Of a stretch of 64,000 bases of DNA, positions 1-64,000 are shown piece by piece (the stretch's first letter is position 1; every line of letters begins with the position of its first letter). Source of the stretch: Bacteroidales bacterium. GTDB lineage: Bacteria; Bacteroidota; Bacteroidia; Bacteroidales; UBA932. The notes below the pieces were generated by a model that saw only the letters and a list, made by a program, of their open reading frames with translations, made no database searches and had not been told where the DNA came from. Made by a program: the position numbers and the translations under genes. The stretch lies in NCBI GenBank assembly GCA_017429475.1, contig JAFROX010000006.1, positions 252,008 through 316,007 of the forward strand, written 5' to 3'.

Positions 1-1
1 A

Positions 2-1243
2 CAGGGACTGAACGTGCCCGCTGTCCTGTACGCTTCCCGCGACTGGATGTGCTATCTGCAGCAGGATCTGGGAGACACGTCGCTTGCCGATATTCTGGCT
101 AAGGAAAGTGTCACCGGCCGTTACGGCGCCGCTTCAAAGGCTTTGCTGGCAGACGTCGTGAGCACCCTCGCCGACATTCAGTTCAAGGGGGCCCGCGATA
201 TGGACTGGAGCGTGTGCTATCCTTCGGAGAGTTTCGACCGCAGGAGCGTGGAGTGGGATCTCTCGTATTTCAAATATTGCTTCCTCAAGCTCACTCAGTT
301 CGAGATTGACGAGCAGGCTCTTCAGGACGATTTCGACGCTCTCGCCGACAAGGTGCTGAGCGTGCCGTGCGACTGCTTTATGTACCGCGACTTCCAGAGC
401 CGCAACGTGATGATCCACGAGGGAACGCCCTGGTTCATAGATTTTCAGGGAGCCCGGCGCGGTCCTGCCCACTACGACCTCGTCTCTTTCCTATGGCAGG
501 CAAGGATGAAATATCCCGCGGCTCTCAAGGCTTCGCTGACAGAGGTATATATGGATTCCCTGCAGGCGTACAGGGAGGTGGACAAGGACGCATTCCGTGC
601 GGAGCTGCAGCATTTCGCCCTGTTCCGCACCCTTCAGGTTCTCGGAGCTTACGGCTTCCGCGGCCTTCACGAAGGGAAAGGACATTTCCTGCAGAGCATT
701 CCTGCGGCCGTCAGGAATCTCAAGGAACTGGCGGGCGGCCTTCGCAGCGACTATCCTTACATCTACAAGATGGCCCGCGAGCTTGCAGCAGAACCGTCGT
801 TGATGAATGTGCCCAGGATGGAAGAAGGCGTGCTGACCGTCGAGGTATGCAGTTTCTCCTTCAAGAAAGGTTTGCCTAAGGATTTCAGCGGCAACGGCGG
901 CGGATATGTCTTCGACTGCCGCGGCCTGAACAATCCCGGGAGGTACAGGCAATACGACCATTCTACCGGACTTGACGCCGATGTGATAGAATTTATAGAG
1001 AATGACGGCGGAGCTGCCGAATATCTCTCGCACATATATCCGGTTGCCGACAAACACGTGGCTAAATACATCGAACGTGGCTTCAGCCACCTTATGTTCT
1101 CCTTCGGCTGCACAGGAGGCCAGCACCGCTCCGTTTACTGCGCCCACGCTCTGGCAGGGCATCTGGCTGAAATGTTTCCCGAAATAAAGGTCGTCGAGAG
1201 GCATCTGAGGCTTCCCGGCCGCTCGGAGGGCACAGTGCGATGA
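2..1243 (+). CDS. AmgK-like sugar kinase fused to a RapZ C-terminal domain (5' truncated by window edge)
   Basis: The frame is open to the left edge, so the N-terminus is missing. The first ~270 visible residues are an aminoglycoside-phosphotransferase-type kinase: the catalytic loop reads YRDFQSRN and the metal-binding motif IDFQG is followed by RRGPAHYDL, as in AmgK, the anomeric MurNAc/GlcNAc kinase of cell-wall recycling. The last ~130 residues match the C-terminal domain of RapZ/YvcJ, including GCTGGQHRSV, but there is no Walker A P-loop domain of full RapZ. The stop codon overlaps the start of the next gene (ATGA), so the two are translationally coupled. That next gene is a MurU-like nucleotidyltransferase, which supports kinase plus nucleotidyltransferase salvage of peptidoglycan sugars. 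The substrate is inferred. The RapZ part may bind a ligand or an RNA and regulate the kinase; this is speculation. Confidence 0.8.
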   Translation, partial: QGLNVPAVLYASRDWMCYLQQDLGDTSLADILAKESVTGRYGAASKALLADVVSTLADIQFKGARDMDWSVCYPSESFDRRSVEWDLSYFKYCFLKLTQFEIDEQALQDDFDALADKVLSVPCDCFMYRDFQSRNVMIHEGTPWFIDFQGARRGPAHYDLVSFLWQARMKYPAALKASLTEVYMDSLQAYREVDKDAFRAELQHFALFRTLQVLGAYGFRGLHEGKGHFLQSIPAAVRNLKELAGGLRSDYPYIYKMARELAAEPSLMNVPRMEEGVLTVEVCSFSFKKGLPKDFSGNGGGYVFDCRGLNNPGRYRQYDHSTGLDADVIEFIENDGGAAEYLSHIYPVADKHVAKYIERGFSHLMFSFGCTGGQHRSVYCAHALAGHLAEMFPEIKVVERHLRLPGRSEGTVR

Positions 1244-1959
1244 AGGCTTTCATCTTCGCTGCCGGGCTCGGCACTCGGCTGAGGCCCCTGACGCTGGACC
1301 GTCCCAAGGCGCTGGTAGAGGTGGCCGGAAAGACTATGCTTGAGCGCACTTTCGACACTCTCAAGGAAGCTGGCTTCACAGATTTCGTCGTAAATGTCCA
1401 CCATTTTGCCGACCAGATAGTGGATTACCTGGAAAGGAATGACAATTTCGGTTGCAATGTGGCCATAAGTGACGAGCGTGAGATGCTGCTCGACACAGGC
1501 GGTGCCATCAAGGCGGCGCAGGATCTCCTGGGCGACGAACCTTTCCTTGTCCACAATGTCGATATAATCTCCAATCTGGATATCCGCAGTTTCGTTTCTG
1601 GCGGACTTGACGGCGCCTTGGCGAGGCTGGTGGTGAGTGACCGGCAGTCGAGCCGCAAGCTGTTATTCGACGCTGAAAACTGCATTTGCGGGTGGCACAA
1701 CGTCAAAACGGGAGAAACCAAGGGCCTTGCCGCTTCTGAGCCGGAACTTGTGAGCAGGGAACTGGCTTTCTCGGGAATCCATCTCATCAGCCCGGAGGTT
1801 TTCAGTCTGATGGACAGCTGGCCCGCAAAATTCTCCATCATCGATTTCTACCTGGCGCAAAGTTATAGCCGTAGCATTCTCGCTGCAGTTCCCGAAGGTT
1901 TCAAGTTGCAGGATATGGGAACCCCCGAAGCCGTCGCCGCATTCAAGGGCAGTCTATAA
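1240..1959 (+). CDS. MurU-like sugar-1-phosphate nucleotidyltransferase
   Basis: This 239-residue protein starts with the nucleotidyltransferase signature GLGTRLRPLTLDRPKALVEV (residues ~9-28). It continues with LDTGGAIKAA and HNVDIISN, which sit where the GGG and metal-binding Asp motifs of the NTP_transferase family lie. The length fits MurU (UTP:MurNAc-1-P uridylyltransferase) rather than the longer GlmU or RmlA. It begins inside the stop codon of the kinase-RapZ gene, so the pair probably converts a free amino sugar to a sugar-1-phosphate and then to a UDP or GDP sugar. Its stop overlaps by 6 nt the stop of the convergent dsbD gene. Other sugar-1-phosphate substrates, such as mannose-1-P, cannot be excluded. 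Confidence 0.8.
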   Translation: MKAFIFAAGLGTRLRPLTLDRPKALVEVAGKTMLERTFDTLKEAGFTDFVVNVHHFADQIVDYLERNDNFGCNVAISDEREMLLDTGGAIKAAQDLLGDEPFLVHNVDIISNLDIRSFVSGGLDGALARLVVSDRQSSRKLLFDAENCICGWHNVKTGETKGLAASEPELVSRELAFSGIHLISPEVFSLMDSWPAKFSIIDFYLAQSYSRSILAAVPEGFKLQDMGTPEAVAAFKGSL

Positions 1960-3897
1960 TACGCTTTCCAGCCATTCGGCGAAGCGGGCGGCGGAGAGAT
2001 CGTAGCCGCGCTCTGTGAGCGGTGTGCCGTCGGAATCCATCAGGACGTAGTAGGGCTGGGCGTTGACGCCGAATTCCGTCAGGGCGTAGTGGGCGTTGAT
2101 TTTGCCCAGAGTCTTGAGCACCTTTCCGGCGGGAGTTATCACCCAGTCAGCTTCATTGACAACCTTCTTGTCGTCGGTATACAGGGCGCAGATGACGAAG
2201 TCGTTGCGCAGGTGGTCATAGACCCGCTCGTCGCTCCACACGCGGGCCTCCATCTCGCGGCAGTTCACGCAGCCGTGGCCTGTGAAGTCCAGGAAGATGG
2301 GCTTGCCGCTTTCGGCAGCAGCAGCCTTGGCTTCCTCCAGGTCGAAGTATCCGTCGAGGTCGAGCGGCAGTGTCAGGAAATCGCTGTATTTGCGCACGCC
2401 GGCCTGATAGGTGCTTCCAGCCGGTTCAGTGGCAGCAGGGGCATAGCGGTCCAGCACGAAATCCTGGGTCTGAAGGGGCGGAAGGTATCCCGAAAGGGCC
2501 TTGAGTGGAGCACCCCACATACCGGGAATCATATATACTACAAACGCGAAGTCTATGATGGCGAGGGCAAGCCTTCCCACCGATATGTACTTCAGGTCAG
2601 AGTCATATTTGAACTTCAGCTTGCCTAGCAGATAGAAGCCGAGCAGGGTGAAGCAGACGATCCAGATGGCAAGATAGACCTCGCGGTCGAGGAGTCCCCA
2701 GTGATAGACCTGGTCGGCGACCGACAGGAACTTGAGGCCGAGGGCGATCTCTATGAAGCCCAGCACAACCTTCACCGAATTCAGCCAGCCGCCGCTCTTG
2801 GGCAGTTTCTGCATCAGGCTAGGGAAGAGGGCCAGCAGGGCGAAGGGCAGGGCGAAGGCCAGCGAGAAGGCAAACATCGTCAGTATTGGAGTCCAGAACT
2901 CGCCTGAAGTCGACTTGATGAGGACGCTGCCGACTATGGGACCGGTGCAGGAGAAAGAAACGAGCACCAGGGTGAGGGCGAGGAAGAATACTCCTCCGAG
3001 CCCCTGCCTCTTTTCAGACGCAGCATCCGACTTGTTGACCAGCTTGCTCGGCAACACGATCTCGAATGCTCCGAAGAACGATGCTGCGAACACCATGAAC
3101 ACGATGAAGAACAGGATGTTCGGCAGCCAGTGGGTGGCCAGCCAGTTGAAGATGTCTGCCGTGACGGCATCTCCGCCTACGAGCCTTGTGATGACTATTA
3201 TAGCGGCTATCGGCACGGTGTACAGCGCCACTATGAACAGGCCGTACATCAGTGCGCGGAACTTTCCGCGTGCCTTGTTTTCAGAACCCTTGAGGAAGAA
3301 CGAGACGGTCATAGGGACCATCGGGAACACGCAAGGAGTCAGCAGTGCCGCAAAGCCCCACAGAATCGCTTCAATTATCAACGCCCAGAGTCCCCTGGGC
3401 GCCTGCGAGGAAAGAGGCGTTGCAGAGGTTGTTGTGGCTGCATTGCCGCTGCCAAGTGAGAATCTCAACTGTTCATCCTGCGGAGGCGAGCACGAAGTGT
3501 CGTTGCACATCATCCATTCCAGGTCGATGGTGGCTTTGGCCGCCTTGCCTTTATAGGCTACGGGCTGAGTGAAAGTCACTACGCCGTCCCAGTAGCCTAT
3601 CTCCATCCCGAATATGTCGTCGTGATATCTGACGGGTTCTTTAGAAACCTTCATCTCACCGGCAAGCTCAGCCCCTTTGGGGAGTGTGAAAGTCAGTGAG
3701 GTAGGGTTGGGACCACCTTCGTAATCTTCAAGGTCATAAATGTGCCAGCCGGAAGGAATGACTGCAGTCACCTCCACATTGTAGAGGCCGTCCTGCACCT
3801 CTGAAGTCGTAGCGCTCCAGACGACGCTCTGACCGGCCAGGGTCAGGCAGCCAATAAACAGGCTGCAGATCAGAAGAAGTATCTTTTTCATTATCAC
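1954..3897 (-). CDS. dsbD: Thiol:disulfide interchange protein DsbD
   Basis: The 647-residue protein carries the three parts of DsbD. A signal peptide (~1-22) leads into an N-terminal immunoglobulin-like periplasmic domain with a Cys pair (C131, C136). A membrane domain of about eight helices follows, with the two core cysteines in TPCVFPMVP (C189) and FSCTGP (C317). The C-terminal thioredoxin-like domain has a CVNC active site (C543, C546). It moves reducing power from cytoplasmic thioredoxin to periplasmic thiols. Start M1 (3897) or M3 (3891) are both possible. No partner gene is adjacent; it converges on the MurU-like gene. Confidence 0.93.
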   Translation of the reverse strand: MIMKKILLLICSLFIGCLTLAGQSVVWSATTSEVQDGLYNVEVTAVIPSGWHIYDLEDYEGGPNPTSLTFTLPKGAELAGEMKVSKEPVRYHDDIFGMEIGYWDGVVTFTQPVAYKGKAAKATIDLEWMMCNDTSCSPPQDEQLRFSLGSGNAATTTSATPLSSQAPRGLWALIIEAILWGFAALLTPCVFPMVPMTVSFFLKGSENKARGKFRALMYGLFIVALYTVPIAAIIVITRLVGGDAVTADIFNWLATHWLPNILFFIVFMVFAASFFGAFEIVLPSKLVNKSDAASEKRQGLGGVFFLALTLVLVSFSCTGPIVGSVLIKSTSGEFWTPILTMFAFSLAFALPFALLALFPSLMQKLPKSGGWLNSVKVVLGFIEIALGLKFLSVADQVYHWGLLDREVYLAIWIVCFTLLGFYLLGKLKFKYDSDLKYISVGRLALAIIDFAFVVYMIPGMWGAPLKALSGYLPPLQTQDFVLDRYAPAATEPAGSTYQAGVRKYSDFLTLPLDLDGYFDLEEAKAAAAESGKPIFLDFTGHGCVNCREMEARVWSDERVYDHLRNDFVICALYTDDKKVVNEADWVITPAGKVLKTLGKINAHYALTEFGVNAQPYYVLMDSDGTPLTERGYDLSAARFAEWLESVL

Positions 3898-3943
3898 AAA
3901 GATGGCGGTTTTGCGGAAATTATCAAAAATCCAGCCAGACTCG

Positions 3944-6559
3944 CTAGATGCTTACCTCCACTGCCTGAAGGTCGGCGTCGCGTGACGAGCTGCCGTAGAG
4001 CAGCTGATAGCGTCCGGGCTTGATGGAAAGTTCGTCGATGGAAGCGTCGTAGCGTTCGAAAGCGCCGCTTCCGAGTTCAACGGTGACGTCGGCTGTCTGG
4101 CCGGCTGCAATCTTCACGCGTGCGAAGCCCTTGAGCGACTTGATGGGAGCGTCGGGATCGTCGAGCGACTTGACATAGACCTGGACAACTTCTTCGCCGT
4201 CACGGGCACCGGTGTTGGTCACGGGCACTGTGAGGGTCATCTTGGCCGGCTTGCCGGCAACCTTGGCCTGGCCGTAGCTGAAGCTGGTGTAGCTCAGGCC
4301 GAAACCGAACGGATAGAGGGGTTCTCCGCGGAAGTAGCGGTATGTGCGGCCTTCCATAGAGTAGTCGCTGAAGTCGGGAAGCTGGTCGTCAGAAGCATAG
4401 AAGGTGACGGGAAGTCGGCCGGCGGGATTGTAGTCGCCGAATATCACGTCAGCAACAGCCTGGCCGCAGGCCTGACCGCCGTACCAGGCCTGTAAGAGGG
4501 CGTCATACTGCTTCTCTACGCTGCCGAAAGCTATGGCAGAGCCGGAAACGTTCACGAAAACGACGGGCTTGCCGGTAGCGTCCATTGCTGCAAGAAGATC
4601 TTTCTGGATGTCAGGGAGCTCGATGCTGGTGCGGTCGTGGCCTTCACCCTCCTGGTTCTGAGAAATACCGCCTACCATAATGATTACGTCGGCGTTCTTC
4701 ACGTTTTCTGCCACTGCCTTGAAGTTCACGGGACGGCGGCTGTAGAGATCGAAGTTGAATGAGGCTGACCTTGCCTGGGGTTGTGCGAGTTCGATGCTTA
4801 TCTCATAGGTCTTGCCTGCCACTACGGGGAAGGTGGTGGGAGCCATTCCGCGTCCGAAGCCGCCGAAGCCGCCGAAACGACCAGCGGGAGAGCCAGTCTG
4901 CTCGGCGATGGTCTTGCCGTTCACCTTGAAGACGTATCTGCCGCTGCCGCGTACGGAATAGACCATATCACCGGTATAGTCTGCAGTGAAGGTTCCGTTG
5001 TAGCGGGCAGAGAAGTCAGTCAGGTTGAGACCGTCGGTCCACGCGCAGTCCTCGTGTGCGAGGGCGGGAGAGGTGGTATTGAGGGTGAGCGGTTCGTCGT
5101 AATCTACGGTTGCGACCGCTGCTCCGCCGAATTCAGTGTTGTTGAAATAATCTGCGTGAAGACCTTTGCCTCCGTTCATACGGTCGATATAGTGGGTCGT
5201 AATTGCGGGATCTACAAGGTCGCAGGCGCGTTCGTATATGATGTTGGCAGAAGGAGCTGCAGCACGGATGGCTTCGAGGATGGTCTGGGTGTTGGCCTCG
5301 GTGGGATATCCGTTGTAGTTGCCGAGAATCACGCGGGCGTCGTCAGCGTTCGGGCCGACGACTGCTATGGTGATGCCGCTCTTCTTCAGGGGAAGGGTGT
5401 TGTTCTGATTCTTGAGGAGAACGATGGCTTCGTGGGCTGCTTTCGCTGCCAGTGCGGTGTGTGCAGGACTGCTCAGGTCCGCTTCTCCCAGGTTGGCCCA
5501 GGGAAGATTCTCTGCCGGGTCGAACATTCCCAGCTTGATACGGGCTTCGAGGATGCGGCGAAGGTTGACGTCGATGTCCTCCTCGGTGATGAGACCTCTC
5601 TCCATAGCTTCGACTAGAGATTTGTAGCTGGTGCCGCACTCCACGTCAGCACCGGACAGGACTGCGTCGGCAGAAGCTGTGGCTGCGTCGGGATGAGTGT
5701 TGTGCTGGCGGGGATTGTAGAAGTCGCCGATGGCGCCGCAGTCAGTAACCACGATGCCGCTGAATCCCCATTTCTCGCGGAGGATCTCCTGAAGGAGACG
5801 GTCGCTGCCGCAGCAGGGTTCACCTTCATAGCGCTGGTAGGCGCACATCACTTCCTGCACGTTGGCTTCCTCTACTATTGAACGGAAAGCGGGAAGGTAT
5901 GTCTCCCAGAGGTCGCGCATAGACACGCTGGCATTGAAGCGGTGGCGATCTGCTTCGGGACCGCTGTGCACGGCATAGTGCTTGGCGCAGGCGTGCAGCT
6001 TGAAGTACTTCTTGTCATTGCCCTGCATTCCCTTCACGGTCTGTACGCCCATCACTCCGTTGAGGTAGGGATCCTCGCCTGGAGTCTCCTGTCCGCGTCC
6101 CCAGCGGGGGTCACGGAAGATGTTGACGTTCGGGCACCAGAACGACAGTCCGTTGTGCCAGATGCTTCCATTGGGCTCGGTCACGCCCATCTGGTTGTGG
6201 TCGGTCGTGTTCCATACGGCGCGGGCCTCGTCCGAAACAGCCTGGTAGATTTCGAGCTGCTGGGGGGCGTCGAAGGTAGCTCCAAGGGCGATGACCTGAG
6301 GGAAAACGGTCACGTCGTCATAGCATATGCCGTGGCAGGCCTCGTTCCACCAGTTGTAGGCGGGGATTCCAAGGCGGTCGATAGAAACGGAACCGTTCAT
6401 CATCAGTCCTACTTTCTCTTCAGGAGTGAGAAGTGACAGAAGGTTGTCGGCACGCTTCTGGACAGAGAGGTTCGGATTCTGGAAAGGATAGTCGTAGTGC
6501 TTGCACCCGACAGCGAGCAGGGTCAGGACTGCAGCGCAAAGAAGAAGTCTCGCTTTCAT
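3944..6559 (-). CDS. Glycoside hydrolase family 3 lipoprotein with PA14 insert
   Basis: This 871-residue enzyme has an SPII signal peptide ending at Cys19 (LLAVGC), so it is probably anchored in the envelope. The GH3 N-terminal barrel contains the nucleophile in VVTDCGAI (Asp273). The second GH3 domain is interrupted by a PA14-type module at roughly residues 463-607 (starts near KGLHADYFNN), and the C-terminus is a fibronectin-III-like domain. GH3 enzymes with a PA14 insert are usually beta-glucosidases or beta-xylosidases acting on exo-linked sugars; the substrate is not readable here. A short Gly/Phe-rich loop (FGGFGGFGRG) sits inside PA14. It is divergent from the DUF1080 gene with a 62-bp shared promoter region. 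Confidence 0.93.
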   Translation of the reverse strand: MKARLLLCAAVLTLLAVGCKHYDYPFQNPNLSVQKRADNLLSLLTPEEKVGLMMNGSVSIDRLGIPAYNWWNEACHGICYDDVTVFPQVIALGATFDAPQQLEIYQAVSDEARAVWNTTDHNQMGVTEPNGSIWHNGLSFWCPNVNIFRDPRWGRGQETPGEDPYLNGVMGVQTVKGMQGNDKKYFKLHACAKHYAVHSGPEADRHRFNASVSMRDLWETYLPAFRSIVEEANVQEVMCAYQRYEGEPCCGSDRLLQEILREKWGFSGIVVTDCGAIGDFYNPRQHNTHPDAATASADAVLSGADVECGTSYKSLVEAMERGLITEEDIDVNLRRILEARIKLGMFDPAENLPWANLGEADLSSPAHTALAAKAAHEAIVLLKNQNNTLPLKKSGITIAVVGPNADDARVILGNYNGYPTEANTQTILEAIRAAAPSANIIYERACDLVDPAITTHYIDRMNGGKGLHADYFNNTEFGGAAVATVDYDEPLTLNTTSPALAHEDCAWTDGLNLTDFSARYNGTFTADYTGDMVYSVRGSGRYVFKVNGKTIAEQTGSPAGRFGGFGGFGRGMAPTTFPVVAGKTYEISIELAQPQARSASFNFDLYSRRPVNFKAVAENVKNADVIIMVGGISQNQEGEGHDRTSIELPDIQKDLLAAMDATGKPVVFVNVSGSAIAFGSVEKQYDALLQAWYGGQACGQAVADVIFGDYNPAGRLPVTFYASDDQLPDFSDYSMEGRTYRYFRGEPLYPFGFGLSYTSFSYGQAKVAGKPAKMTLTVPVTNTGARDGEEVVQVYVKSLDDPDAPIKSLKGFARVKIAAGQTADVTVELGSGAFERYDASIDELSIKPGRYQLLYGSSSRDADLQAVEVSI

Positions 6560-6609
6560 AGTATAGTTTTTTCAGAGTATATTCTTATTCAAATTTACGC
6601 ATTTCTGCT

Positions 6610-6617
6610 TATCTTTA
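6610..6617 (+). promoter_or_regulatory. Bacteroidetes -7 box for the DUF1080 gene
   Basis: TATCTTTA matches the consensus TAnnTTTG in 7 of 8 positions. It lies only 4 nt before the ATG at 6622, so if used the transcript would be nearly leaderless. Confidence 0.4.
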
Positions 6618-6621
6618 GAGT

Positions 6622-7353
6622 ATGAAAAGGATATTTTTAGCACTGTGCATGGCAGCACTTGTATTGTGCGCCTGTGCTCCCAAAACGAATACTCTTACCT
6701 CAAAGGAAAAGGCGGAGGGCTGGCAGCTGCTCTTCGACGGGAAGACTCTCAACGGCTGGCACTATTACAATGGTGGTGCGATCGATGACGGAGAATGGTT
6801 CGTCAAAGACGGGGAACTGTCGGCATCCGGCACCGGTTCCGATGCGAAGGGCTACATCGTCACCGACGGCCTCTATGACAACTTCGACCTCAAGTGGGAG
6901 TGGAAGATTTCAAAGGGCGGCAACAGCGGCCTGCTGTATCACGTGGTGGAGACTCCTGCCTATTCGGTTCCCTATGTCACTGGTCCGGAATATCAGATAA
7001 TCGACGACGTGAACTATGCCGAGATGAACGACGGCTACATTCTGGAGCCCTGGCAGCGCTGCGCGGTGGACTATGCGATGTATGTCCCAGACTTCGACAC
7101 TGCCCCGATCCTGAAACCGGCAGGGGAGTGGAACCAGTCGGAAATCGTCTTCGACAATGGTCACGTGACCTATAAGCTCAACGGAGTGGTGACGGTGGAG
7201 TTTGACGCCTGGACCGACGACTGGTATGCCCGCAAGGCTGCCGGCAAATGGGCAAGCTCTCCTGACTACGGACTTGCGCGAAGCGGCAACATCTGCTTTC
7301 AGGACCATGGCTATCCCGCCTGGTTCCGCAACATCAAGATCAGGCAGCTGTAG
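6622..7353 (+). CDS. DUF1080 (3-keto-disaccharide hydrolase-like) lipoprotein
   Basis: The 243-residue protein has an SPII signal (lipobox LCAC, Cys18) and a single DUF1080 domain starting at GWQLLFDGKTLNGWHYY. This concanavalin-like fold is found in proteins that act on 3-keto-glycosides and in carbohydrate-binding lipoproteins of Bacteroidetes. Its position divergent from a GH3 glycosidase fits a carbohydrate-processing role. The specific reaction is not demonstrated by sequence alone. Confidence 0.85.
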   Translation: MKRIFLALCMAALVLCACAPKTNTLTSKEKAEGWQLLFDGKTLNGWHYYNGGAIDDGEWFVKDGELSASGTGSDAKGYIVTDGLYDNFDLKWEWKISKGGNSGLLYHVVETPAYSVPYVTGPEYQIIDDVNYAEMNDGYILEPWQRCAVDYAMYVPDFDTAPILKPAGEWNQSEIVFDNGHVTYKLNGVVTVEFDAWTDDWYARKAAGKWASSPDYGLARSGNICFQDHGYPAWFRNIKIRQL

Positions 7354-7359
7354 TTTTTT

Positions 7360-7367
7360 TATTTTTG
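7360..7367 (+). promoter_or_regulatory. Bacteroidetes -7 box for the AI-2E family gene
   Basis: TATTTTTG is a perfect TAnnTTTG, 16 nt before the ATG at 7384 and 7 nt after the stop of the preceding gene. Confidence 0.55.
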
Positions 7368-7383
7368 TAGAAATAACCGGACA

Positions 7384-8526
7384 ATGGAACAACAGAGCAA
7401 CGTTGAAAGACTGGCGCGGTACCTCATCATTCTTGGAATGCTGGCTATCATCGGCTTTCTGTGCTGGTACTTCAGGAGCGTTCTGATATATGTGATTCTG
7501 GCATTTGTCGTGTCTCTCGTCAGCCGTCCGCTGGTGCGCCTTATGCAAAAGGTCCGCATCAAGGGGAAATGCGCTCCGAAGTGGCTTCTGGCCATCATTG
7601 CCATTTTAGCTGTCCTTGCCGTCCTCATCCTGGTCGTAACACAGGTCATTCCCGTAGTAACAGGCATCATCAGGGAGGCTTCGTTCTTCAGTGACATGAA
7701 CCTTCTGGACGGGTCGATGGCGGATAAGATCAATGACTGGGTAATCAGCGTGATTCCAAGTCTGGGGAATGATTTCAATGCATTCGACGTTTTGTTCGAC
7801 TATTTGAAGAAAGTCATATCAGAGTTCTCCTTTACAGGTCTCATCGGCTCAGTGGCCTCTGCGGTAGTGGATCTGGCTGTAGGACTTTTTGCGGTCGTGT
7901 TCATCTCCTTCTTCTTCGTGAAGGACGAGAAGCTGTTCTCAAAGATAGTGGCAGCACTTGTTCCTGACCACATAGAAGATTCTGTGACAGGTGCTATTAC
8001 GGATATAGAACACCTGTTGTCCCGTTATTTCGTCGGCCTCATCATTGAGATGTTCGGCGTTGCCCTCATCGATTTCCTGGGGCTCTGGCTGATTGCCCGC
8101 ATCGGTGTCAGCTATGCCCTCGGCATCGCGTTCATCGCAGGCATACTCAATATCATTCCATATGTCGGCCCCGTCATCGGCGAGGTTGTCGGAGTGCTGC
8201 TGTGTATGGCGCTGCATTACGGAGCAGGCATCGGCCTGGATGTCAACATCTGGGTGTTCGCACTCATAGTGCTTGCCATTATGCTTGGCGCCCAGCTCGT
8301 GGACAACTTCGTCTATCAGCCAATAATCTACTCTACGAGCATACAGTCCACTCCGCTTGAAGTTTTCATCGTGATGCTCATTGCAGGGCACATCGGCGGC
8401 ATAGTGGGTATGCTGGCAGCCATTCCTGCCTATACGGTGGTCCGTGTCGTTGCAGGCCGGTTCTTCTATGACAGAAAAATAGTCCGGCGACTGATGCCGG
8501 ACCTGGAGAAAGAGATCAAATCGTAA
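7384..8526 (+). CDS. AI-2E/PerM family membrane transporter
   Basis: The 380-residue protein has the hydrophobic layout of the AI-2E (PerM, DUF20) family: two N-terminal helices, a soluble segment (~100-150), then a run of helices with the conserved NIIPYVGPVIGEVVG stretch near residues 257-271 and LGAQLVDNFVYQP near 303. Members export small molecules or act as Na+/H+ antiporters, so the family name should not be read as proof of autoinducer transport. It is probably monocistronic, with its own promoter. The stop lies 5 bp from that of the convergent lipoprotein gene. Confidence 0.88.
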   Translation: MEQQSNVERLARYLIILGMLAIIGFLCWYFRSVLIYVILAFVVSLVSRPLVRLMQKVRIKGKCAPKWLLAIIAILAVLAVLILVVTQVIPVVTGIIREASFFSDMNLLDGSMADKINDWVISVIPSLGNDFNAFDVLFDYLKKVISEFSFTGLIGSVASAVVDLAVGLFAVVFISFFFVKDEKLFSKIVAALVPDHIEDSVTGAITDIEHLLSRYFVGLIIEMFGVALIDFLGLWLIARIGVSYALGIAFIAGILNIIPYVGPVIGEVVGVLLCMALHYGAGIGLDVNIWVFALIVLAIMLGAQLVDNFVYQPIIYSTSIQSTPLEVFIVMLIAGHIGGIVGMLAAIPAYTVVRVVAGRFFYDRKIVRRLMPDLEKEIKS

Positions 8527-8531
8527 GAGGG

Positions 8532-9074
8532 TCAAAGGCTCTTCCCGGTAAATTTGAAGGTGTTGCCCTCGTGGTCCTTTCCATTCAACTTAAACCAACG
8601 GTTGCAAGTGATCGGAGGTCGATTCGTATGGTCTGAACAATGGTATTGGATAACGTCCTGAGATCCGTCCGGCCATTTCAGCACGATATCTTCATCCATA
8701 TCTTCGGCGCCGTCAATCTGCCCGAAGACCAGGCGGTATACAGGTTTCCCTTCAACTTCATCATATTTTCTGGCCAGGAGACCTTTCATCCGGGCAAAAT
8801 AAGCTTTTGTCGGAATGTCATTATAGACAATGCCATTCGGCTCGATATATTCCTTGACAGTGTAAGTTTCTCCCTTGAAAGTCGCAGTCATTCCGGGCAT
8901 CTCAGGTGATATGATGGATTTTCCGGAAGCATCGACTGCCTCGATGAGGAGATTGACAGGAGTCCAGTCAATAATATAATGTTCTTCAATAGGGTCTTCA
9001 ATGAGTTCTTTATTGCAGCCTGCCATTAGAAGTGTCCCAACGACAGCCACTGCAGCAAACAGGTGTTTTTTCAT
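8532..9074 (-). CDS. Small lipoprotein, possible C10-protease-associated family
   Basis: This 180-residue protein has an SPII signal ending at Cys20 (LMAGC) and an acidic residue stretch soon after. I do not recognise the family. The segment PVNLLIEAVDASGKSIISPE resembles YILCVSFEDASGNDLVAP in the lipoprotein at 52300-52974, which sits directly downstream of a C10 protease. The gene is preceded by a 108-bp leader (9133-9240) that also precedes the C10-protease operon at 50.8 kb. In Bacteroides fragilis, C10 proteases are co-transcribed with lipoprotein inhibitors, so an inhibitor or partner role is a reasonable inference, not a demonstrated one. Confidence 0.7.
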   Translation of the reverse strand: MKKHLFAAVAVVGTLLMAGCNKELIEDPIEEHYIIDWTPVNLLIEAVDASGKSIISPEMPGMTATFKGETYTVKEYIEPNGIVYNDIPTKAYFARMKGLLARKYDEVEGKPVYRLVFGQIDGAEDMDEDIVLKWPDGSQDVIQYHCSDHTNRPPITCNRWFKLNGKDHEGNTFKFTGKSL

Positions 9075-9132
9075 AATGTAATTTATCTATTAATATGATG
9101 CGGGTCACATATATTTCGTTGCAACAATAATG

Positions 9133-9240
9133 ATTGCAAATTTCAGCATCATTAAGGAAAAGACGGTGTTAACACGGTAACATTATCGTCACGATATATA
9201 TATGGCTATCAGACACTTGACACAACGCATCAGTAACAAT
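9133..9240 (-). promoter_or_regulatory. Shared 108-bp leader, copy A
   Basis: Reading the minus strand from 9240 down, this block aligns without gaps to 50627-50734 (88 of 108 identical by my count). It shares with 44508-44615 the motifs TGTTAC at offset 3, TGTTACC at offset 59 and TGAAATTTG[CT]AAT at offset 96. The last motif contains a near-consensus -7 box (nAnnTTTG). It lies upstream of the lipoprotein gene ending at 8532. Confidence 0.7.
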
Positions 9241-9450
9241 ACGTTTTTCAGCTCAAAAAGAACCGATGGCTAGTCATATAATTACCCTACCCAAAATTCA
9301 GAGAGCAATACGAATGTCCCCAGAAGACATTGTAATGGGATGTAGGGTGCTCTCTGCGCCAAAATTGACTCACACCGCTGGCTCACGCTGCATACATCGC
9401 TTGTGGAGTAATATACTTTGCGCTCCGATTTTCAGGTTGATCTCTCGCTC

Positions 9451-9631
9451 GCGTGACCAGCTCTACAAAAAAAAGGCAACCGAATCGGCAGAGCGCCATC
9501 AGGCGCTGGCCGGAACGTTGCAAGATGCGAAGCATTGCAGCAGTGAAGGCCAGGGGGCTCGGGGGAGCAATAGCGCCCCCGTAACAAAGGAGCACCAAAG
9601 GTGCGACCAGCTCCACAGAAAAAAGGCAACC
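9451..9631 (+). repeat. 31-bp direct repeat, two copies 150 bp apart
   Basis: Copies at 9451-9481 and 9601-9631 match in 27 of 31 positions; both contain GACCAGCTC and AAAAGGCAACC. The second copy forms the left arm of the 21-bp hairpin at 9611-9657. Weak open frames cross this block on both strands, but they look like repeat sequence and not genes. Confidence 0.6.
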
Positions 9632-9657
9632 ATAGCGGTTGCCTTTTTTCTGTGGAG
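9611..9657. terminator. Perfect 21-bp hairpin, probable bidirectional terminator
   Basis: Arms 9611-9631 and 9637-9657 are perfectly complementary around a 5-nt loop (ATAGC). Each arm holds a run of six A or T, so transcripts from either side would end in a stem with a U-tract within it. It borders the tRNA-like repeat at 9651. Confidence 0.65.
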
Positions 9658-9672
9658 CATAGGAGATTCGAA
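9651..9672 (+). repeat. Degenerate repeat of the tRNA-Ala 3' end, candidate att site
   Basis: This 22-bp stretch matches 16846-16867, the 3' end of tRNA-Ala(GGC), in 20 of 22 positions (TGTGGAGCA, AGGAGA and TCGAA are identical). It is in the same orientation, 7.2 kb away, with an integrase gene 135 bp further on. This is the arrangement left by a tyrosine integrase that targets a tRNA. The two mismatches mean it could instead derive from another tRNA. Confidence 0.4.
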
Positions 9673-9762
9673 AACAAACCATAACCCCCTTTATAAACCC
9701 TTGCAGGAGTGCTTTCTATTGCGTATCTCTGCCTGTGACGTTGCTCGACTATGAGTAAAAAT

Positions 9763-9784
9763 GGGATATTTTTGGGATATTTTT
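9763..9784 (+). repeat. Tandem 11-bp repeat upstream of the integrase
   Basis: GGGATATTTTT occurs twice back to back (9763-9773 and 9774-9784), just before the integrase start. Short direct repeats here are common integrase arm-type binding sites; that role is inferred from position. Confidence 0.4.
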
Positions 9785-9806
9785 AACACGGCGGAGACCT
9801 TTAGAA

Positions 9807-11170
9807 ATGAAAATTAAACGTAATGCTGCATTCCGCCTTTTCGCTTATGGAAAGGATAAAAGCCGGTATCAAATCAGATTCCTGGTTACGTTCAATGCAC
9901 AACGCCTGGATCTGAAGACGGGATGCCAGCTCGTTGACTTTAATGCTTGGGATGACGAGGCTCAACTGGTTAAGCCTGGTTACAAAGGCCCCAAGGGGGA
10001 GACCTCCCTGTCCATCAATAATGAGCTCCGGAATATCAAGGACCAAATGGATGACACGTTCAAGTTCTTCGAAGCACGGACAAGATCCCGACACCGAGTG
10101 AACTTCAAAAGAAGTATGAGGACCGTTTGAATGGAACTATACCTCAACGACCGGAACCTGAACCGAAGAAAGAACGTAAGCCCAAGGCTCCGGATTTCTT
10201 TGAGGTTTACGACAAGTTCATCAAGGAGAGTGGAGAGAAGAGCGCTTGGACAAAGGCAACATATGCGAAGATGGAGACGATGCGGAGGGACCTCAAAACC
10301 TTCAAGAAGAACCTTAAGTTCTCAGACCTAACTGAGTCTACCTTAGCGGAATTCGTGGCTTATTTCCGTGATGTGAAAACGCTTCGGACGCCTCGCAAAA
10401 AGAAAGGAGACCGGGAAGAGTATGATCACGATGATATCACTGGTTTGAAGAACTCTTCCATCGAAAAGAAACTGCGCTTTTTGCGCTGGTTCCTGAATTG
10501 GGCCACCGAGAAAGGCTACAATACGAATATGGCTTACAAGTCATTCAAGCCAACCTTGAAGACCACCCAGAAGAAAGTCATTTATCTTACCAAAGAAGAG
10601 ATGGGCCGCATCCGAAACCTTCGGTTATCCGAAGCCCAGGCATACCTTGATCCAATCCGTGACGTCTTCCTGTTTTGCTGCTTCACCGGCCTTCGCCATT
10701 CAGACGCCAATAATCTGCGCAAAAGCGACATTAAAGGCGACCACATTGAAGTTACGACGGTCAAGACGGCAGACAGTATATCTATCGAACTAAACGACGT
10801 TACAAAGGCCATTCTGGAGAAATACAAGGATTCCCCTTTCAATGACAATAAGGCCCTGCCAAACTACACAAACCAAGCGATGAACCGGGACGTTAAGGAA
10901 CTGTGCCGACTCGCCGGCATCAATGAGGAAATCCGCATTACAACCTACAAGGGCAACGTCCGCACCGATGAAATCCATCCCAAGTGGGAACTCGTCGGCA
11001 CCCACACCGGACGTCGCACTTTCATCGTCACAACCCTTTCCCTGGGCATCCCGCCGAACGTCGTGATGAAATGGACAGGCCACAGCGACTATTCTTCCAT
11101 GAAACCCTATATCGACATCGTGGATGATATCAAGGCCACCTCGATGACAAAGTTTAACGGGCTGATATAG
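9807..11170 (+). pseudogene. Tyrosine recombinase (integrase), frameshifted
   Basis: The N-terminal arm-binding domain reads from 9807 in one frame (MKIKRNAAFRLFAYGKDKSR...). After FKFFEA (about 10076) the protein continues only in another frame, where DKIPTPSELQKKYEDRLNG leads directly into the rest. Missing one base near 10076-10078 explains the break. The remainder to 11170 carries all catalytic residues: Arg in TGLRHSD, HTGRR, His in TGHSD, and Tyr in MKPYIDI. I see no slippery heptamer. The gene is either a recent pseudogene or contains a sequencing error. It is the likely mover of the 9.6-16.9 kb element. Confidence 0.85.
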
Positions 11171-11254
11171 ATAAGGCAAAGTGCCCTATTCTGTGTTAGG
11201 CGTTTTTCGTTTTCAATATAGAACCATATTCTTTCAATGAGGTGGGCATAAGAT

Positions 11255-11288
11255 TAGCCCTCCGAAACTGCGAGTTTTCGGAGGGCTA
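11255..11288. terminator. Bidirectional terminator between integrase and DUF488 operon
   Basis: A 13-bp perfect stem (11255-11267 with 11276-11288) with a GC-rich core and flanking A/T runs lies between convergent genes. Confidence 0.75.
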
Positions 11289-11292
11289 TATT

Positions 11293-12123
11293 TTAGAAAA
11301 GCGTAGGCTCTTCATCGAGTTTTTTAGGAGGATAGAATGTCCCGATGATGATAAAAGGATTAGGTGCGATATTATGAAACTTAAGTGTTGTACCTAAAAA
11401 GAAATAGAGATCTTTCTGGTTAACAAATTGATCAAAAAACTTTTCTCGAACTTTTTTGCAGGCAATAATCTCGTTACCATCTGCTTTTTTCAAAGCATTT
11501 AAATATAGCATTCCGACTTCCCAGTCTTCAATCATCAATTTTCGTCTTATGCCATCCTCTGTCTCGAAAATATAGGAAAACGTATATGGTATCTTTTGAA
11601 CGACCTGAAAAATAGCTGCGGCCTCTTCTTGATCAAAGAGATCTAACTGGTCCTTGTGTGCTTTAATAACCTCCAATTTCGATTTGTCCCAATCCTTCTC
11701 ACATGGCTCATAAACAAAGTCTAAAACTCGAGTAGGCTTAAGTATAGCAAGAGATGTACGTTTATTGTTATCCTTTGCTTCGGCAATAAGATCGTTCATG
11801 TTTGTCTTAATATCTCTTAAGACTAAGGACTTCCGTTTCGCCCATGCTCTCTCAGTTCCAACTTTATCAAGCAAGACAATTGGAGAATCAAGATTAGGAC
11901 GATAACTCTCAGGTCGAAGATCTTTTGTGTTCCTTACTAGATCCAGTTCAATCCATTGCCATTTGCTATACTGATTACTATAATCAAGTTTTCTAAATGG
12001 TACAGGATAAATTCGTATCCAAGAGCCATCTTCACATAAACCGGCCGTACAGACTAATTCATCATATTTTTCTGATAAAGTTGGATATGTCTTAACGCAA
12101 ATTAAAACTCTAGTGCGAGCCAT
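11293..12123 (-). CDS. Unknown protein, partner of the DUF488 protein
   Basis: The 276-residue protein is soluble, with no signal or membrane segment. It begins MARTRVLICVKTYPTLSEKYDELVCTAG and contains DGSWIRIYPVPFRKLDY and later HNIAPNPFIIIGTFYPP. I do not know a named family for it. It starts 1 nt inside the stop of the upstream DUF488 gene (TAATG), so the two are coupled and probably act together. The pair is lower in G+C than flanking core genes and sits next to an integrase, which suggests cargo of a mobile element. A role in DNA or RNA surveillance is possible, but nothing visible proves it. Confidence 0.75.
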   Translation of the reverse strand: MARTRVLICVKTYPTLSEKYDELVCTAGLCEDGSWIRIYPVPFRKLDYSNQYSKWQWIELDLVRNTKDLRPESYRPNLDSPIVLLDKVGTERAWAKRKSLVLRDIKTNMNDLIAEAKDNNKRTSLAILKPTRVLDFVYEPCEKDWDKSKLEVIKAHKDQLDLFDQEEAAAIFQVVQKIPYTFSYIFETEDGIRRKLMIEDWEVGMLYLNALKKADGNEIIACKKVREKFFDQFVNQKDLYFFLGTTLKFHNIAPNPFIIIGTFYPPKKLDEEPTLF

Positions 12124-13031
12124 TATAGAATATTATCAAATTCGTAATTAACACTATCTAAGTTCATAAGTGCCTTTGCTACTCTCGAACGGTGACACTG
12201 TTTAGGATCTTGTTCAAAACAAGTTAAAGCAACACGGCCTTCTTGGCTTATTATATCGCGTACCTTTAGTAAAGAGTCCCAGTTTGCAGGCAGTGTATTC
12301 TCCTCGTAATAATCAAACAGACTATCATAATCCGATTGAGAAACAAGGTTTTGTCTTAAACAAGATTCAACTCCGAGTTCAGGGATATGGATATACTTAA
12401 TTCCGACACCTTTACATGCTTTGTCAAGTTGATTGCCTGTAAAGCCATATTTCTGACTATATGCATTCTTCCGAACATCGCATAAAGCACGTACGTCATT
12501 AATAATCAAGAAATCCAGATAACGCTCTAGGCTTTTGCCTTCATACCCAATCGTAAATAACTTATTGCTATCAAAATGTCTTTTCTGATTCTCAACTCTC
12601 ATATACTCGTCGCTAGATAATAACTCTTTGGCGATAGTACTTTTAATTGCGTAAAAAGGGTAGTTCACATAGGTATAGTGAATCAAATCATCGGCAGAAA
12701 GGTCTCCAAAGCGGGTAGCTATATCACGTACAATGGCTTGATCAAAGATATTGAGTTCCGAAAAGTAGTCCGTTGTGTCTTCAAGAATCAAATGAGAATT
12801 CTTTTCAGATATAAGGCCCTGCTTAAGCATTGTCATTGCATCTTGATTAGCTTGAAATGAGAAGCAGCCATAATAATAAGGCACAAAGTCAAAAGATCTA
12901 CTCTCTTGCTGTCTCGTCATAAGAAACAAGTATTTCTGGAGTTGAGTTGAAGTTAATTCTCCCCCTAACTCCTTGATTAATGCTAATATCAGTTTCCTAC
13001 GATAAAACATAACTCTTAATGAATCTATCAT
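12123..13031 (-). CDS. HTH/Panacea-like domain fused to DUF488
   Basis: The 302-residue protein has two parts. Residues ~1-150 look like the winged-helix/SocA-Panacea (DUF4065-like) type: TSTQLQKYLFLM, then FVPYYYGCFSFQANQD and LKQGLI. Residues ~165-302 are DUF488: TIGYEGKSLERYLDFL, LCDVRKNAYS, KYIHIPELG, and the Cys-rich end CFEQDPKQCHRSRVA. DUF488 is a small domain of unknown function with conserved Cys and His. Panacea-type domains serve as antitoxins in some systems, so this could be the control half of a two-gene module with the downstream gene. That reading is inference. Confidence 0.75.
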   Translation of the reverse strand: MIDSLRVMFYRRKLILALIKELGGELTSTQLQKYLFLMTRQQESRSFDFVPYYYGCFSFQANQDAMTMLKQGLISEKNSHLILEDTTDYFSELNIFDQAIVRDIATRFGDLSADDLIHYTYVNYPFYAIKSTIAKELLSSDEYMRVENQKRHFDSNKLFTIGYEGKSLERYLDFLIINDVRALCDVRKNAYSQKYGFTGNQLDKACKGVGIKYIHIPELGVESCLRQNLVSQSDYDSLFDYYEENTLPANWDSLLKVRDIISQEGRVALTCFEQDPKQCHRSRVAKALMNLDSVNYEFDNIL

Positions 13032-13480
13032 ACAAAATTATTCATAAGATCTAAGATAACCAAAAGTACTATCATTTTCTCTATAAAGAGGCTAGGATTA
13101 CCGTGAATAGAACAAAAAGTTCAACTAACTCGAAAAGAAGAGGAAGATGTCATGAGTGTCCATTTCCGATATTATTATCTGGCACAATTGATTTTCTTCC
13201 CTCGAAAACGGGAGAGGACTTTTTTGTGAAATCTGGAGATCTGAGTATCATTTCAGAGTACCATTTTGATACTCACCGGAGAAAAAACGCGGTATTTTGC
13301 AAAAAAGTCAGTTTAGTGTTTGTTATTTCAAATGCTCCTTCCTAACATGCGTTCGGGCGAAGGGCCTGTCGGACAGATGTTTGGCACATTCCCTTTCCCA
13401 TGTATGGCACATTCCGGCAAAGCGCGCGTAGGATACTTCCTGCCGGACTGCATTTGAAAACACATTAAACAGTTGTTGTT
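13032..13480. other. Intergenic stretch with a short direct repeat
   Basis: No convincing gene here. A plus-strand open frame at 13103-13345 has biased composition and no recognisable motif. TGGCACATTCC occurs at 13382-13392 and 13405-13415, 66 bp before the DUF3853 gene; a binding site for that HTH protein is possible. Confidence 0.4.
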
Positions 13481-13831
13481 ATGAACTCGTACACGAACAT
13501 TGAGGGGCTCCTTGAAAAACCCCTTTGGCAGATGACCGGAGAGGAATACTGCCAGCTCACTCACTATGCTCTCTCCCTTTCTCCGAACACCGGATCATCC
13601 CCGACTCCACCTGGGCAGAAGGCACTCAGCGTTCACGCCCTCGCCGTAGAACTTGGATGCTCAGATTCCACGGTCTATGCGCTGATGCGCACACCACGCG
13701 AAGAAGATGGTTCCGCCGAAGGCGGTGGAATCCTCCGTTCTGCTGTCGTCTCCCGCATTGGGCGACGAATCGTTTTTGACGTCGACACGGACCGCAGGCT
13801 GGCCGACGATTACCAATCGTCCCGCAAATAA
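13481..13831 (+). CDS. DUF3853 family HTH protein (mobile-element type)
   Basis: The 116-residue protein has the DUF3853 layout: LEKPLWQMTGEEYCQL near the N-terminus, then an excisionase-like helix-turn-helix (ALSVHALAVELGCSDSTVYA), and an end with IGRRIVFDVD. Such proteins occur with integrases and mobilisation genes in Bacteroides elements and probably control excision or cargo expression. It lies between the integrase and the structured block at 13.9-14.3 kb. Confidence 0.75.
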   Translation: MNSYTNIEGLLEKPLWQMTGEEYCQLTHYALSLSPNTGSSPTPPGQKALSVHALAVELGCSDSTVYALMRTPREEDGSAEGGGILRSAVVSRIGRRIVFDVDTDRRLADDYQSSRK

Positions 13832-13954
13832 CCTGCGGGTCAAAAGAGAAATATGGTGTACGATGGGCTCGGCCTGCGAAGGTGCGAGCTATCGTCACAT
13901 CTGACCAATCCGAAAAGAATTTAACGTATGAAAAGTGTGAATCCTCATTCCTGC

Positions 13955-14262
13955 CAGAAAGGGCTTGCCATTGTTTGGCCCTATAGTAGGCGACGGGAGT
14001 CGGCCTACATATTAAGTTACCAATCCCTGTTTTCAGTGTCCATAAACCGGGCAAGCCCTGAAGGGTATTATCCGAAATGTGCCAAAGAGGGGTTGGCAGA
14101 AACCCCTTCTCGAGGGGGCTGTCAGAAGCGCCATATCGGACCGGAATTCTGCCAACCTCAGCTTGCTGATCTACTGGCAGCCCTCCTCTTCCCTTATAGG
14201 GAAGTGGGTATTAAGTTACCAACCACCATTAATAGGTGGCAGAATCCGGGCAAACCCGAGAA
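13955..14262. repeat. Non-coding block with nested inverted and spaced direct repeats
   Basis: TATTAAGTTACCAA occurs at 14010-14023 and 14209-14222. CCGGGCAA[GA]CCC follows each copy at exactly +37 (14047 and 14246). Two stems are visible: GGGCTTGCC (13960) with GGCAAGCCC (14050), and an 11-bp perfect pair at 14091-14101 and 14147-14157. Open frames crossing it look accidental. It could be a transfer origin, an att-like site or a structured RNA. Confidence 0.55.
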
Positions 14263-14380
14263 CGGCTAAATAAGGTTAATGCCGGCGCTAAACCGACAAT
14301 TACTCGTGGCATTTGTCAATTTGAATCGTTGTTTAAAACAGTAGATTTGCCAACATACTCCCGGTAGGACCATTCAGGAA

Positions 14381-15100
14381 TTACTCTTTGGTTGAGGAGC
14401 CCGAGGCAAAAATGAGTTGTACACGTTCTTTGTACTTGCGGGAGACAGGGAGTTCAGTATTACCGACAGCTAATGTGTCAGGAGATATCAGAGTGACTGA
14501 ATCTATATTAACCAGGAAAGAACGGTGAATACGGAGAAAATCCTCACCCAGCAGGTTCTCCCATTGCCCGATACCGGTCTTGTTTCTATAAACTTCTCCG
14601 GACTGGGTGACAATGCAAACCTCTGTATCTTTGGACTCTATAAAGGCTATTTCATGCAAGGGGATTGTTATGCTTTTCCGTTCGGAGAAGAAAGTAATAG
14701 TACGGTCTTTTGCCTTGAATTGCATTTTAATCCATTTGGCCCAGTAATAATCACCAATCGATAGCACAGTAAGTATGAGCCCGAGAAATGCCGGATTAAT
14801 TAGCATAGGAGAAATAGCCTTCTGACTCTCGATGAATCCTCCTTCAGCAATCTTTGTCCAGACGCAGAAATGTAGAATTATGATTAACAGTACAACGGAA
14901 ACCAACATCGCCAGTGAAAGATAAATCTTATCCGTTGACTTTTGTGCCTTGGGCATCCAGAACTCCAAAGCTAGGGCGCATGGGCAGAAGGTAAGGCTAA
15001 TAAGCAGAGCTTGAGATAAAGAATAATCTAAACTGACAAGAATGACAGTTAAAATGGCTAAAGCAGATGGCCAGTATATTATGCGAAATAAGGTTCTCAT
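14381..15100 (-). CDS. Membrane-bound LytTR transcriptional regulator
   Basis: The 239-residue protein has about four hydrophobic helices in its first ~125 residues. After a short linker comes a LytTR DNA-binding domain (~135-232) with IPLHEIAFIESKDTEVCIVTQSGEVYR-type features, LLGEDFLRIHRSFLVNID and PVSRKYKERV. There is no receiver domain, so the signal is probably sensed in or through the membrane. It is divergent from the thioredoxin lipoprotein gene at 15239 and may regulate it. Confidence 0.85.
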   Translation of the reverse strand: MRTLFRIIYWPSALAILTVILVSLDYSLSQALLISLTFCPCALALEFWMPKAQKSTDKIYLSLAMLVSVVLLIIILHFCVWTKIAEGGFIESQKAISPMLINPAFLGLILTVLSIGDYYWAKWIKMQFKAKDRTITFFSERKSITIPLHEIAFIESKDTEVCIVTQSGEVYRNKTGIGQWENLLGEDFLRIHRSFLVNIDSVTLISPDTLAVGNTELPVSRKYKERVQLIFASGSSTKE

Positions 15101-15187
15101 CTCAGTGTAAAAATAGCCTTTTCTTGCCTTGCGAGCAAATAGATATTCCTTGTCGTGGGTTTTGACTGGCTTGCAGTGGGATTCTAC

Positions 15188-15220
15188 TTTGGAGTTATAG
15201 GGTTATATCGTTTATCTTTG
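15188..15220 (+). promoter_or_regulatory. Bacteroidetes promoter of the thioredoxin-lipoprotein operon
   Basis: TTTG at 15188-15191 is followed after 21 nt by a perfect -7 box TATCTTTG (15213-15220). This places transcription start just before the ATG at 15239 and rules out the longer open frame starting at 15155. Confidence 0.7.
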
Positions 15221-15238
15221 CAGACAAATCCAAGTGCT

Positions 15239-16288
15239 ATGAACAAGTTTATTTCTATCGTTTTATCCATTTCCGCTATTTGTTCTTGCGGCCAGCAGAT
15301 TTGTACGATTAGGGGCGAAATAAGCGACCCGGTTGATTCTGTCCGCCTGTTTAGCATGAAAGGCTCGTTAGTAGACCAATGTGCAGTTACGGATGGCGCG
15401 TTCACCCTAACATGTGAAATTGATTCCGAGAATGGGGTTAGCGTGTCCCGTGGTGAGAACTACGATCCTATTTCGTTGATTCCAGACACAAAGGAGATTA
15501 TCATTACCATGGATGAGGGAAAGCCTGTTGTATCCGGCAGTCCTCTTTCCAACGAACTTCAGGAACTGCAGCAATGGGCATTGAGCACGTTTATGGAGAA
15601 CAGCATGAAGGCGATGTCTTTGATTGAAGCCGGAGATCAAAAAGGAGCAGATGCTATCAATGCCGAAATGCATAAGACCATTGCCTCTCACTGCCGGGAA
15701 ATATATTTGAATCATAAGACAGATGCATTAGGTATGCAGGCCATGACCTTGATGATGATGGATCTGGACGAAGATGAGTTTATGGAGTTATATGAACAGG
15801 GTGGAAAAGTGATCCAAGAGGATGCACAGATTGGAGGCTATTATGAGCACTTGAAATCAATGCCTCAGAAGCATTCTATAATCCTTTCTGAAGATGGCAA
15901 AGTACTTAAGGAAAGAAGCTCCTTTGAAGATTATGTAGGTGTTGGAAAATACACGCTTGTGGATTTCTGGGCATCTTGGTGCGGCCCTTGCAAAGAAGAA
16001 ACGCCAAATGTGATAGCCATTTATGAAAAGTACCGCAGCGAAGGGCTCATGGTTATCGGCGTCCCGGTGAATGATAAACTGGATGCTACGGAAAAGGCCT
16101 TGAAGGAACTGGGTATCCACTATCCACAAGTGCTTGATCCGTCTCAGGAGCTTGCCGAGAAGTTTGGTATTACCGGAATACCGCGCATCATTCTTTTCGA
16201 TCCCGAGGGAAATATTGTTGCTGATGGCCTGAGAGGATCTGAGATAGAAGCTTCAGTAAGAAGAGTAATATTTGATCAAGAAAGATAA
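15239..16288 (+). CDS. DUF4369-TlpA thioredoxin-like lipoprotein
   Basis: Starting from the ATG after the promoter gives a 349-residue protein with an SPII signal (lipobox ICSC, Cys17). Residues ~20-210 are a DUF4369-type N-terminal domain. The C-terminal third is a TlpA/AhpC thioredoxin fold with the active site WCGPC (C248, C251) and a cis-Pro region GIPRIILFD. It is probably a periplasmic thiol-disulfide reductase. It forms a two-gene operon with the next gene, 2 nt downstream. Confidence 0.88.
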   Translation: MNKFISIVLSISAICSCGQQICTIRGEISDPVDSVRLFSMKGSLVDQCAVTDGAFTLTCEIDSENGVSVSRGENYDPISLIPDTKEIIITMDEGKPVVSGSPLSNELQELQQWALSTFMENSMKAMSLIEAGDQKGADAINAEMHKTIASHCREIYLNHKTDALGMQAMTLMMMDLDEDEFMELYEQGGKVIQEDAQIGGYYEHLKSMPQKHSIILSEDGKVLKERSSFEDYVGVGKYTLVDFWASWCGPCKEETPNVIAIYEKYRSEGLMVIGVPVNDKLDATEKALKELGIHYPQVLDPSQELAEKFGITGIPRIILFDPEGNIVADGLRGSEIEASVRRVIFDQER

Positions 16289-16290
16289 CT

Positions 16291-16677
16291 ATGGAAGATG
16301 TTTACTATGTGGTGGATTCTTTGGGTGTTTCACACCCGGAGACCATAGAGAAAGCGAGCGAGCCAATTACAACTCTCTTCGTTGAGGGTGGCCTTGCGGG
16401 TATGATTGCCATTACAATACTCCTTATCGCCCTTTTACTTGCTGCTTGGAAGGCGCCGAGATGGGTGAAGGAGATCGGTATAGGTGCTCTAGTTGTTGGT
16501 ATCTTCTGGTCCATACGCGGGCTTTCCCAAATGATGGGCGTTCTACAAATGTTTGGAGATATCAGCCCTGCTGTCATTTGTGGTGGTCTGAAAGTAACTA
16601 TGATTTCCACATCCTATGGACTCATCGTCTATTTCGTCTCGCTGATTATCAGGATGATTCAAAAGCCGAAGATTTAA
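16291..16677 (+). CDS. Small MotA/TolQ/ExbB-like membrane protein
   Basis: This 128-residue protein has three hydrophobic helices. The stretch GDISPAVICGGLKVTMISTSYGL resembles the conserved pore region of MotA/TolQ/ExbB proton channels (S/T-rich, GGL..A.ISTAYGL). It is much shorter than ExbB and no ExbD or TonB gene is adjacent. Energising a membrane process together with the TlpA-like lipoprotein is an inference. Confidence 0.6.
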   Translation: MEDVYYVVDSLGVSHPETIEKASEPITTLFVEGGLAGMIAITILLIALLLAAWKAPRWVKEIGIGALVVGIFWSIRGLSQMMGVLQMFGDISPAVICGGLKVTMISTSYGLIVYFVSLIIRMIQKPKI

Positions 16678-16810
16678 ATCCTTCTGTAAACTTAGATTAA
16701 GAATCATTTTGGTAAAAACAAAAGAGCGATCACAACTATACGTAACCATAAATGACTATAGTCGGAGAATAAATCCCAAGATTGTCACACTATTTGTCAC
16801 ATTCTAAACG

Positions 16811-16846
16811 AAAAATCCCCCTCAGACTACTCTGAGAGGGATTTTT
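16811..16846. terminator. Terminator downstream of tRNA-Ala
   Basis: The stem pairs AAAAATCCC...TCAGA with TCTGA...GGGATTTTT around the loop CTAC. It ends directly at the tRNA 3' end and can terminate in both directions. Confidence 0.75.
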
Positions 16847-16847
16847 G

Positions 16848-16920
16848 TGGAGCACAGGAGAATCGAACTCCTGACCTTTTGAATGCCATTCAAACGCTCT
16901 ACCAACTGAGCTAGTACCCC
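16848..16920 (-). tRNA. tRNA-Ala(GGC)
   Basis: Reading the minus strand gives acceptor GGGGTAC pairing with GTGCTCC, D arm GCTC-AGTTGGTA-GAGC, anticodon stem TTTGA/TCAAA around loop ATGGCAT (anticodon GGC), and T arm AGGAG-TTCGATT-CTCCT. The acceptor has the G3:U70 pair that specifies alanine. CCA is not encoded. A degenerate copy of its 3' end lies at 9651-9672. Confidence 0.95.
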
Positions 16921-17023
16921 ATTGCCCTGCAAAGGTAGCTTTTTTTTCTTGTTTCGCAAATCATAGGAATTCTTAGAGATTATTTCCTTAAATTTGAATC
17001 CAAAGAATAACACTTAGATAATT

Positions 17024-17563
17024 ATGGACAACAAGTACAAAGACACCCAGACCGAGAAAAATCTGGAAGCTGCATTCGCAGGTGAATCACAGGCACGGAA
17101 CAAGTATACCTACTTCGCATCGGTAGCGAAGAAAGAAGGTTACGAGCAGATTGCCGCACTCTTCCTCAAGACTGCGGAGAACGAGAAAGAACACGCAAAA
17201 CTCTGGTTCAAGGAGCTTAACGGCATCGGTGACACAGCCGCCAACCTTGGCGCAGCCGCCGACGGCGAGAACTACGAGTGGACAGATATGTACGAAAGCT
17301 TCGCAAAGACTGCCGAAGAAGAAGGCTTCAAGGCTCTTGCAGCCAAGTTCCGCGGCGTCGCTGCCATCGAGAAACAGCACGAGGAGCGTTACCGCGCCCT
17401 GCTGAAGAACGTCGAGACAGCTGCAGTCTTCGAGAAGAGCGAGATCAAGGTGTGGGAATGCCGCAACTGCGGTCACATCGTAGTCGGCAAGAAAGCCCCT
17501 GAAATCTGCCCGGTATGCGCTCATCCCAAGAGCTTCTTCGAGATCCACGAGGCGAACTACTAA
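17024..17563 (+). CDS. rbr: Rubrerythrin
   Basis: The 179-residue protein has a ferritin-like four-helix bundle with the di-iron motifs [10 protein letters not shown] and [10 protein letters not shown]-terminal rubredoxin-like domain follows, with two Cys pairs (CRNC and CPVC). It reduces hydrogen peroxide in anaerobes. The length is usual for the family. A strong hairpin follows the stop. Confidence 0.96.
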
Positions 17564-17580
17564 CAGACAGCATCTCAATA

Positions 17581-17610
17581 AAAAAAGACGTCCTCGCGGA
17601 CGTCTTTTTT
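17581..17610. terminator. Bidirectional terminator between rubrerythrin and HIT genes
   Basis: A perfect 13-bp stem (six A, GACGTCC / GGACGTC, six T) around loop TCGC lies between the convergent stops. Confidence 0.9.
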
Positions 17611-17613
17611 TTT

Positions 17614-18039
17614 TTATAGCTCAGCCTTCAGTTTCTCGATCATATCGGCATACTCGGCATCGCTGAGATAGACCTTGCCGGGGTTCATCTGGAAGACTCC
17701 GCCGTAGTCCGGGCCATCCACATATTTGGGGGCCAGATGGAAGTGGAGGTGGCAGAGTTTGTCGCTGTAAGCGCCGTAGTTGATCTTCTCGGGATTGAAA
17801 ACCTTCTGCATCGCGCGGGTCATCCTCACGACGTCGGCCATAAAGGCGTTGCGCTGCTCATCTGAAAGTTCGTTCAGGTCGTTCACGTGGCCATCGTAAG
17901 CCACCAGGCAGCGGCCGTGATAGGTCTGCTCCTTGAAGAGGAAAGCGCGGGATACGCCCAGATGGGCAATTTCTATCATCAGGTTGTGCTGGGTCTCGTT
18001 ATTTGTGCAATAGAGACAGTCTTTGGGATCGCTGTACAT
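17614..18039 (-). CDS. HIT family nucleotide hydrolase
   Basis: The 141-residue protein ends with the histidine triad HLHFHLAPKY and has the Cys pair DCLYC near the N-terminus, which binds zinc in some members. HIT proteins hydrolyse or transfer nucleotidyl groups from dinucleotides and nucleoside phosphoramidates. The exact substrate cannot be told. It stands alone between convergent and divergent neighbours. Confidence 0.9.
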   Translation of the reverse strand: MYSDPKDCLYCTNNETQHNLMIEIAHLGVSRAFLFKEQTYHGRCLVAYDGHVNDLNELSDEQRNAFMADVVRMTRAMQKVFNPEKINYGAYSDKLCHLHFHLAPKYVDGPDYGGVFQMNPGKVYLSDAEYADMIEKLKAEL

Positions 18040-18060
18040 ATCGTATCGTTATTAGTGGTT

Positions 18061-18086
18061 TTGACAAATTTAATAATAATTGTCAA
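18061..18086. promoter_or_regulatory. Inverted repeat between HIT and small membrane protein genes
   Basis: TTGACAA (18061-18067) and TTGTCAA (18080-18086) form a 7-bp inverted repeat with an A/T-only centre, in the divergent promoter region. It is an operator candidate. Confidence 0.35.
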
Positions 18087-18112
18087 CTTTACGGAACGGA
18101 AAGCCGGCAGCT

Positions 18113-18358
18113 ATGTGGTACATCATCCTCATCGTCATATGGGTGGCAGCCCTCGCCTTTCAGTGGAAGCATATCACTGAGATGGCGAAGCTGTATTTCC
18201 ACGTCATCACCCCGCACGAATCAAAAACAGAGAAGGCAATGATGCTGTGCGACATCGTGCCGATGTGCCTGCTTTTCATTGCCTTCAATATCATTCTATG
18301 GCCGATTCCGGCCACCGTCATGGCTCTGGTCAAGAAGCTTTCCGGCCGTTCATCATAA
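18113..18358 (+). CDS. Small membrane protein of unknown function
   Basis: The ATG at 18113 gives an 81-residue protein with hydrophobic segments at ~2-18 and ~50-75 joined by a charged loop (HVITPHESKTEKAMM). The frame extends upstream to a TTG at 18080, but that start would fall inside the inverted repeat. Its stop overlaps by 6 nt the stop of the convergent peptidase gene. I do not recognise the family. Confidence 0.6.
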   Translation: MWYIILIVIWVAALAFQWKHITEMAKLYFHVITPHESKTEKAMMLCDIVPMCLLFIAFNIILWPIPATVMALVKKLSGRSS

Positions 18359-20809
18359 CTCCTTCGGCGGATATAGCTCGTCCCACCAGGTGCTGTCGTC
18401 CTTCAGGTATTTTGCGAACCAGGCCGAGATGGTGCGGAGCCACTGGCGTTTCTTTGCATAATCCTGGATGCCGTGGTTCTCTCCGTCAACCACTACGAAA
18501 GCTGTCTCCGTGCCCAGAAGCTTCATCGCGGTGAACATCTGGATGCTCTCTCCGATGGGCACGTTGGTGTCGGCAGAACCGTGGAGGAAGAGGATGGGAT
18601 CCTTGATCTTGTCGGCGAAGTAGAGCGGGCTGCGGTCCACATAGAGGTCTTTCCTTGTCCAGGGATAGCTGTCTGCCATGCTGACCTCGCTGTAAGAATA
18701 ACCCCAGTAGCCTTCGCCCCAGTAGCTGGTGTGGTCGCTGATGCCGGCGTGCGAGATGCCGGTGGCGAAGATGTCGGTGCTGGCCAGCAGCAACTGGGTC
18801 ATGAAGCCACCGTACGAAGCGCTGAAGCAGCCTACCTTGCTGGCGTCGACGAACGGGTGGTCGGCGCAGAAATGCTTGACTCCTTCGATGATGTCATCCA
18901 CAACCACTTCACCTGCGGTGTTGACGTGCCTTGAGGCGAATTCCTGGCCGAAGCCTGACGCTCCGGAAGGATTGACCACATAGAACACATAGCCCTGGCA
19001 GGAATAGAGATGAGGAGAATATGAGCCGGCGAAATATTTCAGGCTGGGAGAGCAGCCGCCGTAGTAGTGCACGATCATAGGATATTTCTTTGACGGGTCG
19101 AAATTGGCCGGGAGCACATAGAACCCGTTGATGCGGTCACCGCGGCTGCTGGTGAATTCATATTCACCGCCCTGGGCGATGTCAACGTCGCTGAAGCCGA
19201 TTGCGTGGAAGTCGCAGACAAGTTTCTGCCTGCCGGTCTTGGTGTCCATCAGGTATGCCTTGTCGTGGGTGTCGAGGTTGTCTCCGGAATAAATCAAAGC
19301 AGGCGATTTCTGGGCTATGTCGAAATAGTCCATATGGCTGTCCTTGTTGTCCAGCCTTTCGAACTTCCTGTTGCGGGGATTGAGGCGGAAGAGGTTGTAG
19401 CAGTCCTTGTCCTCGGCCGTAAAGTAGATGTTGCCGTCATAGCGGCTCCAGCGTACGCTCTGGGGCGAGGGATCGAAGTCTTTGGTGAGCGGAGTCACCT
19501 TCCTGCTTGCGATGTCGAACAGATACAGCTGGTAGTCATAGGCATTGGGAATCTTTCCTTCCGGAAGCACCATTCCGATCTTGTCGAAAGCCTCCGGACT
19601 TCCCCTGAACAGGATCTGCTTGCCGTCGGGCGAGAACTGTCCGCCGCCTACAAAGCCGTCCTTCTCTATGAGGCATTCAACTTGAGATGTCTGAAGGTCC
19701 ATCAGATAGACCGAAGAGTAGCTTGTCGGTCTCTTGCTGAGGTCGTACCTGCTCACAGAGAAGAGAAGGTAGCGGCCGTCATCTGATATGTCCATCGGAT
19801 AGCTGTCGTGGTATCCGAAGGTCAGCTGCCTGGTTACGCCGGTTGCAATGTCGTAGAGCGATATATAGCTGCGGTCGCGCCAGCCGGGCTGACGGTCGTC
19901 GGGAGTGAGGATCTGGTGGACATCGCCCTCCTTGGGACCTTCCTGAGTCATCGTGTAGATGAGGAAATCCTCCGTCGGGGCTATTTCGTAACGGCCGTCC
20001 GGCACGTTCTTGACGATTACGGTCTCTTTCTTGGTGCGGGGATCCACGCTCACCAGGTTGCGTCCGTCGACGGTTCTCTGGGTTGTGTAGTATTCGTCAC
20101 GGGTCGGCATCCATCGTATGGCGTCTGCTGTGTGGATCAGCATCTCTCCGGTCGCAGCGTCAAACACCTCGGTGAAAGCGGTGGTCCTGCCGTCATCGCT
20201 GATCAGGGAGTGCCTGATGGAATAGTACAGTCCACCGGGAGAAAGGCTCACTCCGGCGCAGCCTTCAAGCTGTGTGTTGAGGTCCAGTGAATATATCTTG
20301 CGACCGTCTTCCCTTATTCGGAGCGACTTGCTCTGTTCGGTGGCGACAGACACTTCGATGCCTTCGTCTGAACTTTCCTTGTCGGTCAGGTACTTGATGA
20401 CGATTTCGTGGGTTCCGGGCTCGATACTGGCCTTGCCGGTTTCATTCTTCTTGCCGTCCAGGAAAATCCTGCAGTCCTTGATGCCTTCCACATTTATGTC
20501 GACCTTGGCGAAATCCATTGTCTCTACGCTGAAGCTTGCGAAGTGCAGCTGCCTTTTGTCGCTTATCGCCGGAAGCTCGCTCACTGTCCTGGCATTGTTG
20601 AGGACATCCGCAGAGAAGGCTGCGTCAAGCTGAGCCTTGGTATCACTGTAGGTTTTGCCTTTCACGTCGGTGGAGTCGATGTAGAAAGGTTCCCCCGTGT
20701 CAAAGGGACCTGCGTAGCGGAAATTGTTGACAACGAGTGTGTCTTTGGGAGCCGCCATCGCAAAAAGGCACAGTGACAGCCCTGCCAGAGAGGAAAGGAT
20801 GCGTTTCAT
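18353..20809 (-). CDS. S9 family prolyl oligopeptidase (DPP IV-like)
   Basis: The 818-residue protein has a Sec signal peptide (cleavage near AMAA), a beta-propeller region, and a C-terminal alpha/beta hydrolase domain. The catalytic Ser665 lies in FSASYGGF, the Asp in LHGSADTNVP and the His in GENHGIQD. DPP IV-type enzymes of Bacteroidales release dipeptides from peptides in the periplasm. The gene lies 2 nt downstream of the CNNM/CBS gene, so they may be co-transcribed. Confidence 0.92.
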   Translation of the reverse strand: MKRILSSLAGLSLCLFAMAAPKDTLVVNNFRYAGPFDTGEPFYIDSTDVKGKTYSDTKAQLDAAFSADVLNNARTVSELPAISDKRQLHFASFSVETMDFAKVDINVEGIKDCRIFLDGKKNETGKASIEPGTHEIVIKYLTDKESSDEGIEVSVATEQSKSLRIREDGRKIYSLDLNTQLEGCAGVSLSPGGLYYSIRHSLISDDGRTTAFTEVFDAATGEMLIHTADAIRWMPTRDEYYTTQRTVDGRNLVSVDPRTKKETVIVKNVPDGRYEIAPTEDFLIYTMTQEGPKEGDVHQILTPDDRQPGWRDRSYISLYDIATGVTRQLTFGYHDSYPMDISDDGRYLLFSVSRYDLSKRPTSYSSVYLMDLQTSQVECLIEKDGFVGGGQFSPDGKQILFRGSPEAFDKIGMVLPEGKIPNAYDYQLYLFDIASRKVTPLTKDFDPSPQSVRWSRYDGNIYFTAEDKDCYNLFRLNPRNRKFERLDNKDSHMDYFDIAQKSPALIYSGDNLDTHDKAYLMDTKTGRQKLVCDFHAIGFSDVDIAQGGEYEFTSSRGDRINGFYVLPANFDPSKKYPMIVHYYGGCSPSLKYFAGSYSPHLYSCQGYVFYVVNPSGASGFGQEFASRHVNTAGEVVVDDIIEGVKHFCADHPFVDASKVGCFSASYGGFMTQLLLASTDIFATGISHAGISDHTSYWGEGYWGYSYSEVSMADSYPWTRKDLYVDRSPLYFADKIKDPILFLHGSADTNVPIGESIQMFTAMKLLGTETAFVVVDGENHGIQDYAKKRQWLRTISAWFAKYLKDDSTWWDELYPPKEL

Positions 20810-20810
20810 A

Positions 20811-21854
20811 TTATTTGTTCTTTTTCTTTTTGTTCTTTATCCAGAGAGATTTGGCGTACTCCTGCATATCGGAAGCCTCGTCTATCTCGTCGATGATCTC
20901 GACGCCCGCAGTAGTCTCGATGATGTCCTCTAGCGTAACGATTCCCTGGAGGCAGCCGTAGTCGTCGATGATGACGCTGATGTGCTCCTTCTTCGAAACC
21001 AGTGCATCCCAGATGTCGCTGATAGGCGTAGTCTCGTGGAACGAGGAGATGTCGCGCTTTATCTCCGAGAGCTTCATATCGAACTTGTCGTTGCCCATAA
21101 GCTCCAGGGCTTCGACAAGAAGTACATAGCCGGTGATGTACTCGTCGTCCTCTCCCTTGTAGACGGGTATGCGGGAGTGGTGGTGGAACACCTGCTCCTT
21201 GAAGAATTCCCTTATTGTCATCTCCTCCGCCGCAATTGCCGCGACGACGCGAGGCGTCATAATCTCCTTGGCGGTGATGTCGTCGAGCCGGATGATGTTG
21301 TGGATGATGCGTTTCTCGTCAGCCTCGAAGACGCCGTCCTCCTCGCCCTCGTCAACCATGGCAGACACTTCCTCGCGGGAAACGGTGTAGTCAGGTTCAT
21401 CGGGGGAGATGAGACCGGTAATCCATTCTGCCACGATCACCAGCGGATAGGTGACGATGATGCAGAGCCTTATCGTCGCTGCGGTGAAGCGTATCAGGCG
21501 CCTCCAGTAGTTCGAACCTATGCTCTTGGGAATGATTTCCGAGAAAACCAGGATCAGCACCGTCACAATAGCCGAAGCTATTCCGACAGCAGCGCTGCCG
21601 AACATCTTGCCGACTATCGCACCAATGCCTGCGGCGCCCATCGTGTTGGCGATGGTGTTCAGGATCAGTATCGACGACAGCGGCCTGTCGATGTCGCTCT
21701 TGTATTCCTTAAGGCGTATTGCCGGCTTGTAGCCCTCATCTTCCTTCATCGCCAGATACGAAATCTGCGCGGACAGAAGGGAGGACTCCAGAAGGGAGCA
21801 CAAAAAAGAGATTCCTACAGTCAGAATCGCAACTATGACAAGGGCGGACATCAT
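20811..21854 (-). CDS. CNNM/CorC-type protein with DUF21 and CBS domains
   Basis: From the ATG at 21854 the protein has 347 residues. Its N-terminal DUF21 region has four membrane helices (SEIIPKSIG motif near 105-113), then two CBS domains with MTPRV at the start and a basic tail (KNKKKKNK). Such proteins act in Mg2+ or Co2+ efflux. A longer frame starts at 21884, but a perfect -7 box sits inside that extension, so I prefer 21854 or the adjacent ATG at 21851. Confidence 0.88.
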   Translation of the reverse strand: MMSALVIVAILTVGISFLCSLLESSLLSAQISYLAMKEDEGYKPAIRLKEYKSDIDRPLSSILILNTIANTMGAAGIGAIVGKMFGSAAVGIASAIVTVLILVFSEIIPKSIGSNYWRRLIRFTAATIRLCIIVTYPLVIVAEWITGLISPDEPDYTVSREEVSAMVDEGEEDGVFEADEKRIIHNIIRLDDITAKEIMTPRVVAAIAAEEMTIREFFKEQVFHHHSRIPVYKGEDDEYITGYVLLVEALELMGNDKFDMKLSEIKRDISSFHETTPISDIWDALVSKKEHISVIIDDYGCLQGIVTLEDIIETTAGVEIIDEIDEASDMQEYAKSLWIKNKKKKNK

Positions 21855-21860
21855 ATAATG

Positions 21861-21868
21861 CAAAGATA
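21861..21868 (-). promoter_or_regulatory. Bacteroidetes -7 box for the CNNM gene
   Basis: On the minus strand TATCTTTG lies 6 nt before the ATG pair at 21854/21851 and decides the start. The preceding base run has no clear TTTG -33 box. Confidence 0.55.
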
Positions 21869-21885
21869 CAAAACATAATGACAAA

Positions 21886-21918
21886 AAAAGAGTGCGTCCG
21901 GGTCGGGCGCACTCTTTT
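21886..21918 (-). terminator. Terminator of dnaK
   Basis: The 11-bp stem AAAAGAGTGCG / CGCACTCTTTT continues inward with CCG/CGG and is followed on the minus strand by a T-run. It lies between dnaK and the CNNM promoter. Confidence 0.85.
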
Positions 21919-21940
21919 AATTTATGTGTGTGGAGAAGTA

Positions 21941-23914
21941 TTATTTCACTTCTTCGAAGTCTACGTCTTCGGCACCGCCGTTGCTGCTTGAGCTGTCAGA
22001 GCCTGAAGCGCCTGCACCGGGATTGAAACCAGCGTCGCCGGGGTTGAAGCCCGCGCCGGGATTTGCACCCTGGCCGGCTTGGGCTGCACGGGCCATATCC
22101 TCAGAAGCAGCGTGCCATGCATTGTTGAGGTCTTCAGTGGCTTTCTCGAGCCTTGCGATGTCAGGAGTGCGGCCTGCATCGTATTCATCCTTGGCTGCAC
22201 GGTAGGCCTCCCTGAGGGCTGCAAGAGATGAGTCGATGACGCCTTTCTTGTCAGCAGGGATCTTGTCGCCGTAGTCCTTGAGGTTCTTCTCGCTCTGGAA
22301 TATCATAGCGTCGGCTGCGTTGATCTTGTCGACCATTTCCTTCTTTGCCTTGTCGGCTGCCTCGTTGGCCTTGGCTTCGTCGCGCATACGCTTGATCTCG
22401 GCGTCGCTCAGGCCTGATGAAGCCTCGATGCGGATCTTCTGCTCCTTGCCTGTGGCTTTATCCTTGGCTGATACGTTGAGGATACCGTTGGCATCGATGT
22501 CGAATGTTACCTCGATCTGAGGGATTCCACGCGGAGCGGGAGCGATGCCGTCGAGGTGGAAGTTGCCGATGGTCTTGTTGTCGCGGGCCATAGGACGTTC
22601 GCCCTGGAGTACGTGGATTTCTACTGAAGGCTGGTTGTCGCTGGCGGTAGAGAACACTTCGCTCTTGCGGGTAGGAATGGTGGTGTTGGAGTCGATGAGC
22701 TTGGTCATCACGCCGCCGAGGGTCTCGATACCGAGAGAAAGTGGAGTGACGTCGAGCAGAAGCACGTCTTTCACATCGCCTGCGAGCACGCCGCCCTGGA
22801 TGGCAGCACCTACTGCAACTACCTCATCGGGGTTGACGCCCTTGTTGGGGGTCTTGCCGAAGAACTTCTCTACGATTGCCTGGATGGCAGGGATACGGGT
22901 TGAACCGCCGACTAGCAGAACTTCGTCGATCTGGCTTGCCTGCAGACCTGCGTCGGCAAGGGCCTTGCGGCAAGGCTCGATGGTGGCGTTGATCAGAGGA
23001 TCGCAGAGCTGCTCGAATTTGGCACGGGTGAGGGTCTTTACAAGGTGTTTCGGAACACCGTCGACCGGCATAATGTACGGCAGGTTGATTTCTGCGGTGG
23101 TCTGGCTTGAAAGCTCGATCTTGGCTTTCTCTGCAGCTTCTTTCAGACGCTGGAGGGCCATCGCATCCTTGCGGAGGTCGAGGCCGCCGTTCTCTGCTGC
23201 GAATTCGTCAGCCAGCCAGTCGATGATCTTGTGGTCGAAGTCGTCGCCGCCGAGGTGGGTGTCACCGTTGGTTGACTTAACCTCGAAGACACCGTCACCG
23301 AGTTCGAGGATTGAGATATCGAAGGTACCGCCGCCGAGGTCGAACACGGCGACTTTCATATCCTTGTTCTTCTTGTCGAGGCCGTATGCCAGAGCTGCGG
23401 CAGTCGGCTCGTTGATGATACGCTTCACTGTCAGACCTGCAATCTCGCCGGCCTCTTTGGTGGCCTGACGCTGGCTGTCGCTGAAGTATGCGGGAACGGT
23501 GATGACAGCTTCGGTGACAGTCGTTCCGAGGTAATCCTCGGCAGTCTTTTTCATCTTCTGGAGCACCATAGCCGAAATCTCCTGGGGAGAGTAGAGGCGT
23601 CCGTCGATGTTGACGCGCGGGGTATTGTTGTCGCCACGGTCTACCTGGTAGGGCACGCGGCTGATTTCTTTCTGTACACGGTCGTAGGTTTCACCCATAA
23701 ACCTCTTGATTGAGAAGATGGTTTTCTTGGGGTTAGTGATGGCCTGACGTTTTGCCGGGTCGCCGATCTTGCGCTCGCCGTTGTCAGCGAATGCCACGAT
23801 TGACGGGGTGGTGCGCTTACCCTCACTGTTGATGATCACTGCAGGCTCATTGCCTTCCATAACGGCAACACAAGAGTTCGTGGTGCCAAGGTCAATTCCG
23901 ATAATTTTTCCCAT
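21941..23914 (-). CDS. dnaK: Chaperone DnaK (Hsp70)
   Basis: The 657-residue protein starts with the Hsp70 nucleotide-binding signature [17 protein letters not shown]. It contains [17 protein letters not shown] and the substrate domain, and ends in a disordered Gly/Ser tail with the terminal acidic EDVDFEEVK. It folds proteins with DnaJ and GrpE, whose genes lie 33 kb away at 56.9-58.7 kb. It is followed by its own terminator and is probably monocistronic. Confidence 0.98.
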
Positions 23915-24040
23915 GATATTTATTTTTTAATTGTTTCGATTGTTTTTCGTTTCGTTCCCTCTTTTTAACGAAGATTGTGCCAATGGCGAATCCGGCCGGA
24001 AAACTGACATTGTGTCATATTTCTTGTATCAATTAATCAC

Positions 24041-24048
24041 TATCTTTG
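24041..24048 (+). promoter_or_regulatory. Bacteroidetes -7 box for proC
   Basis: A perfect TATCTTTG lies 30 nt before the proC ATG. The expected -33 region contains TTTCTTG. Confidence 0.55.
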
Positions 24049-24078
24049 CAGAAAACTTGTCAATAATTGTAGCCAGTC

Positions 24079-24864
24079 ATGAAAATTACGGTCATAGGTG
24101 CAGGCAATATGGGCGGTGCCCTTGTCAAAGGTTTTGTCAATTCCGGATATGTCAGTCCCGCTGACATCACTGTTTCCGACGTCAGTCAGGCGAATCTTGC
24201 CAAAATCAACGCTTTCAATCAGAAAATCGCGGTAAGCAGCAACAATGTCGAGGCTGTCAAAGGTGCAGATTGCGTGATCGTGGCCGTCAAGCCCTGGATT
24301 GCCGAGAAGGTGGTCCGTCAGATTGCCCAGGCAGTGTCGTCTCCTGTCATATCGATTGCGGCGGGTGTGGCCTGCGACACCTTGAGGGAATGGCTGGGCG
24401 GCAAGGAACTGGCACTGTTCAGGGTCATCCCCAACACTGCGGCCGAATATTGCGAGTCTATGACCTTCGTGCACGCCGACGGCGCATCTGCTGAAGAGAA
24501 GGCGGCCGCCCTCGACCTGCTGCGTTCTGTCGGAGCCGTGATGGAGATCGAGGAGAAGCAGTTCGCATCTGCCACGACCCTGTCATCCTGCGGCATCGCC
24601 TATGCGATGAAGTACATCCGCGCTTCGATGCAGGGCGGCATAACCATCGGTTTCAGCCCCAAGGTTTCCGAAGATATAGTTCTCCAGACGATGAGGGGTG
24701 CCGTGAAGCTCCTTCAGGAGAGCGGCAACCATCCCGAGGCCGAAATCGACAAGGTCACCACTCCCGGCGGCATCACCATCAAAGGCATCAACGCTATGGA
24801 GGCCAACGGCTTCACCAACGCCGTCATCGAAGGCATCCTCGCCGGCGAGAAGGCGGGGAAATAA
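24079..24864 (+). CDS. proC: Pyrroline-5-carboxylate reductase
   Basis: The 261-residue protein has an N-terminal Rossmann nucleotide-binding motif (VIGAGNMGGALVKGF). Its C-terminal half holds the conserved family signature, including VTTPGGITIKGINAMEANGF. It catalyses the last step of proline synthesis with NAD(P)H. The genes for the first two steps, proB and proA, lie 29 kb away on the other strand. Confidence 0.95.
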   Translation: MKITVIGAGNMGGALVKGFVNSGYVSPADITVSDVSQANLAKINAFNQKIAVSSNNVEAVKGADCVIVAVKPWIAEKVVRQIAQAVSSPVISIAAGVACDTLREWLGGKELALFRVIPNTAAEYCESMTFVHADGASAEEKAAALDLLRSVGAVMEIEEKQFASATTLSSCGIAYAMKYIRASMQGGITIGFSPKVSEDIVLQTMRGAVKLLQESGNHPEAEIDKVTTPGGITIKGINAMEANGFTNAVIEGILAGEKAGK

Positions 24865-24924
24865 CTCTCGATTCGCTTTATAATTTGAATAGGTTTCCGA
24901 AAGTTGGCTTGCGTAACTAAAATA

Positions 24925-25105
24925 ACGGCCGCGCAACCAAACAAAATGAAAAAAAGAAGTTGCTAAAGCCTCTTGTCGCGCGGCCGTAAGGGTCCGGACA
25001 CGAAAAAGGCACAGGGTTTCCTGTGCGTTCTTGAGGCTCTGGAATGCCCTGTCTCCGTCACAGGTCCCCCTGTGCCAGAGCACAAGGGAATCCTGATGAA
25101 CGGAC
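24925..25105. ncRNA. Possible structured RNA downstream of proC
   Basis: The 520-bp gap after proC has no gene but is rich in stems. A 10-bp perfect stem lies at 24925-24934/24978-24987. A closing stem GTCCG/CGGAC (24992/25101) encloses GCACAGG-GTTT-CCTGTGC (25010-25027), GCTCTGG/CCAGAGC (25036/25075) and CACAGG-TCCC-CCTGTG. On the minus strand the GGCACAGGG/CCCTGTGCC stem is followed by five T. I looked for the 4.5S RNA, tmRNA and RNase P signatures and did not find them; a 6S-like RNA is possible. Strand is unclear. Confidence 0.4.
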
Positions 25106-25338
25106 AGAGACTATAAAATTTTCCAGATTCCAAGAATGTCCGTCAAAAAGATTCCGTATAGGATATCGTTTTGGTAATTATGTCTTTGATGCGAAGATAG
25201 TAAAAATCTATATAAAAGAGAATGCGTAGCAGCATAAAAACCACGACGCATGCAATCGCGTTAAGTTTGGACAGTCTTCTATTGTCTTCCGGACGGACTC
25301 TAGTTTGCATTTACTATTGCAGAGTCGTTTCCTTTTTT

Positions 25339-25378
25339 TAACTTTGCAACAGTCGTAAAATTTATGGCCGTAAAATTT
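25339..25378 (+). promoter_or_regulatory. -7 box and 10-bp direct repeats before the DUF234 ATPase gene
   Basis: TAACTTTG (25339-25346) fits TAnnTTTG. Just after it, CGTAAAATTT occurs at 25354-25363 and again at 25369-25378, in the expected leader 7 nt before the ATG. An autoregulatory site is plausible. Confidence 0.5.
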
Positions 25379-25385
25379 TGATAAA

Positions 25386-26735
25386 ATGAAGTTTTATGAC
25401 AGAGAAGAGCAGTTGAAGACGCTGCGGGAAATGAGGGAACTATCGTATAATGGTTATTCCCGGCTTACGGTTGTCACCGGAAGGAGGCGTATAGGGAAGA
25501 CGACTCTTATCAAGGAAGCCTACAAGGACGAGCCATACGTGTATCTTTTCGTGGGCAGGAAGAGCGAAGCGGTTTTGTGCGGGGAGTTCTGCGAGGAGTA
25601 TCAGGAGAAGACAGGGGTATTCGTCCCTCCGATGAGTGCCTTCCGTGATGTCTTTCATTTCTTGATGGAGGAAGGAAAGCGCCGAAAATACACGCTCGTC
25701 TTTGATGAATTCCAGAATTTCCTGGAGATCAACCCATCAATTTACAGCGATATTCAGAATTGGTGGGACAAGTACCAGAAAGAGAGTCATGTGAATATGG
25801 TTGTCAGCGGTTCTGTTTATTCCCTGATGGAGAAACTTTTCAAAGACAGGAAAGAACCCCTTTACGGAAGACAGGACTCAACCATCAAACTGCAGGCTTT
25901 CCCCACATCAATTCTCAAACAAATCATGGAGGACAACACTCCAGGGTATTCCAACGACGATCTTCTTGCACTATATACATTTACGGGTGGTATCCCTAAA
26001 TATGTTGAGTTGTTCATTGATGTAAAAGCTACGACTTGCGGAAAGATGATTGCCAAAATCTGCAAGGAGGATTCCCCATTGATAGAGGAGGGGAGGAAAC
26101 TCCTCATCCAGGAATTTGGGAAGAAGTACGCGACGTACTTCTCCATTCTTCAGGCAATATCGTTGGGATATAATACCCAGGCTTCCATTGAAGACTACCT
26201 GGGTGGAAAGAGTCTTGGTGGGCAACTGCTAAAACTGGAAGATACTTATGACCTTATCCGGAAAGTCCGGCCTATTTGGGCGAAACCCAAAACCCAGACT
26301 GTAAGGTATGAAATCAGCGACATCTTCCTTCGTTTCTGGTTCCGCTATGTGGAGAAGAACCAGCGACTCACCGAAATTGGGCAGTATCCGACGCTGCGCA
26401 GAATAATGGAAGATGACTATGAGACTTATTCTGGTGACGTACTTGAGAGATACTTCAAGCTGAAACTCGTGGAGAGCATGGAATACCGCGATATCGGAGG
26501 GTGGTGGGACCCCAAAGGCTATACAGACAAGGAGGGACATCATCAGCAGGCTGAACTGGACATAGTTGCCCTTCGCCTGAAAGAGAACGTACTTGATGTG
26601 ATAGAGGTTAAGCGCAATCCGGACAAGTTCAATAGGGGGCTTCTTGAAGAGAAAACAGCGTACTTCTCTTCCAAGGAGAAGCAAGCCAGAAAGGACAAGA
26701 TTGTACTCTCATGCCTCTCCTTGGATGATATGTAA
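25386..26735 (+). CDS. AAA ATPase with DUF234 / PD-(D/E)xK-like C-terminus
   Basis: The 449-residue protein has Walker A GRRRIGKTTL (~31-40) and Walker B TLVFDEFQNF. The middle contains FTGGIPKYVELF, as in archaeal-type ATPase/DUF234 proteins. Near the C-terminus ELDIVALRLKENVLDVIEVKR (~390-410) has the D...E-x-K spacing of a restriction-like nuclease fold. These proteins occur in many Bacteroidales genomes, often in variable regions; their function is not settled. It sits at the left edge of the defence island and is followed by a truncated gene end, so its insertion may have displaced an older neighbour. Confidence 0.85.
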   Translation: MKFYDREEQLKTLREMRELSYNGYSRLTVVTGRRRIGKTTLIKEAYKDEPYVYLFVGRKSEAVLCGEFCEEYQEKTGVFVPPMSAFRDVFHFLMEEGKRRKYTLVFDEFQNFLEINPSIYSDIQNWWDKYQKESHVNMVVSGSVYSLMEKLFKDRKEPLYGRQDSTIKLQAFPTSILKQIMEDNTPGYSNDDLLALYTFTGGIPKYVELFIDVKATTCGKMIAKICKEDSPLIEEGRKLLIQEFGKKYATYFSILQAISLGYNTQASIEDYLGGKSLGGQLLKLEDTYDLIRKVRPIWAKPKTQTVRYEISDIFLRFWFRYVEKNQRLTEIGQYPTLRRIMEDDYETYSGDVLERYFKLKLVESMEYRDIGGWWDPKGYTDKEGHHQQAELDIVALRLKENVLDVIEVKRNPDKFNRGLLEEKTAYFSSKEKQARKDKIVLSCLSLDDM

Positions 26736-26768
26736 CGGTTAGCCTTGCATGATTTGTAATGGATATAA

Positions 26769-26897
26769 CATCATTGGTTCATAATATCGCCATTTTGGTG
26801 GAAAGAGATAGAGGCCGAAAACCCTGACCAGCTTCGTCAGGCCTATGCCTCTTATAGACCATCCTTTATGAAGATGACACCACTATTCTTTGATTAA
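26769..26897 (+). pseudogene. C-terminal remnant of a gene upstream of the helicase
   Basis: A frame open from just after a stop at 26766 reads WWKEIEAENPDQLRQAYASY and ends with MKMTPLFFD, stopping at 26897, only 2 nt before the helicase start. Its composition looks coding but it has no start codon or 5' part. The helicase probably once had an upstream operon partner, now truncated. I cannot name the family. Confidence 0.5.
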
Positions 26898-26899
26898 AT

Positions 26900-29800
26900 A
26901 TGATCACACTTCCAGAACATATTACAAAATGTATATACCGAGTTGATAAGAATGCTGTATGGCGTTGCTTTGCCAAAGAAACCAACTCAATCGATACGGA
27001 CAACAGATCTAGCATAAAGTCTTTAAAGCCTTTTATCGTTGAGCAAGGAGGTCGAAAGATTTTACTGACATCAAATCGTGAAACAGCTATTCCCGCCGAA
27101 TGTGACTTCGCGATTCTGATTAATCACCAGATCAACTCTGCCTCATTTGCAAGAAAAGAGTTTGAGGTCAGAGAGTGGCTCAAACATCCGGCAATGATGG
27201 ACGCTATGTCTCCAGATGATGTCGCTAAATCCTGGCGCGGAAAGTTTAACTACCTTCAGGAAGATAAAGAGGAAGATTTAAAAGGTCTTCGGGAACCGCA
27301 GGTTGCCGCGATACACGCATACCTGTCAAAGAAGTATACATTAAAGGACAGAGCCACCATTGTGATGCCAACTGGCACAGGCAAAACCGAAACAATGCTT
27401 GGCATCATGATTGCGGCCCAGTGTAAGAAGGTATTGGTAACAGTTCCTCACGATGCTCTCAGGGGACAAATCTTCAACAAATTCCTTACACTGGGGTGTC
27501 TCCCAGAATTTGGGATAGTATCTACTGATTGTCGATACCCTTATGTGTCCATCGTAAGTTCTGGAATGGATGTGAATGGCTGGCAAGAGATTGTGTCGCG
27601 TTCCAACGTTATCATTACAACTATGCCTTTGCTCGCCCAGGTGTCCGATGAAGTCAAGGGTTATCTTGTGAGTATAATCACAAATCTTTTCGTGGACGAA
27701 GCACATCATACGGAAGCAGAAACCTGGAGCAAGTTCCTGGACTCATTCCCACGAAGCAGTATCGTTCAGTTCACGGCTACGCCATTCCGCAATGATGGAC
27801 GAAAATTGAGAGGAGAATTCATTTACGCATTCTCTCTCCGTGCCGCCCAAAAACAGGGCTACTACCAGAAGATTAACTTCAAGCCGGTTTATGAGATTGA
27901 CAGGAAGAAGGCTGATGCAGCCATTGCACGTAAGGCTGTTGAAATCCTTCGTCAAGACCTCGTTGCAGGATTCGACCATATTCTCATGGCTCGTTGTAGA
28001 GACAAAAAACGCGCGGATCAAGTTATAGAACACTACAGACCCTTTGAAGATTTGGCCCCTGTTGTTATTTATAGTGGTATGGCTGGTCAACAGCCACTTT
28101 TGGAAGAAATCAAGCGTGGCGAGCATAGAATCGTTGTTTGTGTCAATATGCTGGGGGAAGGTTTCGATCTCCCTCAACTCAAGGTCGCAGCAATTCATGA
28201 TGAGAAGCATAGCCTTCCCATTACCCTCCAGTTTATCGGACGTTTTACCAGAACGGCTGGCCATAATATAGGGGAAGCCAGTTTCGTGACCAATATGGCA
28301 TACCCTCCTATGGCAGAGGATATTAGAGACCTGTATCTCAAAGATGCTGATTGGAACATCATTATTCCAGGCTTAAATGACAGGACCACAGACGAGGAAA
28401 TAGCTTTTGCCGACTTGCTCAAAGATTTTCCGGACCTTAATGATTCCGACATACCGTTTCAGAGCATCAACCCTGCTTTGAGTACCGTTATTTACCGCCT
28501 GGACCATATGGATTGGGAAGCGGACAATTGGCAGGCGGTCTATACTGAACAGGATTATGATTATCGTTATCAAAATGTCAACGAATCTGGAGATTTGATG
28601 GTCATAATATTAGGCCGTCTGGAAAACTTGGATTGGAGTAATTTTGAAGGCCTACAGAACCGCACCTGGAATGTAATCCTCCTGTACAAGTATAATGCTG
28701 GTAACTACAAACACCTATACATTAATTCATCTCTTAGAGGAGCCTCTTTTGACAGATTGGTCGAGGCGTTATTTGGAACAAAGCAGACTCTGCTAGATGG
28801 CCAAACCATCTTCCGATCTTTCCATGGGCTTAACCGCATCTTGGTTCAAAACTTTGGCGGACGCAAAGCCATATCCGGAGATATTTCGTTTAAGTCGTAT
28901 GTGGGTCGAGATGTGGAGAATGGATTAAGCGAAGCCTCTCAAGGGAAATTACGGCAGAATAATATTTTCGCATCAGGAATCCTTAAAGGTGAACGTATTA
29001 CCCACGGATGCTCTATGAAGGGCAAGATATGGAGTTACAGGCGAGGCAACCTGCTTTCGTTCAAGAACTGGGCAAAGCGCATAGGTGCGCTGGTTGAAGA
29101 TCCTACGATTCCCACCGACGAATTATTTAAACACACTTTGACAGTTAATTCGGTTGCTTCTTGCCCGAATTCTGTTCCTATCGCAATCGATTGGGATGAT
29201 GAAATATATAGAAACATAGATGCCGAACAAATGCTCCGCTTTGAAGGGCTCGAACAGGAAGTATACCTTTTTGATGCATCATTGGAAATCTCTAGGCGTG
29301 AGTGGGACCCCAATAATCTTCCTTCCGATATTATGTTTGAGATCTCAAATGGGGAGTTTAAATCTCAGTACAAGATAACATATACCTCGGTAGCAGAGGA
29401 CAACGTGACCAAGTACGGTTATTCGGTAGAGAAGGTATCTGGCCCTAAAGTGTCCTTCCGTGTTAACCAGATTGCATATGGAGACATCACAGATTACTTC
29501 AATGCAGAAAAGCGTTCGCCGGTTTTCTTTTTTGCCGATGGATCGATGCTTTACGCTAACAATCTAGTTGCTCTTCGGAACATAACTACACCCATCAGTC
29601 CGGATGAACTTATCGCCCTTGACTGGGACGGTGTGGACTTGAATATCGAGTCGATGGATTGGCCGCATAAGGAAAACAGTATTCAATATCATATCTGGCA
29701 AAGCATCAAGGATGAGTACGAGTTCATATTTGATGATGATGGCAGTGGCGAGATTGCAGATCTTATCGGAGTTAACCAAGATGCCAAGCATATTTATGTC

Positions 29801-30175
29801 AGCCTCTATCATTTGAAGTTCGCTGCAGAGGGCAAGGTTTCGCAGCGTATTTCAAACTTTTATGAGGTCTGTGGCCAGGCACAGAAAAGCCTGAAATGGA
29901 AGAATCCCGATATGGATATTTTCCGCCGTATGATAGAGAGAGTGACTAACACGGAAAAGGCGGAGAATCGCATACTAAAAGGCAAATTGGAAACCCTAAA
30001 ACAATTCTCTCAGGACGCTTCTTTTACCAAGAAAGTAATAGTAAGTCTTCATATTGTACAACCCGGGCTCAGTAAGTCAAGGACACCTGCTGATATCCTT
30101 CAGTTACTCGGGGTCGTGAAGAACTATGCATTTGAGGTTTGTAATGCCTTGTTGAGTGTGTATTGCAGCCAGTAA
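26900..30175 (+). CDS. Large DEAH-box helicase with nuclease-like C-terminal motif
   Basis: The 1091-residue protein has SF2 motifs in order: MPTGTGKTETM (motif I, ~154-164), VDEAHH (II), FTATPFR (III) and QFIGRFTR (VI). About 600 further residues follow. Near 945-985 the sequence GEIADLIG...YVSLYHLKFA then FYEVCGQAQKSLKW resembles a PD-(D/E)xK nuclease core, with acidic residues followed by His-x-Lys. The protein therefore looks like a restriction- or defence-type helicase-nuclease. It does not match Gabija or a type I HsdR that I recognise. Its operon partner seems to be truncated just upstream. Confidence 0.8.
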   Translation: MITLPEHITKCIYRVDKNAVWRCFAKETNSIDTDNRSSIKSLKPFIVEQGGRKILLTSNRETAIPAECDFAILINHQINSASFARKEFEVREWLKHPAMMDAMSPDDVAKSWRGKFNYLQEDKEEDLKGLREPQVAAIHAYLSKKYTLKDRATIVMPTGTGKTETMLGIMIAAQCKKVLVTVPHDALRGQIFNKFLTLGCLPEFGIVSTDCRYPYVSIVSSGMDVNGWQEIVSRSNVIITTMPLLAQVSDEVKGYLVSIITNLFVDEAHHTEAETWSKFLDSFPRSSIVQFTATPFRNDGRKLRGEFIYAFSLRAAQKQGYYQKINFKPVYEIDRKKADAAIARKAVEILRQDLVAGFDHILMARCRDKKRADQVIEHYRPFEDLAPVVIYSGMAGQQPLLEEIKRGEHRIVVCVNMLGEGFDLPQLKVAAIHDEKHSLPITLQFIGRFTRTAGHNIGEASFVTNMAYPPMAEDIRDLYLKDADWNIIIPGLNDRTTDEEIAFADLLKDFPDLNDSDIPFQSINPALSTVIYRLDHMDWEADNWQAVYTEQDYDYRYQNVNESGDLMVIILGRLENLDWSNFEGLQNRTWNVILLYKYNAGNYKHLYINSSLRGASFDRLVEALFGTKQTLLDGQTIFRSFHGLNRILVQNFGGRKAISGDISFKSYVGRDVENGLSEASQGKLRQNNIFASGILKGERITHGCSMKGKIWSYRRGNLLSFKNWAKRIGALVEDPTIPTDELFKHTLTVNSVASCPNSVPIAIDWDDEIYRNIDAEQMLRFEGLEQEVYLFDASLEISRREWDPNNLPSDIMFEISNGEFKSQYKITYTSVAEDNVTKYGYSVEKVSGPKVSFRVNQIAYGDITDYFNAEKRSPVFFFADGSMLYANNLVALRNITTPISPDELIALDWDGVDLNIESMDWPHKENSIQYHIWQSIKDEYEFIFDDDGSGEIADLIGVNQDAKHIYVSLYHLKFAAEGKVSQRISNFYEVCGQAQKSLKWKNPDMDIFRRMIERVTNTEKAENRILKGKLETLKQFSQDASFTKKVIVSLHIVQPGLSKSRTPADILQLLGVVKNYAFEVCNALLSVYCSQ

Positions 30176-30247
30176 TTATTGTTCATTTAGAAGCACCCAG
30201 TAATAACATCCTGTCAGAACTGCTGAAAGAGTTCGTCCGCCATAATG

Positions 30248-30360
30248 GAAGTTATTACCAAAGGCTTACTTGCCGATGCGGAATGTTAAATTCATTGATA
30301 ATCAATGAGTTACGCGGTACGCGGTTCAAATGTGGTTCAAGTTTTTCGGTAATAACTTCC
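30248..30360. repeat. Inverted repeat around a palindrome in the island
   Basis: GGAAGTTATTACC near 30248 and GGTAATAACTTCC at 30348-30360 are 13-bp inverted repeats. Between them lies the near-perfect palindrome CATTGATAATCAATG. This has the look of a recombinase recognition site. The rest of the gap 30176-30727 has no gene. Confidence 0.5.
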
Positions 30361-30388
30361 ACGTAGCCGGTACTAAAACGGACTTGGA
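30285..30388 (+). repeat. Left copy of ~100-bp att-like direct repeat
   Basis: A palindrome (CATTGATAATCAATG) is followed by CAAATGTGGTTC, TCGGTAATAACT, CCACG and TACTAAAACG. The same order occurs at 37825-37920 behind another palindrome. The two copies bracket 7.5 kb of cargo. Confidence 0.6.
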
Positions 30389-30688
30389 TTCTCTTCAGTG
30401 AGATCTTCGGAAACTTGCCCAAGCCCGATTTCAAAAGGTACGAAAAATGGCGGAAACCGCCAAGAGTATGATCTCTCTTTCTGGTCAAAAGAGAAAGGAT
30501 TACAGCGGCTTCATCCCAATCCGTCAGTACACAGTTTTTACAACCGATTACTGCTCGAATCGGGGATTATGCATACCAGTATAGTCAGTATGGTATATCT
30601 AGTACATTGGGCTATACTATACCGGTTCCTGTAACGCTTTTTTTTCTTTTGACCCGTGAGTTTTCCTTGCTTGTTCCCATAAAAAAGC

Positions 30689-30696
30689 TATCTTTG
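30689..30696 (+). promoter_or_regulatory. Bacteroidetes -7 box for the DUF4143 ATPase gene
   Basis: A perfect TATCTTTG lies 40 nt before the chosen start. A palindrome GACA-AAAG-TGTC lies between them. Confidence 0.5.
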
Positions 30697-30736
30697 TTTC
30701 CAAACTTATGACAAAAGTGTCAATTATTTGGAAAGT

Positions 30737-31993
30737 ATGGAAATCGACAGGCCGGTATACTTAGACAAAATGATCCGTTCTAGAGGGAATGGATTCATTA
30801 AAATCATCACTGGACTTCGCCGTTGCGGCAAGTCGTATCTCCTTAAATTCATCTTTCGTGATTATCTCTTGAAGGTAGGAATTCCTGCGGATCATATTAT
30901 CGTTATTGATTTGGAGGATAAGCGACAGGCTGCATTCAAGGATCCGGAATATTTCCTTGACCATGTCGATCATGCGATGAAAGATGAGAATTCATATTAC
31001 ATTCTCATTGATGAAGTCCAGGAGGTGAAGGATTTCGTGGCGGTTCTCTCCACACTAAATCTAAAGCCGAATGCTGATTTATTCGTAACCGGGAGCAACT
31101 CGAAGTTTTTATCCTCGGACATTGCCACCGAGTTCCGAGGCAGGGGAGAGGAAATCCCAATGCGACCGCTTTCGTTCAGCGAGTTCCTTCCTGCATACAA
31201 TGGTGCGGAGAATGATGCCTGGCTTGATTATCTGACCTTTGGCGGACTGCCGCAAATTCTTCTTCAAGACGGCGAGGATAAGAAAGTAACGTTCTTAAGG
31301 AAGCTATATCAGACCGTCTACCTAAAGGATATCTACGATCGGCATAAGATTGAATACCCTGAAGAGTTCGAGGAACTTGTCCGCGTCATGGCATCCTCGA
31401 TTGGATCTCCTCTCAATCCCAACAAACTGGCGAATACATTCAAGAGCCTCAAGCATACGAAGGACTTGACCAATAAGACCATTTCAACCTATATGGGATA
31501 TCTTGATGACGCTTTCATGACGGAGAAGTCTGATCGATATGACGTGAAGGGCAAAAACTACATTGCATCACTTTCCAAATACTATTTCCAGGATTTGGGA
31601 CTTAGGAATGCCATCCTTTCCTTCAGACAGAACGAAGAAAATCACATCATGGAAAACATCATATACAACGAACTTCGCTATCGTGATTTCCTCGTTGATG
31701 TCGGGAACGTCACGATCCGCACTAAAAACGAGGAGGGCAAACCCATACGTCTTTCGCTGGAGGTGGATTTCATTGCGAATAAAGGAAGCAAGCGCTATTA
31801 TATCCAATCCGCATGGAGGATGCCGGATGCAGATAAGTTCGAGCAGGAAACTCGCTCTCTGCGAGCGATTGGTGACTCGTTCAAGAAGATCATTGTCACG
31901 GCTGACAACATCCGTCTTAAGCGGGATGAGAGCGGAATTACGACAATACCCGTTATCCAATTTCTAAAAGACCAGGAGAGCCTTGATCTGTAG
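30737..31993 (+). CDS. AAA_14/DUF4143 ATPase
   Basis: From the ATG at 30737 the protein has 418 residues. Walker A is GLRRCGKSYLL and Walker B is ILIDEVQEV. The middle has FGGLPQIL and the C-terminal half is DUF4143, ending with a restriction-like fold region (SLEVDFIANKGSKRYYIQ). An upstream TTG at 30728 is in frame but less likely. These ATPases are common and recombine among genomes; their role is unknown. It is the first gene inside the repeat-flanked cassette. Confidence 0.85.
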   Translation: MEIDRPVYLDKMIRSRGNGFIKIITGLRRCGKSYLLKFIFRDYLLKVGIPADHIIVIDLEDKRQAAFKDPEYFLDHVDHAMKDENSYYILIDEVQEVKDFVAVLSTLNLKPNADLFVTGSNSKFLSSDIATEFRGRGEEIPMRPLSFSEFLPAYNGAENDAWLDYLTFGGLPQILLQDGEDKKVTFLRKLYQTVYLKDIYDRHKIEYPEEFEELVRVMASSIGSPLNPNKLANTFKSLKHTKDLTNKTISTYMGYLDDAFMTEKSDRYDVKGKNYIASLSKYYFQDLGLRNAILSFRQNEENHIMENIIYNELRYRDFLVDVGNVTIRTKNEEGKPIRLSLEVDFIANKGSKRYYIQSAWRMPDADKFEQETRSLRAIGDSFKKIIVTADNIRLKRDESGITTIPVIQFLKDQESLDL

Positions 31994-32077
31994 TCTTAGA
32001 GTCGCATGTCTGAGGTTTTAAGGTGGATTAAAATAGAAGATTAGTATGTTTTTGGGGACAAGAAATCATGACTCTAT

Positions 32078-32085
32078 TCACTTTG
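32078..32085 (+). promoter_or_regulatory. Possible -7 box for the Gabija-like operon
   Basis: TCACTTTG matches TAnnTTTG in 7 of 8 positions and lies 26 nt before the ATG, with TTTG at 32051 as a possible -33 box. Confidence 0.35.
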
Positions 32086-32111
32086 CCATGTCACAATAAA
32101 CAAAAGCGAAT

Positions 32112-33923
32112 ATGTATCTTTCAAATATAAAACTTTGGAACTTCAGAAAGTTCGGAAACTTGGGCGACATAGACCTGCAGCGTCCAAACCTTGACTTATC
32201 CTTTACAAAAGGACTGAATGTTTTGATTGGTGAAAACGACTCGGGAAAGAGTGCAATACTTGAAGCTATCAAGATGGTTCTGAAGACTCATGCCTACGAG
32301 AGGTTGATATGGGTAAAAGAGGATTTCTATGAGGGGACAGACGAGTTAAGGATAGAGCTTCTGATAGATGGTTTGACGAACAGCGAAGCAGCACATTTCA
32401 CAGAGTGGCTCGGATGGACTGATGGCATTCCCCAAAGACCCGTTTTACGACTGATATGTACCGTAAGACTGATTGATGACAAACCAATCCCTCAGGAAAT
32501 AAAAGCAGGAATGGATGAGGCTGGAGCAGCTATAGATAGCCAAGCGAGAGAATACCTGAAGGTAACATTCCTGAAGCCGCTACGTGATGCTGAGAGTGAG
32601 CTAACAGCGAAGAAATACAGTAGATTGTCGCAGATACTTGAAGGGCATGATCTTTTTAAGAAGGGAGCAGATGGAAAGGAGTCACTTGAAGACTATGTAA
32701 CTGAAGCAAACCGGCAGATAAAAGAGTGGTTTGAAAATGATGCGGCTGAGAATGGGCAATTAAGCAACAAGGAACAAATCAAAGGAGTAATAGACGGATT
32801 CCTTGGTAGCTTTATCCACAAGGATACGGCATCGTCTTTCTCAATTTCAGGGTCTCATATAAGAGAAATACTGGAGAAACTATCACTGAACCTTGATGGA
32901 GTAATAGGGCCTGGACTAGGGACAATGAATCGTCTTTATATGGCAGCAGAACTGTTGCACTTGCAGAAGCCGGGATGGAATGGTATTAAACTCTGCTTGG
33001 TTGAGGAGGAAGAGGCTCATCTGCATCCCCAGGCGCAGATGAAGGTGTTGGAAACGATACAGAAGCAAAAAGGAACGCAGTTTATTATCACCACACACAG
33101 CCCGAATCTGGCATCAAAAGTTAGACTGTCGGATGATGATCTGAATCAGGTCGTAATCTGTAAGGCTGGGAGAGCTTTCCCAATGGGGCCGACATATACT
33201 CAACTAGACAAAGACGACTATGAATTCTTGGATCATTTCCTTGACGTGACCAAAGCGAACTTGTTCTTTGCTAAAGGTATTATCCTTGTTGAGGGATGGG
33301 CGGAGGAAATCATTCTGCCAGCGATAGCGCAAGGAATGGGGAAAGACCTAACAGCACATGAAGTGAGTATCATCAACGTAGGATCGACGGCATATTTGCG
33401 CTATGCCAAGATATTTATGAGACAAGACCAGGAGAGCATGGGCTGCAAGGTTGCAATTGTCACGGATTTAGATGTTGGGCCGAATGATGACGACGGGCAG
33501 TTTAATGCAGCCAAAGAAGCAGAGAAGAGAACAAGTATAACAGAGAAAGTAAATACGGTCAACTATCCAGACGTTAGTTGGCATATTGCAGAACACTGGA
33601 CGCTGGAATGGTGTCTGAATGAATCGAGCAAGTTTGGAGACTTGTTCAAGGAAGCTGTGAGCAAGGTGCATACAAGGACGGATGCATTCAAACAAGAGAA
33701 TGGTCAATTCAAGACGGAAGACTTTAAAGCAGAACTGACTGACAAACTTAGGAAGTACAAAATAGACGGAGAGGGCAAACATGTAGCCACTACACAACTT
33801 GACAAAGTAGAGGTAGCCTATCAATTTGCGAAGCTTTTAAAAGGGGCAGTAGTAGATTATGAACACTTCGATGGTGATTCAGCAAAGTATTTGGTGGATG
33901 CCATTAACCATGCATGTAGTTAG
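32112..33923 (+). CDS. gajA: Gabija-like GajA: OLD-family ATPase with TOPRIM nuclease domain
   Basis: The 603-residue protein starts with an ABC-type ATPase half: FRKFGN, then Walker A GENDSGKSAIL (~38-48), and Walker B LVEEEEAHLHPQAQ (~296). The second half is TOPRIM: LVEGWAEEIILP (Glu ~394) and VAIVTDLDV (Asp ~450). This is the layout of OLD nucleases and of GajA, which nicks phage DNA when nucleotide pools fall. A UvrD-like helicase gene follows after 3 nt, as in Gabija. Length is close to known GajA. Confidence 0.85.
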   Translation: MYLSNIKLWNFRKFGNLGDIDLQRPNLDLSFTKGLNVLIGENDSGKSAILEAIKMVLKTHAYERLIWVKEDFYEGTDELRIELLIDGLTNSEAAHFTEWLGWTDGIPQRPVLRLICTVRLIDDKPIPQEIKAGMDEAGAAIDSQAREYLKVTFLKPLRDAESELTAKKYSRLSQILEGHDLFKKGADGKESLEDYVTEANRQIKEWFENDAAENGQLSNKEQIKGVIDGFLGSFIHKDTASSFSISGSHIREILEKLSLNLDGVIGPGLGTMNRLYMAAELLHLQKPGWNGIKLCLVEEEEAHLHPQAQMKVLETIQKQKGTQFIITTHSPNLASKVRLSDDDLNQVVICKAGRAFPMGPTYTQLDKDDYEFLDHFLDVTKANLFFAKGIILVEGWAEEIILPAIAQGMGKDLTAHEVSIINVGSTAYLRYAKIFMRQDQESMGCKVAIVTDLDVGPNDDDGQFNAAKEAEKRTSITEKVNTVNYPDVSWHIAEHWTLEWCLNESSKFGDLFKEAVSKVHTRTDAFKQENGQFKTEDFKAELTDKLRKYKIDGEGKHVATTQLDKVEVAYQFAKLLKGAVVDYEHFDGDSAKYLVDAINHACS

Positions 33924-33926
33924 CAG

Positions 33927-35927
33927 ATGGACATAAAGCCTAATAACATAGCAAAAGCTGAGCAACTGTTGCTGCCTGATGGCTGTCACTTTGACGAGGA
34001 GCGAATTCAGTTTATCAACAGACTAGAGAGTGGAGATTTGCTGGCCGTGCCCGGTAGCGGAAAGACTACTGCACTACGGGCGAAACTCTACTGTATGGCC
34101 AAAGAACTGCCTATGAAAGACGGAAGGGGCATACTGGCATTGTCGCATACGAATGTTGCAGTGGATGAGCTTAAAAAGATGTTGCAAAACCACTGCCCAC
34201 AGTTGTTTGAATATCCGAACTTTGTAGGAACCATACAGGAGTTTGTAGATACCTTTTTAGCTCTGCCATACTATGTACAGAAGTATGGACACAGAGAGGA
34301 GATTATTGATGCAGATCAGTATGAGCGGGTATGCTCCTACATCATGAACAAGCCTGGTCAGATTACGTCCTATTTGTCTGGTAAGTTAAGATATGGAAAG
34401 GACTATAAAAAAATAAGACTAGGCTATTCTGATGACGGGCGTGATATTTTGAGGTTTGGAATAGAAGGGAAAGAGGTTGTTATAGAACCTGAACCTAAGT
34501 GGGTGAGAGATGGAATTGCCGAAGAAAAGGTAGCACAACTGAAAGACTTCCTATTTAAGATGAAAGAGAAGATTCTGGATTTGGGGGTGTTGCATTTCGA
34601 TGATTGCTACTATTTGGGCGAGACGTATATCAGGGAGCATCCCGTCATTATTGACATATTGAGGAAACGGTTTGCCTATGTGTTTGTGGATGAGTCTCAG
34701 GATATGAAAGGGTATCAGCTAAATCTTATCGATAAATGTTTTAACTGTGACTCGGTGGTTCTGCAAAGGATAGGAGATCCCAATCAAGCTATCTTTGATG
34801 GTTTTTCCGTGGACAATACCTGGGAAAACAGGAATCCTTTTTTCATCAACAATTCGCTCCGATTGACACATGAGGTGGCCTCAGTTGTGGATCATCTCGT
34901 ATTGGACAGAGGTGATGACGGTCAAGGTAGAGCACGGTTTGTGGTGAACGGAGTACGACCACAGGAGCCAGTTATACCGCGCTATCTGTTATTATATACC
35001 CAAGACACAATAGGCGGGTTGAAAGAGAAATTTAAGGAGGTGATACGGTCGCATCATCTTGAATCGATAGCAGAGGCGGGGAAATATGGTTTCCACATTG
35101 TAGGATGGAATTCTGAGACTAAAAATGATGTAGCCCATAGGCGATTAGAGGATATTTTCCCTGAGTATCACAGGAATCTGAGTAAACCCAATGCCAATCC
35201 AACGACATTGAGCGAACAAATACAATTAGAGAGACATATAGGTAGCTTCAAGGAGTCGAGAAAAACTGTACTGGAGGTGTTTGTTAAGGTTCTGAGAATG
35301 GCGGGACAGAGACCACCAGACAGACGATTGTTTACAGTAAACAAGTTGCTAGCCATGTTGAAAGAAGAAGCCCAGGAGGCTCAACAACAGTTCAGAGAGG
35401 AGCTGCTTGAATGTACCAAGAAACTGAGTGAAGGCGTATGGAGAGATGCCTATATTATCATTAAGGCAACCACCACCAAATGGCTAAATAATTTTTTCCA
35501 GCAACAGCCAAATGAAAAGGTGACTGCATTCTATGAAGAGGCCTTCGCCCCATTGATACCAATGGCAGAGGCGCAGGATGCTGACGACATTGCTATCAGT
35601 ATAGGAACCGTACACTCGGTGAAGGGCATGACTCACTGTGCGACGATGTATGTAGAGACTTCTTATAACAACAAGTATGAGTCAGAATACATGATAGAAG
35701 ACAAGACAACGGGAAGAGGAAGAAATAAGGTAAGGACAGTGACAAGCCCGTTTTTGATGCAGGATTTGCCGCCTAACGGTAATAATGCTGCTATGGCTAA
35801 GCGGATGTTATATGTGGGTTTTTCCAGGCCTACACACCTACTATGCTATGCATCGGATAAAAGAGTTTGGAAGGACGATGTGTTGCAGATGATGAAAGAT
35901 GTAGGGTGGAAGGTTGAGAATGTTTGA
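33927..35927 (+). CDS. gajB: Gabija-like GajB: UvrD/Rep-type helicase
   Basis: The 666-residue protein has SF1 helicase motifs: VPGSGKTTALRAK (motif I, ~40-52), SHTNVAVDEL (Ia), FVDESQDMKG (II), RIGDPNQAIFDGF (III), VHSVKGMTH (V) and AKRMLYVGFSRP (VI). It begins 3 nt after gajA, so the two are certainly co-transcribed. It is longer than the ~500-residue type GajB; the extra length lies between motifs III and V. Together they fit the Gabija anti-phage system. Confidence 0.83.
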   Translation: MDIKPNNIAKAEQLLLPDGCHFDEERIQFINRLESGDLLAVPGSGKTTALRAKLYCMAKELPMKDGRGILALSHTNVAVDELKKMLQNHCPQLFEYPNFVGTIQEFVDTFLALPYYVQKYGHREEIIDADQYERVCSYIMNKPGQITSYLSGKLRYGKDYKKIRLGYSDDGRDILRFGIEGKEVVIEPEPKWVRDGIAEEKVAQLKDFLFKMKEKILDLGVLHFDDCYYLGETYIREHPVIIDILRKRFAYVFVDESQDMKGYQLNLIDKCFNCDSVVLQRIGDPNQAIFDGFSVDNTWENRNPFFINNSLRLTHEVASVVDHLVLDRGDDGQGRARFVVNGVRPQEPVIPRYLLLYTQDTIGGLKEKFKEVIRSHHLESIAEAGKYGFHIVGWNSETKNDVAHRRLEDIFPEYHRNLSKPNANPTTLSEQIQLERHIGSFKESRKTVLEVFVKVLRMAGQRPPDRRLFTVNKLLAMLKEEAQEAQQQFREELLECTKKLSEGVWRDAYIIIKATTTKWLNNFFQQQPNEKVTAFYEEAFAPLIPMAEAQDADDIAISIGTVHSVKGMTHCATMYVETSYNNKYESEYMIEDKTTGRGRNKVRTVTSPFLMQDLPPNGNNAAMAKRMLYVGFSRPTHLLCYASDKRVWKDDVLQMMKDVGWKVENV

Positions 35928-36021
35928 ATAAAGAATTATAATGTGGAAATATGAAAAGACAATGTTTGTAGCTTAAATTATAGTAGCGCTACATTGATGT
36001 CATGATATCTAGGATCATTAT

Positions 36022-36819
36022 ATGACAAGAAATATCAAGTTATACAAGTATCTGGACGTGAATGGTGGATTGATGATGCTACACAATAGCAATCTGCAGT
36101 TCACTAATGCCACGCGCTTGAACGACCCTTTCGATTGTCATCCTGCCCTTTTCGATTTTTCTAACGCACCTGAGTATCCAAACAATTGGCCACCGAAAGA
36201 TTTCATGGTTGAAAAAGGGAAAATTGATACGGAAAATTTGCGGAATAGCGCGTGGATATGCAGCCTCTCAAAGATCCACGACTCCCTGCTGATGTGGAGT
36301 TATTATGGAAATCACAAGGGCGTATGTGTTGGTCTAGATATGGAGAAAGCTAATAAGTACCTCTCAAGTATCCAATGCGGCATCTATGTCGGCGCAATGG
36401 AAATGGAGGTCCAATATCGGGATGTGATTGACAAACCCGATTATTTTCGTGACGCCAAAGACTTTTTCCGCTACCAATTGTCCACTAAAGCAAAAGCATG
36501 GGAACACGAGCAGGAAGTGAGATTGTTGCTCTTGGACCCGACTCCCGCCGGCAAATTACAACATCCTTTTTATACCCCTATGGCATTGCCCTATAGGCCC
36601 AAATGTAAAAAAGAGGTTATTGACTGGAAAGAAATGCGTGCATACCCGCATCTTGGTAGCGAGTGCTTTGATTCCCTGTATTTGGGTATCAAAATAGAAC
36701 AGAAGAAACGTGAGAGAATAATTGCAGAAGCTCGCAAGTGCAATCCTGCTATTAAAGTATTCCAAATGACAATAGACCCCGATGCCTTTAGGCTGAAAGA
36801 AGAATTGATAATAGAATAG
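36022..36819 (+). CDS. DUF2971 protein
   Basis: The 265-residue protein has the DUF2971 pattern: LYKYLDVNGGLMMLHNSNL, FTNATRLNDPFDCHP, then WICSLSKIHDSLLMWSYYG and GVCVGLD, and KAWEHEQEVRLL. The domain is widespread, often near defence genes, and its biochemical role is unknown. It follows the Gabija pair by 94 bp on the same strand and may be extra cargo or an accessory. Confidence 0.85.
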   Translation: MTRNIKLYKYLDVNGGLMMLHNSNLQFTNATRLNDPFDCHPALFDFSNAPEYPNNWPPKDFMVEKGKIDTENLRNSAWICSLSKIHDSLLMWSYYGNHKGVCVGLDMEKANKYLSSIQCGIYVGAMEMEVQYRDVIDKPDYFRDAKDFFRYQLSTKAKAWEHEQEVRLLLLDPTPAGKLQHPFYTPMALPYRPKCKKEVIDWKEMRAYPHLGSECFDSLYLGIKIEQKKRERIIAEARKCNPAIKVFQMTIDPDAFRLKEELIIE

Positions 36820-37015
36820 TTTATAAACACATCATAATATCTGGGGCCAGATACTGTGAAACACAAATCTCACCAGCGATTGCTGGCCACTTGGCTACGT
36901 TACGTGTAGCGGGTACATTTGGAGTTGTTCGTCCGCTATGTCATTAATATATTGAGAAGGTTTCTTAGATTACATAACTTCCGCGAACAAAAAATATTTA
37001 TAATAAATTGCGTAT

Positions 37016-37609
37016 ATGGAAATTGACTTGTATCTGAAACTAATGGAAGAAATCAAGGCCCGTATGAAGGCTGTCAGAGATATAATGACGAAGAAAACGA
37101 CGACTTCTTTCGAACAGACTAACATTGAGTTTGCCTGCTTACAAATAAGGAAAATACTGGAGCTGATAACAATGGGCTCTTTAGTTGCCAATCAAGAACT
37201 ACTAAAGTCAATTAATGCTGATTATTCAAACTATTGGAATGCTAAAAGGACATTATCTAAGATTGAAATACTCAATTCTCATTTTTACCCAGAACCCATT
37301 ATTGAAAAACCCTCTTCTAGAGAGGGAGTCATAAATGACTTGGTAAGTGTAAAGAGTGACTATCTCACTCGTGAAAAGTTAGAGATTATTTATGATTCGT
37401 GCTGCAATATCATTCATGCAAACAATCCATTTGCGGATAATATAAACTATGATTACTATGCAGCTAGAATATCTGAATGGTATAGATTAATAATGGCGTT
37501 ATTGCGTATACATCTTGTAAAGTTTAAAGAAGGGGAAATGTATTTAATACATATGGAAGAAAAGGATGGTCGTGTTCATGGATATCATTTTTCACAATGC
37601 GAAGAGTAG
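37016..37609 (+). CDS. Unknown soluble protein in the repeat-flanked cassette
   Basis: The 197-residue protein has no signal peptide or membrane helix. It is rich in helix-forming residues (MEIDLYLKLMEEIKARMKAV; FACLQIRKILELITMG) and reads VSVKSDYLTREKLEIIYDSC near the middle. I do not recognise the family. It is the last gene before the right-hand att-like repeat and is clearly AT-rich. Confidence 0.65.
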   Translation: MEIDLYLKLMEEIKARMKAVRDIMTKKTTTSFEQTNIEFACLQIRKILELITMGSLVANQELLKSINADYSNYWNAKRTLSKIEILNSHFYPEPIIEKPSSREGVINDLVSVKSDYLTREKLEIIYDSCCNIIHANNPFADNINYDYYAARISEWYRLIMALLRIHLVKFKEGEMYLIHMEEKDGRVHGYHFSQCEE

Positions 37610-37824
37610 ATTTTCCTTAAAAGATTGATACAATACCCGAGCACTTCAGATGAAATGCCACGATTAAGAGATGGTCAGAAATGGGCTAACTTATTGGAAT
37701 CATTTTCGGATCAATCTAAGAGAAATCTGTCATTTTGATTATCAAAATGCTTTAGAGGCTTTGTGATGGATGTATATGGTTTATTTGCAGATTATACTTC
37801 CCGATGTAGATTATTTTATTTATT

Positions 37825-37920
37825 GCTAATCAATTAGCTTTTAGCTGTGCGGGTTTTGGCTCAAATGTGGTTCGATAATATCGGTAATAACTCCCACGAA
37901 ACCAGTACTAAAACGAACTT
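37825..37920 (+). repeat. Right copy of ~100-bp att-like direct repeat
   Basis: The perfect palindrome GCTAATCAATTAGC is followed by CAAATGTGGTTC, TCGGTAATAACT, CCACG and TACTAAAACG in the same order and nearly the same spacing as at 30285-30388. The ~200 bp before it (37610-37824) holds nothing I can identify. Confidence 0.6.
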
Positions 37921-37929
37921 TATTACTCA

Positions 37930-38131
37930 ATGGATAATCCGCACTAAACTAACACCCTTGTCCGCTTGAGAATGCCCCCCCCTCCTTGACCTAAGAATAG
38001 AAACCTATATAGAATGCAGGCTGGAGTGGTTTTCCATCCCTACAGCCTGCATTTTAGATTACGATGAAAGAAATAGATAACGGGGACCAATTAGGTATGA
38101 ATTGAGGGGCGGTTTAGTGCGGATTCTCCAT
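37930..38131. mobile_element. MITE-like element 1 with 20-bp terminal inverted repeats
   Basis: ATGGATAATCCGCACTAAAC at 37930-37949 is the inverse of 38112-38131 with one mismatch. Inside lies a hairpin (GCAGGCTG...CAGCCTGC). No gene fits in 202 bp. A related copy is at 38996-39217. Confidence 0.65.
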
Positions 38132-38138
38132 CATCGTT

Positions 38139-38515
38139 ACTGATAAAAGCTGGCACAGAAGAAATTCGAAAGAAGGATGAAGGTCAAGCGACACCACCTG
38201 AAGTTCACCGACAGATGAAACGGCCCCGTAGAAGGATCATCATCTACGGTCAGTACAGTTCGGAGCAGATCTGCTGCCGGTTCCGGTTGATGGTAAAAGG
38301 GATCATATGTGCGGAAACTATTCACCGATGGATTTGGCATGAGAAGCGCTGGGGCAACGACGAGTTGGCGCGTATCCTTATGCATCACGGGTGACGGAAA
38401 CAATGATTGACAACTTATACTGGTCTAGGGAAACTATCCATGACAGGGTTGGCATATCGCTGAGGCCGTCAATTGTAGATGAGAAGAAACGCCGTACTGG
38501 CCATAGATGTAGTTT
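38139..38515 (+). pseudogene. IS30-family transposase remnant
   Basis: In shifting frames the stretch encodes KLAQKKFERRMKVKRHHLKF, GQYSSEQICCRFRLMVKGI, CAETIHRWIWHEKRWGNDEL and DRVGISLRPSIVDEKKRRTG. These match in order the IS30 transposase core (SPEQI..RL, ETIYRWIY, and RV.I..RP.IVDE..R.GDWE). Frameshifts and missing ends show it is dead. Confidence 0.75.
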
Positions 38516-38568
38516 AGGGTGGACATATTACAAGGTCTTACTATATCAATTACTCATTTCAATAATGG

Positions 38569-38995
38569 CTATGCGTCAATATCATATGATATCTCGTTAA
38601 TTAAACGCTCTAATTCGTTGAAATCTTTATGCCATAGCCCGCATCTTGATAGGTTGTTTTTTAGTTGCACATAATACTCGTCATGAGTCAGTGTGGTCGC
38701 TTTTACTGCTGAGTATGGTGTGGTTGGTCGACACAACTCTAATAATGCTCTAACATCATTGCAGAGTTTGTATTTGAAACGATTGCCTGTTCTATTTCCA
38801 GAAATAACTAATTTTGATTTCTCTTTGAGATCTTCAACCTTTGTGGCAATTTCTTGCGAAATACTTAATCTAGATTGAATGTGTTTTTCTTGATTATTAA
38901 GATCTAATGTGCTTATTGTCGTATCTCCCAAATCATCGTTCTCCTTTGCTCTAAATCGGATGTTGTTTTTGAAATATAAGTGATCTTGGGGCCTA
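38569..38995 (-). pseudogene. Truncated gene cut by MITE-like element 2
   Basis: The frame runs from inside the MITE (39138) to a stop at 38569, but only about 142 residues after the MITE edge look native: NNIRFRAKENDDLGDTT, then a helical stretch (SISQEIATKVEDLKEKSK) and GLWHKDFNELERLINEI. The N-terminal part was replaced by the element. I cannot name the original gene. Its strand and position suggest it once lay at the 3' end of the TIR operon. Confidence 0.5.
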
Positions 38996-39217
38996 TTGGA
39001 AATTCCGTTGCAAAGTGACCCCCTTCGTCCGCTCTCATCGTGACCCCCCTCGTCCTTTTGAGAATGACCTCCTGGGTTACTATCAGAAACATAAACAGAA
39101 TGCAGGCTGGTGCGGTTTTTCATCCCTACAGCCTGCATCTCAGATTACGATGAAAGAAAAAGATAACGGGGGTCAATAGGTGTGAATTGAGGGGGCAGTT
39201 TATTGCGGATTCTCCAT
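38996..39217. mobile_element. MITE-like element 2
   Basis: Imperfect ~28-bp terminal inverted repeats bound it (38996-39023 against 39190-39217). Inside are repeated TGACCCCC boxes near one end, GGGGGTCA near the other, and the hairpin ATGCAGGCTG/CAGCCTGCAT. Multiple end repeats recall IS21-type ends. It is clearly related to element 1. Confidence 0.65.
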
Positions 39218-39244
39218 ATAAGCTCTTATTATGTAACAGAATGA

Positions 39245-39856
39245 TTAGCAATTCCCGTTCTTTCTCCGCATATTCCTACTCAAATCATAGGGCTGAGTCA
39301 ATCTGTTATTATAGGCATTATCGAGCATCATAATGAGGTTATCTGGTGTCAGTTTTTCCCATGTTGTCACCGAAATCTTGACCCCATCTTTCATCAAATT
39401 GTCTATAATACGTTCGGGCATATCAGGATAACGTCTCTCGTATTCACTTCTTGAATCAACACTAACCCAATTTGTAACTTCTGGATAAATCTGCGCCTTC
39501 TCGTTGGCGTATGGTATATGGCAGTCTTCGCAATAAGTTTCTGGTAGCATTACCACAACAATCCCCGATCTTTTGTTCTTCTTACCGTCGTACATACTTG
39601 AATAAATTTCCCAATCAACATGTTTACGGTGTCGAGTGTTCGGCCCTACAAGCAGAATTGTGACGGAGGTGTCCTGAAGGTATTCATCACGAATTGTCTC
39701 TCGTATTTTTTGATCATCCCAGTCGTCCGGTATATCCCCCGTATCAACTGAACCATCAATAAAAACGTCATTATTTTTAGCCCATTCTACTAAACAATCC
39801 TTATAATGTTGATCGTCACGATGGTAAAAACTTACAAAAACTCTATGCATGTCCAA
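39245..39856 (-). CDS. MTH538/ThsB-type TIR-like protein
   Basis: The 203-residue protein matches the MTH538 TIR-like family (DUF1863) that includes ThsB of Thoeris. It has RVFVSFYHRDD at the N-terminus, VFIDGSVDTGDIPDDWDD, then SVTILLVGPNTRHRKHVDWE with Glu83 at the expected TIR glutamate position. In Thoeris such proteins sense phage and make a NAD-derived signal. It starts 14 nt inside the end of the TIR-SLOG gene, so the operon is tightly coupled and this is its last gene. Confidence 0.8.
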   Translation of the reverse strand: MDMHRVFVSFYHRDDQHYKDCLVEWAKNNDVFIDGSVDTGDIPDDWDDQKIRETIRDEYLQDTSVTILLVGPNTRHRKHVDWEIYSSMYDGKKNKRSGIVVVMLPETYCEDCHIPYANEKAQIYPEVTNWVSVDSRSEYERRYPDMPERIIDNLMKDGVKISVTTWEKLTPDNLIMMLDNAYNNRLTQPYDLSRNMRRKNGNC

Positions 39857-41825
39857 TTGTATTTTTTAGTCCTTTAATAATCAACCCTACAATTTCTATA
39901 ACATCCGTAGATTGAAATATAATATCATTATCTTCATTTCCTAATCCGTTGTTAAGACAATCTATACCATTTGCCACAATTTCTTTCAATTTGCTATAGC
40001 CCATATCTATACTTTGATCATGGCAGAAAGACATGAAATCAACATAGCTAGGTTCTTCACAAGCTTCCTTAATAACATCTTCAACGCTCTTTTCTTTATT
40101 GAGAAGGGAGATGATTCTTGATGCGGCGCCTCCAAATCCACCCAATAAAAATATTGGATGGCCTGCCAATGCCGATTGAATAAATTCTTCTATTACACCA
40201 GGCATAAAACCGCTAAAACCAGATGGGCGGCCACCAAGAATCACTCTCGCATTCGTCTCTGCTTCCATTTGTCTCCGCATCTTCGATAATGACAATGCAT
40301 AGATATATTTATTGCCATTATTGATTGGTGCTATTGGTTTTCCTTTATCTCCACCATATTCTTCTGGACATGCCACGAATACCGATTTAACTCGACTATG
40401 TACATATTGTAACTTTATCTCAGTAGTAAAGCTAAGATGAATTGGCCATGCAAAGTAATTGCGGAAAAAGAAGGTATCATGATCAGCGTTCCCCTGATAA
40501 TTTTTATATTGTAATGACATGTCACTGAAAAGTTCTGTATAACCATCTCGTCTTAAATCACCACCATATACCATGTTAGCACCTGCAATAAGCAAATGTC
40601 GTGATAGTTCGATGGTCAAGTCTCGTATCATATCTGCTCCATATCCTAGTACATCTGAATCAGGAGCTTCAGATACAGAAATTGCTATGCTCTTTCCTTT
40701 AAGATTTACAGTTTGCGCCAGTAATTGCATCGGGGTAAGGAATTGCTTATTATTACCGGCAATTTTCTTCAGTACATCTAGCTCGTCTTTTGTAAGAGGT
40801 GGTTCAGGATAAATAATGTTCGATGCAAGTTCATCGTATACATATGAATAAGCTTCAGGAGAGAATGGCAAGACCTTAAAGGTGCTTCTATCCGGTTCTT
40901 CCATTTCCTCACGAAGATTTTCCAGATACTGTGCTTGACAATATTGATCTAAAGCTGTTCGCAACATCAGTATTAGAACATCCCCCCAGTTGTCTTTGAA
41001 ACGGATATACGGTATGTTAGAGATGTAAGGGAAACTACGTTTCACTTCACCATCTAGTAGACTCACTGCTATTGCGGGTATCTTGTTACTCTTTGCAAGG
41101 AGTACCTCTTTTTGGCACCATTCTCTTTCAGAATAGGTATTCGAATTCAAGATGACGAGTAGTGATTGTTCTCCTGTTGCATTGTTCTTTATTTGTTTTT
41201 CAAAGTCCTGCCCGTCGAGAATATCACTAGCATCAAAGAATGAATCTAACTTTGTTTTTGAGCGAATGAAATCTCGGAATTCTATTGCACGTTTTTGACC
41301 AATTTTATTCTCATCTTTCTTTGAGTGACTGATAAAAATCTTTAGTTTCGTCAGTTCTTTTCTGATAATAAAGCGGATAATATTGTCTAATAATCGTATC
41401 TGAAATTCCTCCCAATTATCTCGTATAGAGAATGACTTCAAGCGTATAAACTGTTTATCAGATAGACCATGACCGATGTCAAAGGCAAATTTGCTCAATT
41501 CAACACAGACAATGTGTACCTTATCTGGATTATCATGTTCTAGTGCCACCACTTCTCCTAAATACTTTTTCCACACATCACTACAATACATCTCGTCATC
41601 TACTAATAATAAGATAAATGTTTTGTCTGTATTATCCAAACTGATTGACTTTATGTTTCTCATCTTCTCGTCATCTCCAGTTCGCAGATAAACAGGGATG
41701 TCTAAGCCGTCCTCAAAAGGATGGTTTGCATCGCGACAAAGTAGTTTGTAGATATCGCTATAAGTGTCTTTTCCCATCTCGAAGCGGGAATTATATAGCA
41801 CATATACAGCCAAGTTCTTTTTCAT
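39843..41825 (-). CDS. TIR-like + TIR + SLOG-like multidomain protein
   Basis: The 660-residue protein shows three parts. Residues 1-155 look like a diverged TIR fold (AVYVLYNSR, FILLLVDDEMYCSDVWKKYL). Residues 160-285 are a clear TIR domain (LKIFISHSKKDE, FFDASDILDG, SNTYSEREWCQKEVLLAK) with candidate catalytic Glu240. Residues ~376-580 look like a SLOG-type nucleotide-binding Rossmann domain (KSIAISVSEAP, NMVYGGDLRRDGYTELF, ARVILGG, PIFLLGGFGGAAS). SLOG binds NAD-derived signals in ThsA of Thoeris, where the effector half is SIR2; here a TIR domain would be the NADase. It overlaps both neighbours (4 and 14 nt). Function is inferred. Confidence 0.78.
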   Translation of the reverse strand: MKKNLAVYVLYNSRFEMGKDTYSDIYKLLCRDANHPFEDGLDIPVYLRTGDDEKMRNIKSISLDNTDKTFILLLVDDEMYCSDVWKKYLGEVVALEHDNPDKVHIVCVELSKFAFDIGHGLSDKQFIRLKSFSIRDNWEEFQIRLLDNIIRFIIRKELTKLKIFISHSKKDENKIGQKRAIEFRDFIRSKTKLDSFFDASDILDGQDFEKQIKNNATGEQSLLVILNSNTYSEREWCQKEVLLAKSNKIPAIAVSLLDGEVKRSFPYISNIPYIRFKDNWGDVLILMLRTALDQYCQAQYLENLREEMEEPDRSTFKVLPFSPEAYSYVYDELASNIIYPEPPLTKDELDVLKKIAGNNKQFLTPMQLLAQTVNLKGKSIAISVSEAPDSDVLGYGADMIRDLTIELSRHLLIAGANMVYGGDLRRDGYTELFSDMSLQYKNYQGNADHDTFFFRNYFAWPIHLSFTTEIKLQYVHSRVKSVFVACPEEYGGDKGKPIAPINNGNKYIYALSLSKMRRQMEAETNARVILGGRPSGFSGFMPGVIEEFIQSALAGHPIFLLGGFGGAASRIISLLNKEKSVEDVIKEACEEPSYVDFMSFCHDQSIDMGYSKLKEIVANGIDCLNNGLGNEDNDIIFQSTDVIEIVGLIIKGLKNTIGHA

Positions 41826-42367
41826 GCGTATGAATCCATTATTTTGTTTAATACGTGATTTGCATTACTTTCTGAGAACGACCTATCCTCTACTATTAAC
41901 TGATTCCTGTTAGTTCTCCTAATACTTGCTATTAAATTGTTTAGTTGATAAATACTCATCACGGTATTTACTACCTTCAAATACTCGGGTAGTTTCGCTT
42001 TATCTACGCCTTTTAAACGGATAATATTCAGCGTGACACTTGAATTGTAAGCATATCCTATTTCCCAAGGCACCCACATAGAATCATATGTGTTGGGAGA
42101 GAATAATACTAACATATGACTACTATTCTCAATACCTCTCTTAATTGCATTAACCACCGATTGTGGATCTGATCTGTTGATGCTATTGTCATATTGGTCA
42201 AAGTAAACATCAATGCCAGCGGCCTGTAGATAGTCCGCAATGGTCCTCGCTGCATCGGAATCTTTTTTCTGATGACTAATAAAGACTCTCGGTTTCTCCG
42301 ATGTGGGTCGAGGAAGTACTCCGTTATAACGATCTTTTAGATAATAATAGTTTATACCTCTAACCAT
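41822..42367 (-). CDS. TIR domain protein, first gene of the TIR operon
   Basis: The 181-residue protein has a short N-terminal lead and then a TIR domain: PRVFISHQKKDSDAARTIAD, VYFDQYDNSIN, MLVLFSPNTY and SMWVPWEIGYA with Glu102 as candidate catalytic residue. TIR domains of this kind cleave NAD or make cyclic ADP-ribose isomers. Its stop overlaps the next start by 4 nt. It may be a second signal-producing TIR beside the ThsB-like one. Confidence 0.85.
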   Translation of the reverse strand: MVRGINYYYLKDRYNGVLPRPTSEKPRVFISHQKKDSDAARTIADYLQAAGIDVYFDQYDNSINRSDPQSVVNAIKRGIENSSHMLVLFSPNTYDSMWVPWEIGYAYNSSVTLNIIRLKGVDKAKLPEYLKVVNTVMSIYQLNNLIASIRRTNRNQLIVEDRSFSESNANHVLNKIMDSYA

Positions 42368-42381
42368 ATTTTCAGAATTAC

Positions 42382-42636
42382 TTATTTATTTAATTGAGGA
42401 ATAACCTTTTTCAACTCATCAAGTCTGAATGGTTGTTTACAACAAAGAGTCTCATCATTGGAGATTAGGCTATCAGTTTGATTTGTTTCTATCGAAGCAA
42501 GGTATTTATTCAAGTCATCATAATCATTCAATTTATATGCAACTTTATAGAACTTTGGAATATTTCCAAATACAACATTTGGACATCCAGCAATAATAAC
42601 GCAGGAAGCTAATCTTGAAATGCTTCTTGTTTTCAT
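42382..42636 (-). CDS. Possible small lipoprotein upstream of the TIR operon
   Basis: From an ATG at 42636 the frame gives 84 residues, with a basic start and a lipobox-like IIAGC (Cys18), followed by a polar region (NDYDDLNKYLASIETNQTDS). It ends 15 nt before the TIR operon start on the same strand. The frame extends further upstream to 42792 with poor coding character. Nothing else supports it. Confidence 0.35.
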   Translation of the reverse strand: MKTRSISRLASCVIIAGCPNVVFGNIPKFYKVAYKLNDYDDLNKYLASIETNQTDSLISNDETLCCKQPFRLDELKKVIPQLNK

Positions 42637-42808
42637 TTTGTTTTGACAATGGCTTTGGCATTTCAAAGGTCGGCTTCTTGAAAGAGGATTCAAAGGATTT
42701 GGGGTAACATATGATTGCTCATAATGAATTGATACTAAGAGATTGATGTTTTGAGATTGGTAACATTGCGTTCTTTTACGGGAAAAACCCATTGAGGAAG
42801 AAATGTTT

Positions 42809-44449
42809 CTAATGAGAGTTTTTCATCTCTAGAAGCCTCATGAAGAGTTCTTCATCCGGAGCGTTGGCGGCCTTGATTTCTTTGCGGAAGCGGGACTTGG
42901 CAGTCTTGAGGCTATCAATGGATACGCGATTCATCACAAGTTGCACTGTGCTGTATGGCAAGCCGGCGAAGAAAAGTGAGATTAGCTTGCGGTTTTCTCC
43001 TTTGATTACAGGCACTTGATCTTTAAGTTTTGTCATAACTCCGTCGCAATAACGGTCAAGGTCCTTTTCCAGAGAGAGGAACAAATCATCGTTCGTTCTT
43101 AAAGCTGCTATTTCTTCCTTGAAATCCTTCAAGGCAACTAATCTCTCCCTGTCGTTGTCTGCGCGGACATAGTCAGCCGAAAGTCTGTCAAGATGGTTGA
43201 ACTTTTCGCTGAAAAGAGAGCCTAAAAGTGAAGCGTTTGTCTGCTCTGCCTGATGGAGTTCTGATTGTGCGACGGAGAGGTTGAGCATCTGTTCCTGGAT
43301 TTCCTGTTCTTTTCGCTTACGATAGGATAGAGTTAGACCAGATAGAAGTGCCAATGCGAGTAGACCAGTTGTTGTACCAAGGCGGTTGCGTTCGCGTAAC
43401 CTTACGGCACGTTCCTCTAGAAACAGAGACTCGGCCTTGTAGTAATCTCTTTGTGCATTACTAACGGATTGCTGCAGCAGTACCCTGGTCAATGAGTCCT
43501 GGACGAAAGCCGCATTTCTTGTCAGCTGATATGCCTCTGCATATTTTCCACGGCGGTGCAGGATATCTGCGTACATAAAATCAATGCCAACTGAATCGGG
43601 CTGACTCATGCATAGAGAATATGCATTATTTATAAGTTTGTCCGTAGAGTCTCTTTTGCCAATACTTTCCATCGCCAATGCATAAAAGCAATAATCTTGA
43701 GAATTAAAAAGATTTTGCGGTGCGCTTCTTAATAGACGAATAGCTTCAGTGAGGTCCTCGTCCAACTCAATCATTATGACGGCTTTTTCTAGAGAATAAT
43801 AGTCATTAAGATTATCATTATTATATGCAAGAACTGACTCTAGTTGTTGTTGCGCTTTGGAGAAATTATGGCTATTGATATAGCTGATGGCCAATCCTAA
43901 TTCTGTATATGCAGCGTAATCGGAATTGTCCAAGTATTTAAAGTGATTGATAGCCTCCATTAAGCTGGATTGGGCAGCTTGATTATTAAGTGTTTTAGTA
44001 TAAATATCTCCTTTCCTCAAATGTATAAGGCCAGCGTACAAATGATCTTCTAAATCCAAGGCATCTTTCTCGGCTTTTTCCAATGCTATAATAGCAGCAG
44101 TATAGTCAGCGGCATTATCCAGGATAAGACCTTGATAATAATAAGCCATCATCCTGTGATGTCGGTCCTTTCGGACAGAGTAATAATCCGCAGCAATCTT
44201 TATTAATGTGTCTGAAACCACATCAATGTAGTTTTTATCTAGTGCGGCACTCATCAATAAAGCAAATCGTGCCTTTTCTTCTCTTGTCCTTAGGTCGTTT
44301 GGCACAATGGCTTCCAGTATGGTCAGACAACTGTCGGGTTTAGTCTGAAGCAACGACTCTGCTGAGTCCATTATTTTCTTGGTTCTCAAGTTGCAGCATG
44401 CCGAAACTGTCGTGACCAATAGAATAGAAATAAATAGGGTGCGTTTCAT
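42809..44449 (-). CDS. TPR-containing membrane regulator-like protein
   Basis: From the ATG at 44449 this is a 546-residue protein with an SPII-like signal (VSAC). It has a long alpha-helical region with TPR-like repeats (~20-340), one membrane helix (~TTGLLALALLSGLTL), a coiled coil (EIQEQMLNLSVAQSELHQAE) and a C-terminal segment (LISLFFAGLPYSTVQLVMNR) that looks like a diverged helix-turn-helix. Bacteroidales encode many such proteins as presumed membrane-linked regulators. It is divergent from the DUF3244 gene, whose leader holds the shared 108-bp element, so it is a candidate regulator of that set. Confidence 0.75.
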   Translation of the reverse strand: MKRTLFISILLVTTVSACCNLRTKKIMDSAESLLQTKPDSCLTILEAIVPNDLRTREEKARFALLMSAALDKNYIDVVSDTLIKIAADYYSVRKDRHHRMMAYYYQGLILDNAADYTAAIIALEKAEKDALDLEDHLYAGLIHLRKGDIYTKTLNNQAAQSSLMEAINHFKYLDNSDYAAYTELGLAISYINSHNFSKAQQQLESVLAYNNDNLNDYYSLEKAVIMIELDEDLTEAIRLLRSAPQNLFNSQDYCFYALAMESIGKRDSTDKLINNAYSLCMSQPDSVGIDFMYADILHRRGKYAEAYQLTRNAAFVQDSLTRVLLQQSVSNAQRDYYKAESLFLEERAVRLRERNRLGTTTGLLALALLSGLTLSYRKRKEQEIQEQMLNLSVAQSELHQAEQTNASLLGSLFSEKFNHLDRLSADYVRADNDRERLVALKDFKEEIAALRTNDDLFLSLEKDLDRYCDGVMTKLKDQVPVIKGENRKLISLFFAGLPYSTVQLVMNRVSIDSLKTAKSRFRKEIKAANAPDEELFMRLLEMKNSH

Positions 44450-44507
44450 AGTAGCGTTATTACTCAAAAGTAATAATTATAGAACGTATAGTGTCGTATT
44501 ATAGCTA

Positions 44508-44615
44508 ATTGTTACTAGAAAATTGTGTATTGTGGCTGATTGTCAAATACTTGTCTCGTTGAAACTGTTACCTTCTTTTTCTTGCCCTAATATATGGTAT
44601 TGTGAAATTTGTAAT
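44508..44615 (+). promoter_or_regulatory. Shared 108-bp leader, copy C
   Basis: It is exactly 108 bp from the first motif to the last, as in copies A and B. ATTGTTACT opens it, TGTTACC lies at offset 59, and TGAAATTTGTAAT closes it at offset 96. The sequence between the motifs has diverged, which makes the fixed spacing more notable. It lies 21 nt before the DUF3244 ATG. Confidence 0.65.
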
Positions 44616-44636
44616 GCTTACTAAAAACCAAACAAT

Positions 44637-45035
44637 ATGAAAAAACTTACTTTACTGAAAGGCTTTGCCTGTTGCCTATTCTGTCTTTTGGGATGCTTTG
44701 CATCGTATTCTTCTTATGCTTCTCTGGTTAAGCAATCTGACGGGAAAGACATCTTGATTAACCCTAGACCCGTTATCCCAGGAGGTATGCCTCGTACTCC
44801 CGATAGTATCCCCTTCTATGCCGAACTGGAGAGCGGATATGTACTTCTGGGGAGTTTTTCCTCTTGTGGTATTGTGGATGTCAGCCTAACATCTACGGCC
44901 GGTGACGATTATTCGACTGTATTTGACACTGCAAACGGTACTATCATTATTCCTGTAAGCGGCATTACAGGTGACTATACTCTCCTCATCACGACCGCAT
45001 CCGGTATGGATTATATAGGTGAGTTCAGTATCTGA
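44637..45035 (+). CDS. DUF3244-like secreted protein
   Basis: The 132-residue protein has a signal peptide (~1-28) and a short immunoglobulin-like domain of the DUF3244 type (PFYAELESGYVLLGSFSSCG, GTIIIPVSGITGDYTLLITT, YIGEFSI). In Bacteroides such small proteins often occur near C10 proteases. It is the first gene of the operon that continues with the C10 paralogue 29 nt downstream. Confidence 0.75.
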   Translation: MKKLTLLKGFACCLFCLLGCFASYSSYASLVKQSDGKDILINPRPVIPGGMPRTPDSIPFYAELESGYVLLGSFSSCGIVDVSLTSTAGDDYSTVFDTANGTIIIPVSGITGDYTLLITTASGMDYIGEFSI

Positions 45036-45064
45036 TTCTTTCGTTATTCCATAATTTAATCATT

Positions 45065-46549
45065 ATGAAAACACAAAAACAACTATTGACAGTATCATTG
45101 GCGATAGCAACGATACTGTTTTGCGCCTGCAACAAAGTAGATGTTTCTTCTATTGTTACAGAGGATGCTGCAGTGCTGCAGATTCCATCACGTGAAAGGG
45201 ATGCAACCGTGACTCCCTCAGATGCGGCCATCCTTGCAGAACTGTTTGCGAACTCCGCTGATGGCATTGCCGGGATGGCGACGAAGGTGGGCACGAAACG
45301 TTCGTCAAAGATAAGTTCCTCAGCAACTGTCCGAGAAGACGGGCAGGATTTGATGTATATCTTCAACTACGAGGACGGCGGCTGGGTCATCGTAGGCTCC
45401 ACAAGGGAGTATTATCCGATTCTTGCATATTCAGATAAAGGTAAGTTTGAGTTACAGGATGACATGGGTCCCGTGGATGTATGGCTCGACGGAACGAAGG
45501 TCAGCATCAAGCATGCCGCAGAACTCTGCGACGAGGAGAAAGACCAGATGCGCAGCCTGTGGAGTCATTACGAAGATGCAGACCTGCTTGCCGAAAAGAC
45601 AAAGGCAGTCCGCGTGCAGACCAAGAGCGCAGGCGAAGATGCCTGCTGGGAACGTATCGAAACATTGCAGTCATTGTACGGCAGCGAGGGATGGACCTTC
45701 ACCTCAGTGAGTGCCGCTGAGCAGTTTTTTACAGATATGGGTCTGTCAAGCTACTATTCGGATATCTGTTATTCTGCATCACAAAACCATTCAGCTCTGA
45801 ATGAAACCGTGATAGGATACAGATTCCCTGCAGTCAATCAAGTCGGGCCGCTGCTTTCTACAACTTGGCATCAATATGCACCCTTTAATAGTCAATGTCC
45901 GAACCAGTATCCGGCAGGCAGCGGAGTAATAGCCGCTGCACAGGTAATGAAGTATTATGAAGAGCCGTCGTATATACCTATGCTGGACGGAACATATATC
46001 TATTGGTCAGATATTCCCGATTCGCCCAATACGACACCCAATAAGATTCCGCAATTGATCGCAAGATTAGGTCAGATATTCTATGCTAATTATGGTTCAT
46101 CTGTTACTATTACTACACCAGCGAATGTTGAAGCTGGTTTAAGCAATTACTATGATGTAGCAGATAAGACACCAGAAACATCATATCGTACATGGATTTT
46201 CAATAGCCACAATCCTGTGATAATGTATGGGTATAAGACCAGTTCTCCTGGGGCCGAGCCCAATTTATGGGTATGCGATGGTGTACGTCAGGCAGTATAT
46301 AACCAAGTACAGTTCTTTACAGAAAACCAGCCCTATGGAGCAGGGTCGTTCACACAGGGTATGTACACATATACTAACCCAGGCCTGATAGGCCAGCCTG
46401 TCGGTACTATCATATACACATATTATATGAAATGGGGTCTTCAAGGGGAAGCATATAACGGATGGTTCAGTGCAAATTATAATTATAGTTCCCCGCTTAA
46501 TTATAATTATAATAAAGGCGTTTATGGTATAACCCCGTTATCGCTGTAA
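45065..46549 (+). CDS. C10 (streptopain-like) family lipoprotein lacking the catalytic Cys and His
   Basis: The 494-residue protein has an SPII signal (lipobox FCAC, Cys22), a Spi-like prodomain (SATVREDGQDLMYIFNYEDG) and a C10 papain-fold domain. In the active paralogue at 50804 the nucleophile lies in PAGCATIAIAQ and the His in SGHCWVCDG. Here the same places read PAGSGVIAAAQ (Ser286) and EPNLWVCDG (Asn400). Both catalytic residues are lost while the fold and prodomain stay well conserved, so selection probably keeps a non-catalytic role such as binding, decoy or inhibitor. Confidence 0.88.
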   Translation: MKTQKQLLTVSLAIATILFCACNKVDVSSIVTEDAAVLQIPSRERDATVTPSDAAILAELFANSADGIAGMATKVGTKRSSKISSSATVREDGQDLMYIFNYEDGGWVIVGSTREYYPILAYSDKGKFELQDDMGPVDVWLDGTKVSIKHAAELCDEEKDQMRSLWSHYEDADLLAEKTKAVRVQTKSAGEDACWERIETLQSLYGSEGWTFTSVSAAEQFFTDMGLSSYYSDICYSASQNHSALNETVIGYRFPAVNQVGPLLSTTWHQYAPFNSQCPNQYPAGSGVIAAAQVMKYYEEPSYIPMLDGTYIYWSDIPDSPNTTPNKIPQLIARLGQIFYANYGSSVTITTPANVEAGLSNYYDVADKTPETSYRTWIFNSHNPVIMYGYKTSSPGAEPNLWVCDGVRQAVYNQVQFFTENQPYGAGSFTQGMYTYTNPGLIGQPVGTIIYTYYMKWGLQGEAYNGWFSANYNYSSPLNYNYNKGVYGITPLSL

Positions 46550-46566
46550 CTACGATTACCGGTTCT

Positions 46567-47631
46567 ATGAAGACAATCTGCTATCTGCTGATGCTGCTGG
46601 CACTGTCTTCCTGTGTGAGGGATGTGGTGCTTGACGCGCAGGAAGACCCGCTGCTTGCAGTTTATTGTGTCATCAAGGTTGACTCGGTGCAGGAGCTTAA
46701 GCTGTCGTATGCAAAAAGTGCGGCGATGACTGAGGCTCCGCGGGTCACTGGGGCGACCGCAGTGCTCACGGACCTGACTGAGGGACGTGAGGCGGGGCGC
46801 TTCGCGCAGGTCTCAGACAGCTTGTGGCGGCTGGACTATTCCGCTATTCCGACCCACACCTATCGGCTGGAAGTGACAACCCCAGGCAGCGAACCCGTCT
46901 GGGCAGAGCAGACAATGCCCGTTGAGCCGCAGGTGGAAAGTGCAGATATAAACAGTCTTACACCAGAGGATGTGCCATGGCTGGGGAATCTTGATATAGC
47001 GCATTTAATACCTTGGGCAGAAGATGATTTTTCATTTGAAAAAGAACCTAGAAAAGTAGGATTCTTCTATCGTTTTTTATCTTCCGGTACTACGTGGGTA
47101 TACACAGATCGCATTGTATATGATCGATTTCCCAATCCTACATCATATCAGATTCTTTTTGATCCGGACTCGTATATGTATACTGATTATCCCTATGTTG
47201 ACGATATCAATAATACAGGTCATGTCTTGAACAAGGTAGACGAGACAGTGTCAGACGAAAGATTTCCCTTGGTAGGAGTCTCTTATCTTTCGGACGTTTC
47301 TTTTTACCGTGGATTTCTGCGTTTCCCGTATAAAGAAGACTGGTCGCAGTCATACTTTGCAATAAGTTATTCTGCCCAGAGCGGTGGGTTTATGAATATT
47401 CTCACAACTTCACATCTTTATTTTGCGGCTTTGTCCGAAGACTATGAGCGCTATTTGTTGGATGCCTACCAACAGTATTATGCAGAGCAGAGCGACGACC
47501 TTTCGTCAATTTACGTCAGGGATAACCTGCATGGCAACATACACGGAGGCGTGGGAATCTTCGGTGCTGCTAATGAAAAAGAGATGCCATACGATCCAGT
47601 CAGACTCACGTTATTTCTTAAGAAGAACTAA
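46567..47631 (+). CDS. DUF4249 lipoprotein
   Basis: The 354-residue protein has an SPII signal (LSSC, Cys16) and the DUF4249 pattern (VYCVIKVDSVQELKLSYAKS, ATAVLTDLTEG, TYRLEVTTPG). In Bacteroidetes DUF4249 lipoproteins are often next to TonB-dependent receptors, as here (48538). They are thought to work with the receptor at the outer membrane. The region after its stop holds a broken partial copy of its own 3' end. Confidence 0.85.
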   Translation: MKTICYLLMLLALSSCVRDVVLDAQEDPLLAVYCVIKVDSVQELKLSYAKSAAMTEAPRVTGATAVLTDLTEGREAGRFAQVSDSLWRLDYSAIPTHTYRLEVTTPGSEPVWAEQTMPVEPQVESADINSLTPEDVPWLGNLDIAHLIPWAEDDFSFEKEPRKVGFFYRFLSSGTTWVYTDRIVYDRFPNPTSYQILFDPDSYMYTDYPYVDDINNTGHVLNKVDETVSDERFPLVGVSYLSDVSFYRGFLRFPYKEDWSQSYFAISYSAQSGGFMNILTTSHLYFAALSEDYERYLLDAYQQYYAEQSDDLSSIYVRDNLHGNIHGGVGIFGAANEKEMPYDPVRLTLFLKKN

Positions 47632-47635
47632 ACTT

Positions 47636-47950
47636 GCCATTACTATACCTACACTAAAGTTAATACTGCAAATGTTCCGACATACATGTACGTACTCAGT
47701 CACCTGTATTTTGCTGCCTTGTCAGATGGACTATGACAGATACATGATTGATGCCTGCCAGCAGTTCTATGCAGAGCAGAGCGATGACCTTTCGTCAATA
47801 TATCTCAGGGACAACCTTCACGGCAACATCCACGGCGGTGCAGGTATCTTCGGCGCTGCTACTATAATGCCAGTTGCTTGGGTGCGAACCAGTGCTGTCG
47901 TGTGGGCATACACGCCAGATGGCTTTCCACTGCCCACATTGCCACAATAA
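47636..47950 (+). pseudogene. Frameshifted partial copy of the DUF4249 3' end
   Basis: YTYTKVNTANVPTYMYVLSH runs into HLYFAALSD and a stop. In another frame, DYDRYMIDACQQFYAEQSDD and LSSIYLRDNLHGNIHGGAGI follow, closely matching DAYQQYYAEQSDDLSSIYVR of the intact gene. It then ends in unrelated residues. This is a decayed second DUF4249 gene or a gene-end duplication. Confidence 0.75.
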
Positions 47951-47992
47951 TATTGCTGTTGTTGTTCCGATGACCAAAATAAAGATTATCCT

Positions 47993-48541
47993 ATGAAACG
48001 AATCGTTATTATCATATCTTTCCTCCTGGCAGGTATCCTGTGCTCTTGCGGTGAAACCATTGTCCCTGAAACCCCGGCATATAACGACCCGCCGGCTTCC
48101 CAGTATGATTTCGACAATTTGATGGAGGCCTTCGAATGGGCATTGGAATACTGGACGGAGGACAACCGTTACAGTGAACAGCTCCTGTGCGGCAAGCGCT
48201 GGATTTTCTCCAGGACATATGTCGAAACATATGTCGATGGAAAGCTCACCGAGACGTCCGACTCCCCATCTTCTGTCAGCACCCATTCCGGTGATTACTT
48301 CTTCAACGAAAATCATTCAATGAGGATAGGAGACTCCAAAGGCGTCTGGCTGTATGTCAACAATTTTATCATAATGAGACATGATGGAAGCTATTACTCG
48401 TATGAGGTTACCGGTCTGACACAAAGCTCACTGCTTCTAAAGGAAGAGTTTGCTGTGGAAGATGGTGCTGTTGACGCTTACTACATTGACAAAAGAGGCA
48501 AGCATAGTTTTCTTGTCAGAGAATTCCAAGACGCGGAATGA
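47993..48541 (+). CDS. Unknown lipoprotein coupled to the TonB-dependent receptor
   Basis: The 182-residue protein has an SPII signal (LCSC, Cys19). The body is beta-rich (RWIFSRTYVETYVDGKLT, SMRIGDSKGVWLYVNNFI) and might be lipocalin-like, but I cannot assign a family. It overlaps the receptor gene by 4 nt (ATGA), so the two are translationally coupled. Confidence 0.7.
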   Translation: MKRIVIIISFLLAGILCSCGETIVPETPAYNDPPASQYDFDNLMEAFEWALEYWTEDNRYSEQLLCGKRWIFSRTYVETYVDGKLTETSDSPSSVSTHSGDYFFNENHSMRIGDSKGVWLYVNNFIIMRHDGSYYSYEVTGLTQSSLLLKEEFAVEDGAVDAYYIDKRGKHSFLVREFQDAE

Positions 48542-50556
48542 GAAGGATTGCAATACTCCTGCTGCTGCTCACCTCAATGACCTGCGTGGCACAGCAGCCG
48601 GCCTGGCTGGATACGCTGGATGCGGCCGTGAAGACCGGTTCCCGTCGCATCGAACAGCGACTCGGCCACCTTCAGACAGGAATAGAAGGCATCCGGGCCA
48701 TCGTGTCACCGGTAGGAGAGGGCGACCCAATCCGCTGGGTGCAGAGCCTTCCCGGAGTGACTACCGGAGCGGACGGTACTACTGCGATGTACGTGCGTGG
48801 CGGCAGTGCGGGCAACAACCTCTTCTCGCTGGACGGAGTGCCGGTCTATGGCTATTCCCACATCCTCGGCCTGACGACTCTTATCCCCACATCCGTGACA
48901 CAGAGTGCCGAACTGAGCAAGGGCGGTTTCAACGGTGACGAGAGCAACTTCACTGCATCGCACCTTAAGGTTGTCACGAGGCAGCCGTCGCAGAGCCGCA
49001 GTTGGAGCGCCGGCCTCAACAACTTCCTGCTCAGCGCCGGAGCCGAAGGCCCAGTCGGGAAGAAGGTGGACTATATCTTCTCCGCAAGGCTGTCTCCGCT
49101 CGCCCTTGAGTATGGGGTCGTGAAAAAGCTCCTGCCGGGCAGGCTCGGCGGCCTGAACAACTTCGGGGCCATGGTAGGCGACATCTACGGCAAGGTAGGC
49201 GTGCACTTCAGCGGCAGCAGCTACCTGACCGCTTCCGCGCTTGCCAGCCAGGACCGCTACCGCTTCGACCTCACGAATGTCTCCCACGAAACAATGGGCT
49301 GGAACAATGTCCTCGGCATCCTCCAATACCACAGAAACGGCGACAATACGCGGCTGGATGTGACCGCTTCATACAACAAGTACGACAGCCTCCAGCAGCA
49401 GGAGAAAAGGTATCATAGTGTCTTGAACCAGCTTTCCCTGAGTACGGGCCTGACGGAGTACGGCCTTCAGGCCAAATTGCACCACTCCTGGGACAGCCCG
49501 TTCGCTATTGACGAAGGCTTGACGCTGCGCTATGCACAGTTCTCGCCCGGACAGGTGGGAGAGATGACGAAAAGGACGGACGTGATCCTTGCCACTCCCT
49601 GGGTGCAGGCAACGTACAGCGTCCCCGACCTGCTTACCCTCAAGGCCGTGCTACGCGGCAGCTACTACCGCAGCCAGGACTTCACGCAGGCTGCCAGTGC
49701 ACAGCAGGGGAGCAGTCGGGTGGACCCCGAAGCGAGCCTTGCCGCGAAACTGTCCTTATCTGAGAACCTAGCCCTTGAGGCTACATTCGACCATCTGGTG
49801 CAGTACTACCATACGCTTGAAGGAATGCCAGTCGGCTGGTCGCTGGACTTGATAGTGCCGACGGTCGGGAACGTGCTTCCGGAGAAGTCGCTGCAGGGCG
49901 GTGCCGGCCTTTCAGGGCATTTCGGCAGCCACAGTATCTCTGTAGGCGGTTTCTACAAGCTGATGAACAATCTCGTCTACTACAAGTATTCGCAGGAACT
50001 GTTTAGCGGCGGCCTGGCTGGATGGGCCGAGCACGTGGAACTGGGAGACGGCCGTTCATACGGACTTGAAACGCTCTATGAGTTCCAGCAGGGGGACTGG
50101 TATGGCAGGGCCTCATACACACTCTCCAAGACCACCCGCGAGAACTTCCCGTCTTTCTATGACGGAGCCCCTTTCCACGCACGTTTCGACCGCAGGCATA
50201 TGCTGAACGCTACGCTTCAGTGGAGAGGCTTCTCGGCCACTATGATTCTGCAGAGCGGTCACTGGGAGAACGGTGAGGCAGTGATTTATCAGACCTTCTA
50301 TATGGACAAAACCTTCTCGACGAAGTACTATTCAGGAGTCAACAACTATCATATGCCGACGGTGTTCCGCCTTGACGTCGGTTGGCAGAAGTCTTTCAGC
50401 ATAGGCAGGTCACAGAATACCGTCAATGTAGGCATCTGCAACGTCACTAACCACTTCAACCCGTTCATGCTCTACTTCGACTCCGTCCATGAATCCTGGA
50501 AAGAAATCGCCCTGATGCCCATCCTTCCCAACTTCAGCTGGAGAGTGACGTTCTGA
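48538..50556 (+). CDS. TonB-dependent receptor
   Basis: The 672-residue protein has a Sec signal (~1-18), a plug domain (DPIRWVQSLPGVTTG, YVRGGSAGNNLFSLDGVPVY) and a beta-barrel ending in NFSWRVTF with the terminal Phe typical of outer membrane barrels. It is shorter than SusC and lacks a carboxypeptidase-regulatory N-terminal domain. With the DUF4249 lipoprotein it may import a peptide or other product made by the neighbouring protease; that link is inferred. Confidence 0.9.
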   Translation: MRRIAILLLLLTSMTCVAQQPAWLDTLDAAVKTGSRRIEQRLGHLQTGIEGIRAIVSPVGEGDPIRWVQSLPGVTTGADGTTAMYVRGGSAGNNLFSLDGVPVYGYSHILGLTTLIPTSVTQSAELSKGGFNGDESNFTASHLKVVTRQPSQSRSWSAGLNNFLLSAGAEGPVGKKVDYIFSARLSPLALEYGVVKKLLPGRLGGLNNFGAMVGDIYGKVGVHFSGSSYLTASALASQDRYRFDLTNVSHETMGWNNVLGILQYHRNGDNTRLDVTASYNKYDSLQQQEKRYHSVLNQLSLSTGLTEYGLQAKLHHSWDSPFAIDEGLTLRYAQFSPGQVGEMTKRTDVILATPWVQATYSVPDLLTLKAVLRGSYYRSQDFTQAASAQQGSSRVDPEASLAAKLSLSENLALEATFDHLVQYYHTLEGMPVGWSLDLIVPTVGNVLPEKSLQGGAGLSGHFGSHSISVGGFYKLMNNLVYYKYSQELFSGGLAGWAEHVELGDGRSYGLETLYEFQQGDWYGRASYTLSKTTRENFPSFYDGAPFHARFDRRHMLNATLQWRGFSATMILQSGHWENGEAVIYQTFYMDKTFSTKYYSGVNNYHMPTVFRLDVGWQKSFSIGRSQNTVNVGICNVTNHFNPFMLYFDSVHESWKEIALMPILPNFSWRVTF

Positions 50557-50626
50557 GAATATGGCCAAAAGAGTGAACAAGCATGCTTTTCCCAATATTA
50601 ACAAGCAAAGGCAGTTTTTTTGTGCT

Positions 50627-50734
50627 ATTGTTACTTATGCGTTGCGTTAAGTGCCTGAGATCCATATATATTGAGTAGTGATAATGTTACCGAATTAACT
50701 TCGTCTTTTCGTTTAAGATGCTGAAATTTGTAAT
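50627..50734 (+). promoter_or_regulatory. Shared 108-bp leader, copy B
   Basis: This copy aligns without gaps to copy A (9133-9240, other strand). It carries TGTTAC, TGTTACC and TGAAATTTGTAAT at the same offsets (3, 59, 96). It lies 69 nt before the start of the active C10 protease gene. Confidence 0.7.
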
Positions 50735-50803
50735 ACCATGTTTAATGGTGGAGTGAATGCTATGACCAAGCAACATTATTAATCATAAATGCATATATAT
50801 ACT

Positions 50804-52297
50804 ATGAATAGATTGTCATTGTTTGCGCTATTGTCAGCGGCTATACTGCTTGTAGCTTGCCACGAAATCGATAAGACCGGTTTAGAGGCAGAATCGGTCC
50901 CTGTCGGGCGGATAACAAATGTAACGCAAAGCGTCAATGTCAGCCAGAGTGAAGCTGCCGGAATCGCGGAAATGTTCCTGCGGACCGAAGCCGGCAGCAA
51001 TATGATACAGACAAAGAGCTCAGGCGCACAGTCAAAACGTGTCAGTACGACAGCAACGGTCCGCGAAGATGGACAAGATATGATGTACGTTTTCAACTAT
51101 GAAGACGGGGGATTTGTCATCGTAGGGTCTACGAGAAACTACTATCCAATTCTTGCATATTCCGACAAGGGGTCATTTGAGCTGCAAGATGATATGGGAC
51201 CGGTGGATGTATGGCTAGATGAAACGAAGGTCTGCATCAAGAACAGTTCGTCTCTCAGTGCTGAGACAAAAGCAGAGATGCAGCAACTATGGGCAAGATA
51301 TGATGGTACTTACCAAGAGCCTTCTTATTCGGAACTTGCTGCAAGGAGACCCCAGACGCGCAGCACCGGAGAAGATTATTGCTGGGAGCGTTGTGAAGAA
51401 TTAGATGAATTGTATGGCGACGAAGGATGGACATTTCTCCCTCTGAGTTATGCCGAAGATTTGTTCATAGATGCTGGATTATCTAATACTTATGACAATA
51501 TCTGTTATTCGGCTACTCAAAATCATTCGGCTTTGAATGAGACAGTTATAGGATATAAGGACGCTCCGATATACCATCAAGAAGGGCCTTTGCTTGCATC
51601 GAATTGGCATCAGGGAACACCTTATAATGACTTGTGTCAAGACCATTGTCCTGCAGGCTGTGCAACAATCGCTATAGCGCAAGTAATGAGATTCTATTCA
51701 TTTCCGGATCCCCCAGGTAACTTATCTTGGAATAACATACCTCCATCTTTTAATTTATGGAATCCCACATACCAACATCCACAGTTAATTATGCGTGTTC
51801 GTCAGTATTTAGGATTAAGTGGTACACAAACGACAGCGTATTTCGGTGATATAAAGAATGCTCTTGATTCAATTGGGTTTATAGTGTCTCCAGAAAATCA
51901 CAACTATATATCGGTAAAAAATGAACTCTTCAATGAACATAAACCAATAATCATGGTTGGCTGTACTATTAATATTCCATCACTTCCCTGGCAACTAATC
52001 AGTGGACATTGTTGGGTATGCGATGGGGCTCAAGAGAATATCTATGACCAAATAACGTATTTTACAGAAAACCAACCGTATGGCGCCGGGACATTTGAGC
52101 AAGGAATGTATTCGCATAGTTATCCTGGAATAGTTGGTGGAATTGTCTATCTTTACTTTCATATGAACTGGGGAGGGTCTTCCGCAAGCGATAATACCTG
52201 GTATGTGTTTAATAGTTTCACTAATGCACCGAATGGTGATAATTATCAATATTTTAGGAAGGACTTTTACGTTTCAGTCCCTAATCAAAATCAATAG
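50804..52297 (+). CDS. C10 family cysteine protease (streptopain-like) lipoprotein
   Basis: From the ATG at 50804 the protein has 497 residues, with an SPII signal (LVAC, Cys19). The prodomain is nearly the same as that of the paralogue at 45065 (ATVREDGQDMMYVFNYEDGG). The catalytic domain keeps Cys286 in PAGCATIAIAQ and His402 in SGHCWVCDG, so it should be an active papain-fold protease processed from a zymogen. A slightly earlier ATG at 50789 would put residues before the signal peptide and is less likely. It forms an operon with the lipoprotein 2 nt downstream. Confidence 0.9.
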   Translation: MNRLSLFALLSAAILLVACHEIDKTGLEAESVPVGRITNVTQSVNVSQSEAAGIAEMFLRTEAGSNMIQTKSSGAQSKRVSTTATVREDGQDMMYVFNYEDGGFVIVGSTRNYYPILAYSDKGSFELQDDMGPVDVWLDETKVCIKNSSSLSAETKAEMQQLWARYDGTYQEPSYSELAARRPQTRSTGEDYCWERCEELDELYGDEGWTFLPLSYAEDLFIDAGLSNTYDNICYSATQNHSALNETVIGYKDAPIYHQEGPLLASNWHQGTPYNDLCQDHCPAGCATIAIAQVMRFYSFPDPPGNLSWNNIPPSFNLWNPTYQHPQLIMRVRQYLGLSGTQTTAYFGDIKNALDSIGFIVSPENHNYISVKNELFNEHKPIIMVGCTINIPSLPWQLISGHCWVCDGAQENIYDQITYFTENQPYGAGTFEQGMYSHSYPGIVGGIVYLYFHMNWGGSSASDNTWYVFNSFTNAPNGDNYQYFRKDFYVSVPNQNQ

Positions 52298-52299
52298 TA

Positions 52300-52974
52300 A
52301 TGAAAACGATAAGATACATATTGTTGTCAGCAGTAGTTGCTTTAGCGGTGTGTGGATGTGATAAGGCTCCATTGGAAGATTATGCTCCTGCATATACCTA
52401 CATCCTTTGTGTTAGTTTCGAAGATGCATCGGGTAATGATTTGGTCGCTCCTCTAGGTGAGGAAAGATATACAAGAAGTAATGCAGTTAATTATTGGACT
52501 GGGGATATTAATCCCAACAAGTATATGTTAGATGTGAAATATTCGCAACTCCCTGCATCCGCACCTGCTTACGTTATTCCAAATAACAGTTATCCCAGAT
52601 TAGGAATGGGTAAGTTTGATAATAATTATCAATGCATTTCACATTTTGTTGAGCAGTATGAAGAAGAAGGTGGAAAGTACTATCTCTTTTCGGAATTAAG
52701 TCTTCTTAAGCATAGTTGGGGATTAGATACCCCTCGTCAAGATTACATCATCTACAACATATCCTGCCCAACGATTTTCGGAGATAATTCTTTTCACGAA
52801 TTGGTCGCCTATTGGGACGATGATCCAGTTTATAGCACCTATGGCGATGAGTATCCTGAATGCGTAGAGGCTGAATTCGATGGTTATAAAATCAATGTTA
52901 AGAAAGCTCTTTACCATTCTGTAGAAACACGTAATTATTACGCCTATTTCATCGACATCGTCCTCGACAAGTAA
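52300..52974 (+). CDS. Lipoprotein co-transcribed with the C10 protease
   Basis: The 224-residue protein has an SPII signal (VCGC, Cys20) and starts 2 nt after the protease stop. The segment YILCVSFEDASGNDLVAP resembles LLIEAVDASGKSIISPE of the lipoprotein at 8532-9074, whose gene has the same leader as this operon. Protease-linked lipoproteins in Bacteroides fragilis are inhibitors that protect the host cell. The same role is likely but not proven here. Confidence 0.7.
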   Translation: MKTIRYILLSAVVALAVCGCDKAPLEDYAPAYTYILCVSFEDASGNDLVAPLGEERYTRSNAVNYWTGDINPNKYMLDVKYSQLPASAPAYVIPNNSYPRLGMGKFDNNYQCISHFVEQYEEEGGKYYLFSELSLLKHSWGLDTPRQDYIIYNISCPTIFGDNSFHELVAYWDDDPVYSTYGDEYPECVEAEFDGYKINVKKALYHSVETRNYYAYFIDIVLDK

Positions 52975-53129
52975 TTAATAATATATTGTGGCAACTAGCC
53001 TAAACTTCCTTTGTCATAGGTGCGCCAGCTGGTCCATACTTTGGGACGGCGGAAGCGCTTAGTAGCAAAGTTGTCAACTCAAAGCCGGAATATCTACTTC
53101 TGACATCACCGAGTCATCTCGTGGAATTC

Positions 53130-54383
53130 CTACGGCCACCGGGTCTGGCCGTTGCCGGTAATCTGATATTTGTAGGTGGTGAGCTCGGGAAGGGCCATCG
53201 GGCCGCGGGCGTGGAGTTTCTGTGTGCTGATGCCGATTTCCGCTCCGAAGCCGAACTGTGCTCCGTCGGTGAAGGCAGTGGATACGTTGGCATAGACGCA
53301 GGCGGCGTCTACCTTGCGGAGGAAAGTCTCTTTCGCGGCTTCATCTTCGGTGACAATGGATTCGCTGTGTTTCGAACCGTATGTTGCTATATGCTCCAGA
53401 GCCTGCCCGAGGGAATCCACGGTGCGGATGCTCATCGCGTAGGCCAGGAACTCCTTGCCGAAATGCTCCGGCAGAGCGTGCTGAAGCAGCGCTGCGGGAT
53501 AGTACCCGTCGAGTGCGGCGAAAGCCCTCTCGTCGGCGTAGATGACGACATCCTTTTCAGACAGTTTTGCACAAAGCTCAGGCAGGTCTGCCAGCCTTGA
53601 CGAGTGGACCAGCAGGCTGTCGAGCGCGTTGCATACGCTCACGCGGCGGGTCTTGGCGTTGAAGACGATGTCGCGGCCCTTTGCCAGGTCTCCTGCGGCG
53701 TCGAAATAGGTGTGGCAGACTCCCGCACCAGTCTCGATGACAGGCACCTTCGAGTTCTCCCTGACATACTGTATGAGTGAAGAACTTCCGCGGGGGATGA
53801 TGATGTCCACGTAGTCGTGAGCGTCGAGAAGCTCAGCGGTGGCTTCGCGGCTCGAGGGCAGCAGGGTGCAGATGCTTCTGTCCAGCCCGTTGCTCTCCAG
53901 GACCTTATGGATGACGGAAACTATCGCCTCGTTTGAATTGGCCGCGTCGCTGCCGCCCTTGAGCACAGTGACATTGCCCGACTTGATGCAGAGCGAGAAG
54001 ACGTCGCTGGTGACATTCGGCCTGGCTTCGTAGATGACGCCCACCACTCCGATAGGGACGCTTACCTTGCTGATGGTCATTCCGTTGGGACGGGTAGCTG
54101 ATGACAGCACCTTGCCGAGCGGGCTCTCCAGCTTCGCCACGTTGGCCATATCGGCGGCCTGAGAGGCAATCCTGTCGGCAGTGAGTTTCAGCCTGTCATA
54201 CTTGAAGTTGGAAGGATCCATCTTCTCAAGGTCCAGGGCGTTCTGCGCAAGGATGAAGCCGGTCTCTGCCACAAGGGCATCGCTGAGGTCTGTCAGCACC
54301 TTGCTGACGGTTGCGTCGTCTATGTCGCACATACAGCCTGCGGCTTTTGCGGCCGCGGCGAGCATATTCTTTACTTCGCTCAT
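53130..54383 (-). CDS. proA: Gamma-glutamyl phosphate reductase
   Basis: The 417-residue protein has the aldehyde-dehydrogenase-type fold of ProA. Motifs include [22 protein letters not shown] and the catalytic Cys in [12 protein letters not shown]. It makes glutamate-5-semialdehyde for proline synthesis. It starts 1 nt after the proB stop, so the order is proB-proA in one operon. proC lies at 24.1 kb. Confidence 0.95.
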
Positions 54384-54384
54384 A

Positions 54385-55161
54385 TTATCGCTTGGTTTTG
54401 AAACGTGAATAGGGGACGTCTCCGTTGCCGTGAAGGATGTCGGTCAGTATGTCGTCCCTCTTGCCGTTGGCGATGACGACCTCGATGCCCTGCGACGCAA
54501 TCTTCCTTGCTACGCTGAACTTGGTCTTCATACCGCCGCGGCCGTTGGTGGATTTCTTCTCGCCTATGTATTCCAGTATCGAGTCATCTGCCGGGTCGAT
54601 CTCTCGTATCAGTCTGCTGGCCGGGTCTGCGGGGTCTCCTGTGAACACTCCGTCCACGTTGCTCAGGATGATGAGGGTGTCGACCCCCATCATCACGGCG
54701 ATGAGGCTTGCCAGTTCGTCGTTGTCGGTGAACATCAGCTCGTGGATGGCTACGGTGTCGTTCTCGTTCACTATGGGAATGATGCCGGCATCCAGCATCA
54801 CCTTCATACAGTTCTTCTGGTTGAGGTAGCTGGTCTCGTCGGTGAAGTTGTCCTTGGTTGTGAGGATCTGGCCGCAGTTGAAGCCCTGCTCCCTGAAGAA
54901 CTGGTAGTAGTTGTGCATCAGGCGGGCCTGACCTACGGATGAAAACAGCTGGCGCTGCGAAACGTCGTCCAGCTCGTGGTCCACCTTGATTTCGCTGCGG
55001 CCACTGGCTACGGCACCCGAGGTGATGACAATTACCTTGTATCCTTCGCGGCGAAGGTCGCTGATCTGGTCGACAAGGGCAGAGAGCCTGGTGATATCCA
55101 GCCTTCCGTCGGAGCGTGTGAGCACGTTGCTGCCTATCTTAATGGCAAGGAGTCTGTCCAT
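54385..55161 (-). CDS. proB: Glutamate 5-kinase, without PUA domain
   Basis: The 258-residue protein has the amino acid kinase fold ([46 protein letters not shown]). It lacks the C-terminal PUA domain of the ~367-residue E. coli enzyme, as in several other bacteria. Feedback inhibition by proline may differ. It is the first gene of the proBA operon. Confidence 0.95.
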
Positions 55162-55222
55162 CTGGAATGTATTAACAGGGCAAAAGTAGGAAATAACCGA
55201 TTAATTTTAGTTAATTCGCACT

Positions 55223-55921
55223 ATGATTTACGAAGAACTTCAGCCGGAACAATACGAAGACATAGCCTCGCGCATACTCTACGAGGACAACCACGTGCTT
55301 GTGATCAACAAGAAGGTGGGCGAGATAGTCCAGGGCGACAAGACGGGCGACGAAGCCCTGAGCGAGACCCTGAAGCGTTTCATCGCGCAGCGCGACGGCA
55401 AGCCCGGCCACGTCTTTATGGGAGTTCCCCACCGTCTGGACCGTCCTGTCAGCGGCGTAGCCCTTTTCGCGAAGACCAGCAAGAGCCTCGAAAGGATGAA
55501 CGAGGCCTTCCGTGACGGCAGCGTCCACAAGACCTACTGGGCCCTGACCTGCGCCGCTCCCAAGCCTGCCGAGGGAGAACTGAAACACTGGCTGGTGCGC
55601 AACGAGAAGCAGAACAAGTCTTATGCGAGCCTTCAGCAGAAGCCCGATTCTAAGGAGGCGAGGCTGCGCTACAAGCTGCTCAAGTCGTTCGACCGCTACC
55701 ATCTTGTGGAAGTGGAGCTGCTCACCGGGCGGCATCATCAGATCCGCTGTCAGCTGTCGGCGATAGGCTGCTGCATCAAGGGTGACCTCAAGTACGGAGC
55801 TCCGCGCTCAAACAAGGACGGCGGTATTTGCCTGCACGCGCGCAGCATAAGCTTCACGCATCCTACGCGGAAGGAAGAAATCACGGTGACGGCTCCGGTG
55901 AGCTGGCCTCCGTTCCTCTAG
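55223..55921 (+). CDS. RluA-family pseudouridine synthase
   Basis: The 232-residue protein has the RluA catalytic motif HRLDRPVSGV with the active Asp, and later LLTGRHHQIRCQLS. There is no S4 domain. It modifies uridine in rRNA or tRNA; the target cannot be named. The last 4 nt overlap the stop of the convergent purU gene. Confidence 0.92.
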   Translation: MIYEELQPEQYEDIASRILYEDNHVLVINKKVGEIVQGDKTGDEALSETLKRFIAQRDGKPGHVFMGVPHRLDRPVSGVALFAKTSKSLERMNEAFRDGSVHKTYWALTCAAPKPAEGELKHWLVRNEKQNKSYASLQQKPDSKEARLRYKLLKSFDRYHLVEVELLTGRHHQIRCQLSAIGCCIKGDLKYGAPRSNKDGGICLHARSISFTHPTRKEEITVTAPVSWPPFL

Positions 55922-56781
55922 TCGAAAATCACGGTCTTGTTGCGGAACACCAGGATCTTGCGGTCGATGTGCTTGCTGACTGCACGGGAGAGGACTATCT
56001 TCTCCAGGTCGCGTCCCTTGTTGACGAGGGTGTCCACGCTGTCCTTGTGGGTGATGCGTGCCACGTCCTGTTCGATGATGGGGCCTGCGTCAAGCTCTGC
56101 GTTGACATAGTGGCTGGTGGCGCCGATGATCTTGACGCCGCGCTCGTAGGCCTGGTGGTAGGGCTTGGCACCGATGAAGGCCGGGAGGAAGGAGTGATGG
56201 ATGTTGATGATCTTGTTGGGATAGCGTGCTATCATTTCGTCGCTGATGACCTGCATATAGCGGGCGAGGACTATGAAGGTCACGCCGTTCTCTTCCAGCA
56301 GTTTCATCTCTGCGGCTTCCTGGGCGGCTTTGTTTTCCTTGGTTATTTCAAACACGTGGAACGGTATGCCGAACTGCTCTGCAACGGGCCTGAGGTCTTC
56401 GTGGTTGCTGATGATCAGAGGGATGTCGACGTTCCATTCGCCGGCTGAATATCTTGCCAGAATGTCATAGAGGCAGTGCGACATCTTCGAGACGAAGATG
56501 CACATACGGGGCTTCTGTCCGCTGAAGTACAGCCAGAATTCCATACCGTACTTGTTGGCATAGAGGGTCTGGAAATATTCCCCGATGCGGTCCTTGGGGA
56601 TGAGGAATTTCTCAAGCTGCCACTCGATCCTCATAAAGAAGGCGTTGGCGCCGTGGTCAACGTGCTGGTCGAGGTTGACGATGTTTCCCTTGTTGACGGT
56701 GATGAAATTGGTGATTTCGGCTATGATGCCTGGCGTGTCCTGACAGTGGATCAGCAGAATGGCGTTGCCCTGGTTGTCCAT
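55918..56781 (-). CDS. purU: Formyltetrahydrofolate deformylase
   Basis: From the ATG at 56781 the protein has 287 residues, the normal PurU length. An N-terminal ACT domain (LLIHCQDTPGIIAEITNF) is followed by a formyltransferase-type domain with NIHHSFLPAFIGAKPY and ELDAGPII. It releases formate from 10-formyl-THF and so supplies purine synthesis and balances one-carbon units. The frame runs upstream to 56919, but a -7 promoter box lies inside that extension, so the shorter start is chosen. Confidence 0.93.
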   Translation of the reverse strand: MDNQGNAILLIHCQDTPGIIAEITNFITVNKGNIVNLDQHVDHGANAFFMRIEWQLEKFLIPKDRIGEYFQTLYANKYGMEFWLYFSGQKPRMCIFVSKMSHCLYDILARYSAGEWNVDIPLIISNHEDLRPVAEQFGIPFHVFEITKENKAAQEAAEMKLLEENGVTFIVLARYMQVISDEMIARYPNKIINIHHSFLPAFIGAKPYHQAYERGVKIIGATSHYVNAELDAGPIIEQDVARITHKDSVDTLVNKGRDLEKIVLSRAVSKHIDRKILVFRNKTVIFD

Positions 56782-56811
56782 ATTCGTCTGAATCAGTTGT
56801 GTAACGAGCGG

Positions 56812-56819
56812 CAAAAATA
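56812..56819 (-). promoter_or_regulatory. Bacteroidetes -7 box for purU
   Basis: On the minus strand TATTTTTG lies 30 nt before the ATG at 56781, with TTTG 17 nt further upstream. It decides the start. Confidence 0.55.
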
Positions 56820-56892
56820 CCATTTTTTTCATAAAGCAAACTGCACTTCTGCCATTTTGTCGCACTGCCGCCAGTTGGCAAATAATTTGTTC

Positions 56893-56900
56893 TATCTTTG
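56893..56900 (+). promoter_or_regulatory. Bacteroidetes -7 box for grpE-dnaJ
   Basis: A perfect TATCTTTG lies 22 nt before the grpE ATG, divergent from the purU promoter. Confidence 0.6.
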
Positions 56901-56922
56901 CGACACATAAAAAACGCATACT

Positions 56923-57513
56923 ATGTCAAAGAAAAACAAACATATGGATCATAAAAAAGATGAAGAGCAGAAGGCTGCAGCAAGCCAGGAGGCTCCTCAG
57001 ACAGAAGAGGTGAAGGAAGAGGCCGGACAGCAGGAAGAACCTGCCGAAGAGCAGCCTGCATCCAAGGCGGTTGAAGAGCTGCAGGGCAAGCTTGCAGAGT
57101 CTAACGACAGATATCTGCGTCTGGCAGCAGAGTTCGACAACTACCGCCGCCGTACGGCCAAGGAGCGTATGGACCTGATAGACCTTGCCAACGAGAAGCT
57201 GGTGAAGGATATGCTCCCGATAGTCGACGATTTCGAGAGAGCTCTTGCAGCGATGAAGGATTCTGATGACGCAGCATCTGCAAAGGAAGGCACCGAGCTG
57301 ATCTACAACAAGCTGGTGGCATTCCTGAAGAAGAACGGCGTCAGCGAGATCGAAGCTGCCGGCAAGGAGTTCGACACTGATTTCCACGAGGCTGTGGCAC
57401 AGTTCCCGGTGGAAGACGAGAAAAAGAAAAACACAGTTATAGACGTCACCCAGAAAGGTTATACTATGGGTGAGAAGGTCATCAGGTACGCCAAGGTTGT
57501 GATAGGCATCTAA
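56923..57513 (+). CDS. grpE: Nucleotide exchange factor GrpE
   Basis: The 196-residue protein has a long acidic, Gln/Glu-rich N-terminal tail, a coiled coil (LQGKLAESNDRYLRLAAEFD) and the GrpE signature (VDDFERALAAMK, KGYTMGEKVIRYAKVVIG). It releases ADP from DnaK. An internal ATG at 56944 is a second possible start. It is followed by dnaJ after 21 nt. Confidence 0.95.
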   Translation: MSKKNKHMDHKKDEEQKAAASQEAPQTEEVKEEAGQQEEPAEEQPASKAVEELQGKLAESNDRYLRLAAEFDNYRRRTAKERMDLIDLANEKLVKDMLPIVDDFERALAAMKDSDDAASAKEGTELIYNKLVAFLKKNGVSEIEAAGKEFDTDFHEAVAQFPVEDEKKKNTVIDVTQKGYTMGEKVIRYAKVVIGI

Positions 57514-57534
57514 ACCTTTGGCAAGGAGGCTTAT

Positions 57535-58689
57535 ATGGCAGAGAAAAGAGATTATTACGAGGTCCTCGGGGTCGATAAGACCGCAAGCGAGGAAGAGATA
57601 AAGAAGGCATACCGCAAGAAGGCCATCCAGTACCATCCCGACAAGAACCCCGGCGACAAGGAAGCCGAGGAGAAGTTCAAGGAGGCGGCTGAGGCTTACG
57701 ACGTGCTGAGCAATCCGGAGAAGCGTGCCCGCTACGACCGCTTCGGCCACGCCGGAATGAGCGGTGCTGCTGGTGGCGCGGCAGGCGGATTCTCTATGGA
57801 GGACATCTTCGAGCAGTTCGGTGACATTTTCGGTGGCCGTTTCGGCTTCGGAGGTTTCTCGAGTATGTTCGGCGGCGGTGCCCGCGGACAGAGAGTCACA
57901 CGCGGCAGCGACATCCGCATCAGGGTAAAGCTTTCTCTCGCCGAGATAGCTCACGGAGTGGAGAAGAGGGTCAAGATCAGCAAGATGATGGTCTGCCCCG
58001 ACTGCCACGGCCGTGGTGCTGCCAGCGAGGCGGACATAAAGACCTGCGAGCATTGCAACGGTACAGGCGTGGTCACAAAGGTGCAGCAGACCATCCTCGG
58101 CCAGATGCAGACCCAGCAGCCCTGCCCGTATTGCAACGGTGAAGGCCGAAGGGTTGTGAATCCCTGCAAGAAGTGCAGCGGCAGCGGTCTGGTCAAGGGC
58201 AGCGAAGAGATCAGTTTCAAGATTCCTGCAGGAGTCAGCGACGGAATGCAGCTGACCGTCCAGGGCAAGGGCAATGCGGCCCGCAACGGCGGCATCAACG
58301 GCAACCTGCTCGTCGTGATCGAAGAAGAGCCGGATCCGCAGCTGGAGCGTGACGGAGACGATCTCATCTACAGCCTGTTCATATCCATACCCCAGGCGGT
58401 AAACGGATGTCAGGTGGAAATTCCTGCAATAGACGGAAAACTCAAGATAAAGGTAGAACCAGGAACCCAGCCCGGCAAGGTGCTCCGCCTCCGCGGCAAA
58501 GGACTTCCTTCAGTCAACGGCTACGGCAACGGAGACCTGCTTGTTTTCGTTCAGGTATGGATTCCCAAGAAGCTCGACAAGGAAGAGAAGGAGATGATGG
58601 CGAAGTTGGAAGCCAGCGAGAATTTCAAGGCCAATCCGAGCCAGGATGACAAAAATCTTTTCGAAAGGGTAAAGCAGTTCTTCTCATAA
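57535..58689 (+). CDS. dnaJ: Chaperone DnaJ (Hsp40)
   Basis: The 384-residue protein has a J domain with HPD (YHPDKNPG), a Gly/Phe-rich linker (~75-120), and a zinc domain of four Cys motifs ([32 protein letters not shown]), followed by the C-terminal substrate-binding region. It stimulates DnaK. An unusually strong Shine-Dalgarno AAGGAGG (57523-57529) precedes the start, rare for this phylum. Confidence 0.98.
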
Positions 58690-58702
58690 GCCGGCAATTC
58701 AG

Positions 58703-60400
58703 ATGAAACGTTCCATACTGCTTACAGTCCTGATATTTGCGGCCGTTCTGGTTCCCAATGTATGTTTTGCCGCCGACACTACTGCAGTCATTAAGCACGG
58801 CAAGCCGCTGGATCTGCCGATGTCATTCGCGGCGTCGTATGGAGAGCTGCGCCACGACCATTTCCACGGCGGAATCGATTTCCGCACAGGCGGCAAGACG
58901 GGCGATCCCATACATTCCATCAAGGACGGATATGTGAGCCGTATCAGCGTTTCGACCACCGGCTACGGGAACGGTTTGTATATAACGCATCCTGACGGCA
59001 CTATGTCTGTCTATGGACATATGCTGTCGTTCCGCAGCGACATTGCCGAGCGAGTCCTGCAGGAGCAATACGACAAGCGCTCCTTCTCGGTGAACATACT
59101 GCTCGGTCCGGACGAATTCCCGGTGAAGATGGGCGACATAATCGGCAAGGTGGGCAACACAGGGTCTTCGGTTGCACCCCATCTTCATATGGAAGTGCGC
59201 AGGGATGACGGCAACACGCCGTTCAACTTTTTCAGGGAGGGCTATTATTCCGTACCTGACACACAGACGCCCGTGATCCAGAGGATTGCGGTATATGCGT
59301 ATGAAGACAGCACCGGAATCCCCGTTTCACGCAGACTTAGGATTATGTCGGGCAAGTATTCGGAGAGCGTCATAAGCGTGCCTGCCAAATCCTATCTCGG
59401 AATCGACGCCATCGACAAGATGGAGGGAACCACCGGCCGTCTCGGAGTTGAAAAGTACAGGGTTCTGCTCGACGGAGAACCGCTCTTCGAACTCAACATA
59501 GGCGATTTCAACTATGACATCGACAAATACATCAGGAGTACCGTGGCCGCCGGAGAGACAGGCATGGACTTCATCAAGACCCAGGTGGATCCGGGAAACC
59601 TTCTGGCCAGGACCAAGATAACCGCTGAGAACGGCGGCATCATCCGGCTCGACGATTACGAACGCCACCGTGTGACTGTAGAAGCCAGCGATATCTTCGG
59701 CAATATGACACGCGCCACTCTCTATCTCCGTAGAGACGACAGCATCAAGGCGGACGCTCCACTCGGCGACAATGTGGCAACCGTCCCTATGCTGTGGTAT
59801 GTGCCGAATTCCCTGGTACTTGAAGACCTGAGCGTAGCGATGCCACTGGGTGCACTTTACAACAACGTCTATTTCCAATACGGCAAGGTTGCCGATGCCG
59901 ATACTGCGGTAGGGTTCTATTCTCCGGTGTGGAAACTCGGTGACGACCGGCTGGCTCTCCACGAGCCGTTCAAGGTCACGATCCCTGTAGGATATGACGA
60001 GAGCCTGACGGACAAGATGCTGCTTGCCAGAGTGAGTTCCGACGGCAAACTCAGCGGTGTCGGCGGAATCGTCAGCGACGGTATGCTGACCGCTTCGGTC
60101 CGTTCCGGAGTGTACTGCGTGGCAAGGGACACCGTAGCCCCTGTGCTCAAACCTGCGGTTCAGTCTGGCGGCAAGGTGAGCGGAAGCACGTTCCGCGTAA
60201 CTGCGACCGACGATATGTCTGGCATTGCCCAGTTCGAGGTCCTTGTCGACGGAGAGTGGACGCTGGCTTCGCTGAAGAGCAACAGCATCACAGTCTATCT
60301 GTCTGAAAGCAGGGTGCGCCGAGGCAGCCACGATGTGGTCGTGACGGCTTATGACGCTGTGGGCAACGGCAGCGAGGTCCGATTCAAGATCGTTTGGTAA
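58703..60400 (+). CDS. M23 family metallopeptidase
   Basis: The 565-residue protein has a signal peptide (~1-24). The M23 peptidase domain is at the N-terminal end of the mature protein: the zinc ligands lie in HFHGGIDFR and HLHMEV. The long C-terminal half is beta-rich with Ig-like stretches and no clear family. M23 enzymes cut peptidoglycan cross-links or only bind them. It follows dnaJ by 13 nt and may share its transcript. It overlaps the convergent epimerase gene by 17 nt. Confidence 0.88.
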   Translation: MKRSILLTVLIFAAVLVPNVCFAADTTAVIKHGKPLDLPMSFAASYGELRHDHFHGGIDFRTGGKTGDPIHSIKDGYVSRISVSTTGYGNGLYITHPDGTMSVYGHMLSFRSDIAERVLQEQYDKRSFSVNILLGPDEFPVKMGDIIGKVGNTGSSVAPHLHMEVRRDDGNTPFNFFREGYYSVPDTQTPVIQRIAVYAYEDSTGIPVSRRLRIMSGKYSESVISVPAKSYLGIDAIDKMEGTTGRLGVEKYRVLLDGEPLFELNIGDFNYDIDKYIRSTVAAGETGMDFIKTQVDPGNLLARTKITAENGGIIRLDDYERHRVTVEASDIFGNMTRATLYLRRDDSIKADAPLGDNVATVPMLWYVPNSLVLEDLSVAMPLGALYNNVYFQYGKVADADTAVGFYSPVWKLGDDRLALHEPFKVTIPVGYDESLTDKMLLARVSSDGKLSGVGGIVSDGMLTASVRSGVYCVARDTVAPVLKPAVQSGGKVSGSTFRVTATDDMSGIAQFEVLVDGEWTLASLKSNSITVYLSESRVRRGSHDVVVTAYDAVGNGSEVRFKIVW

Positions 60401-61412
60401 ATGAGGCCTTTGCGGCTTCCATAACTTCTATGATCCGGTCGCAGAATTCATCGAATTCCGGGTCTTCCTCCTGGCATTCCGGATGGGACATTATGTAGTC
60501 CACAGTGTTCTTCAGGCCGCGGCATATGGGAACTTCGGGGATGAACGTCGGGACAGCGCGTTTGAGTTTCCTCTGGTCGAAGATTACGGAATATGCCTTG
60601 TCTCCCAGCAGGCTGCCTTCGAAATCCAACTCCGGAGCGATGTCAGCCAGAAAGCGGGATGTGACATAGTAGGGCTTGAGTTCCACCCCAAGCGCATCGG
60701 CGATGCATTGGTAGATCTGGTTCCAGGACAGGGATTCTCCAGATGTGATCTGGAATGCTTCGCCAATGGCGAGGGGATTGCCCATAAGGCCGGTGAAACC
60801 CTTCGCGAAATCGCTGTTGTGAGTCAGTGTCCACAGCGAGGTTCCGTCACCGTGGATTATTACAGGCTTGCCCTCGAGCATCCTCTTCAGCACTGAAAAG
60901 CTTCCGATGCGTCCGTGGACTCCCAGCGGAACCTTGCGCTCGTCGTAGGTGTGGCTGGGACGGATTATTGTAACGGGAAAGCCTTCCTCGCGGTATTTCT
61001 CCATCAGGAACTCCTCGCACTCGATTTTCTTCCTTGAATATTCCCAATAGGGGTTGGCAAGGGAAGTGCCTTCGCTGATGACATAATCCCTTGCAGGCTT
61101 GTTGTACGCCGAGGCGGTGCTGATGAACATAAACTGGGCGGTCTTTCCCTTGAACAGCCTGTAGTCGCGCTTTATCTGTTCGGGGTGGAAGCAGATGAAA
61201 TCGCAGACCACGTCGAAGCTGAGCCCCTTGAGTTTGGCGGCCACGTCGGCTTCGTCGTTGATGTCGGCTATGATTTCCTTCAGGTTGCCGCTGAGGATGC
61301 CGTTGCGGCTGCCTCGGTTGATCAGATACAGTTCGTTGTCGGGATTCGAGAGCACCCTTTTGGAAATGGCGGTGCTGATGGTGCCGGTTCCGCCTATGAA
61401 CAATACTTTCAT
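60384..61412 (-). CDS. NAD-dependent epimerase/dehydratase-like protein
   Basis: The 342-residue protein starts with the nucleotide-binding motif FIGGTGTISTAI (Gly-rich, SDR type) and has YEYSRKK-like NPYWEYSRKKIECEEFL at the catalytic Tyr-x-x-x-Lys position, with SASAYN before it. The end is helical. It belongs to the extended SDR family of sugar-nucleotide enzymes. Substrate unknown. It lies 11 nt downstream of the antiporter gene, so co-transcription is possible. Confidence 0.88.
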   Translation of the reverse strand: MKVLFIGGTGTISTAISKRVLSNPDNELYLINRGSRNGILSGNLKEIIADINDEADVAAKLKGLSFDVVCDFICFHPEQIKRDYRLFKGKTAQFMFISTASAYNKPARDYVISEGTSLANPYWEYSRKKIECEEFLMEKYREEGFPVTIIRPSHTYDERKVPLGVHGRIGSFSVLKRMLEGKPVIIHGDGTSLWTLTHNSDFAKGFTGLMGNPLAIGEAFQITSGESLSWNQIYQCIADALGVELKPYYVTSRFLADIAPELDFEGSLLGDKAYSVIFDQRKLKRAVPTFIPEVPICRGLKNTVDYIMSHPECQEEDPEFDEFCDRIIEVMEAAKASFTKRS

Positions 61413-61423
61413 TTTATGTCGCT

Positions 61424-62857
61424 TTACTCGGGGATTATGTCGGAATATGAAGATGAAGAAGGTGCGGAGTCTTCCGGAACGGAGCCTTCGCTTTCAGGCT
61501 GTGCGGGAGCGGCGGCCTCCACGGCCTCCACGGCTTCCATTGCTTCCTTAGCTTCGTCAGCCACTTCGGCGGCCACTTCGGCTGCAGGTTCGGTGGCAGG
61601 CTCTGCGGCTGCCTCATCGCTTGCCGGCTCTTCCTTGTCGCCCTTCCTTTCGGTCAGTATGATAATGACGCTGCAGGTAAGGATGCTGAAGAGCACAACT
61701 GCGTACGCAACGTCCTGAATGGCCTGGCAGGAGTTGAGCATCCACTCGGGCTGATGGGTGGCCTGAGCCCATTGCAGAGGCAGAGAAGAAAGCACGGCGG
61801 CCACAAGTCCCTTCGGGCCGAGGACGCGCATCAGACGGCGGTCTCTCTTCGAGAAGCCTTTCTTGCCCATACAGCTCATCGTGACGAATCTGGTTAGGAA
61901 GATCAGGGCAGTGAAGAGGGCGCCTACGAGAAGGTAACGCCAGTTGTTGAACTTTATGCTGATGCCGACATATACGAAGAAATAGGTCTGCAGGATGAAT
62001 ACGATTTCGGAATAGAAGTTTCGGTCGTTTTTGTCGAGGCTCATCGCTTCAGCTTTTTCGGCCATTGACTTCTTCGCCACGTGAGATATGTGGTAGTTGG
62101 CCGCTGAGATGCCGAATGCAAGTATTGCCATACCTCCGTTCAACCCTATGAGGTTGGTGAAACCATATACGATGAAGGCGAGGGCGAAAGTCGTGAACAT
62201 CGCATTCTGCAGGCCGGACAGCAGATTCTTGAGTATGACGATCCACGCAAATCCGACAATCACGCCGATGGCCAGCGATCCGAGCACTGAAAGTGCAATG
62301 TCCTTGGCAATAATGGCCGGGTCGATGTCTCCGGTTCCGAAACTCTCCAGCAGGGACATCGCGATGATCAGGCAGACGATGTCGCTGAGCGCGGCCTCGA
62401 GGTTGAGGACCGTGGATGCTTTTTCAGAAGGTTTCAGCTGGTTGACCATAGGGATCACCACGGCGGCGGAGGTGCCTCCGAGGGCGGCTCCGAGGAAGCA
62501 GCAGTGGATGAATTTCAGATCCAGCATATACATTCCGAGCAGCACGCTTATGCCCACTATCACCACGAAGTTCAGGATTGTGGCAATCAGGGCTGGCCCT
62601 ATGGATTTTCCCAGAACGTGAAGGTCAAGCGTGGTGCCGCTCTGGAACAGGATGCAGATGAGGGTTATGGTGGTGAATACGCTGCCTACCTTGCCGAAAG
62701 ATTCCGGAGTGATCAGGCCTGTTATGGGGCCGAGGACAAGACCGATCAGCATCAGCAGCAGTACGGTCGGAACTTTGGTCTTGGCGAATGCCGCACCGAA
62801 AATGTGGGACAGGAAGATCAGCAGACCTAGTGCAATCAGAATAATAGATATATCCAT
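61424..62857 (-). CDS. CPA-type Na+/H+ (cation:proton) antiporter
   Basis: The 477-residue protein has about 12 membrane helices covering residues ~1-410, with GAALGGTSAAVVIPMVNQL and the conserved LNLEAALSDIVCLIIAMSLLE region of CPA antiporters. The last ~65 residues are an unusual Ala/Glu/Pro-rich acidic tail (EEPASDEAAAEPATEPAAEV), probably cytoplasmic and disordered. It exchanges monovalent cations for protons. It is divergent from the beta-helix gene. Confidence 0.9.
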   Translation of the reverse strand: MDISIILIALGLLIFLSHIFGAAFAKTKVPTVLLLMLIGLVLGPITGLITPESFGKVGSVFTTITLICILFQSGTTLDLHVLGKSIGPALIATILNFVVIVGISVLLGMYMLDLKFIHCCFLGAALGGTSAAVVIPMVNQLKPSEKASTVLNLEAALSDIVCLIIAMSLLESFGTGDIDPAIIAKDIALSVLGSLAIGVIVGFAWIVILKNLLSGLQNAMFTTFALAFIVYGFTNLIGLNGGMAILAFGISAANYHISHVAKKSMAEKAEAMSLDKNDRNFYSEIVFILQTYFFVYVGISIKFNNWRYLLVGALFTALIFLTRFVTMSCMGKKGFSKRDRRLMRVLGPKGLVAAVLSSLPLQWAQATHQPEWMLNSCQAIQDVAYAVVLFSILTCSVIIILTERKGDKEEPASDEAAAEPATEPAAEVAAEVADEAKEAMEAVEAVEAAAPAQPESEGSVPEDSAPSSSSYSDIIPE

Positions 62858-62910
62858 AGCGGGAACAGATAATTGACAATTTCGGTTAAATTATAAACAA
62901 AAATAATATT

Positions 62911-62918
62911 TAAATTTG
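62911..62918 (+). promoter_or_regulatory. Bacteroidetes -7 box for the beta-helix gene
   Basis: TAAATTTG fits TAnnTTTG and lies 23 nt before the ATG at 62942. Confidence 0.5.
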
Positions 62919-62941
62919 TAAGAAACTAAACCAACTAAACT

Positions 62942-64000
62942 ATGAGAAAGGTTATTGTCAAAATCGTGGCTGTAGCCGTTGTGGCTATGCTGTCACTCTC
63001 TGGCCAGCTTCAGGCTCAGAATCTCTTGAAAGGTCTCAAGGACGCAGCTAAAAAGGCTGTAGAGGAGACTGTTTCCGGAGCTACCGGAAATACTGGGAAC
63101 AACACCTCGACTTCTTCTGCTGTGTCAGGCGTTCTCGGCAAGGCGGCATCTGCCGTTCCTGCACCCAAAGGCAAGACATACTATGTGAGTGCGACGACCG
63201 GTTCTGCACGTGCCGACGGCCTGTCTCCTGAAACCCCTATGAAAGATTTGCAGAAAGCGATAGACACGGCTTCCGACAACGATGAGATCCGCGTGGCTGA
63301 AGGCAACTATCTCGGCAACCTTGACCGCGGCTACATCGAGTGCGGAAAGTTCGGCGACGCCTCCCACGATATGGGCAAGTTCATCAGCATCTACGGCGGT
63401 TATTCCACGGATTTCAAGGAGCGTGACGTTATCAAGCACATCACCAAGATCCAGCCGACGGACCAGAAATTCATCGCTCCTCTGTTCAACATCAATGCAA
63501 GAAGGCCTGTAGGCTATACCGGACCTGTAGGAACCGTGGTTATCGACGGACTGGTTTTCGATATGGGCGAGAACAACCTCTATTTCGTGAAGAATGTGAA
63601 CGAAGACGTGACCGGTACGCCTAATGAAGGGGTGCTTACAGGACGTTTCATCGAGCCGGGTTCTTCTGTTTCTATGCCTACTGTCGGATATGCCAACGGA
63701 GACGAATACGGCCTTCATATGGATGTAGAAGGCAATGTGCGTGTTTCCAACTGCATCTTCGTCAACTGCCGTGACTATGGCATCCAGGCCCTTATGGGCA
63801 AAGGCCATATGGAGGTGAGCAACAACATCTTCATCGCCTGCCGCTACGCCGCCTGCCAGGTTAAGGGCAATGTGAAGGATGCGGATATTCCCGAGGTCTC
63901 GCTGGACTTCCATCACAATACCGTCCTCTTCACCTGGACCCGCACAAAGGCATTCGAGGATATGGGCCAGGGATTCCGCTTCATGAACGGCATACGTACC
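62942..64000 (+). CDS. Secreted right-handed beta-helix protein (3' truncated by window edge)
   Basis: The frame is open from the ATG at 62942 to the window end (353 codons, no stop). A signal peptide (~1-26, LSGQLQAQ) is followed by a Ser/Thr/Ala-rich segment. Then comes a DUF1565/parallel beta-helix start: KTYYVSATTGSARADGLSPE, MKDLQKAID, and repeated turns (VRVSNCIFVNCRDYGIQAL, MEVSNNIFIACRYAACQV). Such proteins are usually polysaccharide lyases or surface adhesins. The C-terminus is needed to decide. Confidence 0.8.
   Translation, partial: MRKVIVKIVAVAVVAMLSLSGQLQAQNLLKGLKDAAKKAVEETVSGATGNTGNNTSTSSAVSGVLGKAASAVPAPKGKTYYVSATTGSARADGLSPETPMKDLQKAIDTASDNDEIRVAEGNYLGNLDRGYIECGKFGDASHDMGKFISIYGGYSTDFKERDVIKHITKIQPTDQKFIAPLFNINARRPVGYTGPVGTVVIDGLVFDMGENNLYFVKNVNEDVTGTPNEGVLTGRFIEPGSSVSMPTVGYANGDEYGLHMDVEGNVRVSNCIFVNCRDYGIQALMGKGHMEVSNNIFIACRYAACQVKGNVKDADIPEVSLDFHHNTVLFTWTRTKAFEDMGQGFRFMNGIRT

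Follow-up and report, generated by a model that had tools for sequence, protein, structure and literature searches.

The 64,000-nucleotide stretch of Bacteroidales DNA analysed here (the window) carries three consecutive genes on the reverse strand. The first encodes TIR protein 1 (41822..42367; 181 amino acids; Pfam TIR_2, 1.2e-17); the second encodes a 660-amino-acid candidate effector (39843..41825), on which Pfam places TIR_2 at residues 163-279 (1.2e-9) and LD_cluster2 at residues 375-635 (2e-67); and the third encodes a ThsB-type TIR protein (39245..39850) of 201 amino acids counted from its ATG (ThsB_TIR, 6.6e-21). Adjacent genes overlap by 4 nt (41822-41825) and 8 nt (39843-39850). A preliminary description of this DNA had proposed three overlapping genes for a TIR protein, a 660-aa protein with TIR-like, TIR and SLOG parts, and a ThsB-type TIR protein; the open reading frames at these positions and the Pfam matches agree with it. 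The catalytic candidates Glu102 (TIR protein 1) and Glu240 (660-aa protein) are present as it numbered them, but its Glu83 is Glu81 from the ATG, because it had taken an upstream TTG as the start of the ThsB-type protein. Beside TIR protein 1, on the same strand, lies the remnant of a fourth TIR gene (42385..42579) that encodes only the C-terminal 65 residues, without the catalytic region. Purifying selection acts on all three operon genes (dN/dS 0.066-0.112 in comparison with the related loci L002 and L003), which, together with a gene order that recurs elsewhere, argues that they are more than chance open reading frames. The only TIR matches in the window's genome, which is 80% complete, are those of the operon. 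The earlier label of a Thoeris-like operon gains support from the ThsB_TIR and SLOG domain calls and from a gene plan resembling that of type III Thoeris.

The 660-aa protein is divided into a TIR-like region (residues 1-155), a TIR domain (156-300) containing Glu240, a linker and a SLOG cluster2 domain (375-635). That the effector half of the system would be a TIR domain joined to SLOG had been suggested from the start, and TIR_2 and LD_cluster2 indeed fall on this one polypeptide. Position 240 is glutamate in all 21 aligned effector rows, across which Phe164, Ser166, His167 and Trp236 are likewise invariant, and the linker contains a YPxPPL motif at 339-344 and residues that are invariant in alignment A1. 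At position 91 of the N-terminal region, glutamate is found in 5 of the 21 rows. We read this region as a ‘dead TIR’ that has lost the matching catalytic glutamate; this is a reading and not a proof, because hhalign aligned residues 1-155 with the TIR domain from end to end at a probability of 5% (P 0.0077). No Pfam family matched residues 1-155 at E 1. The domain order first proposed therefore stands for the TIR domain with Glu240 and for SLOG, which Pfam recognizes, and is weakly backed for the N-terminal region at that hhalign probability. A search of PDB sequences with the 660-aa protein returned four matches of E 0.24-0.63 and no relevant relative, and a profile of the TIR-TIR proteins that are encoded separately in related loci matched 11 TIR-type chains at E 0.01, the best being a plant TIR (4.5e-7).

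The SLOG identity of residues 375-635, which match the ‘SLOG cluster2’ family PF18163, rests on profile matches and on an alignment with the pocket residues of ThsA. Passages of published work name Ser288, Arg371 and Glu403 among the residues marking the ThsA ligand site (PMC7272460) and describe 3'cADPR as coordinated by Arg371, Lys388 and Glu403 (PMC10022894). In hhalign alignments, Arg371 corresponds to Arg517 and Glu403 to Glu547, each kept in 23 of 23 rows, and Lys388 corresponds to Arg533, a position with R or K in 18 of 23; Ser288 was placed, by way of ThcA, at Ser383, which is present in all 23. On these alignments, the window's SLOG domain appears to keep the residues of the ThsA ligand pocket. 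The direct profile comparison with ThsA is weak (hhalign E 0.0024, Prob 12%). STALD, the SLOG family of ThsA, which is described in part of PMC7272460 as associating with Sir2/TIR, scores 12.5 bits on the 660-aa protein, below its Pfam cut-off of 24, and has no match at E 0.001 in the window's genome. That cut-off is exceeded by an LD_cluster2 protein of genome G331 (26.1 bits) and by the ThcA of locus L051 (31.8 bits). Against the PDB, a profile of separately encoded SLOG proteins gave just a 25-residue match (E 0.073).

Both small TIR proteins are putative phage sensors and signal producers, each with a conserved glutamate. All 12 rows chosen for alignment A5 have Glu102 of TIR protein 1, and the best PDB profile matches of this protein are 8btn_B (1.1e-28) and AbTIR 8g83_A (9e-24). 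Likewise, Glu81 of the ThsB-type protein is found in every one of the 18 rows selected for alignment A6; PF08937 (ThsB_TIR) scores 75 bits on this protein against a cut-off of 21.2, and no PDB entry matched it at E 0.01. Two separate signal producers beside one SLOG protein had been called unusual, a view that does not hold, as systems with several ThsBs are known: parts of the literature describe systems in which one ThsA is accompanied by one or several ThsB genes (PMC11204291) and, in staphylococcal Thoeris, two ThsBs that act jointly, ThsB1 binding the capsid and ThsB2 making the messenger (PMC12578639). The fourth TIR gene is intact in L003 (5376-5942), and its product matches the window by tblastn at 42385-42579 (62% identity over 66 columns, E 1.7e-20); the open reading frame at 42382-42792 matches the TIR1 HMM at 1e-05. 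A gene that is intact in one locus and a remnant in another suggests that TIR sensors are gained and lost whereas the responder persists.

We compared 25 loci, the window and 24 others. Nine of them (the window, L002, L003, L004, L015, L016, L017, L028 and L032) have the TIR-TIR part fused to SLOG, and 13 (L018-L022, L024-L027, L029, L031, L033 and L035) encode the two parts in adjacent separate genes. In the remaining three, an IS3 element lies between the two parts (L023), the unit is cut by a contig end (L036) or the SLOG gene stands alone, without a TIR gene on its 6.3-kb contig (L030). What is new here is that SLOG has a partner from one particular TIR lineage, either fused or encoded next to it, in 22 of 25 loci. 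In 23 of 25 loci, additional TIR genes (E <= 1e-6) are found no more than about 3 kb away, the exceptions being L023, with a weaker TIR match only (5e-5), and L030, with none. The TIR-TIR/SLOG unit is constant across these loci, and the small TIRs beside it vary. The preliminary description had proposed looking for the same three genes together in other genomes, and the order TIR protein 1, TIR-TIR-SLOG, ThsB-type TIR was found in L002, L003 and L032, as well as in L005, a near copy of L002; one extra TIR gene lies upstream in L003 and L032. L002 and L003 share 86-87% DNA identity with the window and are so close that they are not independent cases; the more distant L032 shares 46% protein identity. 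On a tree of the joined TIR and SLOG parts (21 rows), the fused and split states require 3 changes, against a mean of 6.9 after shuffling, with a value as low in 2 of 500 shuffles. The best tree implies more than one change of state, and we keep the claim to that because the deep branches are weak.

Among named systems the closest, overlooked in the preliminary description, is type III Thoeris, for which NCBIfam provides models of ThcA (NF058525; 184 positions, cut-off 110 bits) and ThcB4 (NF058526; 375 positions, cut-off 220 bits). The ThcA model did not match the 660-aa protein at E 0.1 or the window's genome at E 0.001, and its best score among the relatives scanned was 19.1 bits, against 110, for the SLOG protein of L018. 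The 660-aa protein scores 36.8 bits with the ThcB4 model, below the cut-off of 220, and the split relatives match both models faintly. ThcA is above cut-off in 5 of 390 genomes of the phylum, the window's genome not being among them. At four of these five loci (L047, L049, L050 and L051) a ThcB4-like TIR lies directly upstream of ThcA and is accompanied by further TIR genes; it exceeds the ThcB4 cut-off in the three loci scanned (L049, L050 and L051) and is cut by the contig end in L047, and the contig of L048 ends before ThcB4. The window and its relatives show the same gene plan of further TIRs beside ThcB4 followed by SLOG, a plan taken from the loci compared here and not from a published definition. 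Profile comparison by hhalign relates the TIR-TIR part to ThcB4 (E 6e-10), largely through the TIR domain, a match that other TIR proteins would share in part, and the window SLOG to ThcA (E 5.7e-6). No PDB entry matched the one ThcA that was searched at E 0.1.

A quick tree was built from 64 TIR rows, with 95 as the program's own mark for support. In it, the window-type effector TIRs group with ThcB4 TIRs at a support of 84, a grouping flagged as long branches meeting, and together they stand apart from both classes of flanking TIRs. The first small TIR groups with its type III counterparts (87), with 1 of 12 rows, that of L015, outside, and the ThsB-type TIR clusters with rows from type III and with one type I ThsB (93). 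The window thus resembles type III Thoeris in having one SLOG protein, further TIRs of the same two classes and overlapping genes. It differs in that type III loci encode a TIR protein of ~390 amino acids directly upstream of SLOG, whereas the two are fused in the window, and in that the window SLOG belongs to cluster2 (PF18163) whereas the two ThcA proteins scanned belong to the related cluster3 family (PF18180). Since the gene plan is the same yet the scores fall far below the ThcA and ThcB4 cut-offs, we file the window system as a putative fused sister variant of type III Thoeris and not as a member. Among the open-access articles listed as matches, none described type III Thoeris or a TIR-TIR-SLOG operon, and we do not present the operon as unpublished.

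Membership of the other Thoeris types was rejected: the operon has no SIR2 match and a STALD score of 12.5 against 24 bits (type I), and its three proteins match neither a macro domain, which the type II ThsA carries along with a transmembrane part, nor a peptidase, as would be expected for the caspase-like protease effector of type IV. Type I Thoeris shares with the window a ThsB-type TIR, a SLOG domain joined to a possible NAD-consuming domain and the pocket residues; its ThsA differs in carrying SIR2 where the window has TIR, and in its SLOG family. SLOG-TIR systems were reportedly predicted by comparative genomics by Burroughs et al. in 2015. SLOG-TIR immune systems are also named in a passage of PMC7824862. 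In TIR-SAVED, TIR-STING and Cat1 CARF-TIR, a messenger-binding domain drives the TIR (a review passage in PMC12948488; see also PMC9402430 and PMC12162218), and a messenger-binding domain would drive the TIR enzyme in the same way in the system proposed here. In those systems the cyclic nucleotide comes from another class of enzyme, whereas in the window the putative makers are also TIRs.

The best explanation, and one that we consider probable, is that the compact three-gene operon of this gut bacterium is a Thoeris-type anti-phage system. The two small TIR proteins would recognize components of the phage and convert NAD into a small messenger of the ADP-ribose type, which the SLOG domain of the 660-aa protein would bind. 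Binding would cause the 660-aa protein to oligomerize, perhaps with the N-terminal TIR-like region as a scaffold for its TIR domain, and the fused TIR would then destroy NAD, so that the infected cell is stopped before phage release. We infer sensing and signalling by the small TIRs and response by TIR-TIR/SLOG from Thoeris, in which a constant protein responds and variable TIRs sense; NAD consumption by the fused TIR and the nature of the messenger are likewise inferences.

The small TIRs might instead act by direct contact, binding phage proteins and templating a mixed TIR assembly through the N-terminal region, with SLOG sensing NAD or an ADP-ribose metabolite and gating the assembly accordingly. 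In the 21 aligned rows, the active TIR is preceded by a TIR-like region that lacks the glutamate, as such templating might lead one to expect, and the putative catalytic residues of the capsid-binding staphylococcal ThsB1 are dispensable according to a passage of PMC12578639. However, both classes of small TIR retain the catalytic glutamate in the aligned rows and SLOG retains the residues aligned with the ThsA messenger pocket, and we regard contact as unlikely. A somewhat less likely reading still is that the 660-aa TIR makes or amplifies the messenger, or that SLOG itself synthesizes or removes it enzymatically, with killing carried out elsewhere. The complete catalytic motif of the fused TIR is compatible with this, as is the presence of enzymes among the SLOG families (described in part of PMC9503650), but the SLOG family of ThsA finds no match in the genome, and no other recurrent gene was seen in most annotated neighbourhoods in a non-systematic look. 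A uracil-DNA glycosylase gene recurs in three alphaproteobacterial loci.

The surroundings of the operon include Gabija genes, which speak for the preferred reading of an anti-phage system. GC content is 37% at 40001-42000, against 52-59% near both ends of the window. When nucleotide similarity was compared within 36900-44500, it extended over 39250-42361 and a 70-base patch (42491-42560) for L002 and L005, over 39245-42579 for L003 and over 40118-41828 only for L004, and the flanks within this stretch matched none of the four loci. Accordingly, the operon behaves like a cassette set in differing surroundings. Gabija GajA and GajB are encoded nearby (32112-35927), together with a DUF2971 protein that matches the candidate defence family PDC-S31, and the window surroundings look like a defence island. 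In L003, AbiL-like genes lie just upstream.

An initial genome scan found four loci. In the family, 2 of 299 genomes carry a SLOG match above cut-off and two more a match below it; in the phylum, 7 of 395 genomes are above it, with the window's genome included in both figures. Relatives occur in 11 plasmid records (Bacteroidota, Bacillota, Cyanobacteriota, Pseudomonadota and Actinomycetota); phage records gave no match, and viral contigs gave none when searched with the window protein and two matching contigs when searched with alignments. This patchy distribution, the plasmids and virus collections among the carriers and the Gabija and AbiL-like neighbours make it very improbable that the operon is a metabolic regulator of NAD with no role in immunity.

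Sensor, signaller and killer TIRs are difficult to tell apart in Thoeris operons with several TIRs. The natural fusion, split into adjacent genes elsewhere, points to one TIR lineage as the one that works with the SLOG receptor and, by that partnership, as the likely executioner; by parallel, we predict that ThcA has ThcB4 as its effector partner in type III Thoeris. One polypeptide expected both to bind the messenger and to destroy NAD would also be convenient for identifying that messenger. More tentatively, the LD_cluster2 systems may be an unnamed Thoeris type with a distinct messenger, in which a self-amplifying all-TIR circuit is conceivable, the responder being a TIR enzyme too and perhaps able to make more messenger. 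These systems are spread over at least five phyla and include carriers in E. coli and Klebsiella. The split Klebsiella version has a partial match in 12 of 5426 E. coli genomes, covering, in the 10 matches listed, 51% of the Klebsiella query at 74% identity. The one E. coli locus examined is of the split kind and has two small TIR genes immediately upstream.

The 660-aa TIR-TIR-SLOG effector (39843-41825) has diverged unevenly along its length from its counterparts in two closely related operons (L002 and L003). Amino-acid identity was 77-84% in the SLOG part versus 95% in the TIR part, and dS was 0.59-0.98 and 0.26-0.30, respectively. Because the SLOG part is more diverged than the TIR part, comparison of these sequences suggests that the SLOG segment of the effector may have been swapped by recombinational exchange. 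Immediately downstream of the operon, repeated TGACCCCC-type stretches were visible by eye at 39005-39065; our guess from this inspection is that they are remnants of insertion-sequence ends.

At some other loci, the TIR-TIR and SLOG parts are encoded by separate genes. On a Rhizobium plasmid (L023:3441-6760), the N-terminal part and the TIR part each have an ORF of their own, and the TIR and SLOG genes are separated by an IS3 transposase gene. A uracil-DNA glycosylase gene lies close to the system on this and two other alphaproteobacterial plasmids (L023:2594-3265, L020:137-820 and L021:3254-3922). The split system also occurs on a 10.6-kb contig of the IMG/VR virus collection (L035:1036-9043), where its ThsB-type TIR gene is transcribed divergently; an integrase-like gene was noted by eye on this contig, and prophage-like elements may therefore carry the system. 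The E. coli split system adjoins a second cluster (L033:11355-15145) that encodes a TIR protein, an adjoining nucleotide-kinase-domain protein and a thymidylate synthase.

Within the window, 3.3 kb separates the operon from a complete-looking Gabija pair (32112-35927) comprising GajA (603 aa) and GajB (666 aa), which is followed by a DUF2971 protein (36022-36819) matching the candidate defence family PDC-S31. The same island encodes a 1,091-aa helicase-like protein (26900-30175), the PADLOC matches of which were all weak (PbeA, E 5e-12, over part of the length).
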